DNA from: Chitinophagaceae bacterium
GTDB taxonomy: Bacteria > Bacteroidota > Bacteroidia > Chitinophagales > Chitinophagaceae
Reading direction: 5' to 3'
Assembly: GCA_947476485.1 (NCBI GenBank)
Contig: CANJQU010000016.1
Location: 1 to 51,283 of the forward strand
DNA length: 51,283 nt
Made by a program: the position numbers and the translations under genes. Below the pieces are notes generated by a model. The model did not search any database. It was not told the DNA's origin and saw only the letters and a list, made by a program, of their open reading frames with translations. Positions within the stretch are counted from its first letter, which is position 1, and each line of letters begins with the position of its first letter. Shown piece by piece: positions 1-51,283 of the stretch.

Positions 1-2
1 CA

Positions 3-173
3 CCGGTTTTTGATATAGGGTTTATAGGAAAAACAGAATACTCGCTTACCAAGAGAGTGAAAGCGGGCTTGTCATACCGTAAGGGTGTAAACAATTTCAT
101 TAATCCGATAAATAAATACATTGACCGCGACTACTTACAGTTTCAGTTGAAATGCACCATATTTAATAAGTAG
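3..173 (+). CDS. C-terminal fragment of an outer-membrane beta-barrel protein (5' end outside window)
   Basis: An open frame enters from the left edge and ends at the TAG at 171-173, giving the last 56 residues of a protein. The tail alternates polar and aromatic or hydrophobic residues and contains SYRKGVNNFINPINKY followed by a closing strand QFQLKCTIF. This is how the last strands of Bacteroidota outer-membrane barrels usually look. A strong terminator follows at 199-231. The family cannot be named from this fragment, and the barrel assignment is an inference from strand pattern only. Confidence 0.5.
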   Translation, partial: PVFDIGFIGKTEYSLTKRVKAGLSYRKGVNNFINPINKYIDRDYLQFQLKCTIFNK

Positions 174-197
174 GGTTTCTTAAATTTGAAACACAAT

Positions 198-231
198 AGC
201 CCCGGTGACCAGATGCACCGGGGCTTTTTTT
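198..231 (+). terminator. Rho-independent terminator after the barrel fragment
   Basis: A perfect 9-bp GC-rich stem (199-207 with 216-224, arms GCCCCGGTG and CACCGGGGC) with an 8-base loop is followed directly by a T run at 225-231. It lies 25 bases after the stop of the partial gene and separates it from the methyltransferase gene. Confidence 0.85.
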
Positions 232-251
232 AGTAATGAATTGGATGATTG

Positions 252-875
252 GTGAGCAAAAACTATGATACCATAGCAGGGATCTATGACCGGCTGGCAC
301 GGATGGTGTACGGCAATACGATTGTTGCGGCGCAGCAATACCTTGCTGGCGCTGTCCCGCCAGATACGCATGTGCTCATAGTAGGCGGTGGAACCGGCTG
401 GATATTGGAAGAAATAACACGGATACATGCATCGGGAGTTAGCATAACGTATGTAGATCCATCTGCGAAGATGATCGCGCTTTCTCGTGCGCGGAATACC
501 GGCAGCAATAGAGTAACGTTCATTAATTCATCGATAGAAACAGCACGGACAGGTGAGGTTTACGATGTGGTAATGACACCTTTTCTATTCGACAATTTTT
601 CTGAACGCACAATGCGAGACATATTTGAGATCATAGACAACCATCTTACGCCCGGTGGCATTTGGTTATACAGTGACTTTCAAAATACGCGCGCCCTATG
701 GCAAAAGGCAATGTTGAAACTAATGTACCTGTTCTTTAGAGTGAGCTGCGGGATAGAGGCATCTTCACTCCCCGACACCGAAGCGTGCTTTGCTGATCAC
801 AAGTATACTATCCAGTCTCAAAAGGCGTTCTTGAATGGGTTCATTGCTTCAACGGTCTATGTAAAAGCGGATTAG
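252..875 (+). CDS. Class I SAM-dependent methyltransferase
   Basis: Encodes about 207 residues. Near residues 41-51 it has the SAM-binding motif I (VLIVGGGTGW). An acidic end of strand 2 follows (YVDPSAKM) and then VVMTPFLFDNFSERT, the usual order in a Rossmann-fold methyltransferase. The N-terminus NYDTIAGIYDRLARMVYG resembles the lid helix of UbiE/COQ5-type and related small-molecule methyltransferases. The substrate is not evident. No ATG is in frame upstream because a TGA lies at 246-248, so the start is the GTG at 252 or the TTG at 249. The stop abuts the ATG of the next gene, so the two are very likely co-transcribed. Confidence 0.82.
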   Translation: MSKNYDTIAGIYDRLARMVYGNTIVAAQQYLAGAVPPDTHVLIVGGGTGWILEEITRIHASGVSITYVDPSAKMIALSRARNTGSNRVTFINSSIETARTGEVYDVVMTPFLFDNFSERTMRDIFEIIDNHLTPGGIWLYSDFQNTRALWQKAMLKLMYLFFRVSCGIEASSLPDTEACFADHKYTIQSQKAFLNGFIASTVYVKAD

Positions 876-1331
876 ATGACAAAAATAGAACTGACCACGG
901 TTATTGATGCTCCTATAGAAAGATGTTTTGATCTTGCCAGGAGTATTGACCTGCACCTGCGGTCTACTGGAAACACTAAGGAAAGAGCTATTGCGGGCAG
1001 GACAACCGGGCTAATAGAGAAGGGCGAAACGGTAACATGGGAGGCAGTTCATTTTGGCATAAAGCAACAGTTAACCAGCCGGATAGGCGAGATGCGGCCA
1101 CCTTATTATTTCAGTGACGAAATGGTTAAGGGTGCGTTTAAGAGTTTATACCACGAACATTATTTTGAAACGTTGAGCGGAAAGACAGAAATGAGTGACG
1201 TGTTCATGTATGAAACTCCTTTGGGTGTTTTGGGTTCCTTGTTCGATATACTGGTACTGAAGCGGTATATGCGTGGTTTTTTGGAACAAAGAAATGCTGT
1301 TATCAAAAATGAAGCTGAGCGGAAAGGATAG
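876..1331 (+). CDS. SRPBCC (START-like) family protein
   Basis: A 151-residue protein that opens with the typical SRPBCC strand and helix (ELTTVIDAPIERCFDLARSIDLH). The middle has GETVTWEAVHFGIKQQLTSRI and the end is a long amphipathic helix (LKRYMRGFLEQRNAVIKNEAE), as in polyketide-cyclase or CoxG-like ligand-binding folds. It starts on the base after the methyltransferase stop. The tight coupling suggests a shared pathway, but no ligand or reaction can be read from the sequence. Confidence 0.8.
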   Translation: MTKIELTTVIDAPIERCFDLARSIDLHLRSTGNTKERAIAGRTTGLIEKGETVTWEAVHFGIKQQLTSRIGEMRPPYYFSDEMVKGAFKSLYHEHYFETLSGKTEMSDVFMYETPLGVLGSLFDILVLKRYMRGFLEQRNAVIKNEAERKG

Positions 1332-1334
1332 TTA

Positions 1335-1342
1335 TATCTTTG
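1335..1342 (+). promoter_or_regulatory. Probable -7 box (TAnnTTTG) for the M23 peptidase gene
   Basis: TATCTTTG fits the Bacteroidota -7 consensus and lies 18 bases before the ATG at 1361, just past the stop of the preceding gene. No clear -33 TTG was seen. Confidence 0.4.
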
Positions 1343-1360
1343 TTTGCAAGATAGCTAGTA

Positions 1361-3100
1361 ATGAAACTGATCGCGTATACCTTCTTATTGGTCCTGCCTT
1401 TATTCGTATCGGCACAGCAAAAGCCATCGGCTAATTCCGATTATCCCCAGGATTATTTTCGCAACCCGCTGGACATTCCCATACTTCTTGCTGGTAATTT
1501 CGGTGAGTGCCGCCCCGGGCATTTTCATAGCGGTGTAGACATAAAAACGCTTGGCAAGGAAAACGAACCGGTTCACGCCGCCGCAGATGGGTATATATCG
1601 CGCGTAAAGATGGAAAAAGGCGGCTTCGGACATGGGCTGTACATAATACACCCGAACGGTTATACAACGCTCTACGCGCACCTGAATGACTTTATGCCCG
1701 CATTGCAGAAATACCTGAGGAAGGAACAGTATGAAAAGAAACGCTGGGATGTGGACCTGCAGTTATCGCCCGGCCAGTTTCCCGTCAAAAAAGGGCAATT
1801 TATAGCCTGGAGTGGCAATACAGGTGGCTCAACCGCACCGCATTTGCACTTTGAGATCAGGAATACCAGGACCGAGCATCCATTGAACCCTGAGTTGTTT
1901 GGCTTGCCGATAGTAGATAATGTGCCGCCGGTACCAGTGGAAGTCGTCTTTTACAATGGAAATATTTACGATCAGGATCACCTGGCCATCACATTGTCGA
2001 AGAAAGGAAATATTTATAAGCCATTAAGAACGAGTAACGCACATAATCGAATTGATAATGATACGGTTGACATACCAAATGGTATTATTGGCGTGGGTAT
2101 CAATGTCGACGATTTCATGAATGGCAGTGAAAATACCCTCGCCTTTTATACTGCGACACTATACCTTGATGACAGTTTGCAAGCCCAGATAACTCTAGAT
2201 GATATCGGTTATGATGTTACACGGTATGTAAACGGTTATGCCGATTTTAGAACGAAAGAACAGCAGCACAAATGGGTGCAATGTCTTTTTCAGTTACCAG
2301 GTAATCATCTGGATGGAATATACACAAGGCTGAATATTAACAAAGGGAAACTGGACTTGGCGGGCGAAAGTAAAGCGCATAAAATAAGCATTGTCATTAC
2401 CGATGATAAGGGAAACAGCAGTACTATCTTGATTTTTGGCCAACCAAGTCCATCAGTAGATGAGGTTCCGCTAGAGAAGGGATGCATACCATTTGCGGCG
2501 AATAAGCCAAATGATTTCAGTAATCCCAATATCAGTTTCTCGTTGGATGCAAAGCAGCTTTATGATGATATTTGTTTCTCCTTTAAATCCGAGTCCTCTT
2601 CTTCGGTTTTTTCGGACAAGTACCAGCTCCATTATTCATTTGTGCCGTTGCATCATTACTTTGATCTGCAGATAAAACCTAATAAAACAATTGCATTTGG
2701 CCTTCGGAGTAAAGTGATAATGATGTACTCAAATGGTAAAAATGAAGACGGCCGGGCGGCTGCATTTGGTGATAATGGATGGTATAAAGCAAAGGTGCGC
2801 AACTTCGGCACATACTGGCTGGATATAGATACTACCGCGCCTGTAATTCACTCTATGCAAAGGAACGGAGCGAACTTAACCAAAGCAAAACTGATAGCCA
2901 TTGAAGCAAAGGATGACGCTACATCTGTAAAATCCTTCAGCGGCTATATAGACGGCAAATGGGTTTGTTTTGAGCAGCGTAGCAACACATTCTTTTACAA
3001 GTTTGATGAGCACTGCCCAAAGGGGAAGCACAAACTGGTATTCAAAGCAGCGGATGAGAATGGGAACGAAGCCGTGTTTAATCTAAACTTCACACGATAA
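1361..3100 (+). CDS. Secreted M23-family metallopeptidase (LytM-type)
   Basis: A 579-residue protein with a signal peptide (MKLIAYTFLLVLPLFVSAQ, cut after A18). The zinc peptidase domain spans about residues 45-185. It contains GHFHSGVDI, with ligands H56 and D60, and the H-x-H pair H161/H163 in PHLHFEIRN. The Gly-rich YIIHPNGYTTLYAHL lies between them. M23 enzymes cut peptidoglycan cross-bridges or act in envelope remodelling. The remaining 390 residues are predicted beta-rich with no domain I can name, and this long C-terminal extension is common in Bacteroidota M23 proteins. It probably starts a new transcription unit that continues into bcp 11 bases downstream. Confidence 0.92.
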   Translation: MKLIAYTFLLVLPLFVSAQQKPSANSDYPQDYFRNPLDIPILLAGNFGECRPGHFHSGVDIKTLGKENEPVHAAADGYISRVKMEKGGFGHGLYIIHPNGYTTLYAHLNDFMPALQKYLRKEQYEKKRWDVDLQLSPGQFPVKKGQFIAWSGNTGGSTAPHLHFEIRNTRTEHPLNPELFGLPIVDNVPPVPVEVVFYNGNIYDQDHLAITLSKKGNIYKPLRTSNAHNRIDNDTVDIPNGIIGVGINVDDFMNGSENTLAFYTATLYLDDSLQAQITLDDIGYDVTRYVNGYADFRTKEQQHKWVQCLFQLPGNHLDGIYTRLNINKGKLDLAGESKAHKISIVITDDKGNSSTILIFGQPSPSVDEVPLEKGCIPFAANKPNDFSNPNISFSLDAKQLYDDICFSFKSESSSSVFSDKYQLHYSFVPLHHYFDLQIKPNKTIAFGLRSKVIMMYSNGKNEDGRAAAFGDNGWYKAKVRNFGTYWLDIDTTAPVIHSMQRNGANLTKAKLIAIEAKDDATSVKSFSGYIDGKWVCFEQRSNTFFYKFDEHCPKGKHKLVFKAADENGNEAVFNLNFTR

Positions 3101-3111
3101 AAAATTGATCA

Positions 3112-3573
3112 ATGACACTACAACAAGGCGATAAAGCACCGGATTTTAAGGCCAAAGACCAGGATGGAAATATGCGGCAGCTTAAGGATTTCAAAGGACG
3201 CAAGGTGGTATTATACTTCTATCCCCAGGATGATACCGAGACCTGCACCAAGGAGGCTTGTAACCTGCGGGATAATTATGTTGCGCTTAAAAAGAAAGGT
3301 ATTGTTGTGCTTGGTGTAAGCCCGGATGACGAGAAGAGCCATAAAAAGTTTGAGAAAAAGTACACGTTGCCATTCACGCTACTCGCTGATACGGAGCATA
3401 AAATGGTGAATGACTATGGTGTGTGGGCAGAGAAAACACTATTTGGTCATACCTATATGGGCGTGTTGCGAACGACCTTTCTTATTGATGAAAAAGGGAA
3501 AATAGAACATATAATAGAGAAGGTGAAAAGCAAAACCCACAGCGAGCAGATCATACAGGTGTGGGGCATATAA
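3112..3573 (+). CDS. bcp: Thioredoxin-dependent thiol peroxidase (Bcp/PrxQ)
   Basis: A 153-residue peroxiredoxin, the normal length for Bcp. The peroxidatic cysteine C45 and resolving cysteine C50 lie in YPQDDTETCTKEACNLRD, the PrxQ five-residue spacing. The N-terminal GDKAPDFKAKDQDG and the later GVSPDDEKSHKKFEKKY are family hallmarks. The enzyme reduces hydrogen peroxide and organic hydroperoxides in the cytoplasm using thioredoxin. It follows the M23 gene by 11 bases and is closed by a long hairpin at 3604-3637. Confidence 0.95.
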   Translation: MTLQQGDKAPDFKAKDQDGNMRQLKDFKGRKVVLYFYPQDDTETCTKEACNLRDNYVALKKKGIVVLGVSPDDEKSHKKFEKKYTLPFTLLADTEHKMVNDYGVWAEKTLFGHTYMGVLRTTFLIDEKGKIEHIIEKVKSKTHSEQIIQVWGI

Positions 3574-3603
3574 AATTGCGGAAAAGAAAGTTATCGCAAA
3601 AGA

Positions 3604-3637
3604 GAAACCGTCCTGAAAGTGATTTCGGGACGGTTTC
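3604..3637. terminator. Long hairpin between convergent genes bcp and rpoZ
   Basis: Arms 3604-3618 and 3623-3637 form a near-perfect 15-bp stem (one T-G wobble) capped by a GTGA tetraloop of the GNRA class. It lies 30 bases past bcp and 23 bases past the end of rpoZ on the other strand. There is no clear T run, so termination is inferred from position and stability. Confidence 0.6.
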
Positions 3638-3660
3638 GTATTATGAGTAGGTATGAAATA

Positions 3661-3984
3661 CTACTTTTTCCGGTAGTATATCTGGTCTTCGTTGAATTCA
3701 GTCATAGCCTGCAAAGGAGCATTAGCCATGCGCTCATAAATGCGCGATATTTCTATCTGCTCTTTATTTTCATGCACTTCTTCCAGGTTATCGCCATGCA
3801 CGGTAAACTCATCAAGTTTGCGATGAAGTTCTTCCTTCATATTCACAGATATCTGGTTTGCCCGGCGCGATATTACTACGATAGATTCGTAAAGGTTGCC
3901 GGTTTTCTCTTTCAGTGCGATCACATCACGTGTTTCTATCAGTGCGTTAATTGATGACAGTGATCTTCTATTTGTGCTGCTCAT
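3661..3984 (-). CDS. rpoZ: DNA-directed RNA polymerase subunit omega (Bacteroidota type)
   Basis: A 107-residue protein whose core matches the Bacteroidota omega/Rpb6 family: KTGNLYESIVVISRRANQI, then KEELHRKLDEF, then LEEVHENKEQIEISRIYERM and a tail EFNEDQIYYRKK. Omega helps assemble and stabilise the core polymerase by latching beta-prime. The start codon overlaps the 3' end of bamD by 17 bases. The bamD-rpoZ order is a common Bacteroidota arrangement, so the pair is probably one transcript. Confidence 0.9.
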   Translation of the reverse strand: MSSTNRRSLSSINALIETRDVIALKEKTGNLYESIVVISRRANQISVNMKEELHRKLDEFTVHGDNLEEVHENKEQIEISRIYERMANAPLQAMTEFNEDQIYYRKK

Positions 3985-4786
3985 TGCGTATTTTTTTTAT
4001 GTTATTGTCTACTTCAGTATATAGCTTATTCGCGTCCGCAAGATACGAAGAATGCGGATAAGAATCTTTTAATTCATTGTAGGCGCTGATTGCGTTAGAA
4101 AAACGCTCTTCTTGCTTTTCCGCAATACTTACCCGTGCATATTTATACATCGCTCTCATGATCATGTACTGGTAGAGGTCTGCATTGGGAGATTCCGGGT
4201 AGTTGCGAAGCACGCTCTTATACGCAACAGTGGCCGCTTTGAATTGGCTGATGTTGTAGTATAACTTAGCTGCATCGGCCTGCTTTACTTCCAGTTTTTT
4301 ACGAGACTCATCGATGTATTTGTTTGCCTCAGCCATCCTGGTAGACTTGGGATACCTGTTCACATAAGATTGCAGCGCTTCCAGAGATTTCACGGTGTTC
4401 GTCTGGTCCAGCGAGTATTTAGGAGCATACTTGTACAGGCACACAGCACTCATGAACTCGCATTCTTCCGCATCTTTGCTGATAGGAAAGTACTCTGTAA
4501 AGTTCTTGAAGTAATAGGACGCTTCGACATAGTCTTTCAGATAATAGAACGTATACGCGTATTTGTAAAACAGCGCCTCATAATTGCGTGTACTTTTCAT
4601 TACCGGCATCAGCTCCTTGTAAAGCTCGTTAGCATGCTGGTATTGTTTCTTATCGAAATACTCATTGGCCTTTGTAAGCTTGTAGTTTACGTCATTGCTT
4701 TTACGGATCTTTTCAAATCCGCCGCATGAGCTAAACAGCACGACAATAAGCGATAAATACAATAAACTCCTAAAGTGAAATTGCAT
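3968..4786 (-). CDS. bamD: Outer membrane protein assembly factor BamD (lipoprotein)
   Basis: Encodes 272 residues. A lipoprotein signal ends in the lipobox LFSSC (acylated Cys21). TPR-like helices follow (YFDKKQYQHANELYKEL, YEALFYKYAYTFYYLKDYVEASYYFKNFTEYFP, YPKSTRMAEANKYIDE). BamD is the essential lipoprotein partner of BamA in folding outer-membrane barrels. The ATG at 4784-4786 is preferred over the TTG four codons upstream, because that TTG overlaps the likely -7 box at 4796-4803. Confidence 0.92.
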   Translation of the reverse strand: MQFHFRSLLYLSLIVVLFSSCGGFEKIRKSNDVNYKLTKANEYFDKKQYQHANELYKELMPVMKSTRNYEALFYKYAYTFYYLKDYVEASYYFKNFTEYFPISKDAEECEFMSAVCLYKYAPKYSLDQTNTVKSLEALQSYVNRYPKSTRMAEANKYIDESRKKLEVKQADAAKLYYNISQFKAATVAYKSVLRNYPESPNADLYQYMIMRAMYKYARVSIAEKQEERFSNAISAYNELKDSYPHSSYLADANKLYTEVDNNIKKIRNEQHK

Positions 4787-4795
4787 ATGGGGACG

Positions 4796-4803
4796 CAAAT
4801 ATA
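4796..4803 (-). promoter_or_regulatory. Probable -7 box (TAnnTTTG) for bamD-rpoZ
   Basis: On the minus strand TATATTTG lies 9 bases before the bamD ATG, which would give a very short leader. No convincing -33 element was seen. Confidence 0.35.
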
Positions 4804-4930
4804 TTGAAAAAACGGGTTTTTTTTCCCGTGGAAAAGTTAAAAAGGGACTTCATTTGTTAAATAGACGTATCCGGATAATGAATTATCCTTATGAATTTGT
4901 GTGAATGAGTGAATAAACGAGACCGGTCGA

Positions 4931-4962
4931 TTTGACTTAACTGTACCGCTGCCGTACATTTG
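4931..4962 (+). promoter_or_regulatory. Bacteroidota-type promoter of glnS
   Basis: A -33 TTTG (4931-4934) and a -7 TACATTTG (4955-4962) are separated by 20 bases, a full match to the Bacteroidota sigma-ABfr consensus. The -7 box ends 19 bases before the glnS ATG. Confidence 0.7.
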
Positions 4963-4981
4963 TAACCATATTCAACAACTA

Positions 4982-6649
4982 ATGAGCGAAGAAAGATCAC
5001 TGAATTTCCTGGAAGAAATAATAGAAAATGATATCGAGATGGGCGCTAACGATGGTCGTGTGCATACACGTTTCCCTCCTGAGCCAAATGGTTACCTGCA
5101 CATAGGGCATGCTACATCGATCTGTCTGAATTTCGGGTTGGCAAAGAAATATAGTGGTAAATGCAACCTGCGCTTTGATGATACCAACCCGGTTACAGAG
5201 GAAACAGAATACGTTGAAAGCATTAAGAATGATATAAAGTGGCTTGGATTTACATGGGATAACGAGTTATACGCATCGGATTATTTTGAACAACTGTATG
5301 ATTTTGCCGTACAGCTTATCAGAAAGGGTCTGGCGTATGTGGATGATAGTACTGCAGAGGAAATAGCAGCAACCAAGGGATCGCTGGTGACGCCGGGTAT
5401 AAACAGCCCATATCGCGAGCGTACTGTGGACGAGAACCTTCAGCTATTTGCTGATATGCGTGCCGGAAAGTACAAAGACGGAGAGAAAACGCTCCGTGCC
5501 AAAGTAGATATGGCTCACCCCAACCTGCTGATGCGTGACCCGCTCATGTATCGCATTAAGCATGAGCATCACCACCGCACTGGCGATAAGTGGTGTATCT
5601 ACCCTATGTACGACTATGCCCATGGGCAGAGCGACAGTATCGAGCAGATAACGCATTCTATTTGTACACTTGAGTTCATACATCATCGTCCCCTTTACGA
5701 TTGGTTCATAGCGCAGTTGGGAATATTTCCATCGCACCAATATGAGTTTGCCCGTCGCAATCTGACGTATACAGTAATGAGCAAGCGCAAGCTGTTGCAA
5801 CTGGTTAATGAAAATCATGTAACCGGTTGGGATGATCCACGTATGCCCACAGTGAGTGGTATGCGCCGCAGAGGGTATACGCCCGAGGCCATTCGTCAGT
5901 TTTGCGATACCATTGGGATTGCAAAACGCGAGAATATTACGGACATAAGCATGCTGGAGTTTTGTGTGCGCGAACATCTGAATAAAACGGCTAATCGTGT
6001 GATGGCAGTGCTTGATCCGGTGAAGCTGGTGATCACAAATTATCCCGGCGGCCAGGAAGATGTTTTTGATATTGAGAATAACCCCGAAGACCCTAATGGC
6101 GGTACACGTAAAGTTCCGTTTAGTAACGAGCTGTGGATAGAACGCGAAGATTTTATGGAGGAGGCTCCGAAGAAGTTTTTCAGGCTGGCTCCCGGAAATT
6201 TAGTACGGCTTAAGGGGGCATTCATTGTGAAATGCGAAGGTTGTAAAAAAGATGATAGCGGAAATATTACAGAAGTGCATTGTACTTATCTGCCTGAAAG
6301 TAAAAGTGGTCATGACACCAGCGGACTGACCGTAAAAGGAACAATACACTGGGTTAGTATTGCACATGCTAAGACAGCCGAGGTACGGATGTACGACCGT
6401 TTGTTCAGGGTAGAAGACCCATCGAGCGAAGAAGGAAATTTTAAAGATTATATCAATCCGGACTCAATGCAAATCATTCCGTCGGTTTACATAGAGCCTG
6501 CGCTTGCAGATGCTGTTCCGGGTGACAGAGTCCAATTTATGAGGAAGGGATATTTCTGCGTGGACACTGAAAGTAAACCTGGAAAGCTGGTATTCAATCG
6601 TACAGTAACGCTGAAGGATGCATGGGCAAAGGAGGTAAAGAGAGGCTAG
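4982..6649 (+). CDS. glnS: Glutamine--tRNA ligase (GlnRS)
   Basis: A 555-residue class I aminoacyl-tRNA synthetase of the usual GlnRS length. The HIGH signature is at residues 40-43 ([17 protein letters not shown]) and the KMSKS loop is VMSKRK starting at residue 266. LRFDDTNP and the C-terminal anticodon-binding beta-barrels ([15 protein letters not shown] and [19 protein letters not shown]) are also present. It charges tRNA-Gln with glutamine, so this organism does not depend only on the transamidation route. It stands alone on the plus strand behind a strong promoter. Confidence 0.97.
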
Positions 6650-6730
6650 TATTATCTAATGTTTAAACCATATCAATGGTCAGACTCCCTGCAGATAGTA
6701 CCGCTTCACAAAATATAATTGATAAGATCA

Positions 6731-6761
6731 GAATTGACAACTTTCTAAAAGTTGTCAATTC
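6731..6761. terminator. Perfect inverted repeat between glnS and the MbcA/ParS-domain gene
   Basis: Arms 6731-6744 and 6748-6761 form a perfect 14-bp stem with a 3-base loop. It lies 82 bases after glnS and 25 bases after the convergent antitoxin-like gene. It is AT-rich, with no T run on either strand, so its role as terminator is inferred; a protein-binding palindrome is an alternative. Confidence 0.45.
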
Positions 6762-6785
6762 CTGGTCACCCAACCGCAGATTATT

Positions 6786-6989
6786 TCACGCCAATATCCC
6801 ATGTTGTATCCTGCCTAATTCGTCAAGGATCATAGTAATACCATCAGCGGTACTTAAAAATTCTTTAGGCTTCTTGTTGCCAAATGGAAGCAAAACAGTA
6901 TCCTGCCACTGTTCGAATTCCTTCAAACTGCCAAACATCTCTATACCTCTGTTATAGAGTTCCATAGAATTATGTTCTCTTGTTTTCAT
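6786..6989 (-). CDS. Stand-alone MbcA/ParS/Xre toxin-binding domain protein (orphan antitoxin-like)
   Basis: A 67-residue protein made up almost entirely of the Xre/MbcA/ParS toxin-binding domain. It has RGIEMFGSLKEFEQWQ, then LLPFGNKKPKEFLSTADGI, then the closing LDELGRIQHGILA. In RES-Xre and MbcT-MbcA modules this domain follows an N-terminal HTH region and binds the RES-type toxin. Here an in-frame stop about 30 bases upstream of the ATG rules out an N-terminal HTH, and no RES toxin gene lies on either side. It may be a remnant or a solo domain acting in trans. The domain call is strong; the function is not known. Confidence 0.72.
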   Translation of the reverse strand: MKTREHNSMELYNRGIEMFGSLKEFEQWQDTVLLPFGNKKPKEFLSTADGITMILDELGRIQHGILA

Positions 6990-7042
6990 TCCGGCTTTTG
7001 GCGGGTTTTCTTATATAAATTTAAGAAAAATCCGTTGAAATC

Positions 7043-7423
7043 TTACATCCCCGCTATCATACTAATCTCCACATTTACGCCCTTCGGCAGTCCGGAAACC
7101 TGTACTGTTTCGCGGGCAGGCGCAGATTCTTTAAAATAGCTACCGTAGACTTCATTGACATTTGCAAATTGCCCCATGTCCATAAGAAAGATGGAGGTTT
7201 TAAGCACGTTGGCAAAGGTCATTCCTGCTTCTGTTAATATTGCTTCGAGATTTTTCATAACCTGGGTAGCTTCGGTTTTGATGTCCCCATGTACCAGGTT
7301 TCCTGAGTGGGGATCTAAGGCGATCTGTCCGGATATAAACAAAAGGTTGCCAAATTGTACGGCTTGGTTATACGGCCCTATCGGGGCTGGTGCATGTTCT
7401 GTACGAATGATTTTCTTTTCCAT
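7043..7423 (-). CDS. ridA: RidA family reactive intermediate/imine deaminase
   Basis: From the ATG at 7421-7423 it encodes 126 residues, the normal RidA length. Hallmarks are APAPIGPYNQAVQFGNLLFISGQIALDP, then ATQVMKNLEAILTEAG, and the C-terminal PARETVQVSGLPKGVNVEISMIA with the conserved arginine that binds the substrate carboxylate. RidA hydrolyses reactive enamine/imine intermediates made by PLP enzymes. A longer reading adds 13 residues (MVCKCKKQITFAT) that are not typical of the family and overlap promoter-like sequence, so it was not used. Divergent from tsaB. Confidence 0.92.
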   Translation of the reverse strand: MEKKIIRTEHAPAPIGPYNQAVQFGNLLFISGQIALDPHSGNLVHGDIKTEATQVMKNLEAILTEAGMTFANVLKTSIFLMDMGQFANVNEVYGSYFKESAPARETVQVSGLPKGVNVEISMIAGM

Positions 7424-7425
7424 AG

Positions 7426-7454
7426 TTGCAAAAGTAATCTGCTTCTTACATTTG
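7426..7454 (+). promoter_or_regulatory. Probable promoter of tsaB
   Basis: TTG (7426-7428) and TACATTTG (7447-7454) are spaced 18 bases apart on the plus strand, leaving a leader of about 50 bases before the tsaB ATG. On the opposite strand TACTTTTG (7429-7436) could serve ridA, so the two promoters would overlap. Confidence 0.45.
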
Positions 7455-7511
7455 CACACCATTTTATAAAGCGGCGTTCGATCCGTCCTTTAAATTACAA
7501 AATATTTTCGG

Positions 7512-8165
7512 ATGAAATACATATTACATATTGATACTTCGACTGATATCGGAACGATCGCATTGAGCGGGGATGGTAGAATTTTATCGTACTTGCGCAC
7601 AACTGAAACACGAAATCATGCAGGAGTAATAAATAATATGATCGAGAGGGTCATAAGTGATATGAAGATCACGCTAGAACAATTAAGTGCAATTTCAGTA
7701 TGTGCCGGCCCGGGCTCGTATACCGGGTTACGAATAGGGGTGGCCACGGCCAAAGGTTTATGTTATGCGCTCGATAAACCATTGATGCTTGATAATAAAC
7801 TTACTTTACTTGCATATGGAGCCTATAGGGAATTTCCTTCGCTAGATCAATATATATCGTTATTGACAGCACGGGAGAAAGAGTACTTTCTGGCTGTTTA
7901 TAATGGAGACTTTACTGTTAAAGTGTTGCCGCAACACATCTCGGAAGACCAATTAACCCATTTGATCGACCGAAAGGGACAGGCCCGTATTATCACAGAT
8001 GCACCGGAATTGGTCTCAGATAATAATTTGCAAATTGAGTCAGACACGACCATAGACCTAAGTTCATGGGCTTTTTACAGTTTTGATAAATATAATTATA
8101 ATCACTTTGTAAGTCTGCCGGAGGCCGAGCCATTCTATCTGAAGCAAGTTTATACGCATAAATGA
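7512..8165 (+). CDS. tsaB: tRNA threonylcarbamoyladenosine biosynthesis protein TsaB
   Basis: A 217-residue member of the ASKHA-fold TsaB/YeaZ family. The N-terminal phosphate-binding region reads HIDTSTDIGTIALSGDG, and the family signature is VCAGPGSYTGLRIGVATAKGL near residues 65-85. TsaB pairs with TsaD and TsaE to attach the threonylcarbamoyl group to A37 of ANN-decoding tRNAs. Partners are not in the window, which is normal. It is a single gene divergent from ridA. Confidence 0.94.
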   Translation: MKYILHIDTSTDIGTIALSGDGRILSYLRTTETRNHAGVINNMIERVISDMKITLEQLSAISVCAGPGSYTGLRIGVATAKGLCYALDKPLMLDNKLTLLAYGAYREFPSLDQYISLLTAREKEYFLAVYNGDFTVKVLPQHISEDQLTHLIDRKGQARIITDAPELVSDNNLQIESDTTIDLSSWAFYSFDKYNYNHFVSLPEAEPFYLKQVYTHK

Positions 8166-8270
8166 TTGATAGCTAATTATCCATCTATTTTTATTGACTA
8201 TCTATGATTGTTTTAACGCAGACTTAACATTTTCCGCAAATAATATGTGTTTCATATCGCTTTAAATGCG

Positions 8271-8278
8271 TATGTTTG
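8271..8278 (+). promoter_or_regulatory. Probable -7 box for the ArsR-type regulator
   Basis: TATGTTTG fits TAnnTTTG and lies 73 bases before the ATG at 8352. The 186-base gap before this gene is AT-rich and otherwise featureless; no clear -33 element was seen. Confidence 0.4.
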
Positions 8279-8351
8279 CAAAAATATTCATATAGTTTAT
8301 ATTGTAGGGATAGAAAAACAATTTTTTTAATCAAATCGTAAAATTAAATTA

Positions 8352-8720
8352 ATGGAAACGACAGTATCAGCAAACACTCTGGTAATTAGGAAAAGCGAAG
8401 GTTCTAGCGAACACATCAAGTTGGACTACGTAGCAGTAAAGAATGCAGCTATGACTTTGAGGGCAATCAATCACAAGCTGCGCCAGCAGATCATTAAGTT
8501 GCTTGAGGAAAACAAACGCATGAATGTTACAGACATTTACGTGAAATTACGTTTAGAGCAGTCGGTGGCATCGCAGCATCTTGCTATCCTGCGTCGCGCT
8601 AACATCGTTATCACTGAGCGCGATGGTAAATTCATCCACTATGCATTGAATCATGCCCGCATTGCAGCGGTTGCTAAGTTCGTAAATGAACTGGTTCATT
8701 CAGAAGAAAGCGGCAACTAA
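8352..8720 (+). CDS. ArsR/SmtB-type winged-helix transcriptional regulator
   Basis: A 122-residue protein. The winged helix spans about residues 30-110: KLRQQIIKLLEENKRMNVTDIYVKLRLEQSVASQHLAILRRANIVITERDGKFIHYALNH, with the recognition helix at SVASQHLAILRRA and the wing at ERDGKFIHYAL. The metal-binding ELCVCDL motif of classic ArsR proteins is absent, so metal sensing is unlikely to use that site. It stands alone between a -7 box and a strong terminator. The target genes and signal cannot be told from the window. Confidence 0.87.
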   Translation: METTVSANTLVIRKSEGSSEHIKLDYVAVKNAAMTLRAINHKLRQQIIKLLEENKRMNVTDIYVKLRLEQSVASQHLAILRRANIVITERDGKFIHYALNHARIAAVAKFVNELVHSEESGN

Positions 8721-8740
8721 TTAATAGCTGAAATTCTAAT

Positions 8741-8771
8741 AAAATAGCCCCGGATGATCCGGGGCTATTTT
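8741..8771. terminator. Bidirectional terminator between the ArsR-type gene and the hexapeptide-repeat gene
   Basis: A perfect 14-bp stem (8741-8754 with 8758-8771) has a GC core CCCCGGA/TCCGGGG, a TGA loop, and A/T tails that give a T run on both strands. It sits between convergent stops at 8720 and 8814. Confidence 0.88.
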
Positions 8772-8813
8772 ATTTTAACCAGGGAAATTTATACTGTAAT
8801 CAACAGATAAAAG

Positions 8814-9416
8814 TTAGTTGTTAATCCCTTTTATTTTCTCCCAGGTATCATAGAGTGTTTCCTGCCTGGGCCGGTCAGCCGGTACTTCGGCCAGCGGCTG
8901 GCATTCGATAAGACTTTCATGACAATCAGCCGGCAACATCTGGTAAAGACGGGTACCCTTTGTTTTCCAGGCTATCATCTCGTCACTTACTTGCTTAATG
9001 ATCTTGCCGGGGTTGCCTACAACAAGTGATCTTGCCGGAATAATGGTCTTTGCAGCTATAAATGTCATTGCGCCGATAATACTTTCATCTCCTATTTCGG
9101 CTTCGTCCATTATTACGGCATTCATACCCACCAATACATTGCGGCCAATATTTGCTCCGTGAATGATAGCGCCATGACCAATATGCGCTCCTTCTCTAAG
9201 GGTCAATGTTACTCCGGGGAACATATGCACCGTGCAGTTTTCCTGCACATTGCAGCCGTCTTCTAACACAATGCCTCCCCAGTCGCCACGTATTGCTGCC
9301 CCGGGCCCAACATAGCAGTCTTTACCAATGATCACATTGCCGGTAACAGCTGCCAGCGGATGAACGAACGCAGATGGATGAACCACCGGTATAAAACCTT
9401 TGAATGAGTAAATCAT
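8814..9416 (-). CDS. Gamma-carbonic-anhydrase-like / PaaY-type hexapeptide-repeat protein
   Basis: A 200-residue left-handed beta-helix protein with repeated hexapeptide turns (VIIGKD, VGPGAAIRGD, ANIGRNVLVGMNAVI, AEIGDESIIGAM). The three histidines expected as zinc ligands in gamma-carbonic anhydrases are present as H64, H81 and H86, in NVQENCTVH and HIGHGAIIHG. The C-terminus (VVGNPGKIIKQVSDEMIAWKTKGTRLYQ) matches the PaaY/CaiE subgroup, in which thioesterase as well as carbonic anhydrase activity is known. No phenylacetate or carnitine genes are nearby, so the physiological role is open. Confidence 0.88.
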   Translation of the reverse strand: MIYSFKGFIPVVHPSAFVHPLAAVTGNVIIGKDCYVGPGAAIRGDWGGIVLEDGCNVQENCTVHMFPGVTLTLREGAHIGHGAIIHGANIGRNVLVGMNAVIMDEAEIGDESIIGAMTFIAAKTIIPARSLVVGNPGKIIKQVSDEMIAWKTKGTRLYQMLPADCHESLIECQPLAEVPADRPRQETLYDTWEKIKGINN

Positions 9417-9476
9417 AATATCGGAATTAAATAATTATTGGTCCTCTCCGGATGAATTGACGCGATCTATAAAACA

Positions 9477-10013
9477 CTAATGGGTAAGGCTATATAATTC
9501 GCTCACAGAAACATGACGGTCAAAAAATTTCACAAGGTTTTTTTCACCATTATACAATACCAGGTCAGGAACAAATTTTACACCATAATAGGTAATGAAA
9601 AAGTACTCATAATCTCTGCCAACGGCCTCGATATTCTTATAATCACCGAGGTGGTATTCTTCATAAAATGCGCGCAGCCTCGTAAAGCTACGAACAGAGG
9701 TAATAAAATAGAACCGCACGTCTTTCAGCGAATCCATGCCGGCAAGCAATCTTTTTGTTTCGTCTTTGCAGTGATGGCAATCGGGGTCGAAAAAGATAAT
9801 AACTATGGGTTTACCTTCCGGAATATTATAGGTGTTAAAGATGGTTGTGCTGTCAAGAAGCAGGATATTAAAAGCAGGGAGTGTTGGATATTTCAGGTAA
9901 GGTAGCGTGTCTGTCTTTTGCGCAGAGCTATCTGTCACTTCCTTTTTTTCCTGCGCATAGCCACTGGTGGCCAATATGACGCTCAGTATAGCGATAAAAA
10001 AGAATTTATTCAT
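9477..10013 (-). CDS. Secreted thioredoxin-fold protein with a CHHC active site
   Basis: Encodes 178 residues with a signal peptide (MNKFFFIAILSVILATSGYAQ). The redox motif is C79-H-H-C82 in IVIIFFDPDCHHCKDE, and the second half of the thioredoxin fold has the cis-proline region FVPDLVLYN. A CxxC on a short TlpA/redoxin-like domain suggests a periplasmic thiol-disulfide exchange protein. It lies alone between the hexapeptide-repeat gene and rfaE2. Its partner is unknown. Confidence 0.82.
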   Translation of the reverse strand: MNKFFFIAILSVILATSGYAQEKKEVTDSSAQKTDTLPYLKYPTLPAFNILLLDSTTIFNTYNIPEGKPIVIIFFDPDCHHCKDETKRLLAGMDSLKDVRFYFITSVRSFTRLRAFYEEYHLGDYKNIEAVGRDYEYFFITYYGVKFVPDLVLYNGEKNLVKFFDRHVSVSELYSLTH

Positions 10014-10081
10014 TCGGTTGCTATTGCCTGATAAAGTAAAGGATGTTTGTTCATTTCCCGGAAAAGTATGTGTATGCAGTA

Positions 10082-10573
10082 CTATAGCCCTTGTATCCGC
10101 TGTATCAGGGACGTTGTAGAATACCCTGTAACAAAGGGTATGATCTCTACGCTACCTCCGTTGCTTTTTACAAAGTCGGCGCCTACTATTTTGTCTATTG
10201 TATAGTCACCACCTTTTACCAGCACGTCGGGTCGTATCATTTTTATTAACGCTTCCGGAGTATCTTCATCAAACAGGCAAACAGCATCAGTGCAGAGCAA
10301 AGACGCCACCTGGAACATGCGATCCTGCTCATTGGTCACCGGTCGCGCCGGGCCTTTAAGCCGCTGCACAGAGCTGTCGGTGTTGATGCCGACAATGAGT
10401 ATATTGCCCAGGCTGGCTGCGCGGGCAAGCAGGTCCAGATGTCCATGATGCAGTATGTCAAAGCAACCGTTTGTGAACACTATTTTCTTTCCTATAGTGC
10501 GCCATACATTGCATTCGCGTACCATGTTTTCACGGTAATATATTTTGTGCTGTATCCACTCCAGCTTGCTCAT
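10082..10573 (-). CDS. rfaE2: D-glycero-beta-D-manno-heptose 1-phosphate adenylyltransferase
   Basis: A 163-residue nucleotidyltransferase equal to the C-terminal half of bifunctional HldE. The HxGH nucleotide-binding motif is H42-H-G-H45 in VFTNGCFDILHHGHLD, followed by VGINTDSSVQRLKGPARPV and the closing GYSTTSLIQRI. It activates heptose for the LPS inner core as ADP-heptose. The kinase partner is a separate gene not in the window. The start overlaps the end of the flippase-like gene by 44 bases. The long start MSKLEWIQHKIYYRENM matches the family N-terminus and is preferred. Confidence 0.93.
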   Translation of the reverse strand: MSKLEWIQHKIYYRENMVRECNVWRTIGKKIVFTNGCFDILHHGHLDLLARAASLGNILIVGINTDSSVQRLKGPARPVTNEQDRMFQVASLLCTDAVCLFDEDTPEALIKMIRPDVLVKGGDYTIDKIVGADFVKSNGGSVEIIPFVTGYSTTSLIQRIQGL

Positions 10574-11552
10574 CTCTTCTCCGGTTATATGAATGAATGA
10601 ATAAAAGGGATATCACTCCCAGTACAATGATCAACCCCGTTTGCACCACCCACGCTATCCATCCAAAGGCTTGCCCCGGCACTTCGTTTATCAGGTACAG
10701 CCCCAGCATTTGCTTCACCAGGAAGGGGTATAGCCCTATACCTCCCGGCGTTACTATCATCCCCACACTGCCATATACCAGTACCATCAGCGCAGCCAGC
10801 AGGGTCAGGTGGTGTGTGGCGGGCAGGCTTTTCAGGCCTATGTATATCTGTAGCAGGTACATCAGCCATATCAGCACAGTATACCCTATGAACTGCCACC
10901 GCTTTTTCATGTGCAGTATAGAAAGTATGCCCCTGTTCATTTCCTTCATGAACCTGCCAAACTTCGTCTCCTTATTCTTCCGGTATATGATAATACTGCC
11001 AACAATGAATAAGGCAAGCGCAACTATACCGGCTATCAGCAGGTTTTCATGCGCTTTTATACTGGCCTCCAGCTTTTGCATCCTCGCCCCTACGTATTCA
11101 TCTATTACGCTGAACTGCAGCACGAAAGCCGCAAGTGCAATAATAAGCAGGCAGAAGATATCAAAAGCACGTTCGGCTACTATCGTGCCTATCATTTTAT
11201 GGGCGGGCATTTTTTCATACTTGGCAAGTACCGTGCATTTAGCCACCTCCCCTGCGCGCGGCAGCGCCAGGTTGGTAATATACCCTATCATCACCGCGAA
11301 TGTTGTATTGACCACCGTTGGCTTCATTTCTACTGTTTCCAGCAGGTACCGCCATCGCAAAGCCCTGAAAAAATGAGAGAGAAAACCTACGAAACAAATT
11401 GGTATCAGGTACAGTGGATGGATGCTCTTTATCGCCGCCACAAGCTCATCCTTCTCCTGCGGCTTCAGCTGGTGCAGCATGTGGTAGACGATCCATATAC
11501 CCAGCCCTAGAAAAACTACATACTGTAATATTGTGAGGAGGGTCTTCTTCAT
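10530..11552 (-). CDS. Lysylphosphatidylglycerol synthetase/YbhN-type flippase-like membrane protein
   Basis: From the ATG at 11550-11552 it encodes 340 residues with about seven or eight hydrophobic helices. Family motifs include HPLYLIPICFVGFLSHFFRALRW, TNLALPRAGEVAKCTVLAKYE and YGSVGMIVTPGGIGLYPFLV. This matches the LPG_synthase_TM (YbhN/AglD-like) family of envelope lipid transport or flipping proteins. Upstream in-frame codons give a 31-residue polar extension that is unlikely to be translated. It overlaps rfaE2, so the two are probably co-expressed, in keeping with an envelope role. Confidence 0.87.
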   Translation of the reverse strand: MKKTLLTILQYVVFLGLGIWIVYHMLHQLKPQEKDELVAAIKSIHPLYLIPICFVGFLSHFFRALRWRYLLETVEMKPTVVNTTFAVMIGYITNLALPRAGEVAKCTVLAKYEKMPAHKMIGTIVAERAFDIFCLLIIALAAFVLQFSVIDEYVGARMQKLEASIKAHENLLIAGIVALALFIVGSIIIYRKNKETKFGRFMKEMNRGILSILHMKKRWQFIGYTVLIWLMYLLQIYIGLKSLPATHHLTLLAALMVLVYGSVGMIVTPGGIGLYPFLVKQMLGLYLINEVPGQAFGWIAWVVQTGLIIVLGVISLLFIHSYNRRRDEQAGVDTAQNILP

Positions 11553-11571
11553 ACTTGCATAAAGATACGGA

Positions 11572-11916
11572 TTACAGGCTATTGTCTTCTTTTGGGAAAA
11601 TAATGACCGGCTTGTGTTTTTTGGCCGATTCAAAATCCATAGCACAATACGAAATCACAATAACGGTATCACCAACGGATATTCTTCGTGCAGCGGGGCC
11701 ATTCATACAGATCATTCCCGATCCGCGGGTACCCTTGATGACATAAGTATCAAGACGCTCACCATTGTCTATGTCCAGAACAGTAACCTTTTCATTTTCT
11801 ATGATGTTTGCGGCTTCCATGAGGTCTTCGTCTATCGAAATGCTGCCTATGTAATGAAGGTTTGCTTCCGTGATCTTGACCCTATGAATTTTAGATTTTA
11901 ATACTTCTATCTGCAT
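11572..11916 (-). CDS. panD: Aspartate 1-decarboxylase proenzyme
   Basis: From the ATG at 11914-11916 it encodes 114 residues, the standard PanD length. The self-cleavage site G24-S25 lies in [20 protein letters not shown], where Ser25 becomes the pyruvoyl group. [22 protein letters not shown] forms the active-site region. It converts aspartate to beta-alanine for pantothenate and CoA. The 34-residue N-terminal extension of the longer reading would move the cleavage site out of place and was rejected. It ends 19 bases before the flippase-like gene. Confidence 0.96.
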
Positions 11917-11923
11917 AGCGGCG

Positions 11924-11931
11924 CAAAGGTA
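11924..11931 (-). promoter_or_regulatory. Probable -7 box of panD
   Basis: On the minus strand TACCTTTG lies 7 bases before the panD ATG. It fits TAnnTTTG; no clear -33 element was seen. It argues against the longer panD reading. Confidence 0.35.
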
Positions 11932-11996
11932 CAAGTTTAGTTGATTGTTTATAAGGTAAATCACCTGCGTTATTAGACTTTTTAATATGAAACCGG

Positions 11997-12004
11997 TATA
12001 TTTG
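11997..12004 (+). promoter_or_regulatory. Probable -7 box of the VOC gene
   Basis: TATATTTG lies 19 bases before the ATG at 12024, the same spacing as in glnS. Confidence 0.4.
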
Positions 12005-12023
12005 GTTTTAAACAACAAAAAAT

Positions 12024-12434
12024 ATGAGTCTGAACATCTATATATATTTTAATGGAAATTGTGAAGAAGCTATGAATTTTTACAAAGAGGCAACGGGCGG
12101 AAGTATTGATGCTATGCAGCGCTACGGAGATGCCCCGATGGGGACCGGTGATTCATATAAAGATAAAATACTGCATGCCGTTATGACCATTTATGGAAGT
12201 AAATTAATGTGCTCAGACGCAAACGAAAGCCGCCATGTAACAGGTGGAGATAACTTCTCGCTTGCGTTGGATTTTAAATCGGATGAAGAGATAACGAACG
12301 CATTTGAGGCATTGTCTGTCGGGGGCAATATTACTATGCCTTTGCAGGACACCTTTTGGGATGCAAAATTTGGCATGTGCACAGATAAGTTTGGTATCGG
12401 CTGGATGTTCAATTTCGATAAACCGAAAAAGTAG
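12024..12434 (+). CDS. VOC-superfamily protein, PhnB-like
   Basis: A 136-residue protein of the PhnB-like branch of the vicinal oxygen chelate superfamily. It has an N-terminal [22 protein letters not shown], a central [18 protein letters not shown], and a C-terminal [25 protein letters not shown]. PhnB-like proteins are small dimeric beta-alpha-beta proteins with mostly unassigned reactions. Nothing nearby points to a substrate. Confidence 0.88.
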
Positions 12435-12476
12435 CACGCATAATACAATACCTGCTCATTATCAGGTAACGTTGCA

Positions 12477-12484
12477 TAAATTTG
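12477..12484 (+). promoter_or_regulatory. Probable -7 box of the NHL/Ig T9SS gene
   Basis: TAAATTTG lies 23 bases before the ATG at 12508. No clear -33 element was seen. Confidence 0.35.
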
Positions 12485-12507
12485 CGTTTTCCTATTAAAC
12501 CGATTTT

Positions 12508-14481
12508 ATGCGAAAGTTCTTCTTCTTCCTTTTTTTGTTCCCTTTCATAGGGCATGCCCAGATCATTACAACAATTGCCGGTGGTGATAGTGTCGCTTAT
12601 TCAGGCGATGGAGGTCCGGCTATTTCAGCCGGGTTTGGCCATATCAAGGGGCTCACTATTGATGGCCGGGGAAATGTGTATGTAGCCGATGGCGATTACA
12701 GCCGTGTGCGCAAAATAGGCCTGGACGGAATAATAAATACGGTTGCAGGAAATGGGATAAGCGGCTGGGCCGGAGATAATGATTCGGCGGTGCATGCAAA
12801 TATTGCTAACCCAACATACATTGCTGCCGACAGCATTGGGAACCTGTATATCTATGACGCGGCAAATTACGTTGTGAGAAAAGTTGATACCGCGACGATT
12901 ATTCATTCTGTTGCAGGTAATGGCTTGTTTGGCGATATGGGTGACTATGGACTTGCATGGATGGCAGCGATAGTGATAAATGCCATGACTGTGGACGATA
13001 CAGGGAATATTTATCTGACCATACAGCCCAATCACAGGATAAGAACAGTGCGAACGGCCTATATTCAGCCATTCGCCGGTGTTATCTATGTATCCGGATA
13101 TACAGGTGATGGTGGACCGGCATTGGGTGCCCAGATGAATATGCCGTTAGGCATATTTGCTGATAAAAAAGGCCGTGTACTGATCTGCGATACTTATAAT
13201 AACTCAATAAGGGAGGTGGATACAGCAAAAAAAATGCATACGCTTGCAGGGTCGGTGTTAAGTATGGCCGGCTTTAGCGGCGATGGAGGCCTGGCTACGG
13301 CAGCACTGCTGGATGCACCTACCGGCGTTACCGAAGACGGTGATGGGAACATCTATGTAACCGACTATAACAACCAGCGCATCCGGAAAATAAACCACGC
13401 TACGGGTATAGGCATTATTCATACGATATGCGGTAATGGAACAGCTTCTTTTTCCGGCGATGATGGTTTTGCGGTTAATGCCACTATTAATAACGCAACC
13501 GATATATGTGTGGATGCCGTGCACAACGTGTACTTTCTTGATAAAGGGAATAACCGTATCCGGAAGATCAGCGGTATCACCGGTAATTATGCCATTTGTA
13601 TGGGTGTGAATGAAACACTGTCTTGTACAACCGGGGGCACCTGGAGCAGCAGTGATCCGGGGATCGCGGCAGTCGGGTCTACCGGTATCGTGTCTCCTGT
13701 TGCGACAGGCACGGCTACCATCACATTTACAAAGAACGGCTTGATAGCGACAGCCCCTGTTACAGTAAATGCTGCGCCGGCTCCCATTACCGGGATCACA
13801 AACGCATGCGATGGAGTTGCCATTACACTAAGCGATGCAACTGCAGGGGGCACCTGGACAAGTTCTAATACCAGCATTGCGACTATTGGATCATCAAGCG
13901 GGGTCTATACCGGTATCGCCGGGGGCACCTGCCGGATTACCTATACATTGCCCACCGGCTGCCGCACAACTGTGACGTTGACGCTGAATCCATTGCCACC
14001 AACCCCGGCTGTAATCAGCGGACCAAATGCTGTATGCCAGTATGATTCGGTACATCTCGTTGATCCTACTCCGGGCGGGACCTGGAGCAGTTCCAATACT
14101 TCGGTTGCCACCATTTCTACTGCCGGCTGGGTAACAGGGATGGCACTTGGTTCGGTCTACATTTCCTATACAAAGACGAATAGTTGCGGCAGCTCTTACC
14201 GGCTGCGGCTGCAATTTGTACAAAGTTGTACTTTAGAGACTGCAATGGTTGAACGGACAACCGGTTCTTTGTCGATCTACCCTGATCCCGCTTCAAGTAC
14301 ACTAAACATCGTTGCCGACAGCAAAATAGACCACATAGTTATTGTTGATCCACTGGGCCGGATCGTTTATGATCGGGATAATTATTCCAACAAAGCTAAG
14401 GTCGATGTGTCCGGTTTATCGAAAGGGATATACTATATTTCGATAGATGGGTTTAAGTCTGGAAAATTTCTAAAAGAGTGA
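12508..14481 (+). CDS. Secreted NHL-repeat protein with Ig-like domains and a T9SS type A sorting domain
   Basis: A 657-residue protein with a signal peptide (MRKFFFFLFLFPFIGHAQ). Residues about 20-360 form an NHL-type beta-propeller, with blades marked by SGDGGPA-type turns and GNVYVADGDYSRVRKI-like strands (also GNIYVTDYNNQRIRKI). About three Ig-like modules follow at residues 365-575, recognised by GGTWSSSNTSVATIS and related strings. They belong to the same Cys-bearing Ig class as the 2808-residue protein downstream. The C-terminal sorting domain starts at SIYPDPASSTLNI and ends GKFLKE. It is expected on the cell surface or outside the cell; the ligand is unknown. Confidence 0.9.
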   Translation: MRKFFFFLFLFPFIGHAQIITTIAGGDSVAYSGDGGPAISAGFGHIKGLTIDGRGNVYVADGDYSRVRKIGLDGIINTVAGNGISGWAGDNDSAVHANIANPTYIAADSIGNLYIYDAANYVVRKVDTATIIHSVAGNGLFGDMGDYGLAWMAAIVINAMTVDDTGNIYLTIQPNHRIRTVRTAYIQPFAGVIYVSGYTGDGGPALGAQMNMPLGIFADKKGRVLICDTYNNSIREVDTAKKMHTLAGSVLSMAGFSGDGGLATAALLDAPTGVTEDGDGNIYVTDYNNQRIRKINHATGIGIIHTICGNGTASFSGDDGFAVNATINNATDICVDAVHNVYFLDKGNNRIRKISGITGNYAICMGVNETLSCTTGGTWSSSDPGIAAVGSTGIVSPVATGTATITFTKNGLIATAPVTVNAAPAPITGITNACDGVAITLSDATAGGTWTSSNTSIATIGSSSGVYTGIAGGTCRITYTLPTGCRTTVTLTLNPLPPTPAVISGPNAVCQYDSVHLVDPTPGGTWSSSNTSVATISTAGWVTGMALGSVYISYTKTNSCGSSYRLRLQFVQSCTLETAMVERTTGSLSIYPDPASSTLNIVADSKIDHIVIVDPLGRIVYDRDNYSNKAKVDVSGLSKGIYYISIDGFKSGKFLKE

Positions 14482-14560
14482 TTAGATCGTTCCGGAAAAT
14501 TTCCCCCTGGTGTTCAGGCAATGTTAAATAAGGTTAAACATAGTATTGGTGTAATGACGT

Positions 14561-15904
14561 ATGCATTACTTTTATACAATGGCAGGAATTAAAAAATCCA
14601 AACTACAATGGCTGAAGGGACTTATGGTTTTCAGCCAGGCACTGTTGCTGGTTTTTACGGCACAGTGGCTGTATAGCCAGTATGCCGAGCAGCAGGAACA
14701 GCTGAAGAAGAACCTCACCAAGGTATTTGTCGATGTACAGCAAAAGATCAACGACTCGCTGGTACTTGCTAATATTGTAGATCCTGTAGCATCAAACAAC
14801 GTATTGGCCGCGAACGCAGAATGTACTGCCACAGACAATGACAAGTTGCATAAAGTAGCCATGTCGACTCACGGCCTTTACCGCTTACTTTCAGATTCCA
14901 TCAGCATTTCCGGAGCAGAAAAGAAGAAGCTGTTCCACATGGATACCATCATTTTCAATGAGCTGTTTACTTTGCAGATGCGGCAAAATGGATGGGACTT
15001 CCAGTCGGAATGGATAAACAACAGCGACAGTAATAAGTGGGCATCGAGCACCATTTTCATCAACAGCAATTTCTTTACCGACGCCAATGGTGTTGTCATC
15101 CGCAATTACCGTCACTACCTATACTGGAAGCTTTTGCCCCAGCTCACTTTCGTCATCATACTGCTTTCTCTTACTGCGGCAGCTTTCATCATCACATTCA
15201 AAAGCCTGAAGTCACAGATAAAGCTCAGTCACCTGAAGGATGATTTCATCAGCAATATGTCGCATGAGCTGAAGACCCCGATCGCTACAGTAAAGGTGGC
15301 CCTGGAAGCTTTGAACAGCTATAACATTATCGATGATCCTAAGCTGAGCAGGGAATACCTGGGCATGGCTACATCTGAAATGGACCGGCTGGAGCTGCTT
15401 GCAACAAGGGTGCTTAATACTTCTCTCCTGGAGACCGGCAAGATATACCTGCAGCAGGACAGTCATGATCTTAAGCAACTTATTGAGGGAGTGATAGATA
15501 CTTTACAACCACGCTTGCGGCAACAGGGTGCCAGAGTTACGTTTTTTGCCGGTGGTGACAGGTTCCCGGTGCACGTGGATATGCTGCACATGCAAGGCGT
15601 GCTGGTGAACCTGATAGATAACAGTCTTAAGTATGGAGTTGCGCCGGTGTGCATAAATATTGATCTGACTGAACAAAACGGAAAAGTGAAACTGGCACTA
15701 ACCGATAACGGTCCCGGTATACCGGAGGAATACAAAGAGAAAGTGTTCGACAAGTTTTTCAGGGTGCCTACCGGAAATGTGCATAATACGAAGGGATATG
15801 GGTTGGGGTTGAGCTATGTGGCGCAGGTGATGCGGCAGCATAAAGGCAGCATAGCCGTAAATAATATTGCAGAAGGTGGCTGCATGTTCACACTTACTTT
15901 TTGA
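14561..15904 (+). CDS. Membrane sensor histidine kinase
   Basis: A 447-residue kinase. TM1 is at about residues 20-42, followed by an extracytoplasmic sensor of about 150 residues, then TM2 at about 194-216. HisKA contains NMSHELKTPIATV with phospho-acceptor H235. The HATPase domain has N box NLIDNSLKYG, G1 DNGPGIP, F box FDKFFRVP and G2 GYGLGLSYV. The sensor has no domain I recognise. The first ATG is at 14561, and a second in-frame ATG at 14579 (MAGIKKSKLQW) is an equally plausible start. The response regulator follows immediately and is its likely partner. Confidence 0.93.
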   Translation: MHYFYTMAGIKKSKLQWLKGLMVFSQALLLVFTAQWLYSQYAEQQEQLKKNLTKVFVDVQQKINDSLVLANIVDPVASNNVLAANAECTATDNDKLHKVAMSTHGLYRLLSDSISISGAEKKKLFHMDTIIFNELFTLQMRQNGWDFQSEWINNSDSNKWASSTIFINSNFFTDANGVVIRNYRHYLYWKLLPQLTFVIILLSLTAAAFIITFKSLKSQIKLSHLKDDFISNMSHELKTPIATVKVALEALNSYNIIDDPKLSREYLGMATSEMDRLELLATRVLNTSLLETGKIYLQQDSHDLKQLIEGVIDTLQPRLRQQGARVTFFAGGDRFPVHVDMLHMQGVLVNLIDNSLKYGVAPVCINIDLTEQNGKVKLALTDNGPGIPEEYKEKVFDKFFRVPTGNVHNTKGYGLGLSYVAQVMRQHKGSIAVNNIAEGGCMFTLTF

Positions 15905-15908
15905 TCAG

Positions 15909-16598
15909 TTGAAAAAAATACTATACATAGAGGACGAACCCTATCTGGCGCGGATAGTGAAGGATACACTGGAGCTAAGGGGCTACGAAGTGCTACACAA
16001 AAAGGACGGCACCAAAATAATGGAGCAAGTCTCAAACTTTGCACCGGATATCTGCCTGCTCGATGTGATGCTGCCCAACATAGATGGCTATGCCCTTGCC
16101 ACACATATACGCAACATGAACCCGCAGTTGCCCATCATCTTTCTTACTTCAAAGACGCAGCCCAATGATATTGTAAAGGGGTTCTCGTCGGGCGGTACTG
16201 ATTACCTTAAAAAGCCATTCAGTATGGAAGAGCTGATCGTGAGGATAGAGAACCAGTTGAAAATAATGAGCCGGGATACGCCTGCATTGCAATCGCTGCC
16301 GGATGAAGTGCGGTTGAAGAACTACAGGTTCTATCCCGGCAAGTTTGAGCTGCACACACCATCGAAGGTGATCAGGCTTTCGAACCGAGAGTCGCAGATA
16401 CTGGCGCAGTTGTGTGCACATACCAATAATGCAGTTGACCGGAGAGCTTTACTGCAACTTGTCTGGGGTGACGATTCCTTCTTTAACTCCCGCAACCTCG
16501 ATGTGTATATAAGAAAGCTCCGGGGCTACTTTGAGGGTGCGGAAGGTATTGAGATCATAACGCTCAAGGGAAAGGGATATCACTTTGTGGTATCATAG
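15909..16598 (+). CDS. OmpR/PhoB-family response regulator
   Basis: From a TTG at 15909, 4 bases past the kinase stop, it encodes 229 residues beginning KKILYIEDEP. The receiver domain has the acidic pair E8/D9, phospho-acceptor D52 in DICLLDVMLPNIDG, and the lysine in YLKKPF. The C-terminal winged helix (about 130-229) has IRLSNRESQILAQLC and VDRRALLQLVWGDDSFFNSRNLDVYIRKLRGYF, as in Trans_reg_C. No ATG is in frame near the start. The longer reading also begins at a TTG (15867) and adds an atypical N-terminus, so 15909 is chosen. Target genes are unknown. Confidence 0.92.
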   Translation: MKKILYIEDEPYLARIVKDTLELRGYEVLHKKDGTKIMEQVSNFAPDICLLDVMLPNIDGYALATHIRNMNPQLPIIFLTSKTQPNDIVKGFSSGGTDYLKKPFSMEELIVRIENQLKIMSRDTPALQSLPDEVRLKNYRFYPGKFELHTPSKVIRLSNRESQILAQLCAHTNNAVDRRALLQLVWGDDSFFNSRNLDVYIRKLRGYFEGAEGIEIITLKGKGYHFVVS

Positions 16599-16672
16599 CT
16601 CGATTATTTTACGGACATACCCTTTCCGTGTTTCTCTTCCTGTCTATCTGCTATCGTTATCTGATCCCTTCG

Positions 16673-16687
16673 GGATCGTATTGTATA
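16673..16687. repeat. Small palindrome in the gap after the response regulator
   Basis: GATCCC, loop TTC, GGGATC forms a 6-bp stem in the 268-base gap between the response regulator and the PUR-family gene. It is the only structure seen there apart from the downstream promoter. It may be a weak terminator or a dispersed repeat unit. Confidence 0.3.
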
Positions 16688-16805
16688 ATATGATCGTCCT
16701 CTGTGCTAATATATTTTGGGGAGTGGCTGAAATTGCGGCCTTTGAGGCTATGAAAGGGTCAAAATCAAAATTTAATGTGTTTGCTGAAAACTTGATACAA
16801 TTTAA

Positions 16806-16836
16806 TTTGGATACTTGGACTGTTTAATTAAATTTG
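16806..16836 (+). promoter_or_regulatory. Bacteroidota-type promoter of the PUR-family gene; fixes the GTG start
   Basis: TTTG (16806-16809) and TAAATTTG (16829-16836) are spaced 19 bases apart, a full consensus match. The in-frame TTG at 16834 lies inside the -7 box and so cannot be the start codon. The GTG at 16867, 30 bases past the box, is then the likely start. Confidence 0.68.
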
Positions 16837-16866
16837 TACCATATTAATCACTTAAAACACAGAATT

Positions 16867-17307
16867 GTGGCGTACGAAAATAAAAATTTTGGTGAGAACC
16901 GTGGCGAAACGCGTAATGAAAGCCTCTACAGCAAGCGCATTAAAGCAGGAAAAAGAAGGACTTACTTTTTTGATGTCCGTGCAACGCGTGGCAATGATTA
17001 TTTCATAACAATCACAGAGAGCAAGAAGCGGTTTGATGATAATGGTTATGACCGTCATAAAATGTTTTTGTATAAGGAAGACTTTAATAAATTTCTTGCA
17101 GGCCTCACTGAAACCATCAACTATGTGAAAACAGACCTGATGCCTGATTTTGATTTTGACGCATTCAATCATGACCAGGAAAACGAAGAAGGCGCTGTGA
17201 TCAGCTCTTCGGAGATAACAGAGGTAGCTGAAGTATCGGCAATTCCCGAAGTGTCTGCTGTGGCCGGTATAAATGATGGCGGCAGTGTTGATGACTGGAA
17301 AATGTAA
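16867..17307 (+). CDS. PUR-family (DUF3276) DNA/RNA-binding protein
   Basis: From the GTG at 16867 it encodes 146 residues. The PUR domain covers about residues 10-90: SLYSKRIKAGKRRTYFFDVRATRGNDYFITITESKKRF, then HKMFLYKEDFNKFLAGLTETINYV, matching the bacterial single-repeat PUR-alpha-like proteins. The C-terminal 55 residues are acidic and low in complexity (ENEEGAV, then a run of EV, AE and SA), probably disordered. Bacterial PUR proteins bind single-stranded nucleic acid in vitro; the cellular role is unsettled. It has its own promoter and terminator. Confidence 0.9.
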   Translation: MAYENKNFGENRGETRNESLYSKRIKAGKRRTYFFDVRATRGNDYFITITESKKRFDDNGYDRHKMFLYKEDFNKFLAGLTETINYVKTDLMPDFDFDAFNHDQENEEGAVISSSEITEVAEVSAIPEVSAVAGINDGGSVDDWKM

Positions 17308-17332
17308 TTTTACTAACTAACTATAATGTGAG

Positions 17333-17361
17333 CCTCCGCAAGTTTTTGTGGAGGTTTTTTT
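17333..17361 (+). terminator. Rho-independent terminator of the PUR-family gene
   Basis: A 9-bp stem (17333-17341 with 17346-17354, one G-T wobble) with loop GTTT is followed by seven T residues at 17355-17361. It lies 25 bases after the stop. Confidence 0.88.
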
Positions 17362-17411
17362 GTGTTATCCGCAGCGGCGGATAGCCGCTAAGCGTTTCGT
17401 CGTTATAACAA

Positions 17412-18653
17412 TTATTTTTTTCGTGGGAGGATGCTCATTTTCACATATCTGGCCAGGGCCAGCGTGTTCGACTTAAACACGCCAAGGGTGGGCATGGAGA
17501 TGTTTTGGGCCGTTGCGATACGGGTTTTGAGGGTGGCAATTGCTTTGAAATATTTGTTGAGGCAGACCTCCATGCTGAACTCGGATTCGGCGAGCCTGCG
17601 GGCTGCGAGCTGCCGTGCGCGCGATGGCACAGCCGCAACTTTTTTTATTTTGCTTACCGCATCTTCAATATTGCCGACCGTGTAGACAGACACACATTCT
17701 GCAGCGGCAGGGACATGTTCAAAATCCTCGATGCCACTGACCCTTGTGCCGGTGAAGCCACAGCCGGATGCCAGCGCTTCCATCATGACCAGGGGCATAC
17801 CTTCGGAGTTAGAAGTCAACAGCAATATGTCTGTCCTGTTTAAAAGCTGCTGAACGGCCTGGCCATTCAGCCAGCCGTGGAAGGATACGAATTCCGCTAC
17901 ATGAGCTTCTGTGAAACGCTGGGTGAAATCTTTTGCCGAGCCTTCGTCATTGCCCGCAATATCGAGGTGAAAAGCGATACCCTGTCGATGCAACTCTCCG
18001 CAAATGGAGACGAGGTCGGCTGCTCGCTTCTCATAATCTGTGAGCCTTCCAACAAATGTCATCCGGATCAAGTCACCGGTTTTCGAAGCTGGTGCAAAAT
18101 CAGGAAGGTTGATGCCGCAGGGAGTGGTATACAGCTTGTTTGGATCCAGGTAGTAGAATTTCCTGATCGCTGTTTCTTTTATCCTGTTGGATACGCAGGC
18201 GCAAATACTCATCTGCTGGTGGTATTTCTTTGCGTAGTTGTAATAGACATCCTGGTCGCCATGGAGGACGCCGACCATAGGGTATTTATCAGCTATACTG
18301 CCTGCGGCGGCCCAGACCGCGGAATCATCTGATACGATGACCGGCACGCCCTCCGGTACTTTTTCCCGGATGAGATGGGCATATACAGCAGCGCGGTAGG
18401 CTTCTGTGCCAAATTCAAAGGTGAAATTCACCTGGCGGCTTATTACTTTGACACCGGAATTATTTTTTGTAAGCAGATCGTACATGCGCTCCCTGCCGCC
18501 TGCAGAAATAAAATCCTTTGCCGGCTCAACTGTGATAAAAAATACTTCCAGGCCCATGCCGGCAGCGCTGATCGCTGCGTCAGCCATCCAACGGGTAACG
18601 CCACCTCTGTGGTAAGGGTGACATAAAAACGCTATTTTCTTTTTCTCGATCAT
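17412..18653 (-). CDS. GT4-type glycosyltransferase (GT-B fold)
   Basis: A 413-residue protein. The N-terminal half starts KKIAFLCHPYHRGGVTRWM with the Gly-Gly acceptor-side loop. The C-terminal half has the donor-binding MTFVGRLTDYEKRAADL and the family motif SEGMPLVMMEALASGC, where E-x7-E binds the sugar nucleotide. Such enzymes build capsule, exopolysaccharide or O-antigen glycans. No other glycan genes are adjacent, so the substrate is unknown. It is transcribed away from the giant surface-protein gene, and its upstream region carries the multi-stem element at 18761-18862. Confidence 0.88.
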   Translation of the reverse strand: MIEKKKIAFLCHPYHRGGVTRWMADAAISAAGMGLEVFFITVEPAKDFISAGGRERMYDLLTKNNSGVKVISRQVNFTFEFGTEAYRAAVYAHLIREKVPEGVPVIVSDDSAVWAAAGSIADKYPMVGVLHGDQDVYYNYAKKYHQQMSICACVSNRIKETAIRKFYYLDPNKLYTTPCGINLPDFAPASKTGDLIRMTFVGRLTDYEKRAADLVSICGELHRQGIAFHLDIAGNDEGSAKDFTQRFTEAHVAEFVSFHGWLNGQAVQQLLNRTDILLLTSNSEGMPLVMMEALASGCGFTGTRVSGIEDFEHVPAAAECVSVYTVGNIEDAVSKIKKVAAVPSRARQLAARRLAESEFSMEVCLNKYFKAIATLKTRIATAQNISMPTLGVFKSNTLALARYVKMSILPRKK

Positions 18654-18760
18654 TGTGTGTGGACCTCTTTCAAAATGGCAATTTATCCAGGTTCTAAATT
18701 CAGCGTCATGGTTCGGATATCCGCGTTGATGCTGTAGATTATAATATTCAATTTAATAAA

Positions 18761-18862
18761 GCCGCGAATGAGCACTGTGCGCGGCGCGAGCCAACCACCC
18801 CAGAGCGGCGCCAGTGCCGGTCATCTCCTCCTAAAAACAGGAGGGTAGGTGGTGCGTGCTCA
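18761..18862. ncRNA. Candidate structured RNA or structured DNA element, unassigned
   Basis: In an AT-rich region this GC-rich stretch can form nested helices. P1 is TGAGCAC/GTGCTCA (18769-18775 with 18856-18862). P2 is ACCACC/GGTGGT (18794-18799 with 18848-18853). P3 is 18827-18832 with 18839-18844. P4 is CGGC/GCCG (18806-18809 with 18816-18819). P5 is GGC/GCC with a GCGA loop (18783-18785 with 18790-18792). A sixth stem GCCGCG/CGCGGC (18761-18766 with 18780-18785) excludes P5 and has P1's 5' arm in its loop. The strand is unknown; GNRA-type capping favours plus, while position 107 bases ahead of the glycosyltransferase start favours minus. It matches no RNA family I recognise. Confidence 0.4.
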
Positions 18863-19083
18863 CGTTTTCTCTTTTACAGTCCGTGTGATAGCAAATTGTA
18901 TGCTATTCAAGAATAATCCAGCTGTCATAATTACCTTAAAAGTCGCAGTTGCTTTTTATCGCGCTTAAAATATAAACTAAGAAGAAAACTATTTATGGAA
19001 AGTAGCTGAAATTGCCCAAAATTGAAAGAAAAAATGCTTTTGCACACATTGCTGTTGATAATCAATGAGTTGATAAAAAATCA

Positions 19084-19132
19084 TTGCTCATTTCTTGCTC
19101 ACTTTTGCCCGAAAGTTGCTCATTTCTTGCTC
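19084..19132. promoter_or_regulatory. Five helically phased TTGCYC hexamers (candidate operator)
   Basis: TTGCTC begins at 19084, 19095, 19116 and 19127, and TTGCCC at 19105. The spacings are 11, 10, 11 and 11 bases, so all five face one side of the helix. The outer pairs form a 17-base perfect direct repeat (19084-19100 and 19116-19132). It lies about 350 bases upstream of the giant surface-protein start. A protein-binding array is inferred; chance or a relic tandem duplication is possible. Confidence 0.4.
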
Positions 19133-19429
19133 TGCCGTTTTAACCGGAGGCGCTATGCATCGTCCGAAATCACTTTACGCCCTTGGTTAAATAATCCTGA
19201 TTTCGGTTACTAAGATCGCAAGGGGAACAAACGTAGTAAACCATTAATTCCAGCACAAAGGTAGCGGGTTAATTAACACCGTCCAACACGTTTTATTTAT
19301 GGGGGTATTGTGGGTAAATACGCAAAACGCTTCGATATCACCAAAGATTAATAACGAACCGTTGTGGTTGAGCGTTTAGATGTGCGCATTTAGTACGGTA
19401 AGCAAGATTATGTTATTGTTAAGCTAAAG

Positions 19430-19460
19430 TTGGATAATTTGGTTTTAATTTTTATATTTA
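19430..19460 (+). promoter_or_regulatory. Probable promoter of the giant T9SS gene
   Basis: TTG (19430-19432) and TATATTTA (19453-19460, one mismatch to TAnnTTTG) are spaced 20 bases apart, ending 20 bases before the ATG at 19481. The upstream TTG start of the longer reading is part of this -33 element. Confidence 0.45.
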
Positions 19461-19480
19461 GAATTGAAATCCCCGAATTT

Positions 19481-22400
19481 ATGAAGCACTTTTCCTTATT
19501 GTCTTCCCGTATTGCAACAATTGCAAGGGCGGCCCTATTTGTTTTAGCGATATGCATCGGCGTACAGGCGCGTGCGCAGATCACCGTGACTGCTACGGCG
19601 GGATTAACAGGCCCCACCGTGTATGCAACGCTGAATGCCGCAATCAGCGCGGTGAATGCCGGTACCCACCAGGGCAGTATATTGTTTACCGTGACCGCTA
19701 ACACTACAGAGACTTTGTTGTCTACCCTGGTGCAAACCGGCTCTGGTGCTGCCAACTATTCGTCTCTTACCATAAAGCCTGATGTGGCTACCAATCCTGT
19801 GATCACCGGTAACATAGCAACAGGAATACTGTTTATTCTGGGCAGCAATGTAACAATAGACGGATCTAACACCACAGGCGGCTCTACGCAGGACCTGACG
19901 ATAAGGAATACAAGCACGGCTGCCAACAGTTATGTTGTAAGAATCGGCAGCCCAAGTACAACCCTTGGTGCAGTTAATAACCAAATAACCAATAGTTTCA
20001 TACAAAGCTCGAATCCCCTTAATGGAGGAGCCTGTATCCTGGTTGGCAGCGGAGCAGGAACATTTGCTAACGCAGAAGCACCCAACGACAAAACCGTGAT
20101 ACTAAATAACACCATCGTGGGAGCACAGTATGCCATATTTTACACAGGTTGTGTCAGCAATCCTGATTTTGAAGTAGGGATAACCGGTAATACTATTTCG
20201 GCCACAGTATCGGGTATCTGGTTCACATTTTGTAAATCAAGCAATATAAATGCGAATGTTATAAGTGGTGTACCGGTAAATGCGGGTTTTGCGATAGATG
20301 GCATATTGGTGAATGGCACCATGGTAAATGTGAATGTGTATAATAACAAGATCAGCTCTTTGCGCAATACAAGCGTGAGTGCGGCTTCCGCCGCGTATGG
20401 ATTGTATTTATCGGCATTTAACGGACCGATCAACGTCTATAACAATTTCGTCTTTGATATTGTAAGTAATGGCAGCGCTACTGCAACAGCTAATGGAGAA
20501 GGGATATATTTTGAACAAGGCAGTGGCTATTCAGTGTATCATAACACTGTTAACATGACCAACCCCCAGGCCGTTGCAGCCGGTGCGCCGTCTGCAGTGA
20601 TGGTTGGTGCGGGAGTAACCGCTCCCGGTGCGATAAACTTACAGAACAATATATTTGCAAACAACCAGGCCAGTGGCGCAACTCAACGTTATTCTATATA
20701 CAGCGCTGCGCCCGCCACAGTATTTGCATCTATTGATTATAATGACTACTACACCACCGGCCCGAACCTGGGATTTTTGGGCGGTAACCGTGCAACACTT
20801 GCGGCCGTTCAGACGGCTTTTGGAAGTAATACACACTCACTGAATGTGTTGCCCCCTTTTACAGCAACCACAGACCCGCATATCAGCGTAATAGGTTGTG
20901 CCGGAACTCCCCTGGAGTCAGGCGGCGCCAGCGTGGGTATTGCAACTGATATAGACGGACAAGTGAGGCCCGGGCCTGTGTCATCGTTGTGCGGTGGCGG
21001 CACAGCGCCGGATATAGGCGCAGATGAATTTGATGCGGGTGTGAACGACCTTACCCCACCGGCGATCACCTATACGGCCTTGCCGAACATATGTACACCT
21101 GCTGATGTGACGCTTGCCGGAGTAAACATAACTGACGCTACGGGCGTACCTACAACCGGGATATTGATGCCGCGCATCTACTTCAGCAAAAATGCAGGCC
21201 CCTGGTTTTCGGCAGCAGGTACGCTTACTGCAGGCACCACGATAAGCGGTACGTGGAGCTTTACGATACCGATGGCTACCATGGGCGGCCTTGCCGTGAC
21301 AGACGTAGTTTCGTATTATGTGATCGCACAGGATAATTTCGGCAACATCATTGCTAATCCAGCAACGGGGCTGGTTGCAACGGATGTAAATACGGTGACA
21401 ACGCCGCCTACCACCCCCAATACCTATACAATTGGTGTAGCGATGAGCGGCGTTTATAATGTGGGTGTAGCGGGCGCTTACACCACGCTTACTGCAGCGG
21501 TAAATGCCTACAACACAGCCTGCCTGCTGGGGCCGGTGACTTTCCTGCTAACAGATGCAACTTATCCCAGCGAGACGTTCCCAATTACTGTGCGGTATAA
21601 CAGCTATGCCAGCGCTGTAAATACGCTTACGATAAAGCCGGGCGGCACAACAACTATATCAGGCGCTATGCCAGCCAGTGGATTATTTTACTTGTATGGC
21701 GCGAGGTATGTTACTATAGATGGGTCGAACTCAGGGACGGCAAGCAGGGATCTTACATGGTCGAATACGGCCGCTGCTGCCAATAGCTATGTGATCAGAT
21801 ACGGCAGTCCATCGCCTTCTGTCGGGGCAAGAAACAACACCGTTAAGAACTGTATAGTTACCAACGGCAGCGCTACTGCAAGCACATACGGCATCACCAG
21901 CGGAAGTGGTACAACAATAGGAGCCGTAGCAGAATGCCCCATCGTCAACAACACTATTCAAAACAATAATATTAGCGGATCGATATATGCCGTGTTTATT
22001 AACGGTTTTAGCTCAACTGCTGATAGCGGCTGGAGTGTAAATAACAATACCCTATCGGCAGGGGCAAGGGCGATCGGGCTATTTTATATGGCCAGTTCGA
22101 ATGTGAACAATAACATTATCAGTACATCATCTTCTGCTTTTACGCAGGAGGTGGGAATAATTGTTAATGGAGCTCACTATGGTCTAAATATTTACAACAA
22201 TAAGATCTCCGGAATAACAAATACCGGAGCATTTGGAGCATACGGGATATGGCTTGTTGCAAACAGCTCATCATCCAATATCAATGTCTTCAACAATTTT
22301 ATTTCTAACGTTTCAACTGGTGGCTCCGCTACCATTGCAAGCAACGGACACGGTATTTATGCGTCTTTCGGGGTGGGCTACAATGTAGTAGAAAATTCAG

Positions 22401-25400
22401 TAAATATGAACACCAATCAAACCAGCGGTGTTTCATCTGCAATGTGCATCAACGGAGTTACACTGCCCGGTGCTCTGAATATCATTGATAATATTTTTGC
22501 GAATAACCAGACCGCAGGTGCGCCGGTTGGCACGAGGTATAGCATCTATAGTGCGAATCCCAACACGGTATTTGGAACGATCAATTACAATGATTACTAC
22601 ACAACCGGTACTAATTTAGGTTTTCTTACGGTAGCGCGTACAACACTTGCAAATATCCAGGCTGGCTTCGGCGGCAACCTGAACTCCATCAATCTATCGC
22701 CTACATTTGTAGCGCCCACAGACCTGCACCTGCAGGTAGTACTGGCTAACGCCGGGCTGAATGCGGGAACACCGATAACGGGCCTTGTGACGGATATAGA
22801 CGGAGATGCGCGGGTTAGCCCGACAATAGGTGCGGACGAGCTTATTCTATGTCCGCTGCCGATTACCGGTACGCCAACCGTGTGTGTAACCACCACTACA
22901 GCGTTAACAGACGCAACTACCGGCGGAGTATGGAGCTCGGTACCTGGAACCGGCAGCGCGTTGGTGAGCGGCACAGGAGTAGTAACCGGGGTCAGCGCTG
23001 GAACTGCAACTATTTCGTATACCCTTGGCGGCTGTGGCGTGGCTATGGTGGTTACGATCAACCCGTCACCTGTGCCGGGGCTTATTACCGGATCATTAAC
23101 TGTGTGCCCGACTTTAACTACAGCATTAAGCAATGCTACGGGCGACCCCGGTGGTGTGTGGAGCTCAACAACAGGAAATGCGAGCGTAGGGCCGACCGGT
23201 ATTGTAACCGGTATCACGGCAGGAACGTCAACCATATCTTATACAGTAACCAATAGCTGCGGCTCGTTTGCGGCAACAGTTGTGGTAACTGTAAACCCCT
23301 TGCCTAATGCCGGGGCGATAACGGGAACATTTACTGTGTGCCCAACCGCTGCAACAATATTAAGTGATGCTACCGGTGATCCCGGCGGCGTATGGAGCTC
23401 TGTATCGCCCGGCAATGCAACCGTTGGCGCGACAGGTACGGTGACCGGTGTTGCTGCGGGTACATCGACGATATCTTATACAGTAACCAACAGTTGCGGC
23501 ACGGCGGCCGCTACGGCGGTGGTAACGGTGAACCCGTTGCCTAATGCTGGTGCGATAACCGGCGGGCTGGTGGTTTGCCCGACGGCAACAATAGCTTTAG
23601 CAGATGCAACCGGTGATCCGGGAGGTGTGTGGAGCAGCGTTACTCCAGGTATCGCCACAATAAGCGCATCGGGTGTGGTGACAGGTGTTGCGACAGGCAC
23701 AACTACTATCTCCTATACGGTGACGAATGTTTGCGGTGTGGCCGCAGCTACCGCGGTGGTAACTGTAAGCGCTACTCCGAATGCCGGCATCATAAGCGGC
23801 GGGCTTGTAGTATGCCCAACCACAACAACAACTCTTACAGATGGAGCAGGAGGCGGTGTATGGAGCAGTGTGAGCCCGGGGATAGCAACCGTGAGCGTGT
23901 CTGGTGTAGTAACAGGAGTTGCTGCAGGCACGTCTACCATATCTTATACCGTGACCAACAGTTGCGGAACGGCTGCTGCAACTGTTGTAGTAACCGTGAA
24001 TCCTGCACCGGCGGCAGGCACTATTACCGGCGGCCTGGTGGTATGCCCATCGACTACCACAAACTTAACCGATGCAGCCACAGGCGGCGTATGGAGCAGT
24101 GTGAGCCCGGGGATAGCTACAGTGAGCGGTACGGGCGTGGTGACAGGTGTGGCCGCAGGTACTTCTATAATTTCATATGCAGTAACAAATAGCTGTGGCA
24201 CTGCCGCAGCAACTGTGGTGGTTACGGTGAACCCGTTACCTAATGCGGGCAGCATAACCGGCAGCCTTTTGGTATGCCCGGCATCAACCAGCGCCCTTAC
24301 GGACCTTACCGGCTCGGCCGGCGGTGTGTGGAGCTCTGTAACTCCAGGTGTTGCTACTGTGAGTGCGACAGGTGTGGTTACGGGTGTTGCCAATGGTACG
24401 TCTACAATTTCTTATACAGTTACTAACAGTTGCGGCACTGCGGCCGCTACTGCGGTTGTTACGGTAAATCCATCGCCTAACCCTGGTACTATAACAGGTA
24501 CGCTTGTGGTATGCCCGCTTGCCACCACACAGTTGAGCGATGCTGTAGGCGGCGGTGTATGGAGCAGTGTTTCACCGGGCAATGCAACGATCAGCGCAAC
24601 CGGCCTTGTGTCCGGTGTGGCGGCGGGTACAACGATCATATCATATACGGTGACGAATAGCTGCGGCACTGCTGCGGCCACGGTGACGGTGAATGTTAAT
24701 CCATTACCTAATGCCGGCACCATATCCGGCGGGCTTGTCGTTTGCCCGACAACGACTACCACACTCACCGATGCGGTGATCGGTGGAATATGGAGCAGTG
24801 TGAGCCCGGGAGTAGCTACGATAAGCGGCGGCGGCATAGTGACCGGTGTTACCGGCGGCACGTCAACCATATCTTATACTGTAGTGAACAGTTGCGGCAC
24901 TGCCGCGGCGACAGTGGTAGTTACAGTTGATCCATCGCCTAATGCAGGCAGTATCACAGGTACGCTGATGGTTTGCCCTACGGCTACCACAGCATTGACC
25001 AATGCCGCGGGGGGTGGGGTATGGAGTGCAGTGACCCCTGCTGTTGCCACAGTGGGCGCTACCGGTATCGTTACCGGTGTTGCGCCCGGAACTACTACAA
25101 TATCATATACGGTAACCAACAGTTGCGGCACTGCTGCAGCTACTGCGGTAGTAACCGTTAACATACCTCCTAATGCAGGCAGTATCACCGGCACCTTAGG
25201 CATATGCCCTTCCGGCACTACTTCGCTGACTGATGCAGCAGCAGGTGGTGTGTGGAGCTCTGTTTCGCCAGGTGTTGCCACAGTCGGTACTTCAGGCGTG
25301 GTGACCGGCGTGACTGCAGGCACTTCAACGATCTCTTATACCGTGACCAACGGCTGCGGCACAGTGGCTGCATCGGTAGTGGTAACGGTGAACGGATTGC

Positions 25401-27907
25401 CAACAGCAGGGACGATAGCCGGCACCTTTACCGTATGCCCGACAACCTCGACCACGCTTATTAATGGAACGCCCGGCGGTGTATGGACCAGTTCCAGCCC
25501 GTGGATAGCAACTGTGGATGTGGTAGGGAATGTGGTGGGTGTAGCAGCAGGTACCACAACTATATCGTATGCGGTTACGAACCTGTGCGGCGCGGCATAT
25601 GCAACGGCTGTGGTTACGGTTAACCCGGCGCCATTTGCCGGAGTGATCACCGGCGCCATGATCGTGTGTGCGGGAGACTCAACATTATTGAGTGATGCAG
25701 TTCCCGGTGGCATGTGGAGTTCCCTGTCACCGGCTGTTGCGTCCATAAGCGCTACCGGAATGGTAACCGGTAATACCCTTGGCACAGCGACTATAGTGTA
25801 TGCAGTAACCAATATGTGCGGCACTGCGTCTGCAACGAGGACGATCAGTGTAAACGCGGCCCCGAGCGCAGGAACGATACTTGGAGCAAGGGTGGTTTGC
25901 CCGGCTACCTCTATCACCCTCAGCGACCCATCCAGCGGTGGAGGCGGCACATGGACATCGGGTTCTCCGACCATTGCCACTGTGGGAAGCACAACCGGAG
26001 TTGTGACAGGTGTGATAACCGGTACAGCACTGATCACCTATTCAGTAACCAATAGCTGTGCGACGGCGAGGACCAGCATTGTTGTGACCGTACATCCGTT
26101 CCCAACGGCTATCATGGGCCTGGGCAGTGTGTGCCAGGAGAATAATATAATCCTGAGTGATTCGGTAACAGACGGCGCATGGAGCAGCAGTAATACAGGT
26201 GTTGCCACGATAGCCCCGGCGGTGGGGCCATTCCCCCAGGGTATCGTATCGGGCTTAACGGTTGGCACGACAGAGATCTCCTATACTGTTGCGCCGGGAT
26301 GTTTTGTAACTAAGACCATTACCGTAAACCCGATCGGAGCGATCACACTGCCATCTGCCTTGTGCGTGGGCGGCGCTGTGACTGCGGTAGATCTGCCGGG
26401 CGGCGGCACATGGAGCAGCAGTACCCCCAGTGTTATAACTATAGGCAGCAGTTCGGGTGTTGCTATGCCGATCTCGTCAGGCGCAGCTATCATAACTTAT
26501 GTTCTGGCCCCGGGATGTTTCGTGAGCAAATCGGTGACAGTGAATATCCTTCCCCCCAATTATTATATGACTGGCGGCGGTAGTTATTGTTTTGGTATGC
26601 CGGGTGTTCCGATAGGCCTTGGCGGGTCGGACACAGGCGTTACCTACACTTTGTATTTAGGCTCGACCCCCAATGCCACACTTGCCGGAACCGGCGCTGC
26701 CCTGGACTTTGGCACTTATTCTGTTACCGGGGTTTACTCTGTGATCGCTACAAGCACCTTAACCGGCTGTTTCAGGGTAATGAGCGGCGGAGCAACAGTT
26801 ACGGTAACGACACCTGCAACACCAACTGTAGGTATTGCGGCAGATCCCGGCACGCTGGTGTGCGTAGGAACGATGACTAACTTTACTGCGATACCTACAT
26901 CAGGCGGCACATCACCAATATACTACTGGTATGTGAATGGAGTAAGTGTTGGAACTGGTAGTACCTACGGTTATATTCCGTCGAACGGTGACGTTGTATC
27001 AGTGAAACTGATGAGTAATGCGGGTTGTATATCACCGGATAGTGCGATGAACTCCCTGACCATGACAACTACATTTGGACTTATGCCATCTGTGAGCCTG
27101 ATGGCGAGCCCCGGGGATTCTGTATGTCCCGGCACAATAGTGACCATAACGCCATTGCCTGTGAACAGCGGCTCTTCACCAATATTCACGTGGGTGAAGA
27201 ATGGCGTCTATGATGCTACCGGACCAAACTATATGTTTGCCCCTGTGGCGGGAGACAATATCCTGTGCTGGATGCATAGCAGCCTTAGCTGCGCCATCTC
27301 TGATTCAGTGCATAGTGACAACAATATTGTCATGAATGTACCGCCGATCCATGTGCCTGTGGTAAACATAGTGGCTTATCCCGGCAACAGGGTGGAGTAT
27401 GGGCAAACAGTTACGTTGGTTGCGGGTGTTACCTTCGCCGGCAACAGTCTTTCGTACCAGTGGTCAATAAACGGCGCACCGGTGCCCGGCGCGGTGTCGG
27501 ATACCTTCATCAGCAACACATTCGGCAATCTTGATTCTGTGACCTGCAGGGTTACCGGGTACAGCACATGCGGATCTGCGGAGCGTGAAGACTATATCAT
27601 TATCATTGATACGGTATCGGTTGGTGTGCATAATGTTGGCGTGAGAACGGCAGATATCAGGCTGATACCGAATCCTAATAAGGGCACGTTCACACTGAAG
27701 GGAACTATGGGCGCTGCGGGTGATGACCTGGCAGTGATCGTAACGGACATGCTGGGACAGGTGATCTATTCGAAAACGATAAACGTGCGCAACGGCAATT
27801 TAGATGAGGAGATACAACTCAGCAATACGTTAGCTAACGGTATGTACCTGCTGAATGCGAAGAGCGATACAGAAAGCAAGGTGTTCCACTTTGTGATAGA
27901 GAAATAA
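19481..27907 (+). CDS. Giant (2808-residue) T9SS-secreted surface protein with beta-helix regions and 16 Ig-like repeats
   Basis: The signal peptide is MKHFSLLSSRIATIARAALF and onward, cut near QARAQ. Residues about 30-515 and 660-1120 are two parallel beta-helix regions rich in Asn/Gly turns (ANNQASGATQRYSIYSA, NNIFANNQTAGAP), each closing with an IGADE string. Residues about 1130-2360 are 16 tandem Ig-like repeats of about 77 residues (22.87-26.56 kb), typified by VCPTTTTTL, GGVWSSVSPG, ATVSATGVVTGVAAGTSTISYTV and NSCGTAAAT. Residues about 2361-2720 hold further Ig/PKD-like domains. The T9SS type A domain starts at IRLIPNPNKGTFTLKG. It is probably an adhesin or matrix protein; the ligand is unknown. 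Confidence 0.92.
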   Translation: MKHFSLLSSRIATIARAALFVLAICIGVQARAQITVTATAGLTGPTVYATLNAAISAVNAGTHQGSILFTVTANTTETLLSTLVQTGSGAANYSSLTIKPDVATNPVITGNIATGILFILGSNVTIDGSNTTGGSTQDLTIRNTSTAANSYVVRIGSPSTTLGAVNNQITNSFIQSSNPLNGGACILVGSGAGTFANAEAPNDKTVILNNTIVGAQYAIFYTGCVSNPDFEVGITGNTISATVSGIWFTFCKSSNINANVISGVPVNAGFAIDGILVNGTMVNVNVYNNKISSLRNTSVSAASAAYGLYLSAFNGPINVYNNFVFDIVSNGSATATANGEGIYFEQGSGYSVYHNTVNMTNPQAVAAGAPSAVMVGAGVTAPGAINLQNNIFANNQASGATQRYSIYSAAPATVFASIDYNDYYTTGPNLGFLGGNRATLAAVQTAFGSNTHSLNVLPPFTATTDPHISVIGCAGTPLESGGASVGIATDIDGQVRPGPVSSLCGGGTAPDIGADEFDAGVNDLTPPAITYTALPNICTPADVTLAGVNITDATGVPTTGILMPRIYFSKNAGPWFSAAGTLTAGTTISGTWSFTIPMATMGGLAVTDVVSYYVIAQDNFGNIIANPATGLVATDVNTVTTPPTTPNTYTIGVAMSGVYNVGVAGAYTTLTAAVNAYNTACLLGPVTFLLTDATYPSETFPITVRYNSYASAVNTLTIKPGGTTTISGAMPASGLFYLYGARYVTIDGSNSGTASRDLTWSNTAAAANSYVIRYGSPSPSVGARNNTVKNCIVTNGSATASTYGITSGSGTTIGAVAECPIVNNTIQNNNISGSIYAVFINGFSSTADSGWSVNNNTLSAGARAIGLFYMASSNVNNNIISTSSSAFTQEVGIIVNGAHYGLNIYNNKISGITNTGAFGAYGIWLVANSSSSNINVFNNFISNVSTGGSATIASNGHGIYASFGVGYNVVENSVNMNTNQTSGVSSAMCINGVTLPGALNIIDNIFANNQTAGAPVGTRYSIYSANPNTVFGTINYNDYYTTGTNLGFLTVARTTLANIQAGFGGNLNSINLSPTFVAPTDLHLQVVLANAGLNAGTPITGLVTDIDGDARVSPTIGADELILCPLPITGTPTVCVTTTTALTDATTGGVWSSVPGTGSALVSGTGVVTGVSAGTATISYTLGGCGVAMVVTINPSPVPGLITGSLTVCPTLTTALSNATGDPGGVWSSTTGNASVGPTGIVTGITAGTSTISYTVTNSCGSFAATVVVTVNPLPNAGAITGTFTVCPTAATILSDATGDPGGVWSSVSPGNATVGATGTVTGVAAGTSTISYTVTNSCGTAAATAVVTVNPLPNAGAITGGLVVCPTATIALADATGDPGGVWSSVTPGIATISASGVVTGVATGTTTISYTVTNVCGVAAATAVVTVSATPNAGIISGGLVVCPTTTTTLTDGAGGGVWSSVSPGIATVSVSGVVTGVAAGTSTISYTVTNSCGTAAATVVVTVNPAPAAGTITGGLVVCPSTTTNLTDAATGGVWSSVSPGIATVSGTGVVTGVAAGTSIISYAVTNSCGTAAATVVVTVNPLPNAGSITGSLLVCPASTSALTDLTGSAGGVWSSVTPGVATVSATGVVTGVANGTSTISYTVTNSCGTAAATAVVTVNPSPNPGTITGTLVVCPLATTQLSDAVGGGVWSSVSPGNATISATGLVSGVAAGTTIISYTVTNSCGTAAATVTVNVNPLPNAGTISGGLVVCPTTTTTLTDAVIGGIWSSVSPGVATISGGGIVTGVTGGTSTISYTVVNSCGTAAATVVVTVDPSPNAGSITGTLMVCPTATTALTNAAGGGVWSAVTPAVATVGATGIVTGVAPGTTTISYTVTNSCGTAAATAVVTVNIPPNAGSITGTLGICPSGTTSLTDAAAGGVWSSVSPGVATVGTSGVVTGVTAGTSTISYTVTNGCGTVAASVVVTVNGLPTAGTIAGTFTVCPTTSTTLINGTPGGVWTSSSPWIATVDVVGNVVGVAAGTTTISYAVTNLCGAAYATAVVTVNPAPFAGVITGAMIVCAGDSTLLSDAVPGGMWSSLSPAVASISATGMVTGNTLGTATIVYAVTNMCGTASATRTISVNAAPSAGTILGARVVCPATSITLSDPSSGGGGTWTSGSPTIATVGSTTGVVTGVITGTALITYSVTNSCATARTSIVVTVHPFPTAIMGLGSVCQENNIILSDSVTDGAWSSSNTGVATIAPAVGPFPQGIVSGLTVGTTEISYTVAPGCFVTKTITVNPIGAITLPSALCVGGAVTAVDLPGGGTWSSSTPSVITIGSSSGVAMPISSGAAIITYVLAPGCFVSKSVTVNILPPNYYMTGGGSYCFGMPGVPIGLGGSDTGVTYTLYLGSTPNATLAGTGAALDFGTYSVTGVYSVIATSTLTGCFRVMSGGATVTVTTPATPTVGIAADPGTLVCVGTMTNFTAIPTSGGTSPIYYWYVNGVSVGTGSTYGYIPSNGDVVSVKLMSNAGCISPDSAMNSLTMTTTFGLMPSVSLMASPGDSVCPGTIVTITPLPVNSGSSPIFTWVKNGVYDATGPNYMFAPVAGDNILCWMHSSLSCAISDSVHSDNNIVMNVPPIHVPVVNIVAYPGNRVEYGQTVTLVAGVTFAGNSLSYQWSINGAPVPGAVSDTFISNTFGNLDSVTCRVTGYSTCGSAEREDYIIIIDTVSVGVHNVGVRTADIRLIPNPNKGTFTLKGTMGAAGDDLAVIVTDMLGQVIYSKTINVRNGNLDEEIQLSNTLANGMYLLNAKSDTESKVFHFVIEK
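22870..26565 (+). repeat. Sixteen tandem ~230-bp coding repeats (Ig-like modules)
   Basis: Each unit encodes about 77 residues, with one Cys near the start (VCP) and one near the end (SCG). Units 3 to 11 are the most alike in protein sequence, sharing strings such as TGVAAGTSTISYTVTNSCG. They differ at many synonymous codons, so the array is not a very recent expansion. The last units (13-16) are the most divergent, which suggests growth from within the array. Confidence 0.85.
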
Positions 27908-27923
27908 ATGATGCCCAGGAAAT

Positions 27924-27963
27924 AAAAGGAGCATGGCCGGCAGAAGCTGGCCATGCTCCTTTT
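27924..27963. terminator. Bidirectional terminator between the giant gene and the DUF3037 gene
   Basis: A perfect 15-bp stem (27924-27938 with 27949-27963) whose ends are AAAA and TTTT, giving a short T run on either strand. It lies 16 bases after the giant gene and 32 bases after the convergent DUF3037 gene. Confidence 0.88.
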
Positions 27964-27995
27964 GTGCGGGAGTAAAATTCAGAAAAGTAAAGCAC

Positions 27996-28394
27996 TTAAG
28001 ATTTTACCAGCGGGAGTACCAATTGCTGAAAAAGCTCATCGAGTTTGGTCTCCGGGTCTTCGCAGAGGCCGGTGTGCACTTTTGACATCTGGAGCGTGGT
28101 GCTCCTTGTGGCGGAAAGCCAGCGGAAGCGTTCGGGTGCTGTGAGCTTGCCAATTTCGCCGGCACTGCTGTCTCCGCTGCATATGTTCTGAAAGGCTTCG
28201 AGGTATTTCTGAGTGAGCTTTATATCAATATCGGGGTAAAAAGCGCGGAGGCGTTTTTTATCGATGTGAAACCTCATCTGTAAAAATTTTTTTCCGGCCG
28301 CATAAAGCAATACGCCCACGTTAAGAAACTCTTCGCGTTCTACCCTTGGTACCAGGCGGACCACAACATACTCATATGGCTTCTTTTCTTGCAT
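27996..28394 (-). CDS. DUF3037 domain protein (partner of a HipA-like kinase)
   Basis: A 132-residue protein with the DUF3037 start YEYVVVRLVPRVEREEFLNVGVLLYA, then FHIDKKRLRAFYPDIDI and a C-terminal RFRWLSATRSTTLQMSKVHTGLCEDPETKLDELF. DUF3037 genes are often found directly beside HipA-like kinase genes, and here it overlaps the kinase gene by 23 bases as second gene of the pair. The function of DUF3037 is not established. A toxin-antitoxin-like or phosphorylation-target role is only an inference from the pairing. Confidence 0.86.
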   Translation of the reverse strand: MQEKKPYEYVVVRLVPRVEREEFLNVGVLLYAAGKKFLQMRFHIDKKRLRAFYPDIDIKLTQKYLEAFQNICSGDSSAGEIGKLTAPERFRWLSATRSTTLQMSKVHTGLCEDPETKLDELFQQLVLPLVKS

Positions 28395-29172
28395 GCTGCG
28401 CTTCTTTTACAAAAATATGTGAATTTGCTATCCTCGTTAATAAAAACTGCTCGTAGGCATTCCTGCATTCTTCAGCCGAACGGAAGTGCGGCTCCGGAAT
28501 TATCCAGTCACCGGGAATCCTGGAGACTATATCATGGATCACTTTTGGGGTAAGGAGCTTTTTACACTTACGGTCGGCATTATGGAGTTGGGCTGCTTTT
28601 GGCAACAGCACATGGTCCTTGATACGCGGGAACGGCTGCACGGCCTGTTCTGCCGCGGGGCGGGCCCAGTTATAATGAAAATAAAGGCACGCGCCGTGGT
28701 CTATGAGCCAGAGCTCTTTATTCCAGATGAGCATGTTGGTATTGCGTACGGTGCGGTCTACGTTAGTGACCAGGCTATCGAGCCACACGATAACTGAGGC
28801 GAGGTATGCATTGACCTTTGTGATGCCCGGGTCGAAGGTATTGCTGCAGGAAAGATAGGCCAGGCCTATATTGAGACCTGTACTTGCCTTGAGCTGGCTC
28901 TGTATCAATTCGTCGCTTTCGGTGCGGCCAAATGCTTCACTGAGCTGCACGAACACCAGTTCGGGTATCCTTAAGCCAAGTGCGCGCGCTATTTCCCCTC
29001 CTATGAGCTCTGCTATCAATACCTTGGGCCCTTGCGCCGCGCCGCGGAATTTGAGCACATATTTACGTCCATCATCGCCCTCGATAAGGCCCGGCACGGA
29101 GCCGCCCTCACGCAGCGGCAGCACATAGCGATCTACGCTAACCGTTCTCATCTGCGGCACCAGGTAAGTCAT
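28372..29172 (-). CDS. HipA-like kinase domain protein
   Basis: A 266-residue protein with kinase features of the HipA superfamily. The ATP lysine is probably K41 in KYVLKF, a catalytic D139-x4-N144 lies in NVDRTVRNTNMLIW, and the metal-binding aspartate is D158 in LIDHGACLYFHYN. It lacks the N-terminal HipA region and is about 170 residues shorter than E. coli HipA, which fits the HipA_2-type branch. No HipB-like HTH gene is next to it; instead the DUF3037 gene overlaps its 3' end. The catalytic residues look intact. Its substrate is unknown. Confidence 0.82.
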   Translation of the reverse strand: MTYLVPQMRTVSVDRYVLPLREGGSVPGLIEGDDGRKYVLKFRGAAQGPKVLIAELIGGEIARALGLRIPELVFVQLSEAFGRTESDELIQSQLKASTGLNIGLAYLSCSNTFDPGITKVNAYLASVIVWLDSLVTNVDRTVRNTNMLIWNKELWLIDHGACLYFHYNWARPAAEQAVQPFPRIKDHVLLPKAAQLHNADRKCKKLLTPKVIHDIVSRIPGDWIIPEPHFRSAEECRNAYEQFLLTRIANSHIFVKEAQHARKEAI

Positions 29173-29226
29173 TGTTTCCGTCTTTTAAAAAATAGTATCG
29201 CCGGCGGCAGTAGTTATACCGCAGAC

Positions 29227-31011
29227 TTAGTCAACCAATAATTTAGTGGTGTAAACGCCATCGGCATTACGGATGTTGATCGTGTATACACCCTTGGGTA
29301 TCCCGTTAAGAGGAAACGGGCAGGTATTATCACCGATAACAGCTACAGCATCCTGTGAGCGGGCTGTGCGACCGTAAATGTCGATCAGCTTTACCGTATA
29401 TGCGCCACTGCTCCTGGTATTAAATCCAAGGGTAACAATATCGTTTGCCGGATTTGGGAATACAGTGATACTGTGAGCGGCGCCCACGTTCCTGACCCCC
29501 TGCGTGGGGCAAATATTTATAGAAACCGGGTCAGATGCGTTTCCGTTAGCTACCAGCTGCAGCGCATAAGTGCCGCCGGGAACTGTAGAAGGGATAACCA
29601 GTTGCGTTGAGTCGAGCGCTGAGCCACGCATCAGGCCGGTACTTGTCCAGTTGTAAGTAGCACAGTAATACACCGAATCATTGCGGGTCAGGCGGACGAT
29701 GGGGTAGTTGGAGTTCATCTGCCAGTCATCGCCATAAGAAGCGCCTTCGGAGATGCCATTAAACAAAGTGCCGGTCACCAGGAAGGTGTCGCACTCTAGT
29801 TTTATCAGTTCGTTGACAGTCGGTTTTCCTGCAGCAAGCGGCGCGCCGGCCGGGGTATATATATAATATTGATCGGAGCCCTGCGAAGCGTAGAGCACAT
29901 TGCCATCGGGCAGGCAAAGCATATTGGTCATATATGCAGGCATGTTAATGCTGCTGTCACCAACTATGTAAGGTATCTGCACCACTCTCGTAAAAGAATC
30001 GGTGAGATAGTCGAACTCATAATAAACTGTAGGAGAAGCGAAAACTGTATCCAGAACGGGTGTGGGAGAGAGCGCACACAGTATTTTTCCGTCTACCATC
30101 ATAGCGGCAGCAGCATCAGGTGCGCCCAGGGAATCGGGAATAACGGGGCCTGCGGTCCATGTGCCGTTAGAGGTATCGCCGGATGGTGTATAATAAGCCG
30201 TGGTAGAAGTAGAGCCGATGAAAAATGCCTTGCCATTAGGCAGCATAAAGGCGGCGCCGGTCTCGGAACCATAAATATCATAAAGCGCCACGGGCAGATC
30301 GGCATCCCTTTTCCAGATATTCAGTGATGGGATGTAGCGCTCTGAGTGCATGCTGTTTATGTCAACGAAGAGTATGCTGTTATCTGGAAGCTTGATCCAT
30401 ACGGACTCATTGGCTATGCCCAGGGTAGGGGGTGCAGCATTGTAGGTGTTCGTTGCCGGGTTAAAGATCACTACGTGGTTTGTGGCAAAACCGTGGTTGC
30501 TAACTACAGCCTGGAGCACGCGGCCATCGGGCAGTATCTCGGAATTGGCGTCTGAAAATGTATCTGCAGCGATGGTAAGCGCTGGCAGCATTGTCCACTC
30601 ATCGGTGATCGGGTTATATCTTTCGGCTTGTGCGCGGCCGTGGCCATATTCTCCGCCGGCCACATAAAGCGTACCGTCTTTAAGCAACTGTGAGGAAAAG
30701 TAGAGGCGTGAGTAGGACATAGGGTTTATCACGTACCAGGTGCCATTCACATAGCTGCCATGAATATCCGGAACCAGCTTATCCCACCGCCAGCCATAAA
30801 CATCATCGCTGCCGCCAGAGGTCTTGGCAAGCACAGAACCATCGGAAAGCAGGATCATAACGCCCTGGTTATAGTCGGGAGCGGAACTGCTCAATGGAGT
30901 CCATGTGCCCTGCGCATAGCCGGGGGCATTAAACAGCATCATATTCAGCAAAAGCAATAAAAGGCGGTTTCGGGATATTTTGATAAATTTGCCGGTCTGA
31001 AAAAGAGTCAT
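29227..31011 (-). CDS. Secreted kelch-type beta-propeller protein with a T9SS type A sorting domain
   Basis: A 594-residue protein with a signal peptide reaching NAPGYAQ near residue 34. Residues about 35-400 are a propeller of kelch-like blades (LLKDGTLYVAGGEYGHGRAQAERYNPITDEWTML, ILPDGRVLQAVVS, FMLPNGKAFFIGS, CLPDGNVLYASQG), as in kelch and galactose-oxidase-like folds. A short Ig-like domain follows, then the sorting domain at ITVFPNPANDIVTLGF ending YTTKLLVD. The copper ligands of galactose oxidase were not identified. It is predicted at the cell surface; the ligand is unknown. Divergent from the peroxidase-like pair. Confidence 0.88.
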   Translation of the reverse strand: MTLFQTGKFIKISRNRLLLLLLNMMLFNAPGYAQGTWTPLSSSAPDYNQGVMILLSDGSVLAKTSGGSDDVYGWRWDKLVPDIHGSYVNGTWYVINPMSYSRLYFSSQLLKDGTLYVAGGEYGHGRAQAERYNPITDEWTMLPALTIAADTFSDANSEILPDGRVLQAVVSNHGFATNHVVIFNPATNTYNAAPPTLGIANESVWIKLPDNSILFVDINSMHSERYIPSLNIWKRDADLPVALYDIYGSETGAAFMLPNGKAFFIGSTSTTAYYTPSGDTSNGTWTAGPVIPDSLGAPDAAAAMMVDGKILCALSPTPVLDTVFASPTVYYEFDYLTDSFTRVVQIPYIVGDSSINMPAYMTNMLCLPDGNVLYASQGSDQYYIYTPAGAPLAAGKPTVNELIKLECDTFLVTGTLFNGISEGASYGDDWQMNSNYPIVRLTRNDSVYYCATYNWTSTGLMRGSALDSTQLVIPSTVPGGTYALQLVANGNASDPVSINICPTQGVRNVGAAHSITVFPNPANDIVTLGFNTRSSGAYTVKLIDIYGRTARSQDAVAVIGDNTCPFPLNGIPKGVYTINIRNADGVYTTKLLVD

Positions 31012-31151
31012 TTACTGTTGTTTTTATATCATTTATTTGTTAAAAGTAATGAATTGATTTTAATTAGGATGGTTTTTCAGAAGCGGTTTTGTCTATTTTC
31101 ACGGGGCAGATAAGAAAAAAACTTTACTTTTATTGAAAATATGAACTTTTT

Positions 31152-31691
31152 ATGAATTTCAGTATAGCAATGCTATTCAATTTGCTGCTTCTCTTTTCAC
31201 CGGGAGCAACCGATATTCCTTCCAGCATCTATGACTTTAAAGTAGCTTCTATAAACGGAGGTAATGAAATAGACCTTTCTGCATACAAAGGCAAAAAAAT
31301 ACTGATAGTGAATGTGCCATCCCAGTTGGTGACAGACCGGCAATATGCCGAGCTGAATGAGCTGCAAAAAAAATACCAGGATAAGCTGGTGGTGATCGGT
31401 TTCCTCGCAGATGAGTTCGGCATTGCGCCTGGCTCGAAACAGCGCCATGCCGACTACCGCACCGATTATAATGTTTCTTTCCCGATGACCTCGAAAACAC
31501 AGATCAGGGGCGCAAATATGTCTCCGGTGTTCAAATGGCTGACGAGCAAGCAATACAACAAACTGAAGGACAGCGAAGTGAAGTGGAACTTCCAGAAATA
31601 CCTGATCAACGAGCAAGGAGAACTGGTGGCTGTTTTTGATCCGAAGGTGAGGCCCGCAAATGCAGCAATAATAGCTGAAATAGAAAAATAA
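31152..31691 (+). CDS. Glutathione-peroxidase-like protein lacking the peroxidatic cysteine
   Basis: A 179-residue protein with a hydrophobic N-terminus (MNFSIAMLFNLLLLFSPGA), probably exported. It follows the GPx fold: IYDFKVASINGGNEIDLSAYKGKKILIVNVPSQ, then AELNELQKKYQDKLVVIGF and KWNFQKYLINEQGEL. In active GPx the first block reads NVASxCG. Here the aligned residue is L59 (NVPSQLVTDRQY), and the NQF motif is DEF. The Trp-Asn pair in KWNF remains. There is no in-frame TGA, so selenocysteine is excluded. It is therefore unlikely to be a standard peroxidase and may be a structural or regulatory paralogue. A typical two-cysteine redoxin follows 23 bases later. Confidence 0.8.
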   Translation: MNFSIAMLFNLLLLFSPGATDIPSSIYDFKVASINGGNEIDLSAYKGKKILIVNVPSQLVTDRQYAELNELQKKYQDKLVVIGFLADEFGIAPGSKQRHADYRTDYNVSFPMTSKTQIRGANMSPVFKWLTSKQYNKLKDSEVKWNFQKYLINEQGELVAVFDPKVRPANAAIIAEIEK

Positions 31692-31714
31692 AACCGCAAA
31701 GCGCAATCGAATAC

Positions 31715-32188
31715 ATGACCATACAAACAGGACAACCGGCGCCCGACTTTACGTTGCGCGATACCGAGAAGAACAAGGTGACCCTTAGCGAACAAAGAGG
31801 GAAGAACGTAGTACTGCTTTTTTTTCCGCTGGCATTTACCAGCACCTGCACAAAGGAGCTTTGCATGACCCGCGATAATATTGCAACCTACAACGGGCTG
31901 GATGCGGTTGTATTCGGTATATCGGTGGACTCGCTGTTTTCACTTGGGAAGTATAAACAGGAGCAGAGCCTTAATTTTACTCTGCTGAGTGATTTTAATA
32001 AGGTCGCTTCCACGGCATACGGGTCTATTTACGATCATTGGTTCAATGATATGGATGGTGTTTCGAAGCGGTCTGCGTTTGTTATCGATAAGGAAGGTGT
32101 TGTGCGTTATGCAGAAGTGCTTGAAAATGCATCAGATATTCCCAATTTTGACGCTGTTCAGCAGTGTTTAAAAGAAATAAATCATTAA
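31715..32188 (+). CDS. Peroxiredoxin (AhpC/TSA family)
   Basis: A 157-residue redoxin starting QTGQPAPDFTLRDTEKNKVTL. The peroxidatic Cys45 is in FFPLAFTSTCTKELC and a second cysteine is at 50, the spacing used for resolution in PrxQ-type enzymes. FGISVDSLFSLGKYKQEQ and FNKVASTAYG complete the fold. There is no signal peptide, so it should act in the cytoplasm. It lies downstream of the GPx-like gene and is probably co-transcribed. The closest subfamily is AhpE or Bcp-like; I could not separate these. Confidence 0.88.
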   Translation: MTIQTGQPAPDFTLRDTEKNKVTLSEQRGKNVVLLFFPLAFTSTCTKELCMTRDNIATYNGLDAVVFGISVDSLFSLGKYKQEQSLNFTLLSDFNKVASTAYGSIYDHWFNDMDGVSKRSAFVIDKEGVVRYAEVLENASDIPNFDAVQQCLKEINH

Positions 32189-32276
32189 TTTGCAGGCGAA
32201 TAGTCGTTGATCTGCGATGGTTCAATCACACATATTATTTTCTAAACATCAAAAGTTAAATCTCAAATCAAGTAGT

Positions 32277-33287
32277 ATGAAAAAACTTTACTTTCTTTTA
32301 TTCTCTCTGGCCGCAGGTAGCAGCGCATATGCGCAAACTGTAGATAATGCAGGGATGGAAACATGGCGTTCGGGTGGTGCTGGTTCAGGCCCGGTCGTAT
32401 CGGTTCAGGCTCCTACACAATGGTTTGGCTTCGATTCTCTTGTAGTAGAGGAGTCGGAAGCCCTGATGCCTTTATTTTTGAGCTATTCGCCTACTGACCT
32501 CCACGCGCAGATCTTCCAGGAAAATACCATTAAGCACTCAGGTGCTGCGTCGGCAAAAATAATGACCGTAAAACAAGACACCATTGGTTTATTTGCAGGG
32601 GTGCTTTCTAATGCTAAGCCAAACTTTGACGTAGGTGCATTAATTGCCACTATGGATTTTATGCAGGCTTTGTCTTTTAGCGGAGGCACGCCGGTTACAA
32701 ACAGGATAAAATCAGTAAGCGCATGGGTACAATATACCGCTGGCAAGGACAGTACAGGCAGTGTTGGCCTCGACAGCGGATCGCTGACCGTAAGTGTATA
32801 CAAACATATTCTGAGCCTTGGTATTGATTCGCTTGTGGGCTTTGGTTCTGTGAATATTGGCCCTTCTACTTCATTCCAGCAGGTAACGGCTAATGTTATA
32901 TACACAGATTCTGTTGATGGGGCCGATACTGTGCGCGTTCTGTTTTCCAGCAGCGGACAGTCAGACGTATCAGACAGCAGCACACTTTATGTGGATGACG
33001 TTACGATGGAATATGTTGTTGAAAACGGCGTGAAGAATGTTAATGGTACAGGCAATGAAGTGAATGTATATCCTAACCCTGCATCAGGAATATTGTATAT
33101 GGATGCTAAAGGGAATGAGGGAGCAGAATTCCAACTTTATGCTGTAAACGGCCAGGTAGTTGCTACGCATACACTGAAAGGTAACAATGAGATCAATATT
33201 TCAGCACTCGCAGAAGGCCTGTATTTCTATACCATAACCGGTAAAGACAATATGGTGCAGAGAGGAAAGGTGAGTGTGATAAAGTAA
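32277..33287 (+). CDS. Secreted T9SS type A sorting-domain protein (PCMD-like domain)
   Basis: From the ATG at 32277 it encodes 336 residues with a signal peptide (MKKLYFLLFSLAAGSSAYAQ). An upstream in-frame ATG at 32217 would bury the signal peptide and was rejected. Residues about 22-245 look like a beta-sandwich domain that starts DNAGMETWRSG and ends SSTLYVDDVTMEY. This pattern resembles the putative carbohydrate metabolism domain (PCMD), though that match is by eye. The sorting domain begins VNVYPNPASGILYMDA and ends MVQRGKVSVIK. A strong terminator follows. Confidence 0.85.
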   Translation: MKKLYFLLFSLAAGSSAYAQTVDNAGMETWRSGGAGSGPVVSVQAPTQWFGFDSLVVEESEALMPLFLSYSPTDLHAQIFQENTIKHSGAASAKIMTVKQDTIGLFAGVLSNAKPNFDVGALIATMDFMQALSFSGGTPVTNRIKSVSAWVQYTAGKDSTGSVGLDSGSLTVSVYKHILSLGIDSLVGFGSVNIGPSTSFQQVTANVIYTDSVDGADTVRVLFSSSGQSDVSDSSTLYVDDVTMEYVVENGVKNVNGTGNEVNVYPNPASGILYMDAKGNEGAEFQLYAVNGQVVATHTLKGNNEINISALAEGLYFYTITGKDNMVQRGKVSVIK

Positions 33288-33308
33288 ACTGAAGATTAAG
33301 CAAATATT

Positions 33309-33338
33309 TAGCCCCGCAAATGCGGGGCTATTTTTTTT
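33309..33338 (+). terminator. Rho-independent terminator after the PCMD-like T9SS gene
   Basis: A 9-bp stem (33309-33317 with 33322-33330, TAGCCCCGC/GCGGGGCTA) with a 4-base loop is followed by eight T residues at 33331-33338. Confidence 0.92.
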
Positions 33339-33388
33339 GTGAGAGACGTTGTTGTGGTCCTGATTACTGTATCCTTACTCACACAGGA

Positions 33389-33406
33389 GACGCAATGCAT
33401 TGCGTC
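33389..33406. repeat. Perfect 18-bp palindrome (possible dispersed repeat)
   Basis: GACGCAATGCATTGCGTC is its own reverse complement. It lies in the short gap between the T9SS gene terminator and the end of the LOG gene, with nothing else recognisable there. Confidence 0.5.
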
Positions 33407-33431
33407 CCGACATGCCGCAATTCCCGGTGCA

Positions 33432-34013
33432 TCAGGTGGTTTGCCGGGTCATTATTTTTTCTGCCGGCATTGGCGTGTAAGTATCCATTTTTTCGAGCAG
33501 CTCTATCGGCGAATCGCTGATGAGCAGCGATTCGTTGACGAATTCATTAAGAAAACCTTCGGCTACCATATTATCAGATAAAGCTTTAAGTGCACCATAG
33601 TAGCCATTTACATTGAGCAGGCCAATGGGTTTGGAATGCAGCCCAAGCTGGCCCCATGTAAGCATCTCAAAGAGCTCTTCCATGGTGCCCCAGCCGCCCG
33701 GCATAGTGATGATGCCATCGCTGAGCTCATGCATTTTCAGCTTGCGCTCGTGCATGGTCTCTACGGTTATGAGCTCAGTGAGCCCTTCGTGTGCTACCTC
33801 CTTTGTCTTAAGAAAGGACGGGATAACACCAATTACCTGCCCGCCTGCAGCAAGGGCCCTGTCGGCCAGTGCGCCCATAAGGCCGATACGTGCGCCGCCG
33901 TATATGATACGGATACCGCGGTCGGCAAGTATGCCACCCAGTTCTTCAGCCGCCTCGCGGTAACATTCATTATATCCTTCTCCTGATCCGCAGAAAACAA
34001 CGATGCTCTTCAT
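33432..34013 (-). CDS. LOG-family (TIGR00730) phosphoribohydrolase
   Basis: A 193-residue Rossmann-fold protein. It starts KSIVVFCGSGEGYNECYREAA, then IIYGGARIGLMGALADRAL, and carries the LOG signature PGGWGTMEE at residues 105-113 plus the upstream catalytic arginine in MHERKLKM. LOG enzymes release free base from nucleoside 5'-monophosphates, including cytokinin precursors. In bacteria the physiological substrate is often plain AMP or unknown. On the minus strand TATATTTG at 34018-34025 could be its -7 box. Confidence 0.92.
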   Translation of the reverse strand: MKSIVVFCGSGEGYNECYREAAEELGGILADRGIRIIYGGARIGLMGALADRALAAGGQVIGVIPSFLKTKEVAHEGLTELITVETMHERKLKMHELSDGIITMPGGWGTMEELFEMLTWGQLGLHSKPIGLLNVNGYYGALKALSDNMVAEGFLNEFVNESLLISDSPIELLEKMDTYTPMPAEKIMTRQTT

Positions 34014-34075
34014 ATATCAAATATAGGGTAAAAGTCGTAAGTCATAAGTTCGGGGGTGCCTTCCGATTTCTGTGC

Positions 34076-34103
34076 AAAAAAAAATCCCGCCAAGTGGCGG
34101 GAT
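34076..34103 (-). terminator. Rho-independent terminator of the DUF2795 gene
   Basis: An 8-bp stem (34084-34091 with 34096-34103, ATCCCGCC/GGCGGGAT) is followed on the minus strand by a T run (A residues at 34076-34083 on plus). It lies 26 bases past the gene. Confidence 0.85.
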
Positions 34104-34129
34104 CAATGAACCTATAAAAGTGTCTTCGT

Positions 34130-34351
34130 TTAATACTCATCCTCGTTAAAGAAGAAGTCTTCCTGGGTAGGATAGTCGGGCCAGATGTCTTCTATGCCTT
34201 CGTAAATCTCACCCTCATCATCAAGCTCCTGCAGGTTCTCCACTACTTCAAGCGGGGCGCCAGAGCGGATTGCGTAGTCAATTAGCTCGTCTTTGGTTGC
34301 GGGCCATGGTGCGTCTTCGAGGTGTGATGCTAATTCGAGTGTCCAGAACAT
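34130..34351 (-). CDS. DUF2795 domain protein, small and acidic
   Basis: A 73-residue protein: FWTLELASHLEDAPWPATKDELIDYAIRSGAPLEVVENLQELDDEGEIYEGIEDIWPDYP, then a very acidic end FFFNEDEY. The helical core (PATKDELIDYAIRSGAPLEVVENL) matches DUF2795, widespread and single-copy in Bacteroidota. The function is unknown. It has its own -7 box and terminator. Confidence 0.9.
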   Translation of the reverse strand: MFWTLELASHLEDAPWPATKDELIDYAIRSGAPLEVVENLQELDDEGEIYEGIEDIWPDYPTQEDFFFNEDEY

Positions 34352-34384
34352 ATTAAAAATAGCTTGTTTTTATCGTGATTTCCG

Positions 34385-34392
34385 CAAATGTA
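34385..34392 (-). promoter_or_regulatory. Probable -7 box of the DUF2795 gene
   Basis: On the minus strand TACATTTG lies 33 bases before the ATG, with a TTTTG about 17 bases further upstream that could be the -33 element. Confidence 0.45.
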
Positions 34393-34533
34393 AGGGAAAA
34401 TTCAAAATTCAAAACGCAAATTTTGAGCACAATAAAACTTAACAAAAAATTGATTGCTCATAGTTGCAAATTATTCCATGCCTTATTACTCACAGATATA
34501 GCTACGCAGAAAAAATAACTACCTTTATCGACT

Positions 34534-35202
34534 ATGCTGCTGGTAAAAAACCTGTTGAAAAAATACTCAAGTTTTACTGTGGTCAATGATGTGTCCCTGC
34601 ATGTGGGCAAAGGCGAGATCGTTTCGATAGTGGGTCCCTCCGGTGCGGGTAAGAGCACGCTGTTGCACCTGATCGGCGCGCTCGACAAACCGGATGCAGG
34701 CAGTGTGCTGATAGACGGCACAGACATCCTGCAACTGCCATCTAAGAAACAAGCTAAGTTTCGTAACAGCCACATCGGATTTGTGTTTCAGTTTCATCAC
34801 CTGCTGCCGGAGTTCAGCGCGGTGGAGAATGTGTGTGTGCCGCTCTGGATAAAAGGGGAGAGCAAAAAAGAAGCACTGCGGCAGGCAACGGAGATGCTGG
34901 GCATAGTAGGGCTGGGCAGCCGGCTCGAAAATAAACCATCGGAGCTATCCGGCGGTGAGCAGCAGCGTGTGGCTATAGCCAGGGCGCTCGTAACTCGGCC
35001 ATCAGTGGTAATGGCTGATGAACCAACCGGGAACCTGGATAGCGCAAATGCGCATGCCGTGCATAATCTTTTCCTGGAGCTGCGCGAAAAATTCGGACAG
35101 ACATTTGTGATGATCACACACAACGACACCCTTGCGGCAATGACCGACCGCACACTGATCATGCAGGACGGCAAAATAGTGAGTGAGCAGGTGAATAAGT
35201 GA
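34534..35202 (+). CDS. lolD: LolD-type lipoprotein-releasing ABC transporter ATPase
   Basis: A 222-residue ABC ATPase of the MacB/LolD/FtsE group. Walker A is GPSGAGKST at residues 34-42, then Q-loop FQFHHLLPEFSAVENV, signature LSGGEQQRVAIARAL, Walker B VVMADEPTGNLD and H-loop MITHND. QFHHLLPEFSAVENV is characteristic of LolD. With LolC/E it releases lipoproteins from the inner membrane; the membrane partners are not in the window. The last codons and stop run into a TGATAAG-type tandem repeat. Confidence 0.88.
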   Translation: MLLVKNLLKKYSSFTVVNDVSLHVGKGEIVSIVGPSGAGKSTLLHLIGALDKPDAGSVLIDGTDILQLPSKKQAKFRNSHIGFVFQFHHLLPEFSAVENVCVPLWIKGESKKEALRQATEMLGIVGLGSRLENKPSELSGGEQQRVAIARALVTRPSVVMADEPTGNLDSANAHAVHNLFLELREKFGQTFVMITHNDTLAAMTDRTLIMQDGKIVSEQVNK

Positions 35203-35285
35203 TAAGTTGATAGGTGATAAGGTGATAAGTGATAGGTTGACAAGTTGATAAGTGATAGGTTGATATGCGATATATTGATAGGTAG
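35193..35285. repeat. Degenerate TGATAAGT/TGATAGGT tandem array after lolD
   Basis: About a dozen head-to-tail units of 7-9 bases (GTGATAAG, TTGATAGG, GTGATAAG and similar) fill the gap between lolD and the oxygenase gene. The array starts inside the last codons of lolD and supplies its TGA stop. Shorter copies occur at 35931-35957 and 43184-43208. Confidence 0.7.
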
Positions 35286-35335
35286 AAAGTAGCTGCTTGC
35301 CCTATACTGGCGAATAAAGACTACCTTTAGATACA

Positions 35336-35932
35336 ATGGAGGCGAAATTTGAGGAGTTGATCGAGGGGTTTATTACGAATAAGATCGGCATATCTGAATC
35401 TTTTCTGAGTCTTCCACTTGCCGCAGCACTGCTGCAAAATATACACCGGCTGAACAGGGACAGCCGTATGGAGAAAGCCGGTATAGGCAACATAGCCGTA
35501 AAAGACAAGACCCAGAAGATACGCGGGGACAAGACCTGCTGGATAGACAGCAAAACAAAGAACCTGGCCGAGATGGAGTTCCTGGACATGATACAGCAGT
35601 TCACCGGGCACCTCAATAAAACCTGCTTTACGGGCATCAATAGCTGCGAATTCCACTACGCACTATACGAAGAGGGGACAGGCTACATCAGGCATAAGGA
35701 CCAGTTCAAAAACGACTACAACCGCAAATACTCCATGATGACCTACCTCAATGAAAATTGGGTAGAGACGGATGGTGGCCAACTGATCATTCACAACGAT
35801 GATGAGACCACGCAGGAGATACTACCTACCAACCAAAAAGCCATATTCTTCCAGAGCGATATACTGGAGCACGAAGTAGCCGTAGCCAACCGCCAGCGCA
35901 TGAGTGTGACGGGATGGCTGAAAAGGAAGTAA
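35336..35932 (+). CDS. 2-oxoglutarate/Fe(II)-dependent oxygenase (prolyl-hydroxylase-like)
   Basis: A 198-residue double-stranded beta-helix protein. The iron ligands are H120 and D122 in GYIRHKDQF and H179 in DILEHEV. The arginine that binds 2-oxoglutarate is in NRQRMSVTGW. NENWVETDGGQLIIHND sits between them, as in P4Hc and PKHD-type oxygenases. It could hydroxylate a protein or small molecule; the substrate is unknown. It lies between two TGATAAG-type repeat tracts, so linkage to lolD is uncertain. Confidence 0.9.
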   Translation: MEAKFEELIEGFITNKIGISESFLSLPLAAALLQNIHRLNRDSRMEKAGIGNIAVKDKTQKIRGDKTCWIDSKTKNLAEMEFLDMIQQFTGHLNKTCFTGINSCEFHYALYEEGTGYIRHKDQFKNDYNRKYSMMTYLNENWVETDGGQLIIHNDDETTQEILPTNQKAIFFQSDILEHEVAVANRQRMSVTGWLKRK

Positions 35933-35992
35933 GTGATAAGTTGAGAGGTTGATAAGTACCTAAGCTAGCCTGTTATTTTTGGTGGGCGTGTA

Positions 35993-36000
35993 TATCTTTG
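35993..36000 (+). promoter_or_regulatory. Probable -7 box for the frameshifted gene
   Basis: TATCTTTG ends 15 bases before the ATG at 36016, which opens a signal-peptide frame. This supports 36016 as the true original start of the broken gene that follows. Confidence 0.4.
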
Positions 36001-36015
36001 CGCGCAAACAACCTT

Positions 36016-36120
36016 ATGATACTTAAGTCTCTACCTATATACCTGCTATTGGCATTGTGTTGCAGTGCTACGAACGGAGTGCAGCAACAGATTCCTCCGA
36101 AGTCAGCAACTCCGCAATAG
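36016..36120 (+). pseudogene. Detached signal-peptide segment of the downstream gene
   Basis: A 34-codon frame from an ATG behind a good -7 box reads MILKSLPIYLLLALCCSATN and ends at the TAG at 36118-36120. It looks like an export signal with nothing to export. The large open frame to its right is in a different phase and has no ATG of its own. A one-base indel between about 36057 and 36118 would join them. Confidence 0.5.
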
Positions 36121-36881
36121 TTGAAAGCAAAGTCAAAGCTGTATCATCAATAATGCCTGCTGCATATGGCAGCCGTGGCAATGGCGGCGGTGGTGGTGTT
36201 CACTTCTTTTACGGCATTGAGCTGGCCTACGCACGCGGTACTACTGCGGCTGCCGGAGTGAGTGCCAGTGGTGGCTGGTTTCTCTATGGCGGGGAGCTTG
36301 GTGCCAAAATATCGCTGCCATGCCGCAATCAGAACAAATCCAATTTCTTGTCTGTTTCAGTAAACGGTATCTCGTTCCCGATAAATGAAAAATACAAGGA
36401 TGCGATGGAAAATACGCATAAGACTGAGCTCCAGTTTTCAGTTGCGGGTTTGCCCATATCTTTAACCAATATGGGTTATGGCCGGGGAGGCGAGGGTGTT
36501 GGCTTTTGCAGGCAATTGGGTATTACACCGGATTATATTGCAACTCTGAAGCAGGGGCAAGAAAAAGTGACCAGCCACTATAACAATTTTTATTTCGAGC
36601 CGTTTGCCGGCCTTGGTTGCAGCGTGCCCTTTGTGTTGAGAAACAGGAGAATCCATTCAGATGTTGGCGGAGGCAGGGCGCCGATGGGTTTGTTCTTTGG
36701 ATACGATGTAACTAATATGGCCAAAGATGAGGGCGTAACCATGACTGGTTATTACATAGGGGGTGAAATGGACTTATATTTTTATGTAGGGGATTTGTAC
36801 TTTTATGGTACAAGCAGATGGGATCTTCAAAATATTTTTCCTTTTTTTTTATTGCTACAATGGTCAACATTGCCGATGTAA
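36057..36881 (+). CDS. Unrecognised Gly-rich exported protein, N-terminus lost to a frameshift
   Basis: The open frame gives up to 274 residues, but the only nearby initiator is a GTG in an unlikely context. The body begins AATDSSEVSNSAIVESKVKAV and then has SRGNGGGGGVHFFYGIELAYARG, repeated Gly/aromatic strands, GYGRGGEGVGFC and a C-terminal GGEMDLYFYVGDLYFYG. Alternating strands suggest a beta-barrel or lipocalin-like sheet, but no family is recognised. The missing signal peptide lies in another phase at 36016. The last 64 bases overlap the start of the next gene around a run of T residues. Sequencing error or real inactivation are both possible. Confidence 0.55.
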   Translation: MLQCYERSAATDSSEVSNSAIVESKVKAVSSIMPAAYGSRGNGGGGGVHFFYGIELAYARGTTAAAGVSASGGWFLYGGELGAKISLPCRNQNKSNFLSVSVNGISFPINEKYKDAMENTHKTELQFSVAGLPISLTNMGYGRGGEGVGFCRQLGITPDYIATLKQGQEKVTSHYNNFYFEPFAGLGCSVPFVLRNRRIHSDVGGGRAPMGLFFGYDVTNMAKDEGVTMTGYYIGGEMDLYFYVGDLYFYGTSRWDLQNIFPFFLLLQWSTLPM

Positions 36882-37537
36882 AAACATTTGCGCAGTCTGA
36901 ACCTACCGGATTGATTCGCATCGAATGCCCGGTAAACCAATACCTTGACGCTAATAGTAAATACGCTATAGATTACAAGTGCAGTTTTGAAATACACGCT
37001 ACGATATCGGGGCACTTACAAAATGGTGAATTGTATGATACCGCAAAAGTTGAGTTCGGAAGAATGTCAAACCTTGCGTTCGGTCCATTCCCGAAAGGTG
37101 TCTATACTATAAAAATTATCAGCCAGCTCCAAATCCGTGCGAGAAAGGAAAGACAAGAAGAGCCAGATCGGGGATACATGGTATATGTGACGAGTGGTGA
37201 GCCGCGTTATATTGAAGCCACTGACAGTGGCTATAACGATCGCATATATGAACCGTGCTACTATTATTTCGTTAAAGTCGTGAGGAACGTGGTTGTGAAA
37301 GATAGTTGTACAACTATGATTGAAGGACCATTTCAAAATGATTGTACTTACTTTAAGGCATTTGCTGAAAGGGAATGTCCTAAGTGCCATAAGGGCGATC
37401 ATGTTGTGCCGATACTTTACGATGATTACCTGGAGGATAAGCTGAAATACAAGGCAGATACGTGGTATTATGTGCCGAGAAAGTTTAACGGATGTGAGCC
37501 AATGGCATATTGCAAAGACGATAAACTTGAATTTTGA
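36818..37537 (+). CDS. Unrecognised secreted Cys-rich protein A (CPxCH/DDKxEF family)
   Basis: Encodes 239 residues with a signal-like N-terminus (MGSSKYFSFFFIATMVNIAD, cut near TFAQ). The middle is beta-rich (GLIRIECPVNQYLD, GHLQNGELYDTAKVEFG). The C-terminal third carries DCTYFKAFAERECPKCHKGDHVV, then FNGCEPMAYCKDDKLEF at the very end. The next gene shares this layout, so the two are paralogues. C-P-x-C-H could bind metal or form a disulfide. There is no T9SS sorting domain. No family is recognised. Confidence 0.7.
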   Translation: MGSSKYFSFFFIATMVNIADVKTFAQSEPTGLIRIECPVNQYLDANSKYAIDYKCSFEIHATISGHLQNGELYDTAKVEFGRMSNLAFGPFPKGVYTIKIISQLQIRARKERQEEPDRGYMVYVTSGEPRYIEATDSGYNDRIYEPCYYYFVKVVRNVVVKDSCTTMIEGPFQNDCTYFKAFAERECPKCHKGDHVVPILYDDYLEDKLKYKADTWYYVPRKFNGCEPMAYCKDDKLEF

Positions 37538-37539
37538 TC

Positions 37540-38151
37540 ATGAAAAATCAGTTTCTTTTTACACTTCTTCTCATGTTCTTCGCTACCGTAGCAGGTGCGC
37601 AAAACAATGTTCTATGTATTGAGTTACCCATTCGGCCCGAGTTTAAGAAAATTGAAAGAAGTATCACTAGGGAACTAAGTATTTCAGGTAAGTGCGGTAA
37701 GGACTCAACAGAGCATGAAAGTTGGATTACTATGGACAGCAGATTGAATATTGTTACTGTGGGAGATCTTCCTGATGGAGTTTATAAGGTGTCGGTTAGT
37801 GAGGATTATCATAACCATTATGGGAAGTATGTTGAGGGATTTTCCCTTGGGCTCTATAGGTTTCCTGAAGTGATACTTAATAATAATGCTACGACATATT
37901 TGAAAAAGGAAATGCCGGGCGATTGCAAATATTTCAGAGATTTTGTTGATAATAATTGTCCCGTATGTCACTCAAATAAGAATGTAGTAAGAATTTGCCG
38001 AGGTTTTGAAATTCTAGACCCTTATGGGACAGAGTCTGAAGCAAAGGAGAAACCTCAGTTTAATTGCCATTTTTCTGAGATATACTCAGGTTGCGAGACG
38101 ACGGTTTGCAGTCCAATATGGTATTGTAATGATGATAAAATTGAATTCTAA
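37540..38151 (+). CDS. Unrecognised secreted Cys-rich protein B, tandem paralogue of A
   Basis: From the ATG at 37540, 3 bases past the previous stop, it encodes 203 residues with a signal peptide (MKNQFLFTLLLMFFATVAGAQ). The C-terminal third has DCKYFRDFVDNNCPVCHSNKNVV, then SGCETTVCSPIWYCNDDKIEF, aligning with the end of protein A around DCxYFxxF, CPxCH, VV and YCxDDKxEF. The rest is weakly similar. The tight spacing suggests co-expression with A. The codon usage looks AT-richer than in neighbouring housekeeping genes. The function is unknown. Confidence 0.72.
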   Translation: MKNQFLFTLLLMFFATVAGAQNNVLCIELPIRPEFKKIERSITRELSISGKCGKDSTEHESWITMDSRLNIVTVGDLPDGVYKVSVSEDYHNHYGKYVEGFSLGLYRFPEVILNNNATTYLKKEMPGDCKYFRDFVDNNCPVCHSNKNVVRICRGFEILDPYGTESEAKEKPQFNCHFSEIYSGCETTVCSPIWYCNDDKIEF

Positions 38152-38161
38152 GAAATAAGTA

Positions 38162-38773
38162 CTAGATAGTGCGCGGACCATTCTTTTTCAGCGCAATAAC
38201 AATGGAATAAACTATCACTGCCGGTAGAACGATAATGGAGCAAACAGAATAAATAGCGCCTGTAATACCCCAGCCGATAAAGGAAAGGACTTCCTTAACA
38301 GAGGCCGTTCTTTGGCCAATATTTAAACCGAGCTTTTCTCTGAGTTCGTCTACGGTCATAGAAACCGCCTGTGCATCCGGAATAGTATCGTCATAAAGAT
38401 TTTTCATGCGGCGCCCCCTGATGAATGCGCGAAAGACACCGGGCAGATTGAAGAGGCAACCCAATGCCAAACTGGCCAGGTCAAGTACCGTTGCCACCCA
38501 ATATTTTCTGCAACCGGAGGCTATCTCCCATGCGCCTATCTCGGTCTCGCCTTTGAAATCACTTTTGTAACCTGTTATGATGTGATGGATATCGTGCTTT
38601 AATACAGCCTTTTTCCGGGCATCGATATTCGGCAGGTAAAAGCGGAAATTTTTATACACTTCTACCTTTACAGTAGCCTCGCCCAGTCCGCCGTCTTCAT
38701 TGAGGTTGTATTTCCTGTAAAAATCGGGAAGCAAACGGTTGATGGGGATATTCCCGGGAAACTCGGATTGCAT
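38162..38773 (-). CDS. Coq4-like protein with membrane segments
   Basis: From the ATG at 38771-38773 it encodes 203 residues. It holds the Coq4 metal motif H-D-x2-H-x11-E, here H60, D61, H64 and E76, in LKHDIHHIITGYKSDFKGETEIGAWE. Two hydrophobic segments follow (WVATVLDLASLALGCLFNLPGV and VLSFIGWGITGAIYSVCSIIVLPAVIVYSIVIAL). Coq4 proteins act in ubiquinone synthesis, where a C1 decarboxylation-hydroxylation role is reported. Bacteroidota generally make menaquinone, so another substrate is likely. The longer reading starts at a TTG inside the -7 box and was rejected. Confidence 0.65.
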   Translation of the reverse strand: MQSEFPGNIPINRLLPDFYRKYNLNEDGGLGEATVKVEVYKNFRFYLPNIDARKKAVLKHDIHHIITGYKSDFKGETEIGAWEIASGCRKYWVATVLDLASLALGCLFNLPGVFRAFIRGRRMKNLYDDTIPDAQAVSMTVDELREKLGLNIGQRTASVKEVLSFIGWGITGAIYSVCSIIVLPAVIVYSIVIALKKNGPRTI

Positions 38774-38788
38774 GGGCGTTTGAATACG

Positions 38789-38796
38789 CAAAGGTA
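38789..38796 (-). promoter_or_regulatory. Probable -7 box of the Coq4-like gene
   Basis: On the minus strand TACCTTTG lies 15 bases before the ATG. An alternative TTG start of the gene falls inside this box. Confidence 0.45.
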
Positions 38797-38912
38797 GGTG
38801 TTACAGATTGGTTTGGTGGGACTAATGCAATGGCAATTATTTATCGCGAAATCCATATGTAGCATTAAGAATTTGTACACCTCAATTTTTAGGGCTGTTT
38901 AATAAATTTCTT

Positions 38913-38920
38913 TAATTTTG
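38913..38920 (+). promoter_or_regulatory. Probable -7 box of the toxin-antitoxin pair
   Basis: TAATTTTG fits TAnnTTTG and lies 24 bases before the antitoxin ATG at 38945. The TTG start of the longer reading is inside it. Confidence 0.42.
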
Positions 38921-38944
38921 AATAGTATACAAATCATTGCCAAG

Positions 38945-39196
38945 ATGAAAGCTGCTGAATTAAGATCTGACTTGTTACATAAAATTGAAGGGTTGAATTT
39001 CCATCAACTTAAAGACATCTATGGGTTGTTTCAAAATTATCTAAACAGCAATGAGTCGATGGAAGAATGGGACCAACTAACATTACCACAAAGACTGAAA
39101 ATAGAAGAGGGAATACAGCAAGCCAATGCTGGTCGCACAAAGCCAGTAACTGAGGTTACTGCAAGATTGAGAAAAAAATATGGATTAAATGGCTAA
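38945..39196 (+). CDS. Antitoxin of a ParE/RelE-type toxin-antitoxin module
   Basis: From the ATG at 38945 it encodes 83 residues, mostly helical: KAAELRSDLLHKIEGLNFHQLKDIYGLFQNYL, then EEWDQLTLPQRLKIEEGIQQANAGRTKPVTEVTARLRKKYG. The second part is the usual toxin-wrapping tail of Bacteroidota ParE-linked antitoxins (QRLKIEEGIQQANAGRTKP, then a basic helix). No classical HTH or ribbon-helix-helix is evident at the N-terminus. It overlaps the toxin gene by 8 bases. Confidence 0.8.
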   Translation: MKAAELRSDLLHKIEGLNFHQLKDIYGLFQNYLNSNESMEEWDQLTLPQRLKIEEGIQQANAGRTKPVTEVTARLRKKYGLNG

Positions 39197-39500
39197 ACAG
39201 GTCATTTTAACCGATATCGCAGAAAGAGACCTGGAGGATATCACCGACTATCTTATAGAAAATTGGGGTGTGGTTGTTTGCGAGAAATTCCTACATCGTT
39301 TTGAACAGGTTTGCGATATAATTTCAGACAATCCGGGAATTTACCCTGTTATTTATGATAAAGAGAAGGTTAGAAAGTGTGTTTTGACTCATCAGAATAC
39401 AATCTATTTTCGAGAGCACGCTAATAAGGTAGAACTCATTACAATTTTTGATAGCCGCCAGGATCCGGCTAAACTATCTGCATTGCTCGGCAATTCGTGA
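39189..39500 (+). CDS. ParE/RelE-superfamily toxin
   Basis: A 103-residue protein of normal ParE length. It starts KQVILTDIAERDLEDITDYLIENWG, then FEQVCDIISDNPGIYPVIYDKEKVRKCVLTHQNTIYFREHANKVELITIFDSRQDPAKL, the standard ParE sequence with the closing FDSRQDP. Family members inhibit gyrase (ParE) or cleave mRNA (RelE); the strand pattern favours ParE. The frame is intact and overlaps the antitoxin gene, so the module is probably functional. Confidence 0.9.
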   Translation: MAKQVILTDIAERDLEDITDYLIENWGVVVCEKFLHRFEQVCDIISDNPGIYPVIYDKEKVRKCVLTHQNTIYFREHANKVELITIFDSRQDPAKLSALLGNS

Positions 39501-39569
39501 GTTCAGTCGCGTTAATGTATGTTGATTTTGTGAAACATATCCCTCCCAAAATTTTTGTAGGTTTGCAGC

Positions 39570-41774
39570 ATGACTGCCACACTCGAACAAGCCACCAAAC
39601 TGGGCCTTCGCGAAGAAGAATTTCAAAAAATAACTGAGATACTGGGACGTACCCCCAATTTTAATGAAACTGCGATGTACTCCGTGATGTGGAGTGAGCA
39701 TTGCAGCTACAAAAACTCTATTACGTGGCTGAAAACGCTGCCGCGTGATGGCGCCAAAATGCTGGTAAAGGCGGGTGAAGAAAATGCCGGTCTTATAGAC
39801 ATAGGTGATGGCTGGGGTTGTGTGTTCAAGATAGAAAGTCATAACCACCCATCGGCTATCGAGCCGTTCCAGGGTGCGGCTACAGGTGTGGGTGGTATTC
39901 ACCGTGATATTTTTACGATGGGTGCACGGCCCATAGCATCGCTTAATTCACTGCGCTTTGGCAAGGTGGACAATCCTAAAACAAGGTGGCTGATAAAGGG
40001 CGTTGTAAAAGGCATAGGTCATTATGGCAACTGCTTTGGCGTTCCTACCGTGGCTGGTGAGGTATATTATGAAAGCTGCTACCAGACCAATCCGCTGGTG
40101 AATGCAATGAGTGTGGGCGTGGTGAGGGTGGGACAAACGGTTTCGGCTACATCGCATGGCGAGGGTAATCCTGTATTTATCGTGGGCGCATCAACCGGTA
40201 AAGATGGTATTGGTGGTGCATCGTTCGCATCGGCTGATATCAGTGAGAACAGCGCAGAGTCGCTGCCATCGGTGCAGGTAGGCGATCCGTTTGAAGAAAA
40301 GAAATTACTGGAGGCTTGCCTTGAGATGATACCTACAGGTGCGCTGATCGGCATGCAGGATATGGGTGCGGCGGGCATTACCTGCAGCACCAGCGAAATG
40401 AGCGCCAAGGGTGAGCATGGTATGATCATCCATCTTGACAAAGTGCCAACCCGCCAAAAGGATATGAAGCCATGGGAGATGCTGCTTAGCGAAAGCCAGG
40501 AGCGCATGCTTATCGTGGTGAAGAAGGGAAGAGAAGCAGAAATACAAACGATATTTGATAAGTGGGACATACACTGTGTGCAGATAGGTGAGGTAACGAA
40601 AGATACCAACCTTAAGTACTACATGAACGGTGAGCTGGTGGCTGATGTGCCTGCCGAGAGCCTGGTGCTGGGCGGTGGCGCTCCTATCTATGAGCGTGAG
40701 TACAGTGAACCAAAGTATTTTGAAGAAATAAAGAAATTCAACCCGGACAGTATTGATGTGCCGGGTGACCTGAGGGGGGTGGCATATGAACTGATACAAC
40801 TGCCCAACATTGCATCAAAGCGCTGGATATACGAGCAGTATGACAGCATGGTAATGACGGGCAACACACACACCAACGAAGCAAGTGATGCTGCGGTGAT
40901 CCGTGTGCATGGTACTGAAAAGGCGCTGGCCGTAACTACAGACTGTAACAGCCGATATGTATTCGCAGACCCATACAAGGGCGCGATGATAGCGGTGAGT
41001 GAAGCTGCCCGCAATATAGTATGCAGCGGTGGCCAGCCGGTTGCTATTACCAATTGCCTCAACTTTGGCAATCCTTATAATCCGGAAGTTTACTACCAGT
41101 TTGTGAATGCCATAAAGGGTATGGGTGAGGCATGCCTGAAACTGGATACCCCGGTAACCGGTGGTAATGTGAGCTTTTACAACCAGAGCGAAGACGGACC
41201 GGTATATCCTACACCAACTATAGGTATGGTTGGTGTGCTGGACTCTGTGAGCCAGAAAATGTCGCTGGGCTTTAAGCATGCCGGCGATCATATTTATCTG
41301 CTGGGACAAAACCGGAACGACATCAACTGCTCAGAATATCTGCATCACCTATGTGGGGTAACACATAGCCCTGCACCGCATTTTGACCTTGAAGAGGAAT
41401 TCAAATTGCAGCAGACATTGTCACGGCTCATTAGCGCTAAGATGGTGAAGTCGGCACATGATATTTCTGAGGGCGGATTGTTTGCCTGCCTGCTGGAGAG
41501 CAGTATGGCCAACGGATTGGGCTTTACTATTCATGCTGATGAGCACATACGCAAAGACGCAACATTGTTTGGCGAAGCGCAGAGCAGGGTAGTGGTGACC
41601 ATCAATCCTGACCTGCACACGTTATTTGAAGCAGAACTGAAGGGCCAGCCGTATACGAAGATCGGAGTGGTGAATGCCAGTAAAGAAATATCAATAGACG
41701 ACGAAAGCTGGGGCTATGTAAGCGACTGGAAGGAAGCGTATGATATGGCGCTGGACAAGTTGCTCAGCGCCTAG
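39570..41774 (+). CDS. purL: Phosphoribosylformylglycinamidine synthase subunit PurL (short form)
   Basis: A 734-residue protein, the length of the Bacillus-type small PurL that works with separate PurS and PurQ. The start TKLGLREEEFQKITEILGRTPNFNETAMYSVMWSEHCSYKNS is diagnostic. FKIESHNHPSAIEPFQGAATGVGGI, MQDMGAAGITCSTSEMSAKGEHG and HDISEGGLFACLLES follow, forming the ATP and FGAR sites. It converts FGAR to FGAM in de novo purine synthesis. PurS and PurQ are not in the window. It is followed by a strong terminator. Confidence 0.96.
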   Translation: MTATLEQATKLGLREEEFQKITEILGRTPNFNETAMYSVMWSEHCSYKNSITWLKTLPRDGAKMLVKAGEENAGLIDIGDGWGCVFKIESHNHPSAIEPFQGAATGVGGIHRDIFTMGARPIASLNSLRFGKVDNPKTRWLIKGVVKGIGHYGNCFGVPTVAGEVYYESCYQTNPLVNAMSVGVVRVGQTVSATSHGEGNPVFIVGASTGKDGIGGASFASADISENSAESLPSVQVGDPFEEKKLLEACLEMIPTGALIGMQDMGAAGITCSTSEMSAKGEHGMIIHLDKVPTRQKDMKPWEMLLSESQERMLIVVKKGREAEIQTIFDKWDIHCVQIGEVTKDTNLKYYMNGELVADVPAESLVLGGGAPIYEREYSEPKYFEEIKKFNPDSIDVPGDLRGVAYELIQLPNIASKRWIYEQYDSMVMTGNTHTNEASDAAVIRVHGTEKALAVTTDCNSRYVFADPYKGAMIAVSEAARNIVCSGGQPVAITNCLNFGNPYNPEVYYQFVNAIKGMGEACLKLDTPVTGGNVSFYNQSEDGPVYPTPTIGMVGVLDSVSQKMSLGFKHAGDHIYLLGQNRNDINCSEYLHHLCGVTHSPAPHFDLEEEFKLQQTLSRLISAKMVKSAHDISEGGLFACLLESSMANGLGFTIHADEHIRKDATLFGEAQSRVVVTINPDLHTLFEAELKGQPYTKIGVVNASKEISIDDESWGYVSDWKEAYDMALDKLLSA

Positions 41775-41798
41775 AGCCGTGCTTAACAACCTGATCAC

Positions 41799-41826
41799 AA
41801 AAAATCAGTATTTATACTGATTTTTT
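41799..41826 (+). terminator. Rho-independent terminator after purL
   Basis: A 12-bp stem (41799-41810 with 41815-41826) with a 4-base loop ends in a six-T run, followed by another T-rich tract. It lies 25 bases past purL. Confidence 0.85.
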
Positions 41827-41881
41827 GTTTTTTGCCAACGTTGTGTGCGTTTAGCACGTCTTACCTGTAAACTAAAAGTTT

Positions 41882-42832
41882 ATGAAGCGTATACCCATTA
41901 TTTTGTGTGTTTTAAGCATTATCGGATTGGCAGCAGTTGTTTCCTGTCATAAAACTCCAAATGTCGCTACCCCTATTAACTCCGGCCAGATATTTTCCAG
42001 TCTCCGCACTGCGCCTCAAACACTATCTGTAACAGCAGGACGGGACACAACCGTATACGCAGCCAGCGGCACTATGCTGCATTTTTATCCGAACTCTTTC
42101 AAGAGCAGCACCGGCAATATTATTACAAGTGGCCTGATCGCGATAAAGATCATAGAAATGTATAAGCCGGGCGAGATGGCGCTGAACCGAGCGACCACAA
42201 CGGCAGGTGAGGATCAGCTTTCCAGTGGTGGGCAGGTTTCCATTCTTGCCTACCAGGGTACCCAGCAGGTAACTGCAAATAAATATGGAATAGGCTTCAA
42301 ACAGCCTGGCGCTTCGGGAACGAATATGCAGTTGTTTTACGGCACTACGAGCAACACAGACTCCCTGGCTACATGGACTATTTCGGACACAACAAAAACA
42401 GGAACTACTTCCAGTGGAACAACCGCAGACTCTAGCGGCGGTGGCAGCGGCTCAGGGGTCAATTTTATGTATGTATTTGATTCCTGCACTGAATTCGGCT
42501 GGGTAAACTGCGACCATTACTGGAACTATGACAGAACAGGCATTACATTGATGATGCCAGACAATACTTTCACAGGGTCTAACACGGAAGTATTTCTGAT
42601 ATTCCCTTCTGACAAAAGCGTGGTGAGTCTAACGTATAATTCTTCAAAAAAGGCATTTTACCATAGTAAAGTTCCCCTTGATTTTTCGTATGAAATAGTT
42701 GCGGTTACCAATAAGAGCGGGAGTTACTATTACTGGAGCGGGGTTGGCACAGTTACCGCTGATATGACCTTGAACGCAGCTCCTGCATCTGAGACGCTCG
42801 CGGACATTATCAACCGCATGCACGGATTATAA
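41882..42832 (+). CDS. Lipoprotein of unknown function
   Basis: A 316-residue protein with a lipoprotein signal (MKRIPIILCVLSIIGLAAVV and then SC, lipobox VVSC). After the acylated cysteine comes a beta-rich region (TVYAASGTMLHFYPNSF, GLIAIKIIEMYKPGEMALNRATT, SSGGQVSILAYQ), a Ser/Gly/Thr-rich linker near residues 180-198, and a second beta domain (CTEFGWVNCDHYWNYD, EVFLIFPSDKSVVSLTY). Similar two-part lipoproteins occur in Bacteroidota, but I cannot name the family. It stands alone between two terminators or convergent genes. Confidence 0.78.
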   Translation: MKRIPIILCVLSIIGLAAVVSCHKTPNVATPINSGQIFSSLRTAPQTLSVTAGRDTTVYAASGTMLHFYPNSFKSSTGNIITSGLIAIKIIEMYKPGEMALNRATTTAGEDQLSSGGQVSILAYQGTQQVTANKYGIGFKQPGASGTNMQLFYGTTSNTDSLATWTISDTTKTGTTSSGTTADSSGGGSGSGVNFMYVFDSCTEFGWVNCDHYWNYDRTGITLMMPDNTFTGSNTEVFLIFPSDKSVVSLTYNSSKKAFYHSKVPLDFSYEIVAVTNKSGSYYYWSGVGTVTADMTLNAAPASETLADIINRMHGL

Positions 42833-42841
42833 AAGATGTGC

Positions 42842-43174
42842 TCAGGCTTCGTAACACACTTGTGCAAATCTTACTTCTCCCGGCATAGGCGGGTGTAGTT
42901 TTCTTACACACACTTTGATCTTTTCGGCAACCGGGAATAGCTCCTTTAAGGCAGTGTGGCTGTTATAGGTGAACTTTTCCAGCAACTGGCCGGGTTGCTG
43001 GAAGATATCTGATACCGTCTGGCGTATTAGTGTATAATCTGCGAATGGCCATGGCTGTGCATCCGGGAGCCATACATCTACATCTACTTCAAATGCATTG
43101 CCAAGGATGTGCTCCTGCGGGTATAGTCCGTGGGGTGCGTGTATCTTTATTCCGTGCAGGGAGACTGTAAGCAT
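42842..43174 (-). CDS. folB: Dihydroneopterin aldolase
   Basis: From the ATG at 43172-43174 it encodes 110 residues, slightly under the usual 115-125. It starts LTVSLHGIKIHAPHGLYPQEHILGNAFEVDVDVWL, the FolB N-terminus with the conserved glutamate of PQEHILGN. DYTLIRQTVSDIF and LEKFTYNSHTALKELF follow, and it ends VCVRKLHPPMPGEVRFAQVCYEA. It cleaves dihydroneopterin to glycolaldehyde and hydroxymethyldihydropterin in folate synthesis. A longer reading from a TTG was rejected. Confidence 0.92.
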   Translation of the reverse strand: MLTVSLHGIKIHAPHGLYPQEHILGNAFEVDVDVWLPDAQPWPFADYTLIRQTVSDIFQQPGQLLEKFTYNSHTALKELFPVAEKIKVCVRKLHPPMPGEVRFAQVCYEA

Positions 43175-43228
43175 TGGGGGCAAGATAATAAGTTATCAGT
43201 TGATAAGTGAAGTCTGTTTCGCGATAAA

Positions 43229-44719
43229 CTATTTGAACCTGGCAGCGGCGGCATACGGGTCTGCAGGCACAAAATATCTTTTGTTATCTGCCGGCTCCAG
43301 GGTGTTGAGATTGTACACCGAATACCATCCCGGCCGCCCATTGCCTGGCAGGGTATGGTGTGGCGCCGGGCCGGAAGGGCTTGCGTTTCTGCTGGGTATG
43401 AAAATGAGACCGTTTTGTTCATCTACCGCCATGCTATGGGGCTGATAAAAATCACCGTAAATAATTTTCACAACTTCAAGTGTATTGTAGTCGATCACAT
43501 AAACAGAGCCATGAGCTTTAGGCAGCGGGTTTGCAGCATCCTCCATACAGGTTACGAACAAATAACCCTTGGATGGCGAAACCGACATCTCCTGGGGTAT
43601 AGTACCTACTAATATCGTTTTAATGAGCGTATCTGTATGAGTGTCGAAAACCAATACTGAGTTCGTGGCAGGCGAGAGGGGATCAGGGCAGGTAACAAAA
43701 TACTTCGAGCGGTCTGGTGTCATTTGTACCTGGTGCGGTTGGCCACTGGCAGTTATCGTTTTCTGATAGAGCATTATTGGTCCGAATGCGTATTTTATCA
43801 CGCTTGTTCCGAGCGCTGCATAAAATGTGTCGAAGGTGGCGTTGGACTCAATACCATGCGGTGTGGGGAAAAACGAGGTTCCTCCTCTTAGTGCATCTAT
43901 GGACAGGTTGGGGTTTCGCTGCATGGTTGCTGTATTAACCGCTACCAGGCAGTTGCTTAAGAAGCCGCTTACTATGAATGCTGTGTCCAGCGGAGACATC
44001 TTGATGACACTCCATCCGGCATTTCCATTACCTGTTCCGCCCGCTGCCAGCAGGTTTATGCTGCCCACAACGGAGTCGGTCAAAAGGTTGATCTTTACAA
44101 TATTATTGCCGTTGTAAAATGGTACGTAAGTATACCGGCCATCTGCGGAGACGGCTATACCGTGAGGCGTTTTGTTGGTTGCATCCCCTACAGGGATATA
44201 CCGCATCACCAGTTTGCTTTTGGCGTCTATTATAGCCACCATTCCCGATCCCTGAAGTGTAACACATATCTCCTGGCGGGTCGCGGCATTACTTGCGAAG
44301 GGTACATTCCCGTCTTTGTCGGGTGCGCCGGCCGCGATCCAGTTTTTGAGGGTGGTATATTCCTTCTGTGTGAGCGGGGTCTCCATGTGCCTGGGATCAT
44401 TGGCTATTACATCGGCTGAATCATATGCGTTAATGTAGTAGAGTAATGTGCTGTATTTTGTATTGTATGCTACCACCTCGGCCCCGTATATGCTTCCCTG
44501 CATCAGGTGCTCCCAGGAATCCAATAGCAATTCTGCAGCGTTATGATAACTGGCCGCATTGTGGCAGCCGGCATTAGTGCAGTTCGTAAGTATTATCTTA
44601 CCCACCGAATCTGGGAAGTTGCCATAGGTGAGCGCCACCTGTGGTTTATGCACGCAAGATGTAACGCTGATAACAGCGACAGATACTGCAAGGAATAGAA
44701 ATACAATTGCTCGGCGCAT
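43229..44719 (-). CDS. Lipoprotein with a CX4CH heme motif and a YncE-like beta-propeller
   Basis: From the ATG at 44717-44719 it encodes 496 residues with a lipoprotein signal (MRRAIVFLFLAVSVAVISV then TSC). Residues about 35-130 hold a cytochrome-like segment with ILTNCTNAGCHNAASYHN, a C-x4-C-H variant of the heme site, and ETPLTQKEYTTLKNWIAAGAP. From about 145 onward is a seven-bladed YncE-type propeller (PHGIAVSADGRYTYVPFYNGNNIVKI, PHQVQMTPDRSKYFVTCPDP, PQEMSVSPSKGYLFVTCMED, PHSMAVDEQNGLIFIPSRN). It may be an envelope electron carrier or sensor. Divergent from the barrel gene. Confidence 0.85.
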   Translation of the reverse strand: MRRAIVFLFLAVSVAVISVTSCVHKPQVALTYGNFPDSVGKIILTNCTNAGCHNAASYHNAAELLLDSWEHLMQGSIYGAEVVAYNTKYSTLLYYINAYDSADVIANDPRHMETPLTQKEYTTLKNWIAAGAPDKDGNVPFASNAATRQEICVTLQGSGMVAIIDAKSKLVMRYIPVGDATNKTPHGIAVSADGRYTYVPFYNGNNIVKINLLTDSVVGSINLLAAGGTGNGNAGWSVIKMSPLDTAFIVSGFLSNCLVAVNTATMQRNPNLSIDALRGGTSFFPTPHGIESNATFDTFYAALGTSVIKYAFGPIMLYQKTITASGQPHQVQMTPDRSKYFVTCPDPLSPATNSVLVFDTHTDTLIKTILVGTIPQEMSVSPSKGYLFVTCMEDAANPLPKAHGSVYVIDYNTLEVVKIIYGDFYQPHSMAVDEQNGLIFIPSRNASPSGPAPHHTLPGNGRPGWYSVYNLNTLEPADNKRYFVPADPYAAAARFK

Positions 44720-44860
44720 TTCAGCGTATTGAACATTGAAGTTACGATTATTTGGTGTTTTCAGGTTGCCGGGATGGGCTGGTGGGATCCGCAGCTGACT
44801 ATTCAATGGCGCGTACCAAACGTAGTTAGTCCTATCTATATTATCTTGTGGTGGTTTTCC

Positions 44861-46255
44861 ATGAGACACGCTATATTTTTCCTTTTAATGCTTCTATCGG
44901 TCTCCCTGGGTGTTTCGGGGCAGGGCATCGGTGTGGAAGGCCGCAAGACCGAGTATGCGACGATAAGCAAAATTGTTATTGAGGGGAACAAAGTTACACG
45001 CCGTTCGGTGGTGCTCAGGGAAATAACCATACACGAAGGGGAGCAGATACTGATAGACTCTATATCGGTACTTACGGAGCAAAACAAGCTGAGGCTGTTC
45101 AATATGCAGTTGTTCAATGAAGTCGATCAGCATATAGAGCGCAACGGCAATGACATCACCTGGTTCATCGCTGTAAAGGAAAGGTGGTATATTATCCCTT
45201 CGGTTATCCTGCAGTTGGCCGACCGGAATTTCAATACATGGTGGGTAAACCAGAACCATGATCTGCGACGTGTTTCCGGAGGGCTTACGATCACCAATAA
45301 AAATTTCAGGGGCAACCTCGAGAGCCTTGCTATAACAGCACAGGCCGGGTATACACAAAAGCTGGGTATAGCCTACATGCGGCCTTATGTGAACAACGGG
45401 CAGACAAGGGGGCTGGGTTTTTCGGCAGGCTATGCCCAAAGCAGGCAAACCTATTATGCCACCGATTCAGATAAACTGGTTTTTGCCGGTACTTATAGCG
45501 GCCCCGTGGTACTGCGGCAGGCGGAGGCGGGTGTAAGTTATCTCTATCGTCCTGCGTATGCCTCAAAACATATCTTCCAGTTGAACTATAAGGAATATAA
45601 AGTGAGCGATACGATACTGAAACTGAATCCTGATTATTATGCAAACAACAGCAGGAGCGCAAAGTTTGTAGAGCTTTTCTACCGGTTTGAATACAACAGG
45701 GTCGATAACTGGAATTATTCGCTGAAGGGGTTTAAGCTGGTAGCGCAGGCAGTGGCCAGGCAGGGGTTTGAAGGCATAAAATTCCAGAGCTACGCAAATG
45801 TGGAAGCCGGTATGTTCAATAGCCTGGGCAGCAGGTGGTATACTGCTGCTATTTTTCGTGGCAAGCTGATGTACCCCATGAACCAGCCCTATTACTTCAG
45901 GGGTGGGCTGGGCACACAAACCGATTATGTGCGCGGATATGAATACCATGTTACCGATGGCTACAGCTATGGCCTGATCAGGCTGGACCTTAAGCGGGAG
46001 CTGTTCAATAATACCTATTCCCTGCCGGTGAAATATTTTACCGCCATTCCCATACGCATCTATCCGAAAATATTTGCTGATGCCGGTTACATTGACAATC
46101 CGGCTCCGGGAAACAGTTTCCTAAGCAACAGGCTCCTGTATAGCATAGGCGCGGGCGTTGACGTTGTTACACTCTACGACGTAAAGATCCGCATCGAGTT
46201 TGCCCGAAATCATTTGGGGCAAAATGGATTATATTTACATTTTAACAGTGAGTAA
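44861..46255 (+). CDS. BamA/TamA-family outer-membrane protein
   Basis: From the ATG at 44861 it encodes 464 residues with a signal peptide (MRHAIFFLLMLLSVSLGVSGQ). One POTRA-like domain covers about residues 30-110 (ISKIVIEGNKVTRRSVVLREITIHEGE, then LRLFNMQLFNEVDQHIERN). The rest is a predicted 16-strand barrel with YRFEYNRVDNWNYSLKG and GGLGTQTDYVRGYEYHVTDG, where VRGYE corresponds to the BamA L6 VRGF/Y motif. It is much shorter than BamA, so it is probably a TamA-like or secretion-linked paralogue. The substrate is unknown. Confidence 0.86.
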   Translation: MRHAIFFLLMLLSVSLGVSGQGIGVEGRKTEYATISKIVIEGNKVTRRSVVLREITIHEGEQILIDSISVLTEQNKLRLFNMQLFNEVDQHIERNGNDITWFIAVKERWYIIPSVILQLADRNFNTWWVNQNHDLRRVSGGLTITNKNFRGNLESLAITAQAGYTQKLGIAYMRPYVNNGQTRGLGFSAGYAQSRQTYYATDSDKLVFAGTYSGPVVLRQAEAGVSYLYRPAYASKHIFQLNYKEYKVSDTILKLNPDYYANNSRSAKFVELFYRFEYNRVDNWNYSLKGFKLVAQAVARQGFEGIKFQSYANVEAGMFNSLGSRWYTAAIFRGKLMYPMNQPYYFRGGLGTQTDYVRGYEYHVTDGYSYGLIRLDLKRELFNNTYSLPVKYFTAIPIRIYPKIFADAGYIDNPAPGNSFLSNRLLYSIGAGVDVVTLYDVKIRIEFARNHLGQNGLYLHFNSE

Positions 46256-46328
46256 AAAAGATGTAGGATTTGGAGCGTGTTGAAAGGATTAAGTAACACT
46301 GCAGACTGAAAACTGCAAACTGTAAAAT

Positions 46329-47207
46329 ATGCTAGTAGCGCTATATAACCGAACATTTGCGGAGCAGGACGTGCCGTTGCTGCTGCGTATATTGAAAATG
46401 CTGGAGAACCATAAGTTGCAAATGGTTTTTTATAAAGGCTTTTATGAACGACTGCAGCCACATGTGGACTTTAAAAATCCTCCCCGGCTTTTTACCGGCA
46501 AAAGAGACCTTCCGGCAAATACCGACATGCTGTTCAGCCTGGGTGGCGACGGCACCATGCTGGATGCGGTCTGCTTTGTAGGCAACTCCAATATACCACT
46601 GATAGGGGTGAACCTGGGACGGCTTGGTTTTCTTGCTGCCATACCGGAAGAGGAAGTGGAAGCTGCGATCGTCTCGCTGGTCAGAGGATCGTACACACTG
46701 GAGAAACGTGCACTGATACACCTGGATTCGAGTGTGCCGTTATTCAACGGTTCGCCTTTTGCACTCAATGAATTTACAATACACCGGCAGGACAGCTCTT
46801 CGATGATCAAGATACACACCTATCTTAATGGTGAATTTCTGAACACCTACTGGGCTGATGGACTTATTGTCGCTACCCCTACCGGTTCTACCGGTTACTC
46901 ATTAAGCTGCGGGGGGCCGGTGGTTTTTCCGCAGACCTCCAGTTTTGTGATAACACCGGTGGCGCCGCACAACCTGAATACAAGGCCCATAGTAGTGCCA
47001 GACGATAATGTGATCTCGTTTGAGATCGAGGGCCGCACAGACCAGTTTTTATGCACGCTCGATGCGCGCACCGAAACAATAAAAAGCAATGTGCAGCTAG
47101 CAGTAAAGCGGGAGATTTTTTCCGTGTCGCTTGTGCGGCCGGATGAGCATAATTTTCTTAATACCATCCGCCAGAAACTTTATTGGGGGATAGACAGGAG
47201 AAACTAA
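46329..47207 (+). CDS. nadK: NAD kinase
   Basis: A 292-residue protein of normal NadK length. The diphosphate motif GGDGT occurs in MLFSLGGDGTMLDAV near residues 71-76. LIGVNLGRLGFLAAI, ALNEFTIHRQ and ADGLIVATPTGSTGYSLSCGGP are the remaining family signatures. It phosphorylates NAD to NADP. The start MLVALYNR fits the family N-terminus. Confidence 0.95.
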   Translation: MLVALYNRTFAEQDVPLLLRILKMLENHKLQMVFYKGFYERLQPHVDFKNPPRLFTGKRDLPANTDMLFSLGGDGTMLDAVCFVGNSNIPLIGVNLGRLGFLAAIPEEEVEAAIVSLVRGSYTLEKRALIHLDSSVPLFNGSPFALNEFTIHRQDSSSMIKIHTYLNGEFLNTYWADGLIVATPTGSTGYSLSCGGPVVFPQTSSFVITPVAPHNLNTRPIVVPDDNVISFEIEGRTDQFLCTLDARTETIKSNVQLAVKREIFSVSLVRPDEHNFLNTIRQKLYWGIDRRN

Positions 47208-47224
47208 AAAAAGCAGAAAAATGA

Positions 47225-47242
47225 TCCCGATAGCTATCGGGA
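47225..47242. repeat. Perfect 18-bp palindrome before the PsbP-like gene
   Basis: TCCCGATAGCTATCGGGA reads the same on both strands and lies between nadK and the PsbP-like gene. It may be a dispersed repeat or a stem in the transcript; no T run follows. Confidence 0.5.
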
Positions 47243-47280
47243 CCAAACTCCAAAAGCAGTATGTAAAAACCTTTTGTTGT

Positions 47281-47835
47281 ATGAAAAAGATAGTGATAAG
47301 TGTATTTCTTGTGTGCTCCGTCATCAGCCTGTATGCACAAAAACCGCAGGTTAAAGTACAGGGCAAGGACAAGGTCAAAGAAAAAGTGATCTGGAAGACC
47401 TATGCAGATACCAGGGAAAAAGTGTCGGTTACATACCCTGCTACCTGGGAGAAAAAGGAAGTAGCCAATACCATATTTTTTTTCATGGCGCCATACGTCC
47501 GAGCCGGCCAAAAATTTCGTGAAAATGTAAATCTGGTTACTGGCCCGGCTGAGGCCTTGTTCCTGGAAGATTATTTTCTGGATGCCAGGAAGAAACTTCC
47601 GGAGAACCTGGAAGGATTCAAAGAACTAAGCAGCAAGTATATCAAAATAAGTGGTCATGACTGTGCCCGGATGGTATACCGGTTCACACACAAGGACCTC
47701 GTTCTTAATGCAGCATTATACCTGATCGTAAAAGATGGTAAAGCATACAGCCTTACCTGCACGGCGCTGGAAGGAGACATGGAGAAATTCTATCCGTTGT
47801 TTGAAAGAATTGCTAAAAGCTTTAAAATAAAGTAA
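47281..47835 (+). CDS. Secreted PsbP/DcrB-like protein
   Basis: From the ATG at 47281 it encodes 184 residues with a signal peptide (MKKIVISVFLVCSVISLYAQ). The single domain starts WKTYADTREKVSVTYPATWEKKE, then NVNLVTGPAEALFLEDYFLDARKKLPENLEGFK and ends YSLTCTALEGDMEKFYPLFERIAKSFKI. This is the PsbP-like/DUF1795 pattern, where YPATW is the most telling part. Such proteins are small envelope proteins of uncertain role. An upstream in-frame ATG at 47221 runs through the palindrome and was rejected. Confidence 0.82.
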   Translation: MKKIVISVFLVCSVISLYAQKPQVKVQGKDKVKEKVIWKTYADTREKVSVTYPATWEKKEVANTIFFFMAPYVRAGQKFRENVNLVTGPAEALFLEDYFLDARKKLPENLEGFKELSSKYIKISGHDCARMVYRFTHKDLVLNAALYLIVKDGKAYSLTCTALEGDMEKFYPLFERIAKSFKIK

Positions 47836-48055
47836 TTGTACATAGCCAATTTGGTCACTTTGTGCCTGCGGAAATAGCGGAAGTGTTGGGTTTATTTTTA
47901 ATTAATTGCGCCTGTTTTTTGTTTATTCAGCAAACAAGTATTATTTTTCCGAGGATAAACGCCGTTATTAACAGTAGGAGGGATATGAAATAACCCTTTT
48001 ATTGCATGACGTTGTTTTACTTGATTTAATTTATCCACGATTTCATAATTAAAGT

Positions 48056-49828
48056 ATGAAGAAGATCTTCTTTCTGTCTCTGTTGTGTTGTTTGAGTGTT
48101 GCGTCTTTTGCGCAAACCACGGTAACGTTGTACTCCACAGGTCTTGCCGGTTCTTATACTACCGGCTCGGCAACATCTGGCGGAACTCGTTCCGATGGTA
48201 CTATCGTATCCACAACCAGCGGGTTCTTTACATCCCGCGGGTATGCAGTATTTGATCTCAGCGCTATTCCGGCAGGCACCACGATAACCAACTGTGTGAT
48301 CGGTTTCAATGACTCCGCTTATCTTGGAACGGGAACGCCTTCCGGTTGGGCAACCTATGGTTTTGCCGGCGACCTATCTACAGTTACGGTCCCAGCCACG
48401 CTTTATGCAAATATGGTAGCAGGCACCCTGCTCTCGAATGTAAGTTATGGCACGGCGGTTGGAGACCGGACAATACCGGCCACTGTTGCTACGACGAATT
48501 TCATTGAGGTCAATAACGGCAACAAAGTTTCCATTTGTTTCACAGGTGGCGGCAGCAGGATATATGCGATAATGGGTGAAACAGGTGCTCCGGCAACAAC
48601 AAGCCCGCCAAATCATGCTCCGTATCTCGAGATCACTTATACGTGTGCCGGTGTGAGCGGAGTAGCTGCTTCTGTTTCTTCTTCGCCTGTTTGTGTCGGC
48701 TCTTCAGTAACCCTTGGCGGGAATGGTACCGGCACTACGTCCTATTCATGGACCGGCCCCGCAGGATTTACGTCTACCCAGCAGAACCCAACGTTTACAA
48801 CCGACGCTTCATCTGCAGGTGTTTACACGCTCACTGCTTTTAACTCATCTGGCTGCGGCACAGAAGCAACCACCACGTTGGCGCTCAGCCCTACACCGGT
48901 TGCAACAGTTACCGCCAGCGGGCCACTAGTATTGTGCGCCGCAGGCACCGTAACGCTTACTGCAACAGGGAGCCTTGGCGATACTTATCAATGGTCAGAG
49001 TCAGGAACGCCGATAAGCGGAGAAACAAACGATACTTATACAGCAACAAGCGAAGGCAGTTTTGAAGTTACCATCACCGGCACTAACGGATGTTCGGCTA
49101 CATCAACGCCAACTGTGATACAAGTGCTGACGCCCAATCCGCCACTTTCACCATCCGGTTCATATGCGCTTTGTGTGGGCAGCAGTGTTACATTAAGCAT
49201 TGTTCCTGTCGGGCTTCCCGGTGTTACATATCAATGGCAGTCTGGAGGTACAAGTATTCCCGGTGCTACAAATACCACATATACCACCAGCAATGCGGGT
49301 GTTTACACCAACATTATCATAACCCCGGGTTGTAACGATACTTCTGCGGCTACAGTAGTGGATGTTTATGCATTACCTACCCCAACTATCTCTTATAATA
49401 TGTCAACCGGTCGATTGTCTACAAGCAGTGCCTACGGCAGCTACCAGTGGTATCTTAACACAGTGGCTATACCTGGCGCTACCTCCTATTCCCTGCTTCC
49501 TCCGGATATTGGCAGTTACCGCGTAGTCGTTACCGATGTGCATGGTTGTCATAATTTCTCTGGCCCGTATGTGCTCAACACCCTTGATGTGAACCAGTTA
49601 ACTGCCCCTGGGGTTAGCGTATATCCTAACCCGGTAACCAATGCACTGCATATAGAATCTACCGTTAGTTTACGGGCAGTGATCATGAGTGTTGACGGTA
49701 AAAAAATGATGGACCAGCCTGCTGCCACAGATGTGGATGTAAGCAGCCTGTCGCAGGGCTTATACATCATTATGCTGTATAACGATGCTGGTGAGCGCAT
49801 AGCTATTCAGAAGCTGGTAAAGGAGTAA
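48056..49828 (+). CDS. Secreted Ig-domain protein with a T9SS type A sorting domain
   Basis: A 590-residue protein with a signal peptide (MKKIFFLSLLCCLSVASFAQ). Residues about 20-195 form a beta-rich domain ending YLEITYTC. Residues about 200-500 hold four Ig/PKD-like modules (VCVGSSVTLGGNGTGTTSYSWTGPAGFTST, VLCAAGTVTLTATGSLGDTYQWSESG, ALCVGSSVTLSIVPVGLPGVTYQW, SYQWYLNTVAIPGATSYSL). The sorting domain begins VSVYPNPVTNALHIES and ends AIQKLVKE. It is predicted at the surface or released. Confidence 0.9.
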   Translation: MKKIFFLSLLCCLSVASFAQTTVTLYSTGLAGSYTTGSATSGGTRSDGTIVSTTSGFFTSRGYAVFDLSAIPAGTTITNCVIGFNDSAYLGTGTPSGWATYGFAGDLSTVTVPATLYANMVAGTLLSNVSYGTAVGDRTIPATVATTNFIEVNNGNKVSICFTGGGSRIYAIMGETGAPATTSPPNHAPYLEITYTCAGVSGVAASVSSSPVCVGSSVTLGGNGTGTTSYSWTGPAGFTSTQQNPTFTTDASSAGVYTLTAFNSSGCGTEATTTLALSPTPVATVTASGPLVLCAAGTVTLTATGSLGDTYQWSESGTPISGETNDTYTATSEGSFEVTITGTNGCSATSTPTVIQVLTPNPPLSPSGSYALCVGSSVTLSIVPVGLPGVTYQWQSGGTSIPGATNTTYTTSNAGVYTNIIITPGCNDTSAATVVDVYALPTPTISYNMSTGRLSTSSAYGSYQWYLNTVAIPGATSYSLLPPDIGSYRVVVTDVHGCHNFSGPYVLNTLDVNQLTAPGVSVYPNPVTNALHIESTVSLRAVIMSVDGKKMMDQPAATDVDVSSLSQGLYIIMLYNDAGERIAIQKLVKE

Positions 49829-49869
49829 CCGAAGGAGTTAAAGCATCCAGCGAAATAATATAAAGTTAT

Positions 49870-49893
49870 AGCGGCGCAGCATTCTGCGCCGCT
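49870..49893 (+). terminator. GC-rich hairpin after the T9SS Ig gene
   Basis: A perfect 10-bp stem (49870-49879 with 49884-49893, AGCGGCGCAG/CTGCGCCGCT) with loop CATT lies 41 bases after the stop. The T run is weak (GCTTATTTAT). Confidence 0.6.
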
Positions 49894-49939
49894 GCTTATT
49901 TATAACAGATTATTTTTAACCCTTTTCCTATTTTTGATC

Positions 49940-51160
49940 ATGCTAAAGCGCGTGCTCTCCATATTACTTGCCATCATACTTCATTTTTCTGCCTTTGCGC
50001 AGCAGGATTCGGTAGTGAATGATACAGCGGTTAAAAGTCATTTGCGTATCAGTTTGCTTACCTGTAGCCCTGGAGAGGAGATATATGAAACATTTGGCCA
50101 TAGTGCGATCCGGATCATTGATAGCTCAAAAGCTGGCAGGGAGCGGGATCTCGTCTATAATTTCGGCTTTTTGGATTCGTCTCCGGAAAACACTGTGCTG
50201 CATCAGTTCCTTACAGACCGTGTCCACGTTTATCTTGCCACAAACACCATGGATGAGTTCAATTTTCAGTATGGACGCGAAAAAAGGGGCGTGGAGGAGC
50301 TGGTTTTTTTGCTAAGCGGCGAAGATAAAATGCGTATCCAGAAATACCTGGCGAATAATTTACGCCGCGAAAACAGGTATTACGAATACAGTAGTGCATA
50401 TGACAATTGTTGTACCCGTATCCTCGGAATATTCACTAGTGTTTTTGGAAACCGTTTTGTGCCTGGTAATGTATTACCAAAAGGAGTTACGTTACACTTC
50501 CGGCAATTTACCGACAGATGCGGCCCACAAGCAATACAGCATAAGTACTGGTTCTCCACCGGCATGAAAATTCTTTTTGGTTGCGGTGCAGACAGAATTC
50601 CAACAAATATGGAGGCTATGTATATCGCAGACTATTTGCAGGATGGAATAGCGGGTGCAACAGTAGATGGCAGAAAATTGTGCGATACAAAGACAGTCCT
50701 TTTTGAAAACAGGGTAAAATGGCCGGATGCCGTAAATGAACCGGTTATCGTATTTTGGTGCATAGCAGTTGTTACGATCATTAGCGTGGTCGTAAAACGG
50801 CTAAGAATATTGGGAAGTATTATGAGCACGCTTGTTTTATTTTTGACAGGTGTCCTGGGTTGTTATATCATATATGTCTGGTCTATTGATGCTGAGCCGG
50901 GCTGGAAAGATAATTTTAATGTGCTGTGGGCCTTACCGACAAACCTTATTATTCCCTTCTGTAGTTCGAGGATAAAATCTAAATATTCTATTGTTGCTTT
51001 GTCGCTGATAGCTGTGGTGTTCATAGTTCATTTTCTAAACATACAGATCATTCCTTTATACGAAATCTCATCGGTATTGCTGACATTGGTTTTTGTGTAC
51101 GGGGTCATGTACCGGAAAGCAGTATTTGGAAATAACGATAAAAAGATACAGGCCCGGTAA
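49940..51160 (+). CDS. DUF4105 domain protein with a C-terminal membrane region
   Basis: From the ATG at 49940 it encodes 406 residues with a signal peptide (LKRVLSILLAIILHFSAFAQ). The DUF4105 domain spans about residues 30-210, with LLTCSPGEEIYETFGHSAIRI, VYNFGFLDSSPENT and YDNCCTRILGIF. Four hydrophobic segments follow at about 275-395 (VFWCIAVVTIISVVV, SIMSTLVLFLTGVLGCYIIYV, YSIVALSLIAVVFIVHFL, SVLLTLVFVYGVMY). The function is not established; the invariant Cys and His residues suggest an enzyme. It is the last gene; 51161-51283 is AT-rich with nothing visible. Confidence 0.87.
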   Translation: MLKRVLSILLAIILHFSAFAQQDSVVNDTAVKSHLRISLLTCSPGEEIYETFGHSAIRIIDSSKAGRERDLVYNFGFLDSSPENTVLHQFLTDRVHVYLATNTMDEFNFQYGREKRGVEELVFLLSGEDKMRIQKYLANNLRRENRYYEYSSAYDNCCTRILGIFTSVFGNRFVPGNVLPKGVTLHFRQFTDRCGPQAIQHKYWFSTGMKILFGCGADRIPTNMEAMYIADYLQDGIAGATVDGRKLCDTKTVLFENRVKWPDAVNEPVIVFWCIAVVTIISVVVKRLRILGSIMSTLVLFLTGVLGCYIIYVWSIDAEPGWKDNFNVLWALPTNLIIPFCSSRIKSKYSIVALSLIAVVFIVHFLNIQIIPLYEISSVLLTLVFVYGVMYRKAVFGNNDKKIQAR

Positions 51161-51283
51161 AAATATTGTTTTATTATATGTATTTATGTCGCCCGACTAT
51201 CTTTAACTATCAGTTAATTTGTTTTCATTTATTTCGGTTCTTCGATTATTCCGATATAGTATAAAATAAATTATTCTTAATAA

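Follow-up and report, generated by a model that had tools for sequence, protein, structure and literature searches.

A GC-rich block occupies part of the intergenic gap between a glycosyltransferase ORF and a giant surface-protein ORF in the window (the whole stretch of Chitinophagaceae DNA that was analysed, 51,283 nucleotides), and the question it raises is whether it is a structured RNA or a structured piece of DNA. A first-pass annotation had drawn several helices in it, among them an outer pair (P1 and P2) and an alternative helix that might act as a switch, and had offered three options: a cis-regulatory RNA, an sRNA, or a structured DNA element such as a transposable or REP-type palindrome. 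What had been read directly from the letters held. The GC fraction is 0.59 in 18750-18849 versus 0.30 in 18900-18999; 107 bases separate the block from the start of the minus-strand glycosyltransferase ORF, and it also lies upstream of the plus-strand surface-protein ORF (Pfam Big_2, E=2e-37, plus Por_Secre_tail in 19490-27907). The arms of P1 (18769-18775 with 18856-18862), of P2 (18794-18799 with 18848-18853) and of the GC-only alternative helix (18761-18766 with 18780-18785) are indeed complementary. The absence of a recognisable Rfam-type motif was borne out as well: no family reached its gathering score anywhere in the window (best sub-threshold match, E=4.3), and a tRNA/tmRNA scan gave none. 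Folding of both strands against dinucleotide shuffles found the block only moderately unusual (z=-1.80 for the plus strand and z=-2.41 for the minus strand), with programs that do not score triads.

A dispersed repeat in one genus

Searching the source genome (G000; 4.58 Mb in 215 contigs) with the element gave 49 nucleotide matches at E≤10, and a motif rule recovered 29 copies in 30 of its loci. We aligned 27 of these 29 (alignment A1), omitting the copies at L018 and L027, in which other hairpins replace one arm of hairpin 2. The covariance model built from A1, R1, also has in its structure three outer pairs, as well as three that join the ACCACC arm to the 3' side; we rely on none of these below. 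The match of R1 to the window copy is on the plus strand; it is the minus strand for which a triplex fold is proposed. The parts of the window copy and its surroundings are:

18762..18870, minus strand: whole repeat copy (R1 match, 89.9 bits, E=5.6e-25)
18839..18846, minus strand: one arm of hairpin 2 and putative pyrimidine strand of the duplex; reads ACCCTCCT, family consensus CCCCTCCT
18833..18838, minus strand: loop 1 of hairpin 2, GTTTTT
18825..18832, minus strand: putative purine strand of the duplex; reads AGGAGGAG, consensus AGGAGGGG
18803..18822, minus strand: hairpin 1, hypervariable, in loop 2 (short class, 20 nt); double changes at 8/9 pairs in 27 copies
18794..18801, minus strand: putative third strand; reads GGGGTGGT (plus strand ACCACCCC), antiparallel to 18825-18832
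18769..18775, plus strand: 5' arm of P1; variable flank, not a conserved helix
18856..18862, plus strand: 3' arm of P1; pairing of P1 and P2 together not above shuffles in 27 copies
17412..18653, minus strand: neighbouring glycosyltransferase ORF (Pfam Glyco_trans_1_4, E=1.9e-15); context only
19430..27907, plus strand: neighbouring giant surface-protein ORF, from the ORF list; context only

In the source genome R1 found 49 matches at E≤1, among which as listed the window copy ranks 28th, and 44 at E≤1e-3. Across 60 genomes (the source included) 31 were matched, 30 of them among the 35 that belong to the genus and, weakly, one among the 25 others; within the genus, G002, G009, G011, G018 and G032 gave no R1 match, and some genomes had just one or two weak ones. 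A strict pattern run over GTDB contigs hit 54 stretches, all from MAGs titled Bacteroidetes, Chitinophagaceae, Chitinophagales, Taibaiella or Flavipsychrobacter, and at 10 of these 54 loci copies form inverted pairs 41-74 bases apart. Plasmid and phage collections gave no element match by blastn, and the exact pattern was absent from IMG/VR viral contigs.

The surroundings of the copies vary. We assembled a wider set of 128 distinct copies from the source genome and its relatives; since they were chosen for an exact ACCACCCC and a near-exact hairpin 2, conservation of these tracts must not be read from the set. With 18 locus-edge copies and 10 that fall within a simple ORF call set aside, 100 could be scored for context: 34 lay between tandem genes in sense, 22 between tandem genes in antisense, 34 between convergent and 10 between divergent genes. 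The excess is at gene ends, and the sense lean in the tandem class (34 vs 22) is weak. The gene 5' of the minus-type strand was in sense in 68 of the 100, mostly from convergent pairs. Clustering of 798 ORFs near copies returned varied neighbours and no tie to one gene; the clusters include NHL-repeat proteins (13 loci; a large family) and a helix-turn-helix (HTH) family (9 loci), and several further clusters were discarded as merely reading through the element.

The window copy itself sits between divergent genes, the rare class, and we found nothing pointing to a role for it in either of its two neighbouring genes. The gap between flanking homologies is 782 bases here vs 89 in G005, and 810 here vs 170 in G020; in both of these other species of the genus the orthologous gap lacks the element, and G005 has one flanking the same gene on its opposite side, where no copy is present in the window. 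The same intergenic gap of the window holds other dispersed sequence. A second repeat at 19029-19133, with two 17-nt direct repeats TTGCTCATTTCTTGCTC, has matches in G000:C7 (83%), G000:C138 (80%), G005:C156, G005:C574 and others, and 19273-19315, perhaps a third repeat family, has a 93% match in G013:C5 and a longer, weaker one in G013:C6. Further along, at 28372-29172, the minus strand has a HipA-like kinase ORF (Pfam HipA_2).

The repeat family and its dispersal are observed directly: the element is non-coding repetitive DNA, interspersed through genomes and, among those searched, almost exclusive to a single genus. Its copies are scattered and not tied to one gene, which supports the last of the three original options, structured DNA such as a transposable palindrome or a REP-type element.

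Pairing in the two inner hairpins

We then asked which of the drawn helices other copies keep. P1 and P2 do not survive the comparison as conserved structure: standard pairs occupied 62.0% of their cells in the 27 source-genome copies vs 62.8% after shuffling, and the second P2 pair is present in one copy of 27, that of the window. The alternative helix, scored on five pairs since the sixth falls outside the alignment, reached 42.2% vs 39.8% shuffled, and other copies do not preserve the two-state switch. In contrast, hairpins 1 and 2 (A1 columns 48-56/72-80 and 84-92/99-106) had standard pairs in 96.4% of cells vs 79.1% shuffled, and slid-register controls gave 47-59%. The covariation check that had been proposed thus came out in two ways, no better than shuffles for P1 and P2 and positive for hairpins 1 and 2 (0.448 vs 0.142, a value reached by 0/500 shuffles). 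As judged from this alignment, the overall fold that had been drawn is peculiar to the window copy, and its two inner hairpins are real.

The two hairpins differ in how they are kept. In hairpin 2, whose consensus is 8 bp with a 6-nt loop, 107 of the 128 copies were perfect in a selection that permitted one change per arm. Hairpin 1 is hypervariable, with 106 distinct sequences with stems in the 128-copy set, yet it stays paired; in A1, eight of its nine pairs show double changes, and in the 128 distinct copies 935 of 1000 outer cells were Watson-Crick, a figure that leans high because the spacer was trimmed to best pairing and three weak-stem copies were omitted. Its covariation is a direct observation. 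Mismatches in hairpin 1 hint at a lean towards wobble on the minus strand: read on the plus strand, A.C outnumbers G.T by 26 to 4 over distinct hairpins and by 18 to 4 over distinct contexts, a lean that falls to 6 vs 3 when hairpins are clustered.

Hairpin 1 covariation and the one-strand lean of its mismatches would also fit a structured RNA, be it a cis-regulatory leader, a 3' UTR element or an sRNA, as would the 68 of 100 5'-side genes in sense with the minus-type strand and the mostly sense orientation of copies beside HTH genes. However, a locus-tied cis-regulatory RNA or sRNA, as first proposed, is not supported, in view of the varied neighbours, of the two other species whose orthologous gaps lack the element and of the failure of P1 and P2 to covary. 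More generally, there is no Rfam match in the window and no tie to one gene, copies are in excess at gene ends, the tandem bias (34 vs 22) is weak, and the window copy falls in the rare divergent class. An RNA would, moreover, leave unexplained the triad match described below, and we regard it as highly improbable.

A purine-motif triad pattern on the minus strand

Hairpin 2 is accompanied by a third tract. In A1, seven columns of ACCACCCC are identical in 27/27 copies and the eighth in 26/27, which equals the conservation of hairpin 2 itself; pairing with the AGGTG after hairpin 2 is possible for a few bases of the tract and not for the rest. On the minus strand, the consensus runs CCCCTCCT-GTTTTT-AGGAGGGG-AT or AC-[hairpin 1]-one base-GGGGTGGT, and GGGGTGGT, placed antiparallel to AGGAGGGG, puts a G opposite each G and a T opposite each A, at 8/8 positions. 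By tract order and base identity, the minus strand has the arrangement and the triads of a purine-motif intrastrand triplex, and such a triplex would account for the invariance of ACCACCCC, which is mostly unpaired in the two-hairpin fold. The first-pass annotation had missed this pattern, along with the repeat nature of the element and its hypervariable hairpin.

The third-strand test gave 8/8 triads in 94 of 119 candidates. When the collected loci were scanned for an exact 8-bp duplex with 8/8 triads and a required third-strand T, the antiparallel rule produced 208 hits (121 places after merging registers), compared with 0 for a parallel rule, 25 for a Watson-Crick-copy rule and 14 with the third strand placed upstream of the duplex; since most of these loci had been chosen for containing the element, the 208 hits measure one family and not a frequency. 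Some copies depart from the pattern. Those at L018, L027 and L220 are missing the purine tract and so cannot form the triplex, and loop 1 carries inserts at L173, L180, L226 and L129. At L173 and L180 the inserts lie in the hairpin-2 loop of single copies, as if another short palindrome had landed there.

Judged by its bases, the window copy is a worn member of the repeat. Across the 27 aligned copies the commonest base is held by 25-27 copies in the pyrimidine-strand columns and by 26-27 in the purine-strand columns, and the window copy deviates at 18846 and at 18826, respectively. Its duplex (18825-18832/18839-18846) keeps 6/8 Watson-Crick pairs, its third strand makes 7/8 matches with 6 contiguous full triads, and its loop 2 is 23 nt long; its GTTTTT loop 1 is common to 106 of the 128 distinct copies. 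The invariance of the pyrimidine, purine and third-strand tracts in A1 is, like the covariation of hairpin 1, seen directly.

The triads can also be compared between families. In family B, AGGAGGGG goes with the third strand GGGGTGGT. Family C, known from 1/35 genomes, combines GAAGAGGG(G) with (G)GGGTGAT at three places of G025 (L230, L288, L091) with differing hairpins. Family A combines GGAGAGGG with GGGTGAGG; its short-loop form occurs in 24/35 genus genomes (reversed-pattern control, 0), and its long-loop pattern at 5 places in 4/248 genomes of the order. Among the latter, L279, from another genus, has a 9-bp loop hairpin and full family-A triads; L278, also from another genus, has a palindromic loop and a shorter match, with 6 triads by visual count; at L280 and L282 the loop holds no clean hairpin, and at L281 two motifs form an inverted pair. 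Counting from the loop-2 end, the triad at position 7 is G.G-C in family B and A.A-T in families A and C, and the one at position 8 is G.G-C in family A and T.A-T in families B and C. In the families as aligned, the purine strand and the third strand thus change together, and this concerted change is itself an observation. The short-loop form of family A (CTCTCC..GGAGAG..GGGGTGAGG) follows the same triad logic and in places lies near family-B copies (L177, L075), but it has no hairpin pin in loop 2.

Family C also bears on a different four-stranded reading, in which the G-tracts of the minus strand would form a G-quadruplex. The consensus there does have GG, GGGG, GGGG and GG runs; however, family C retains the triads although it has just two runs of 3-4 Gs, its other Gs standing singly, which argues against a quadruplex, and the conserved C-tract would be unneeded. 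We consider this explanation extremely unlikely.

Intrastrand triplex repeats are already known in bacteria. According to the available text of Holder et al. 2015 (PMC4666352), the intrastrand triplex motif of E. coli (TM, TM-ECO), which occurs in >260 bacterial genomes and in 23 intergenic copies in MG1655, consists of a pyrimidine tract, a short loop, a purine tract, a 3-nt loop 2 (TTA or CCG) and a third strand. The same text gives the purine-motif rule as an antiparallel third strand with G.G-C and T/A.A-T triads, and the class II TM limits as tracts of 6-15 nt, with loops of 1-6 nt in the published finder. It reports the TM-ECO triplex in vitro by CD and NMR; in vivo, DMS footprinting gave no protection at a chromosomal site, and only a polymerase stop was seen in the assay (PMC4666352).

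Our element resembles TM-ECO, as described there, in its class II one-strand order, in its G/T-type third strand with T opposite A, and in being multicopy and intergenic. Its consensus duplex has tracts within 6-15 nt and a loop 1 within 1-6 nt, its third strand is antiparallel with G.G-C and T/A.A-T triads, and it is intergenic, dispersed and multicopy, with 44 matches in the source genome. It differs in loop 2, which is 22-39 nt in 100 of 101 family-B-register hits and holds a hypervariable hairpin, versus 3 nt in TM-ECO; this is beyond the published 1-6 nt limit, so the finder, as its loop range is given, should not list the element. Further differences are the tract, here AGGAGGGG, the host, a Chitinophagaceae-related genus, and the presence of some copies beside an HTH gene family. 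Among the open-licence PMC papers listed, titles and abstract openings contained no account of this repeat or of a hairpin-loop triplex repeat.

The window copy is, then, probably a decayed copy of an interspersed non-coding DNA repeat whose minus strand is able to fold as an intramolecular purine-motif triplex, and on sequence grounds the best reading of the family is a hairpin-pinned variant of the known bacterial intrastrand-triplex repeats that would act as DNA. In the proposed fold, the C-rich tract would pair with the G-rich tract to make hairpin 2; the chain would then pass through hairpin 1, a pin in loop 2 that is nearly free in sequence and constrained to pair; and GGGGTGGT would lie antiparallel as a third strand in the groove of the G-rich tract, forming G.G-C and T.A-T triads. 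By analogy with the E. coli motif, the triplex might form once the strand becomes single-stranded during replication, transcription or supercoiling, and might stall polymerases and promote local rearrangement or copying.

Candidate routes of spread and protein partners

How such a repeat spreads bears on whether a triplex is needed at all. The element could be an atypical REP/BIME moved by a Y1 (TnpA-REP/RAYT) transposase, like those beside Bacteroidetes subclass 2.6 genes, in which case the invariant tracts would be protein-binding sequence and the triplex would be unneeded. Atypical structures beside subclass 2.6 genes, with dispersed copies elsewhere in the genome, are described in the available part of PMC6006769. 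In the genus, 33/35 genomes have a PF01797 match; inverted pairs, as at 10 of the 54 strict-pattern loci, are in keeping with such movement; and a subclass-2.6-like gene at L132 (the same place as L181) has a copy on each side. However, this is the only directly flanked case in 51 scanned Y1-match loci, themselves a part of the listed PF01797 matches (L123 and L137 being one place), and at L125 and L129 the copies lie >1 kilobase from the Y1 match. Other hairpin repeats also adjoin the L132 gene, and these resemble the ones at L124, where a similar gene stands without the element. The subclass-2.6-like gene of the source genome lies between the arms of a different inverted repeat, 70 nt long with two hairpins, which did not match any of five element copies tried by blastn. 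By alignment inspection, neither hairpin has a GT[AG]G tag at its 5' foot, the flanks being ACCACCCC and AGGTG. We judge movement by a Y1 transposase unlikely.

Given the different flanking repeat, we rejected the element as the cognate repeat of the source genome's own RAYT. That gene lies at L136 2844-3380 (G000:C26), and its flanking repeat is 84% complementary. Among the subclass-2.6-like genes tested at L124-L143, 11/15 have an inverted flanking pair of at least 50 nt, with differing hairpin sequences.

Relative to the REP/BIME/REPIN sequences associated with RAYT (TnpA-REP), as far as the available parts of PMC6006769 and PMC3116915 describe them, the element is similarly short, palindromic, mostly intergenic, dispersed and found in inverted pairs, but it has neither the GT[AG]G foot nor a consistent Y1 transposase neighbour in the scanned loci, and it adds an invariant extra tract and a hypervariable hairpin. 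GTAG-/CGTC-tagged palindromic repeats, in the available text of PMC3733652, are likewise dispersed hairpin DNA that is commoner at gene ends; they are, however, 20-40 bp single tagged palindromes, whereas the element, at ~75-110 nt, combines two hairpins with a third tract.

The element might otherwise be a MITE, that is, a deleted transposon with terminal inverted repeats (the arms of P1), whose transposase is encoded elsewhere and whose possible partner is the multicopy HTH gene. Copies are short and dispersed, and some have resembling ends, AAATGAG...CTCATTT, by inspection. The HTH family (phrog_4151, Terminase_5-like), to which the ORF clustering pointed, has matches in 34/35 genus genomes and is itself multicopy, with up to 15 matches per genome. 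It was examined at 70 loci holding 65 different HTH ORFs; these loci comprised each genome's best match together with chosen sets from G000, G007, G010, G013, G029 and G034. Thirteen of 18 distinct elements lay ≤300 bases from an HTH ORF, 12 of these 13 in sense, and the source genome has four element-HTH pairs vs 0.06 expected (0.2 under a cruder model assuming 4000 gaps); because it was the proximity of copies, chiefly in G000 and G003, that drew attention to the family, those genomes are no independent test. At three G003 loci the element follows the HTH stop codon by 71-74 bases.

Against a MITE, pairing of the P1 arms is seen in 48.5-50% of cells, and P1 and P2 together do no better than shuffles, so that conserved terminal repeats are not evident in the family. 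No target-site duplication or clean empty site emerged at the orthologous gaps, which are too diverged for exact placing, and in G010 a comparison by eye of L246 with L238 and L248 suggested replacement, not clean insertion. The scanned HTH members match only the HTH parts of families, with no catalytic domain, and for about four-fifths of the 65 HTH ORFs no copy lies ≤300 bases away. A MITE is in our estimation very unlikely; it is possible that the element and the HTH gene are both mobile and share gaps.

The HTH genes have features of their own. In G010 (L238-L248), eleven copies have ~84-91% DNA similarity to L238 over the gene, and in 9/10 comparisons this similarity ends within ~20 bases of the stop codon. 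Nine of 19 distinct members examined end in Ala-Ala, which we take to resemble a ClpXP-type degron. From the shape of a motif, the G003 proteins may have a GIY-YIG-like C-terminus; Pfam gave no GIY-YIG hit in the one G003 HTH protein scanned.

A more speculative extension, which we think quite unlikely, is that the HTH (small-terminase-like) family binds the triplex repeats and helps to spread them in a system without a known transposase, hairpin 1 serving as a fast-changing identity tag and the triplex as the recognised end of a new kind of element.

Under the reading that we favour, a hairpin-pinned triplex repeat, the family would be of use beyond this genus. Intrastrand triplex repeats are common in bacteria, and a preserved three-stranded fold is hard to tell from fixed sequence; the concerted change of purine and third strands, together with a loop hairpin of free sequence, would provide a natural three-way covariation test. 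The family would also offer >100 natural loop variants for biophysics and, in the HTH family, a candidate protein partner.
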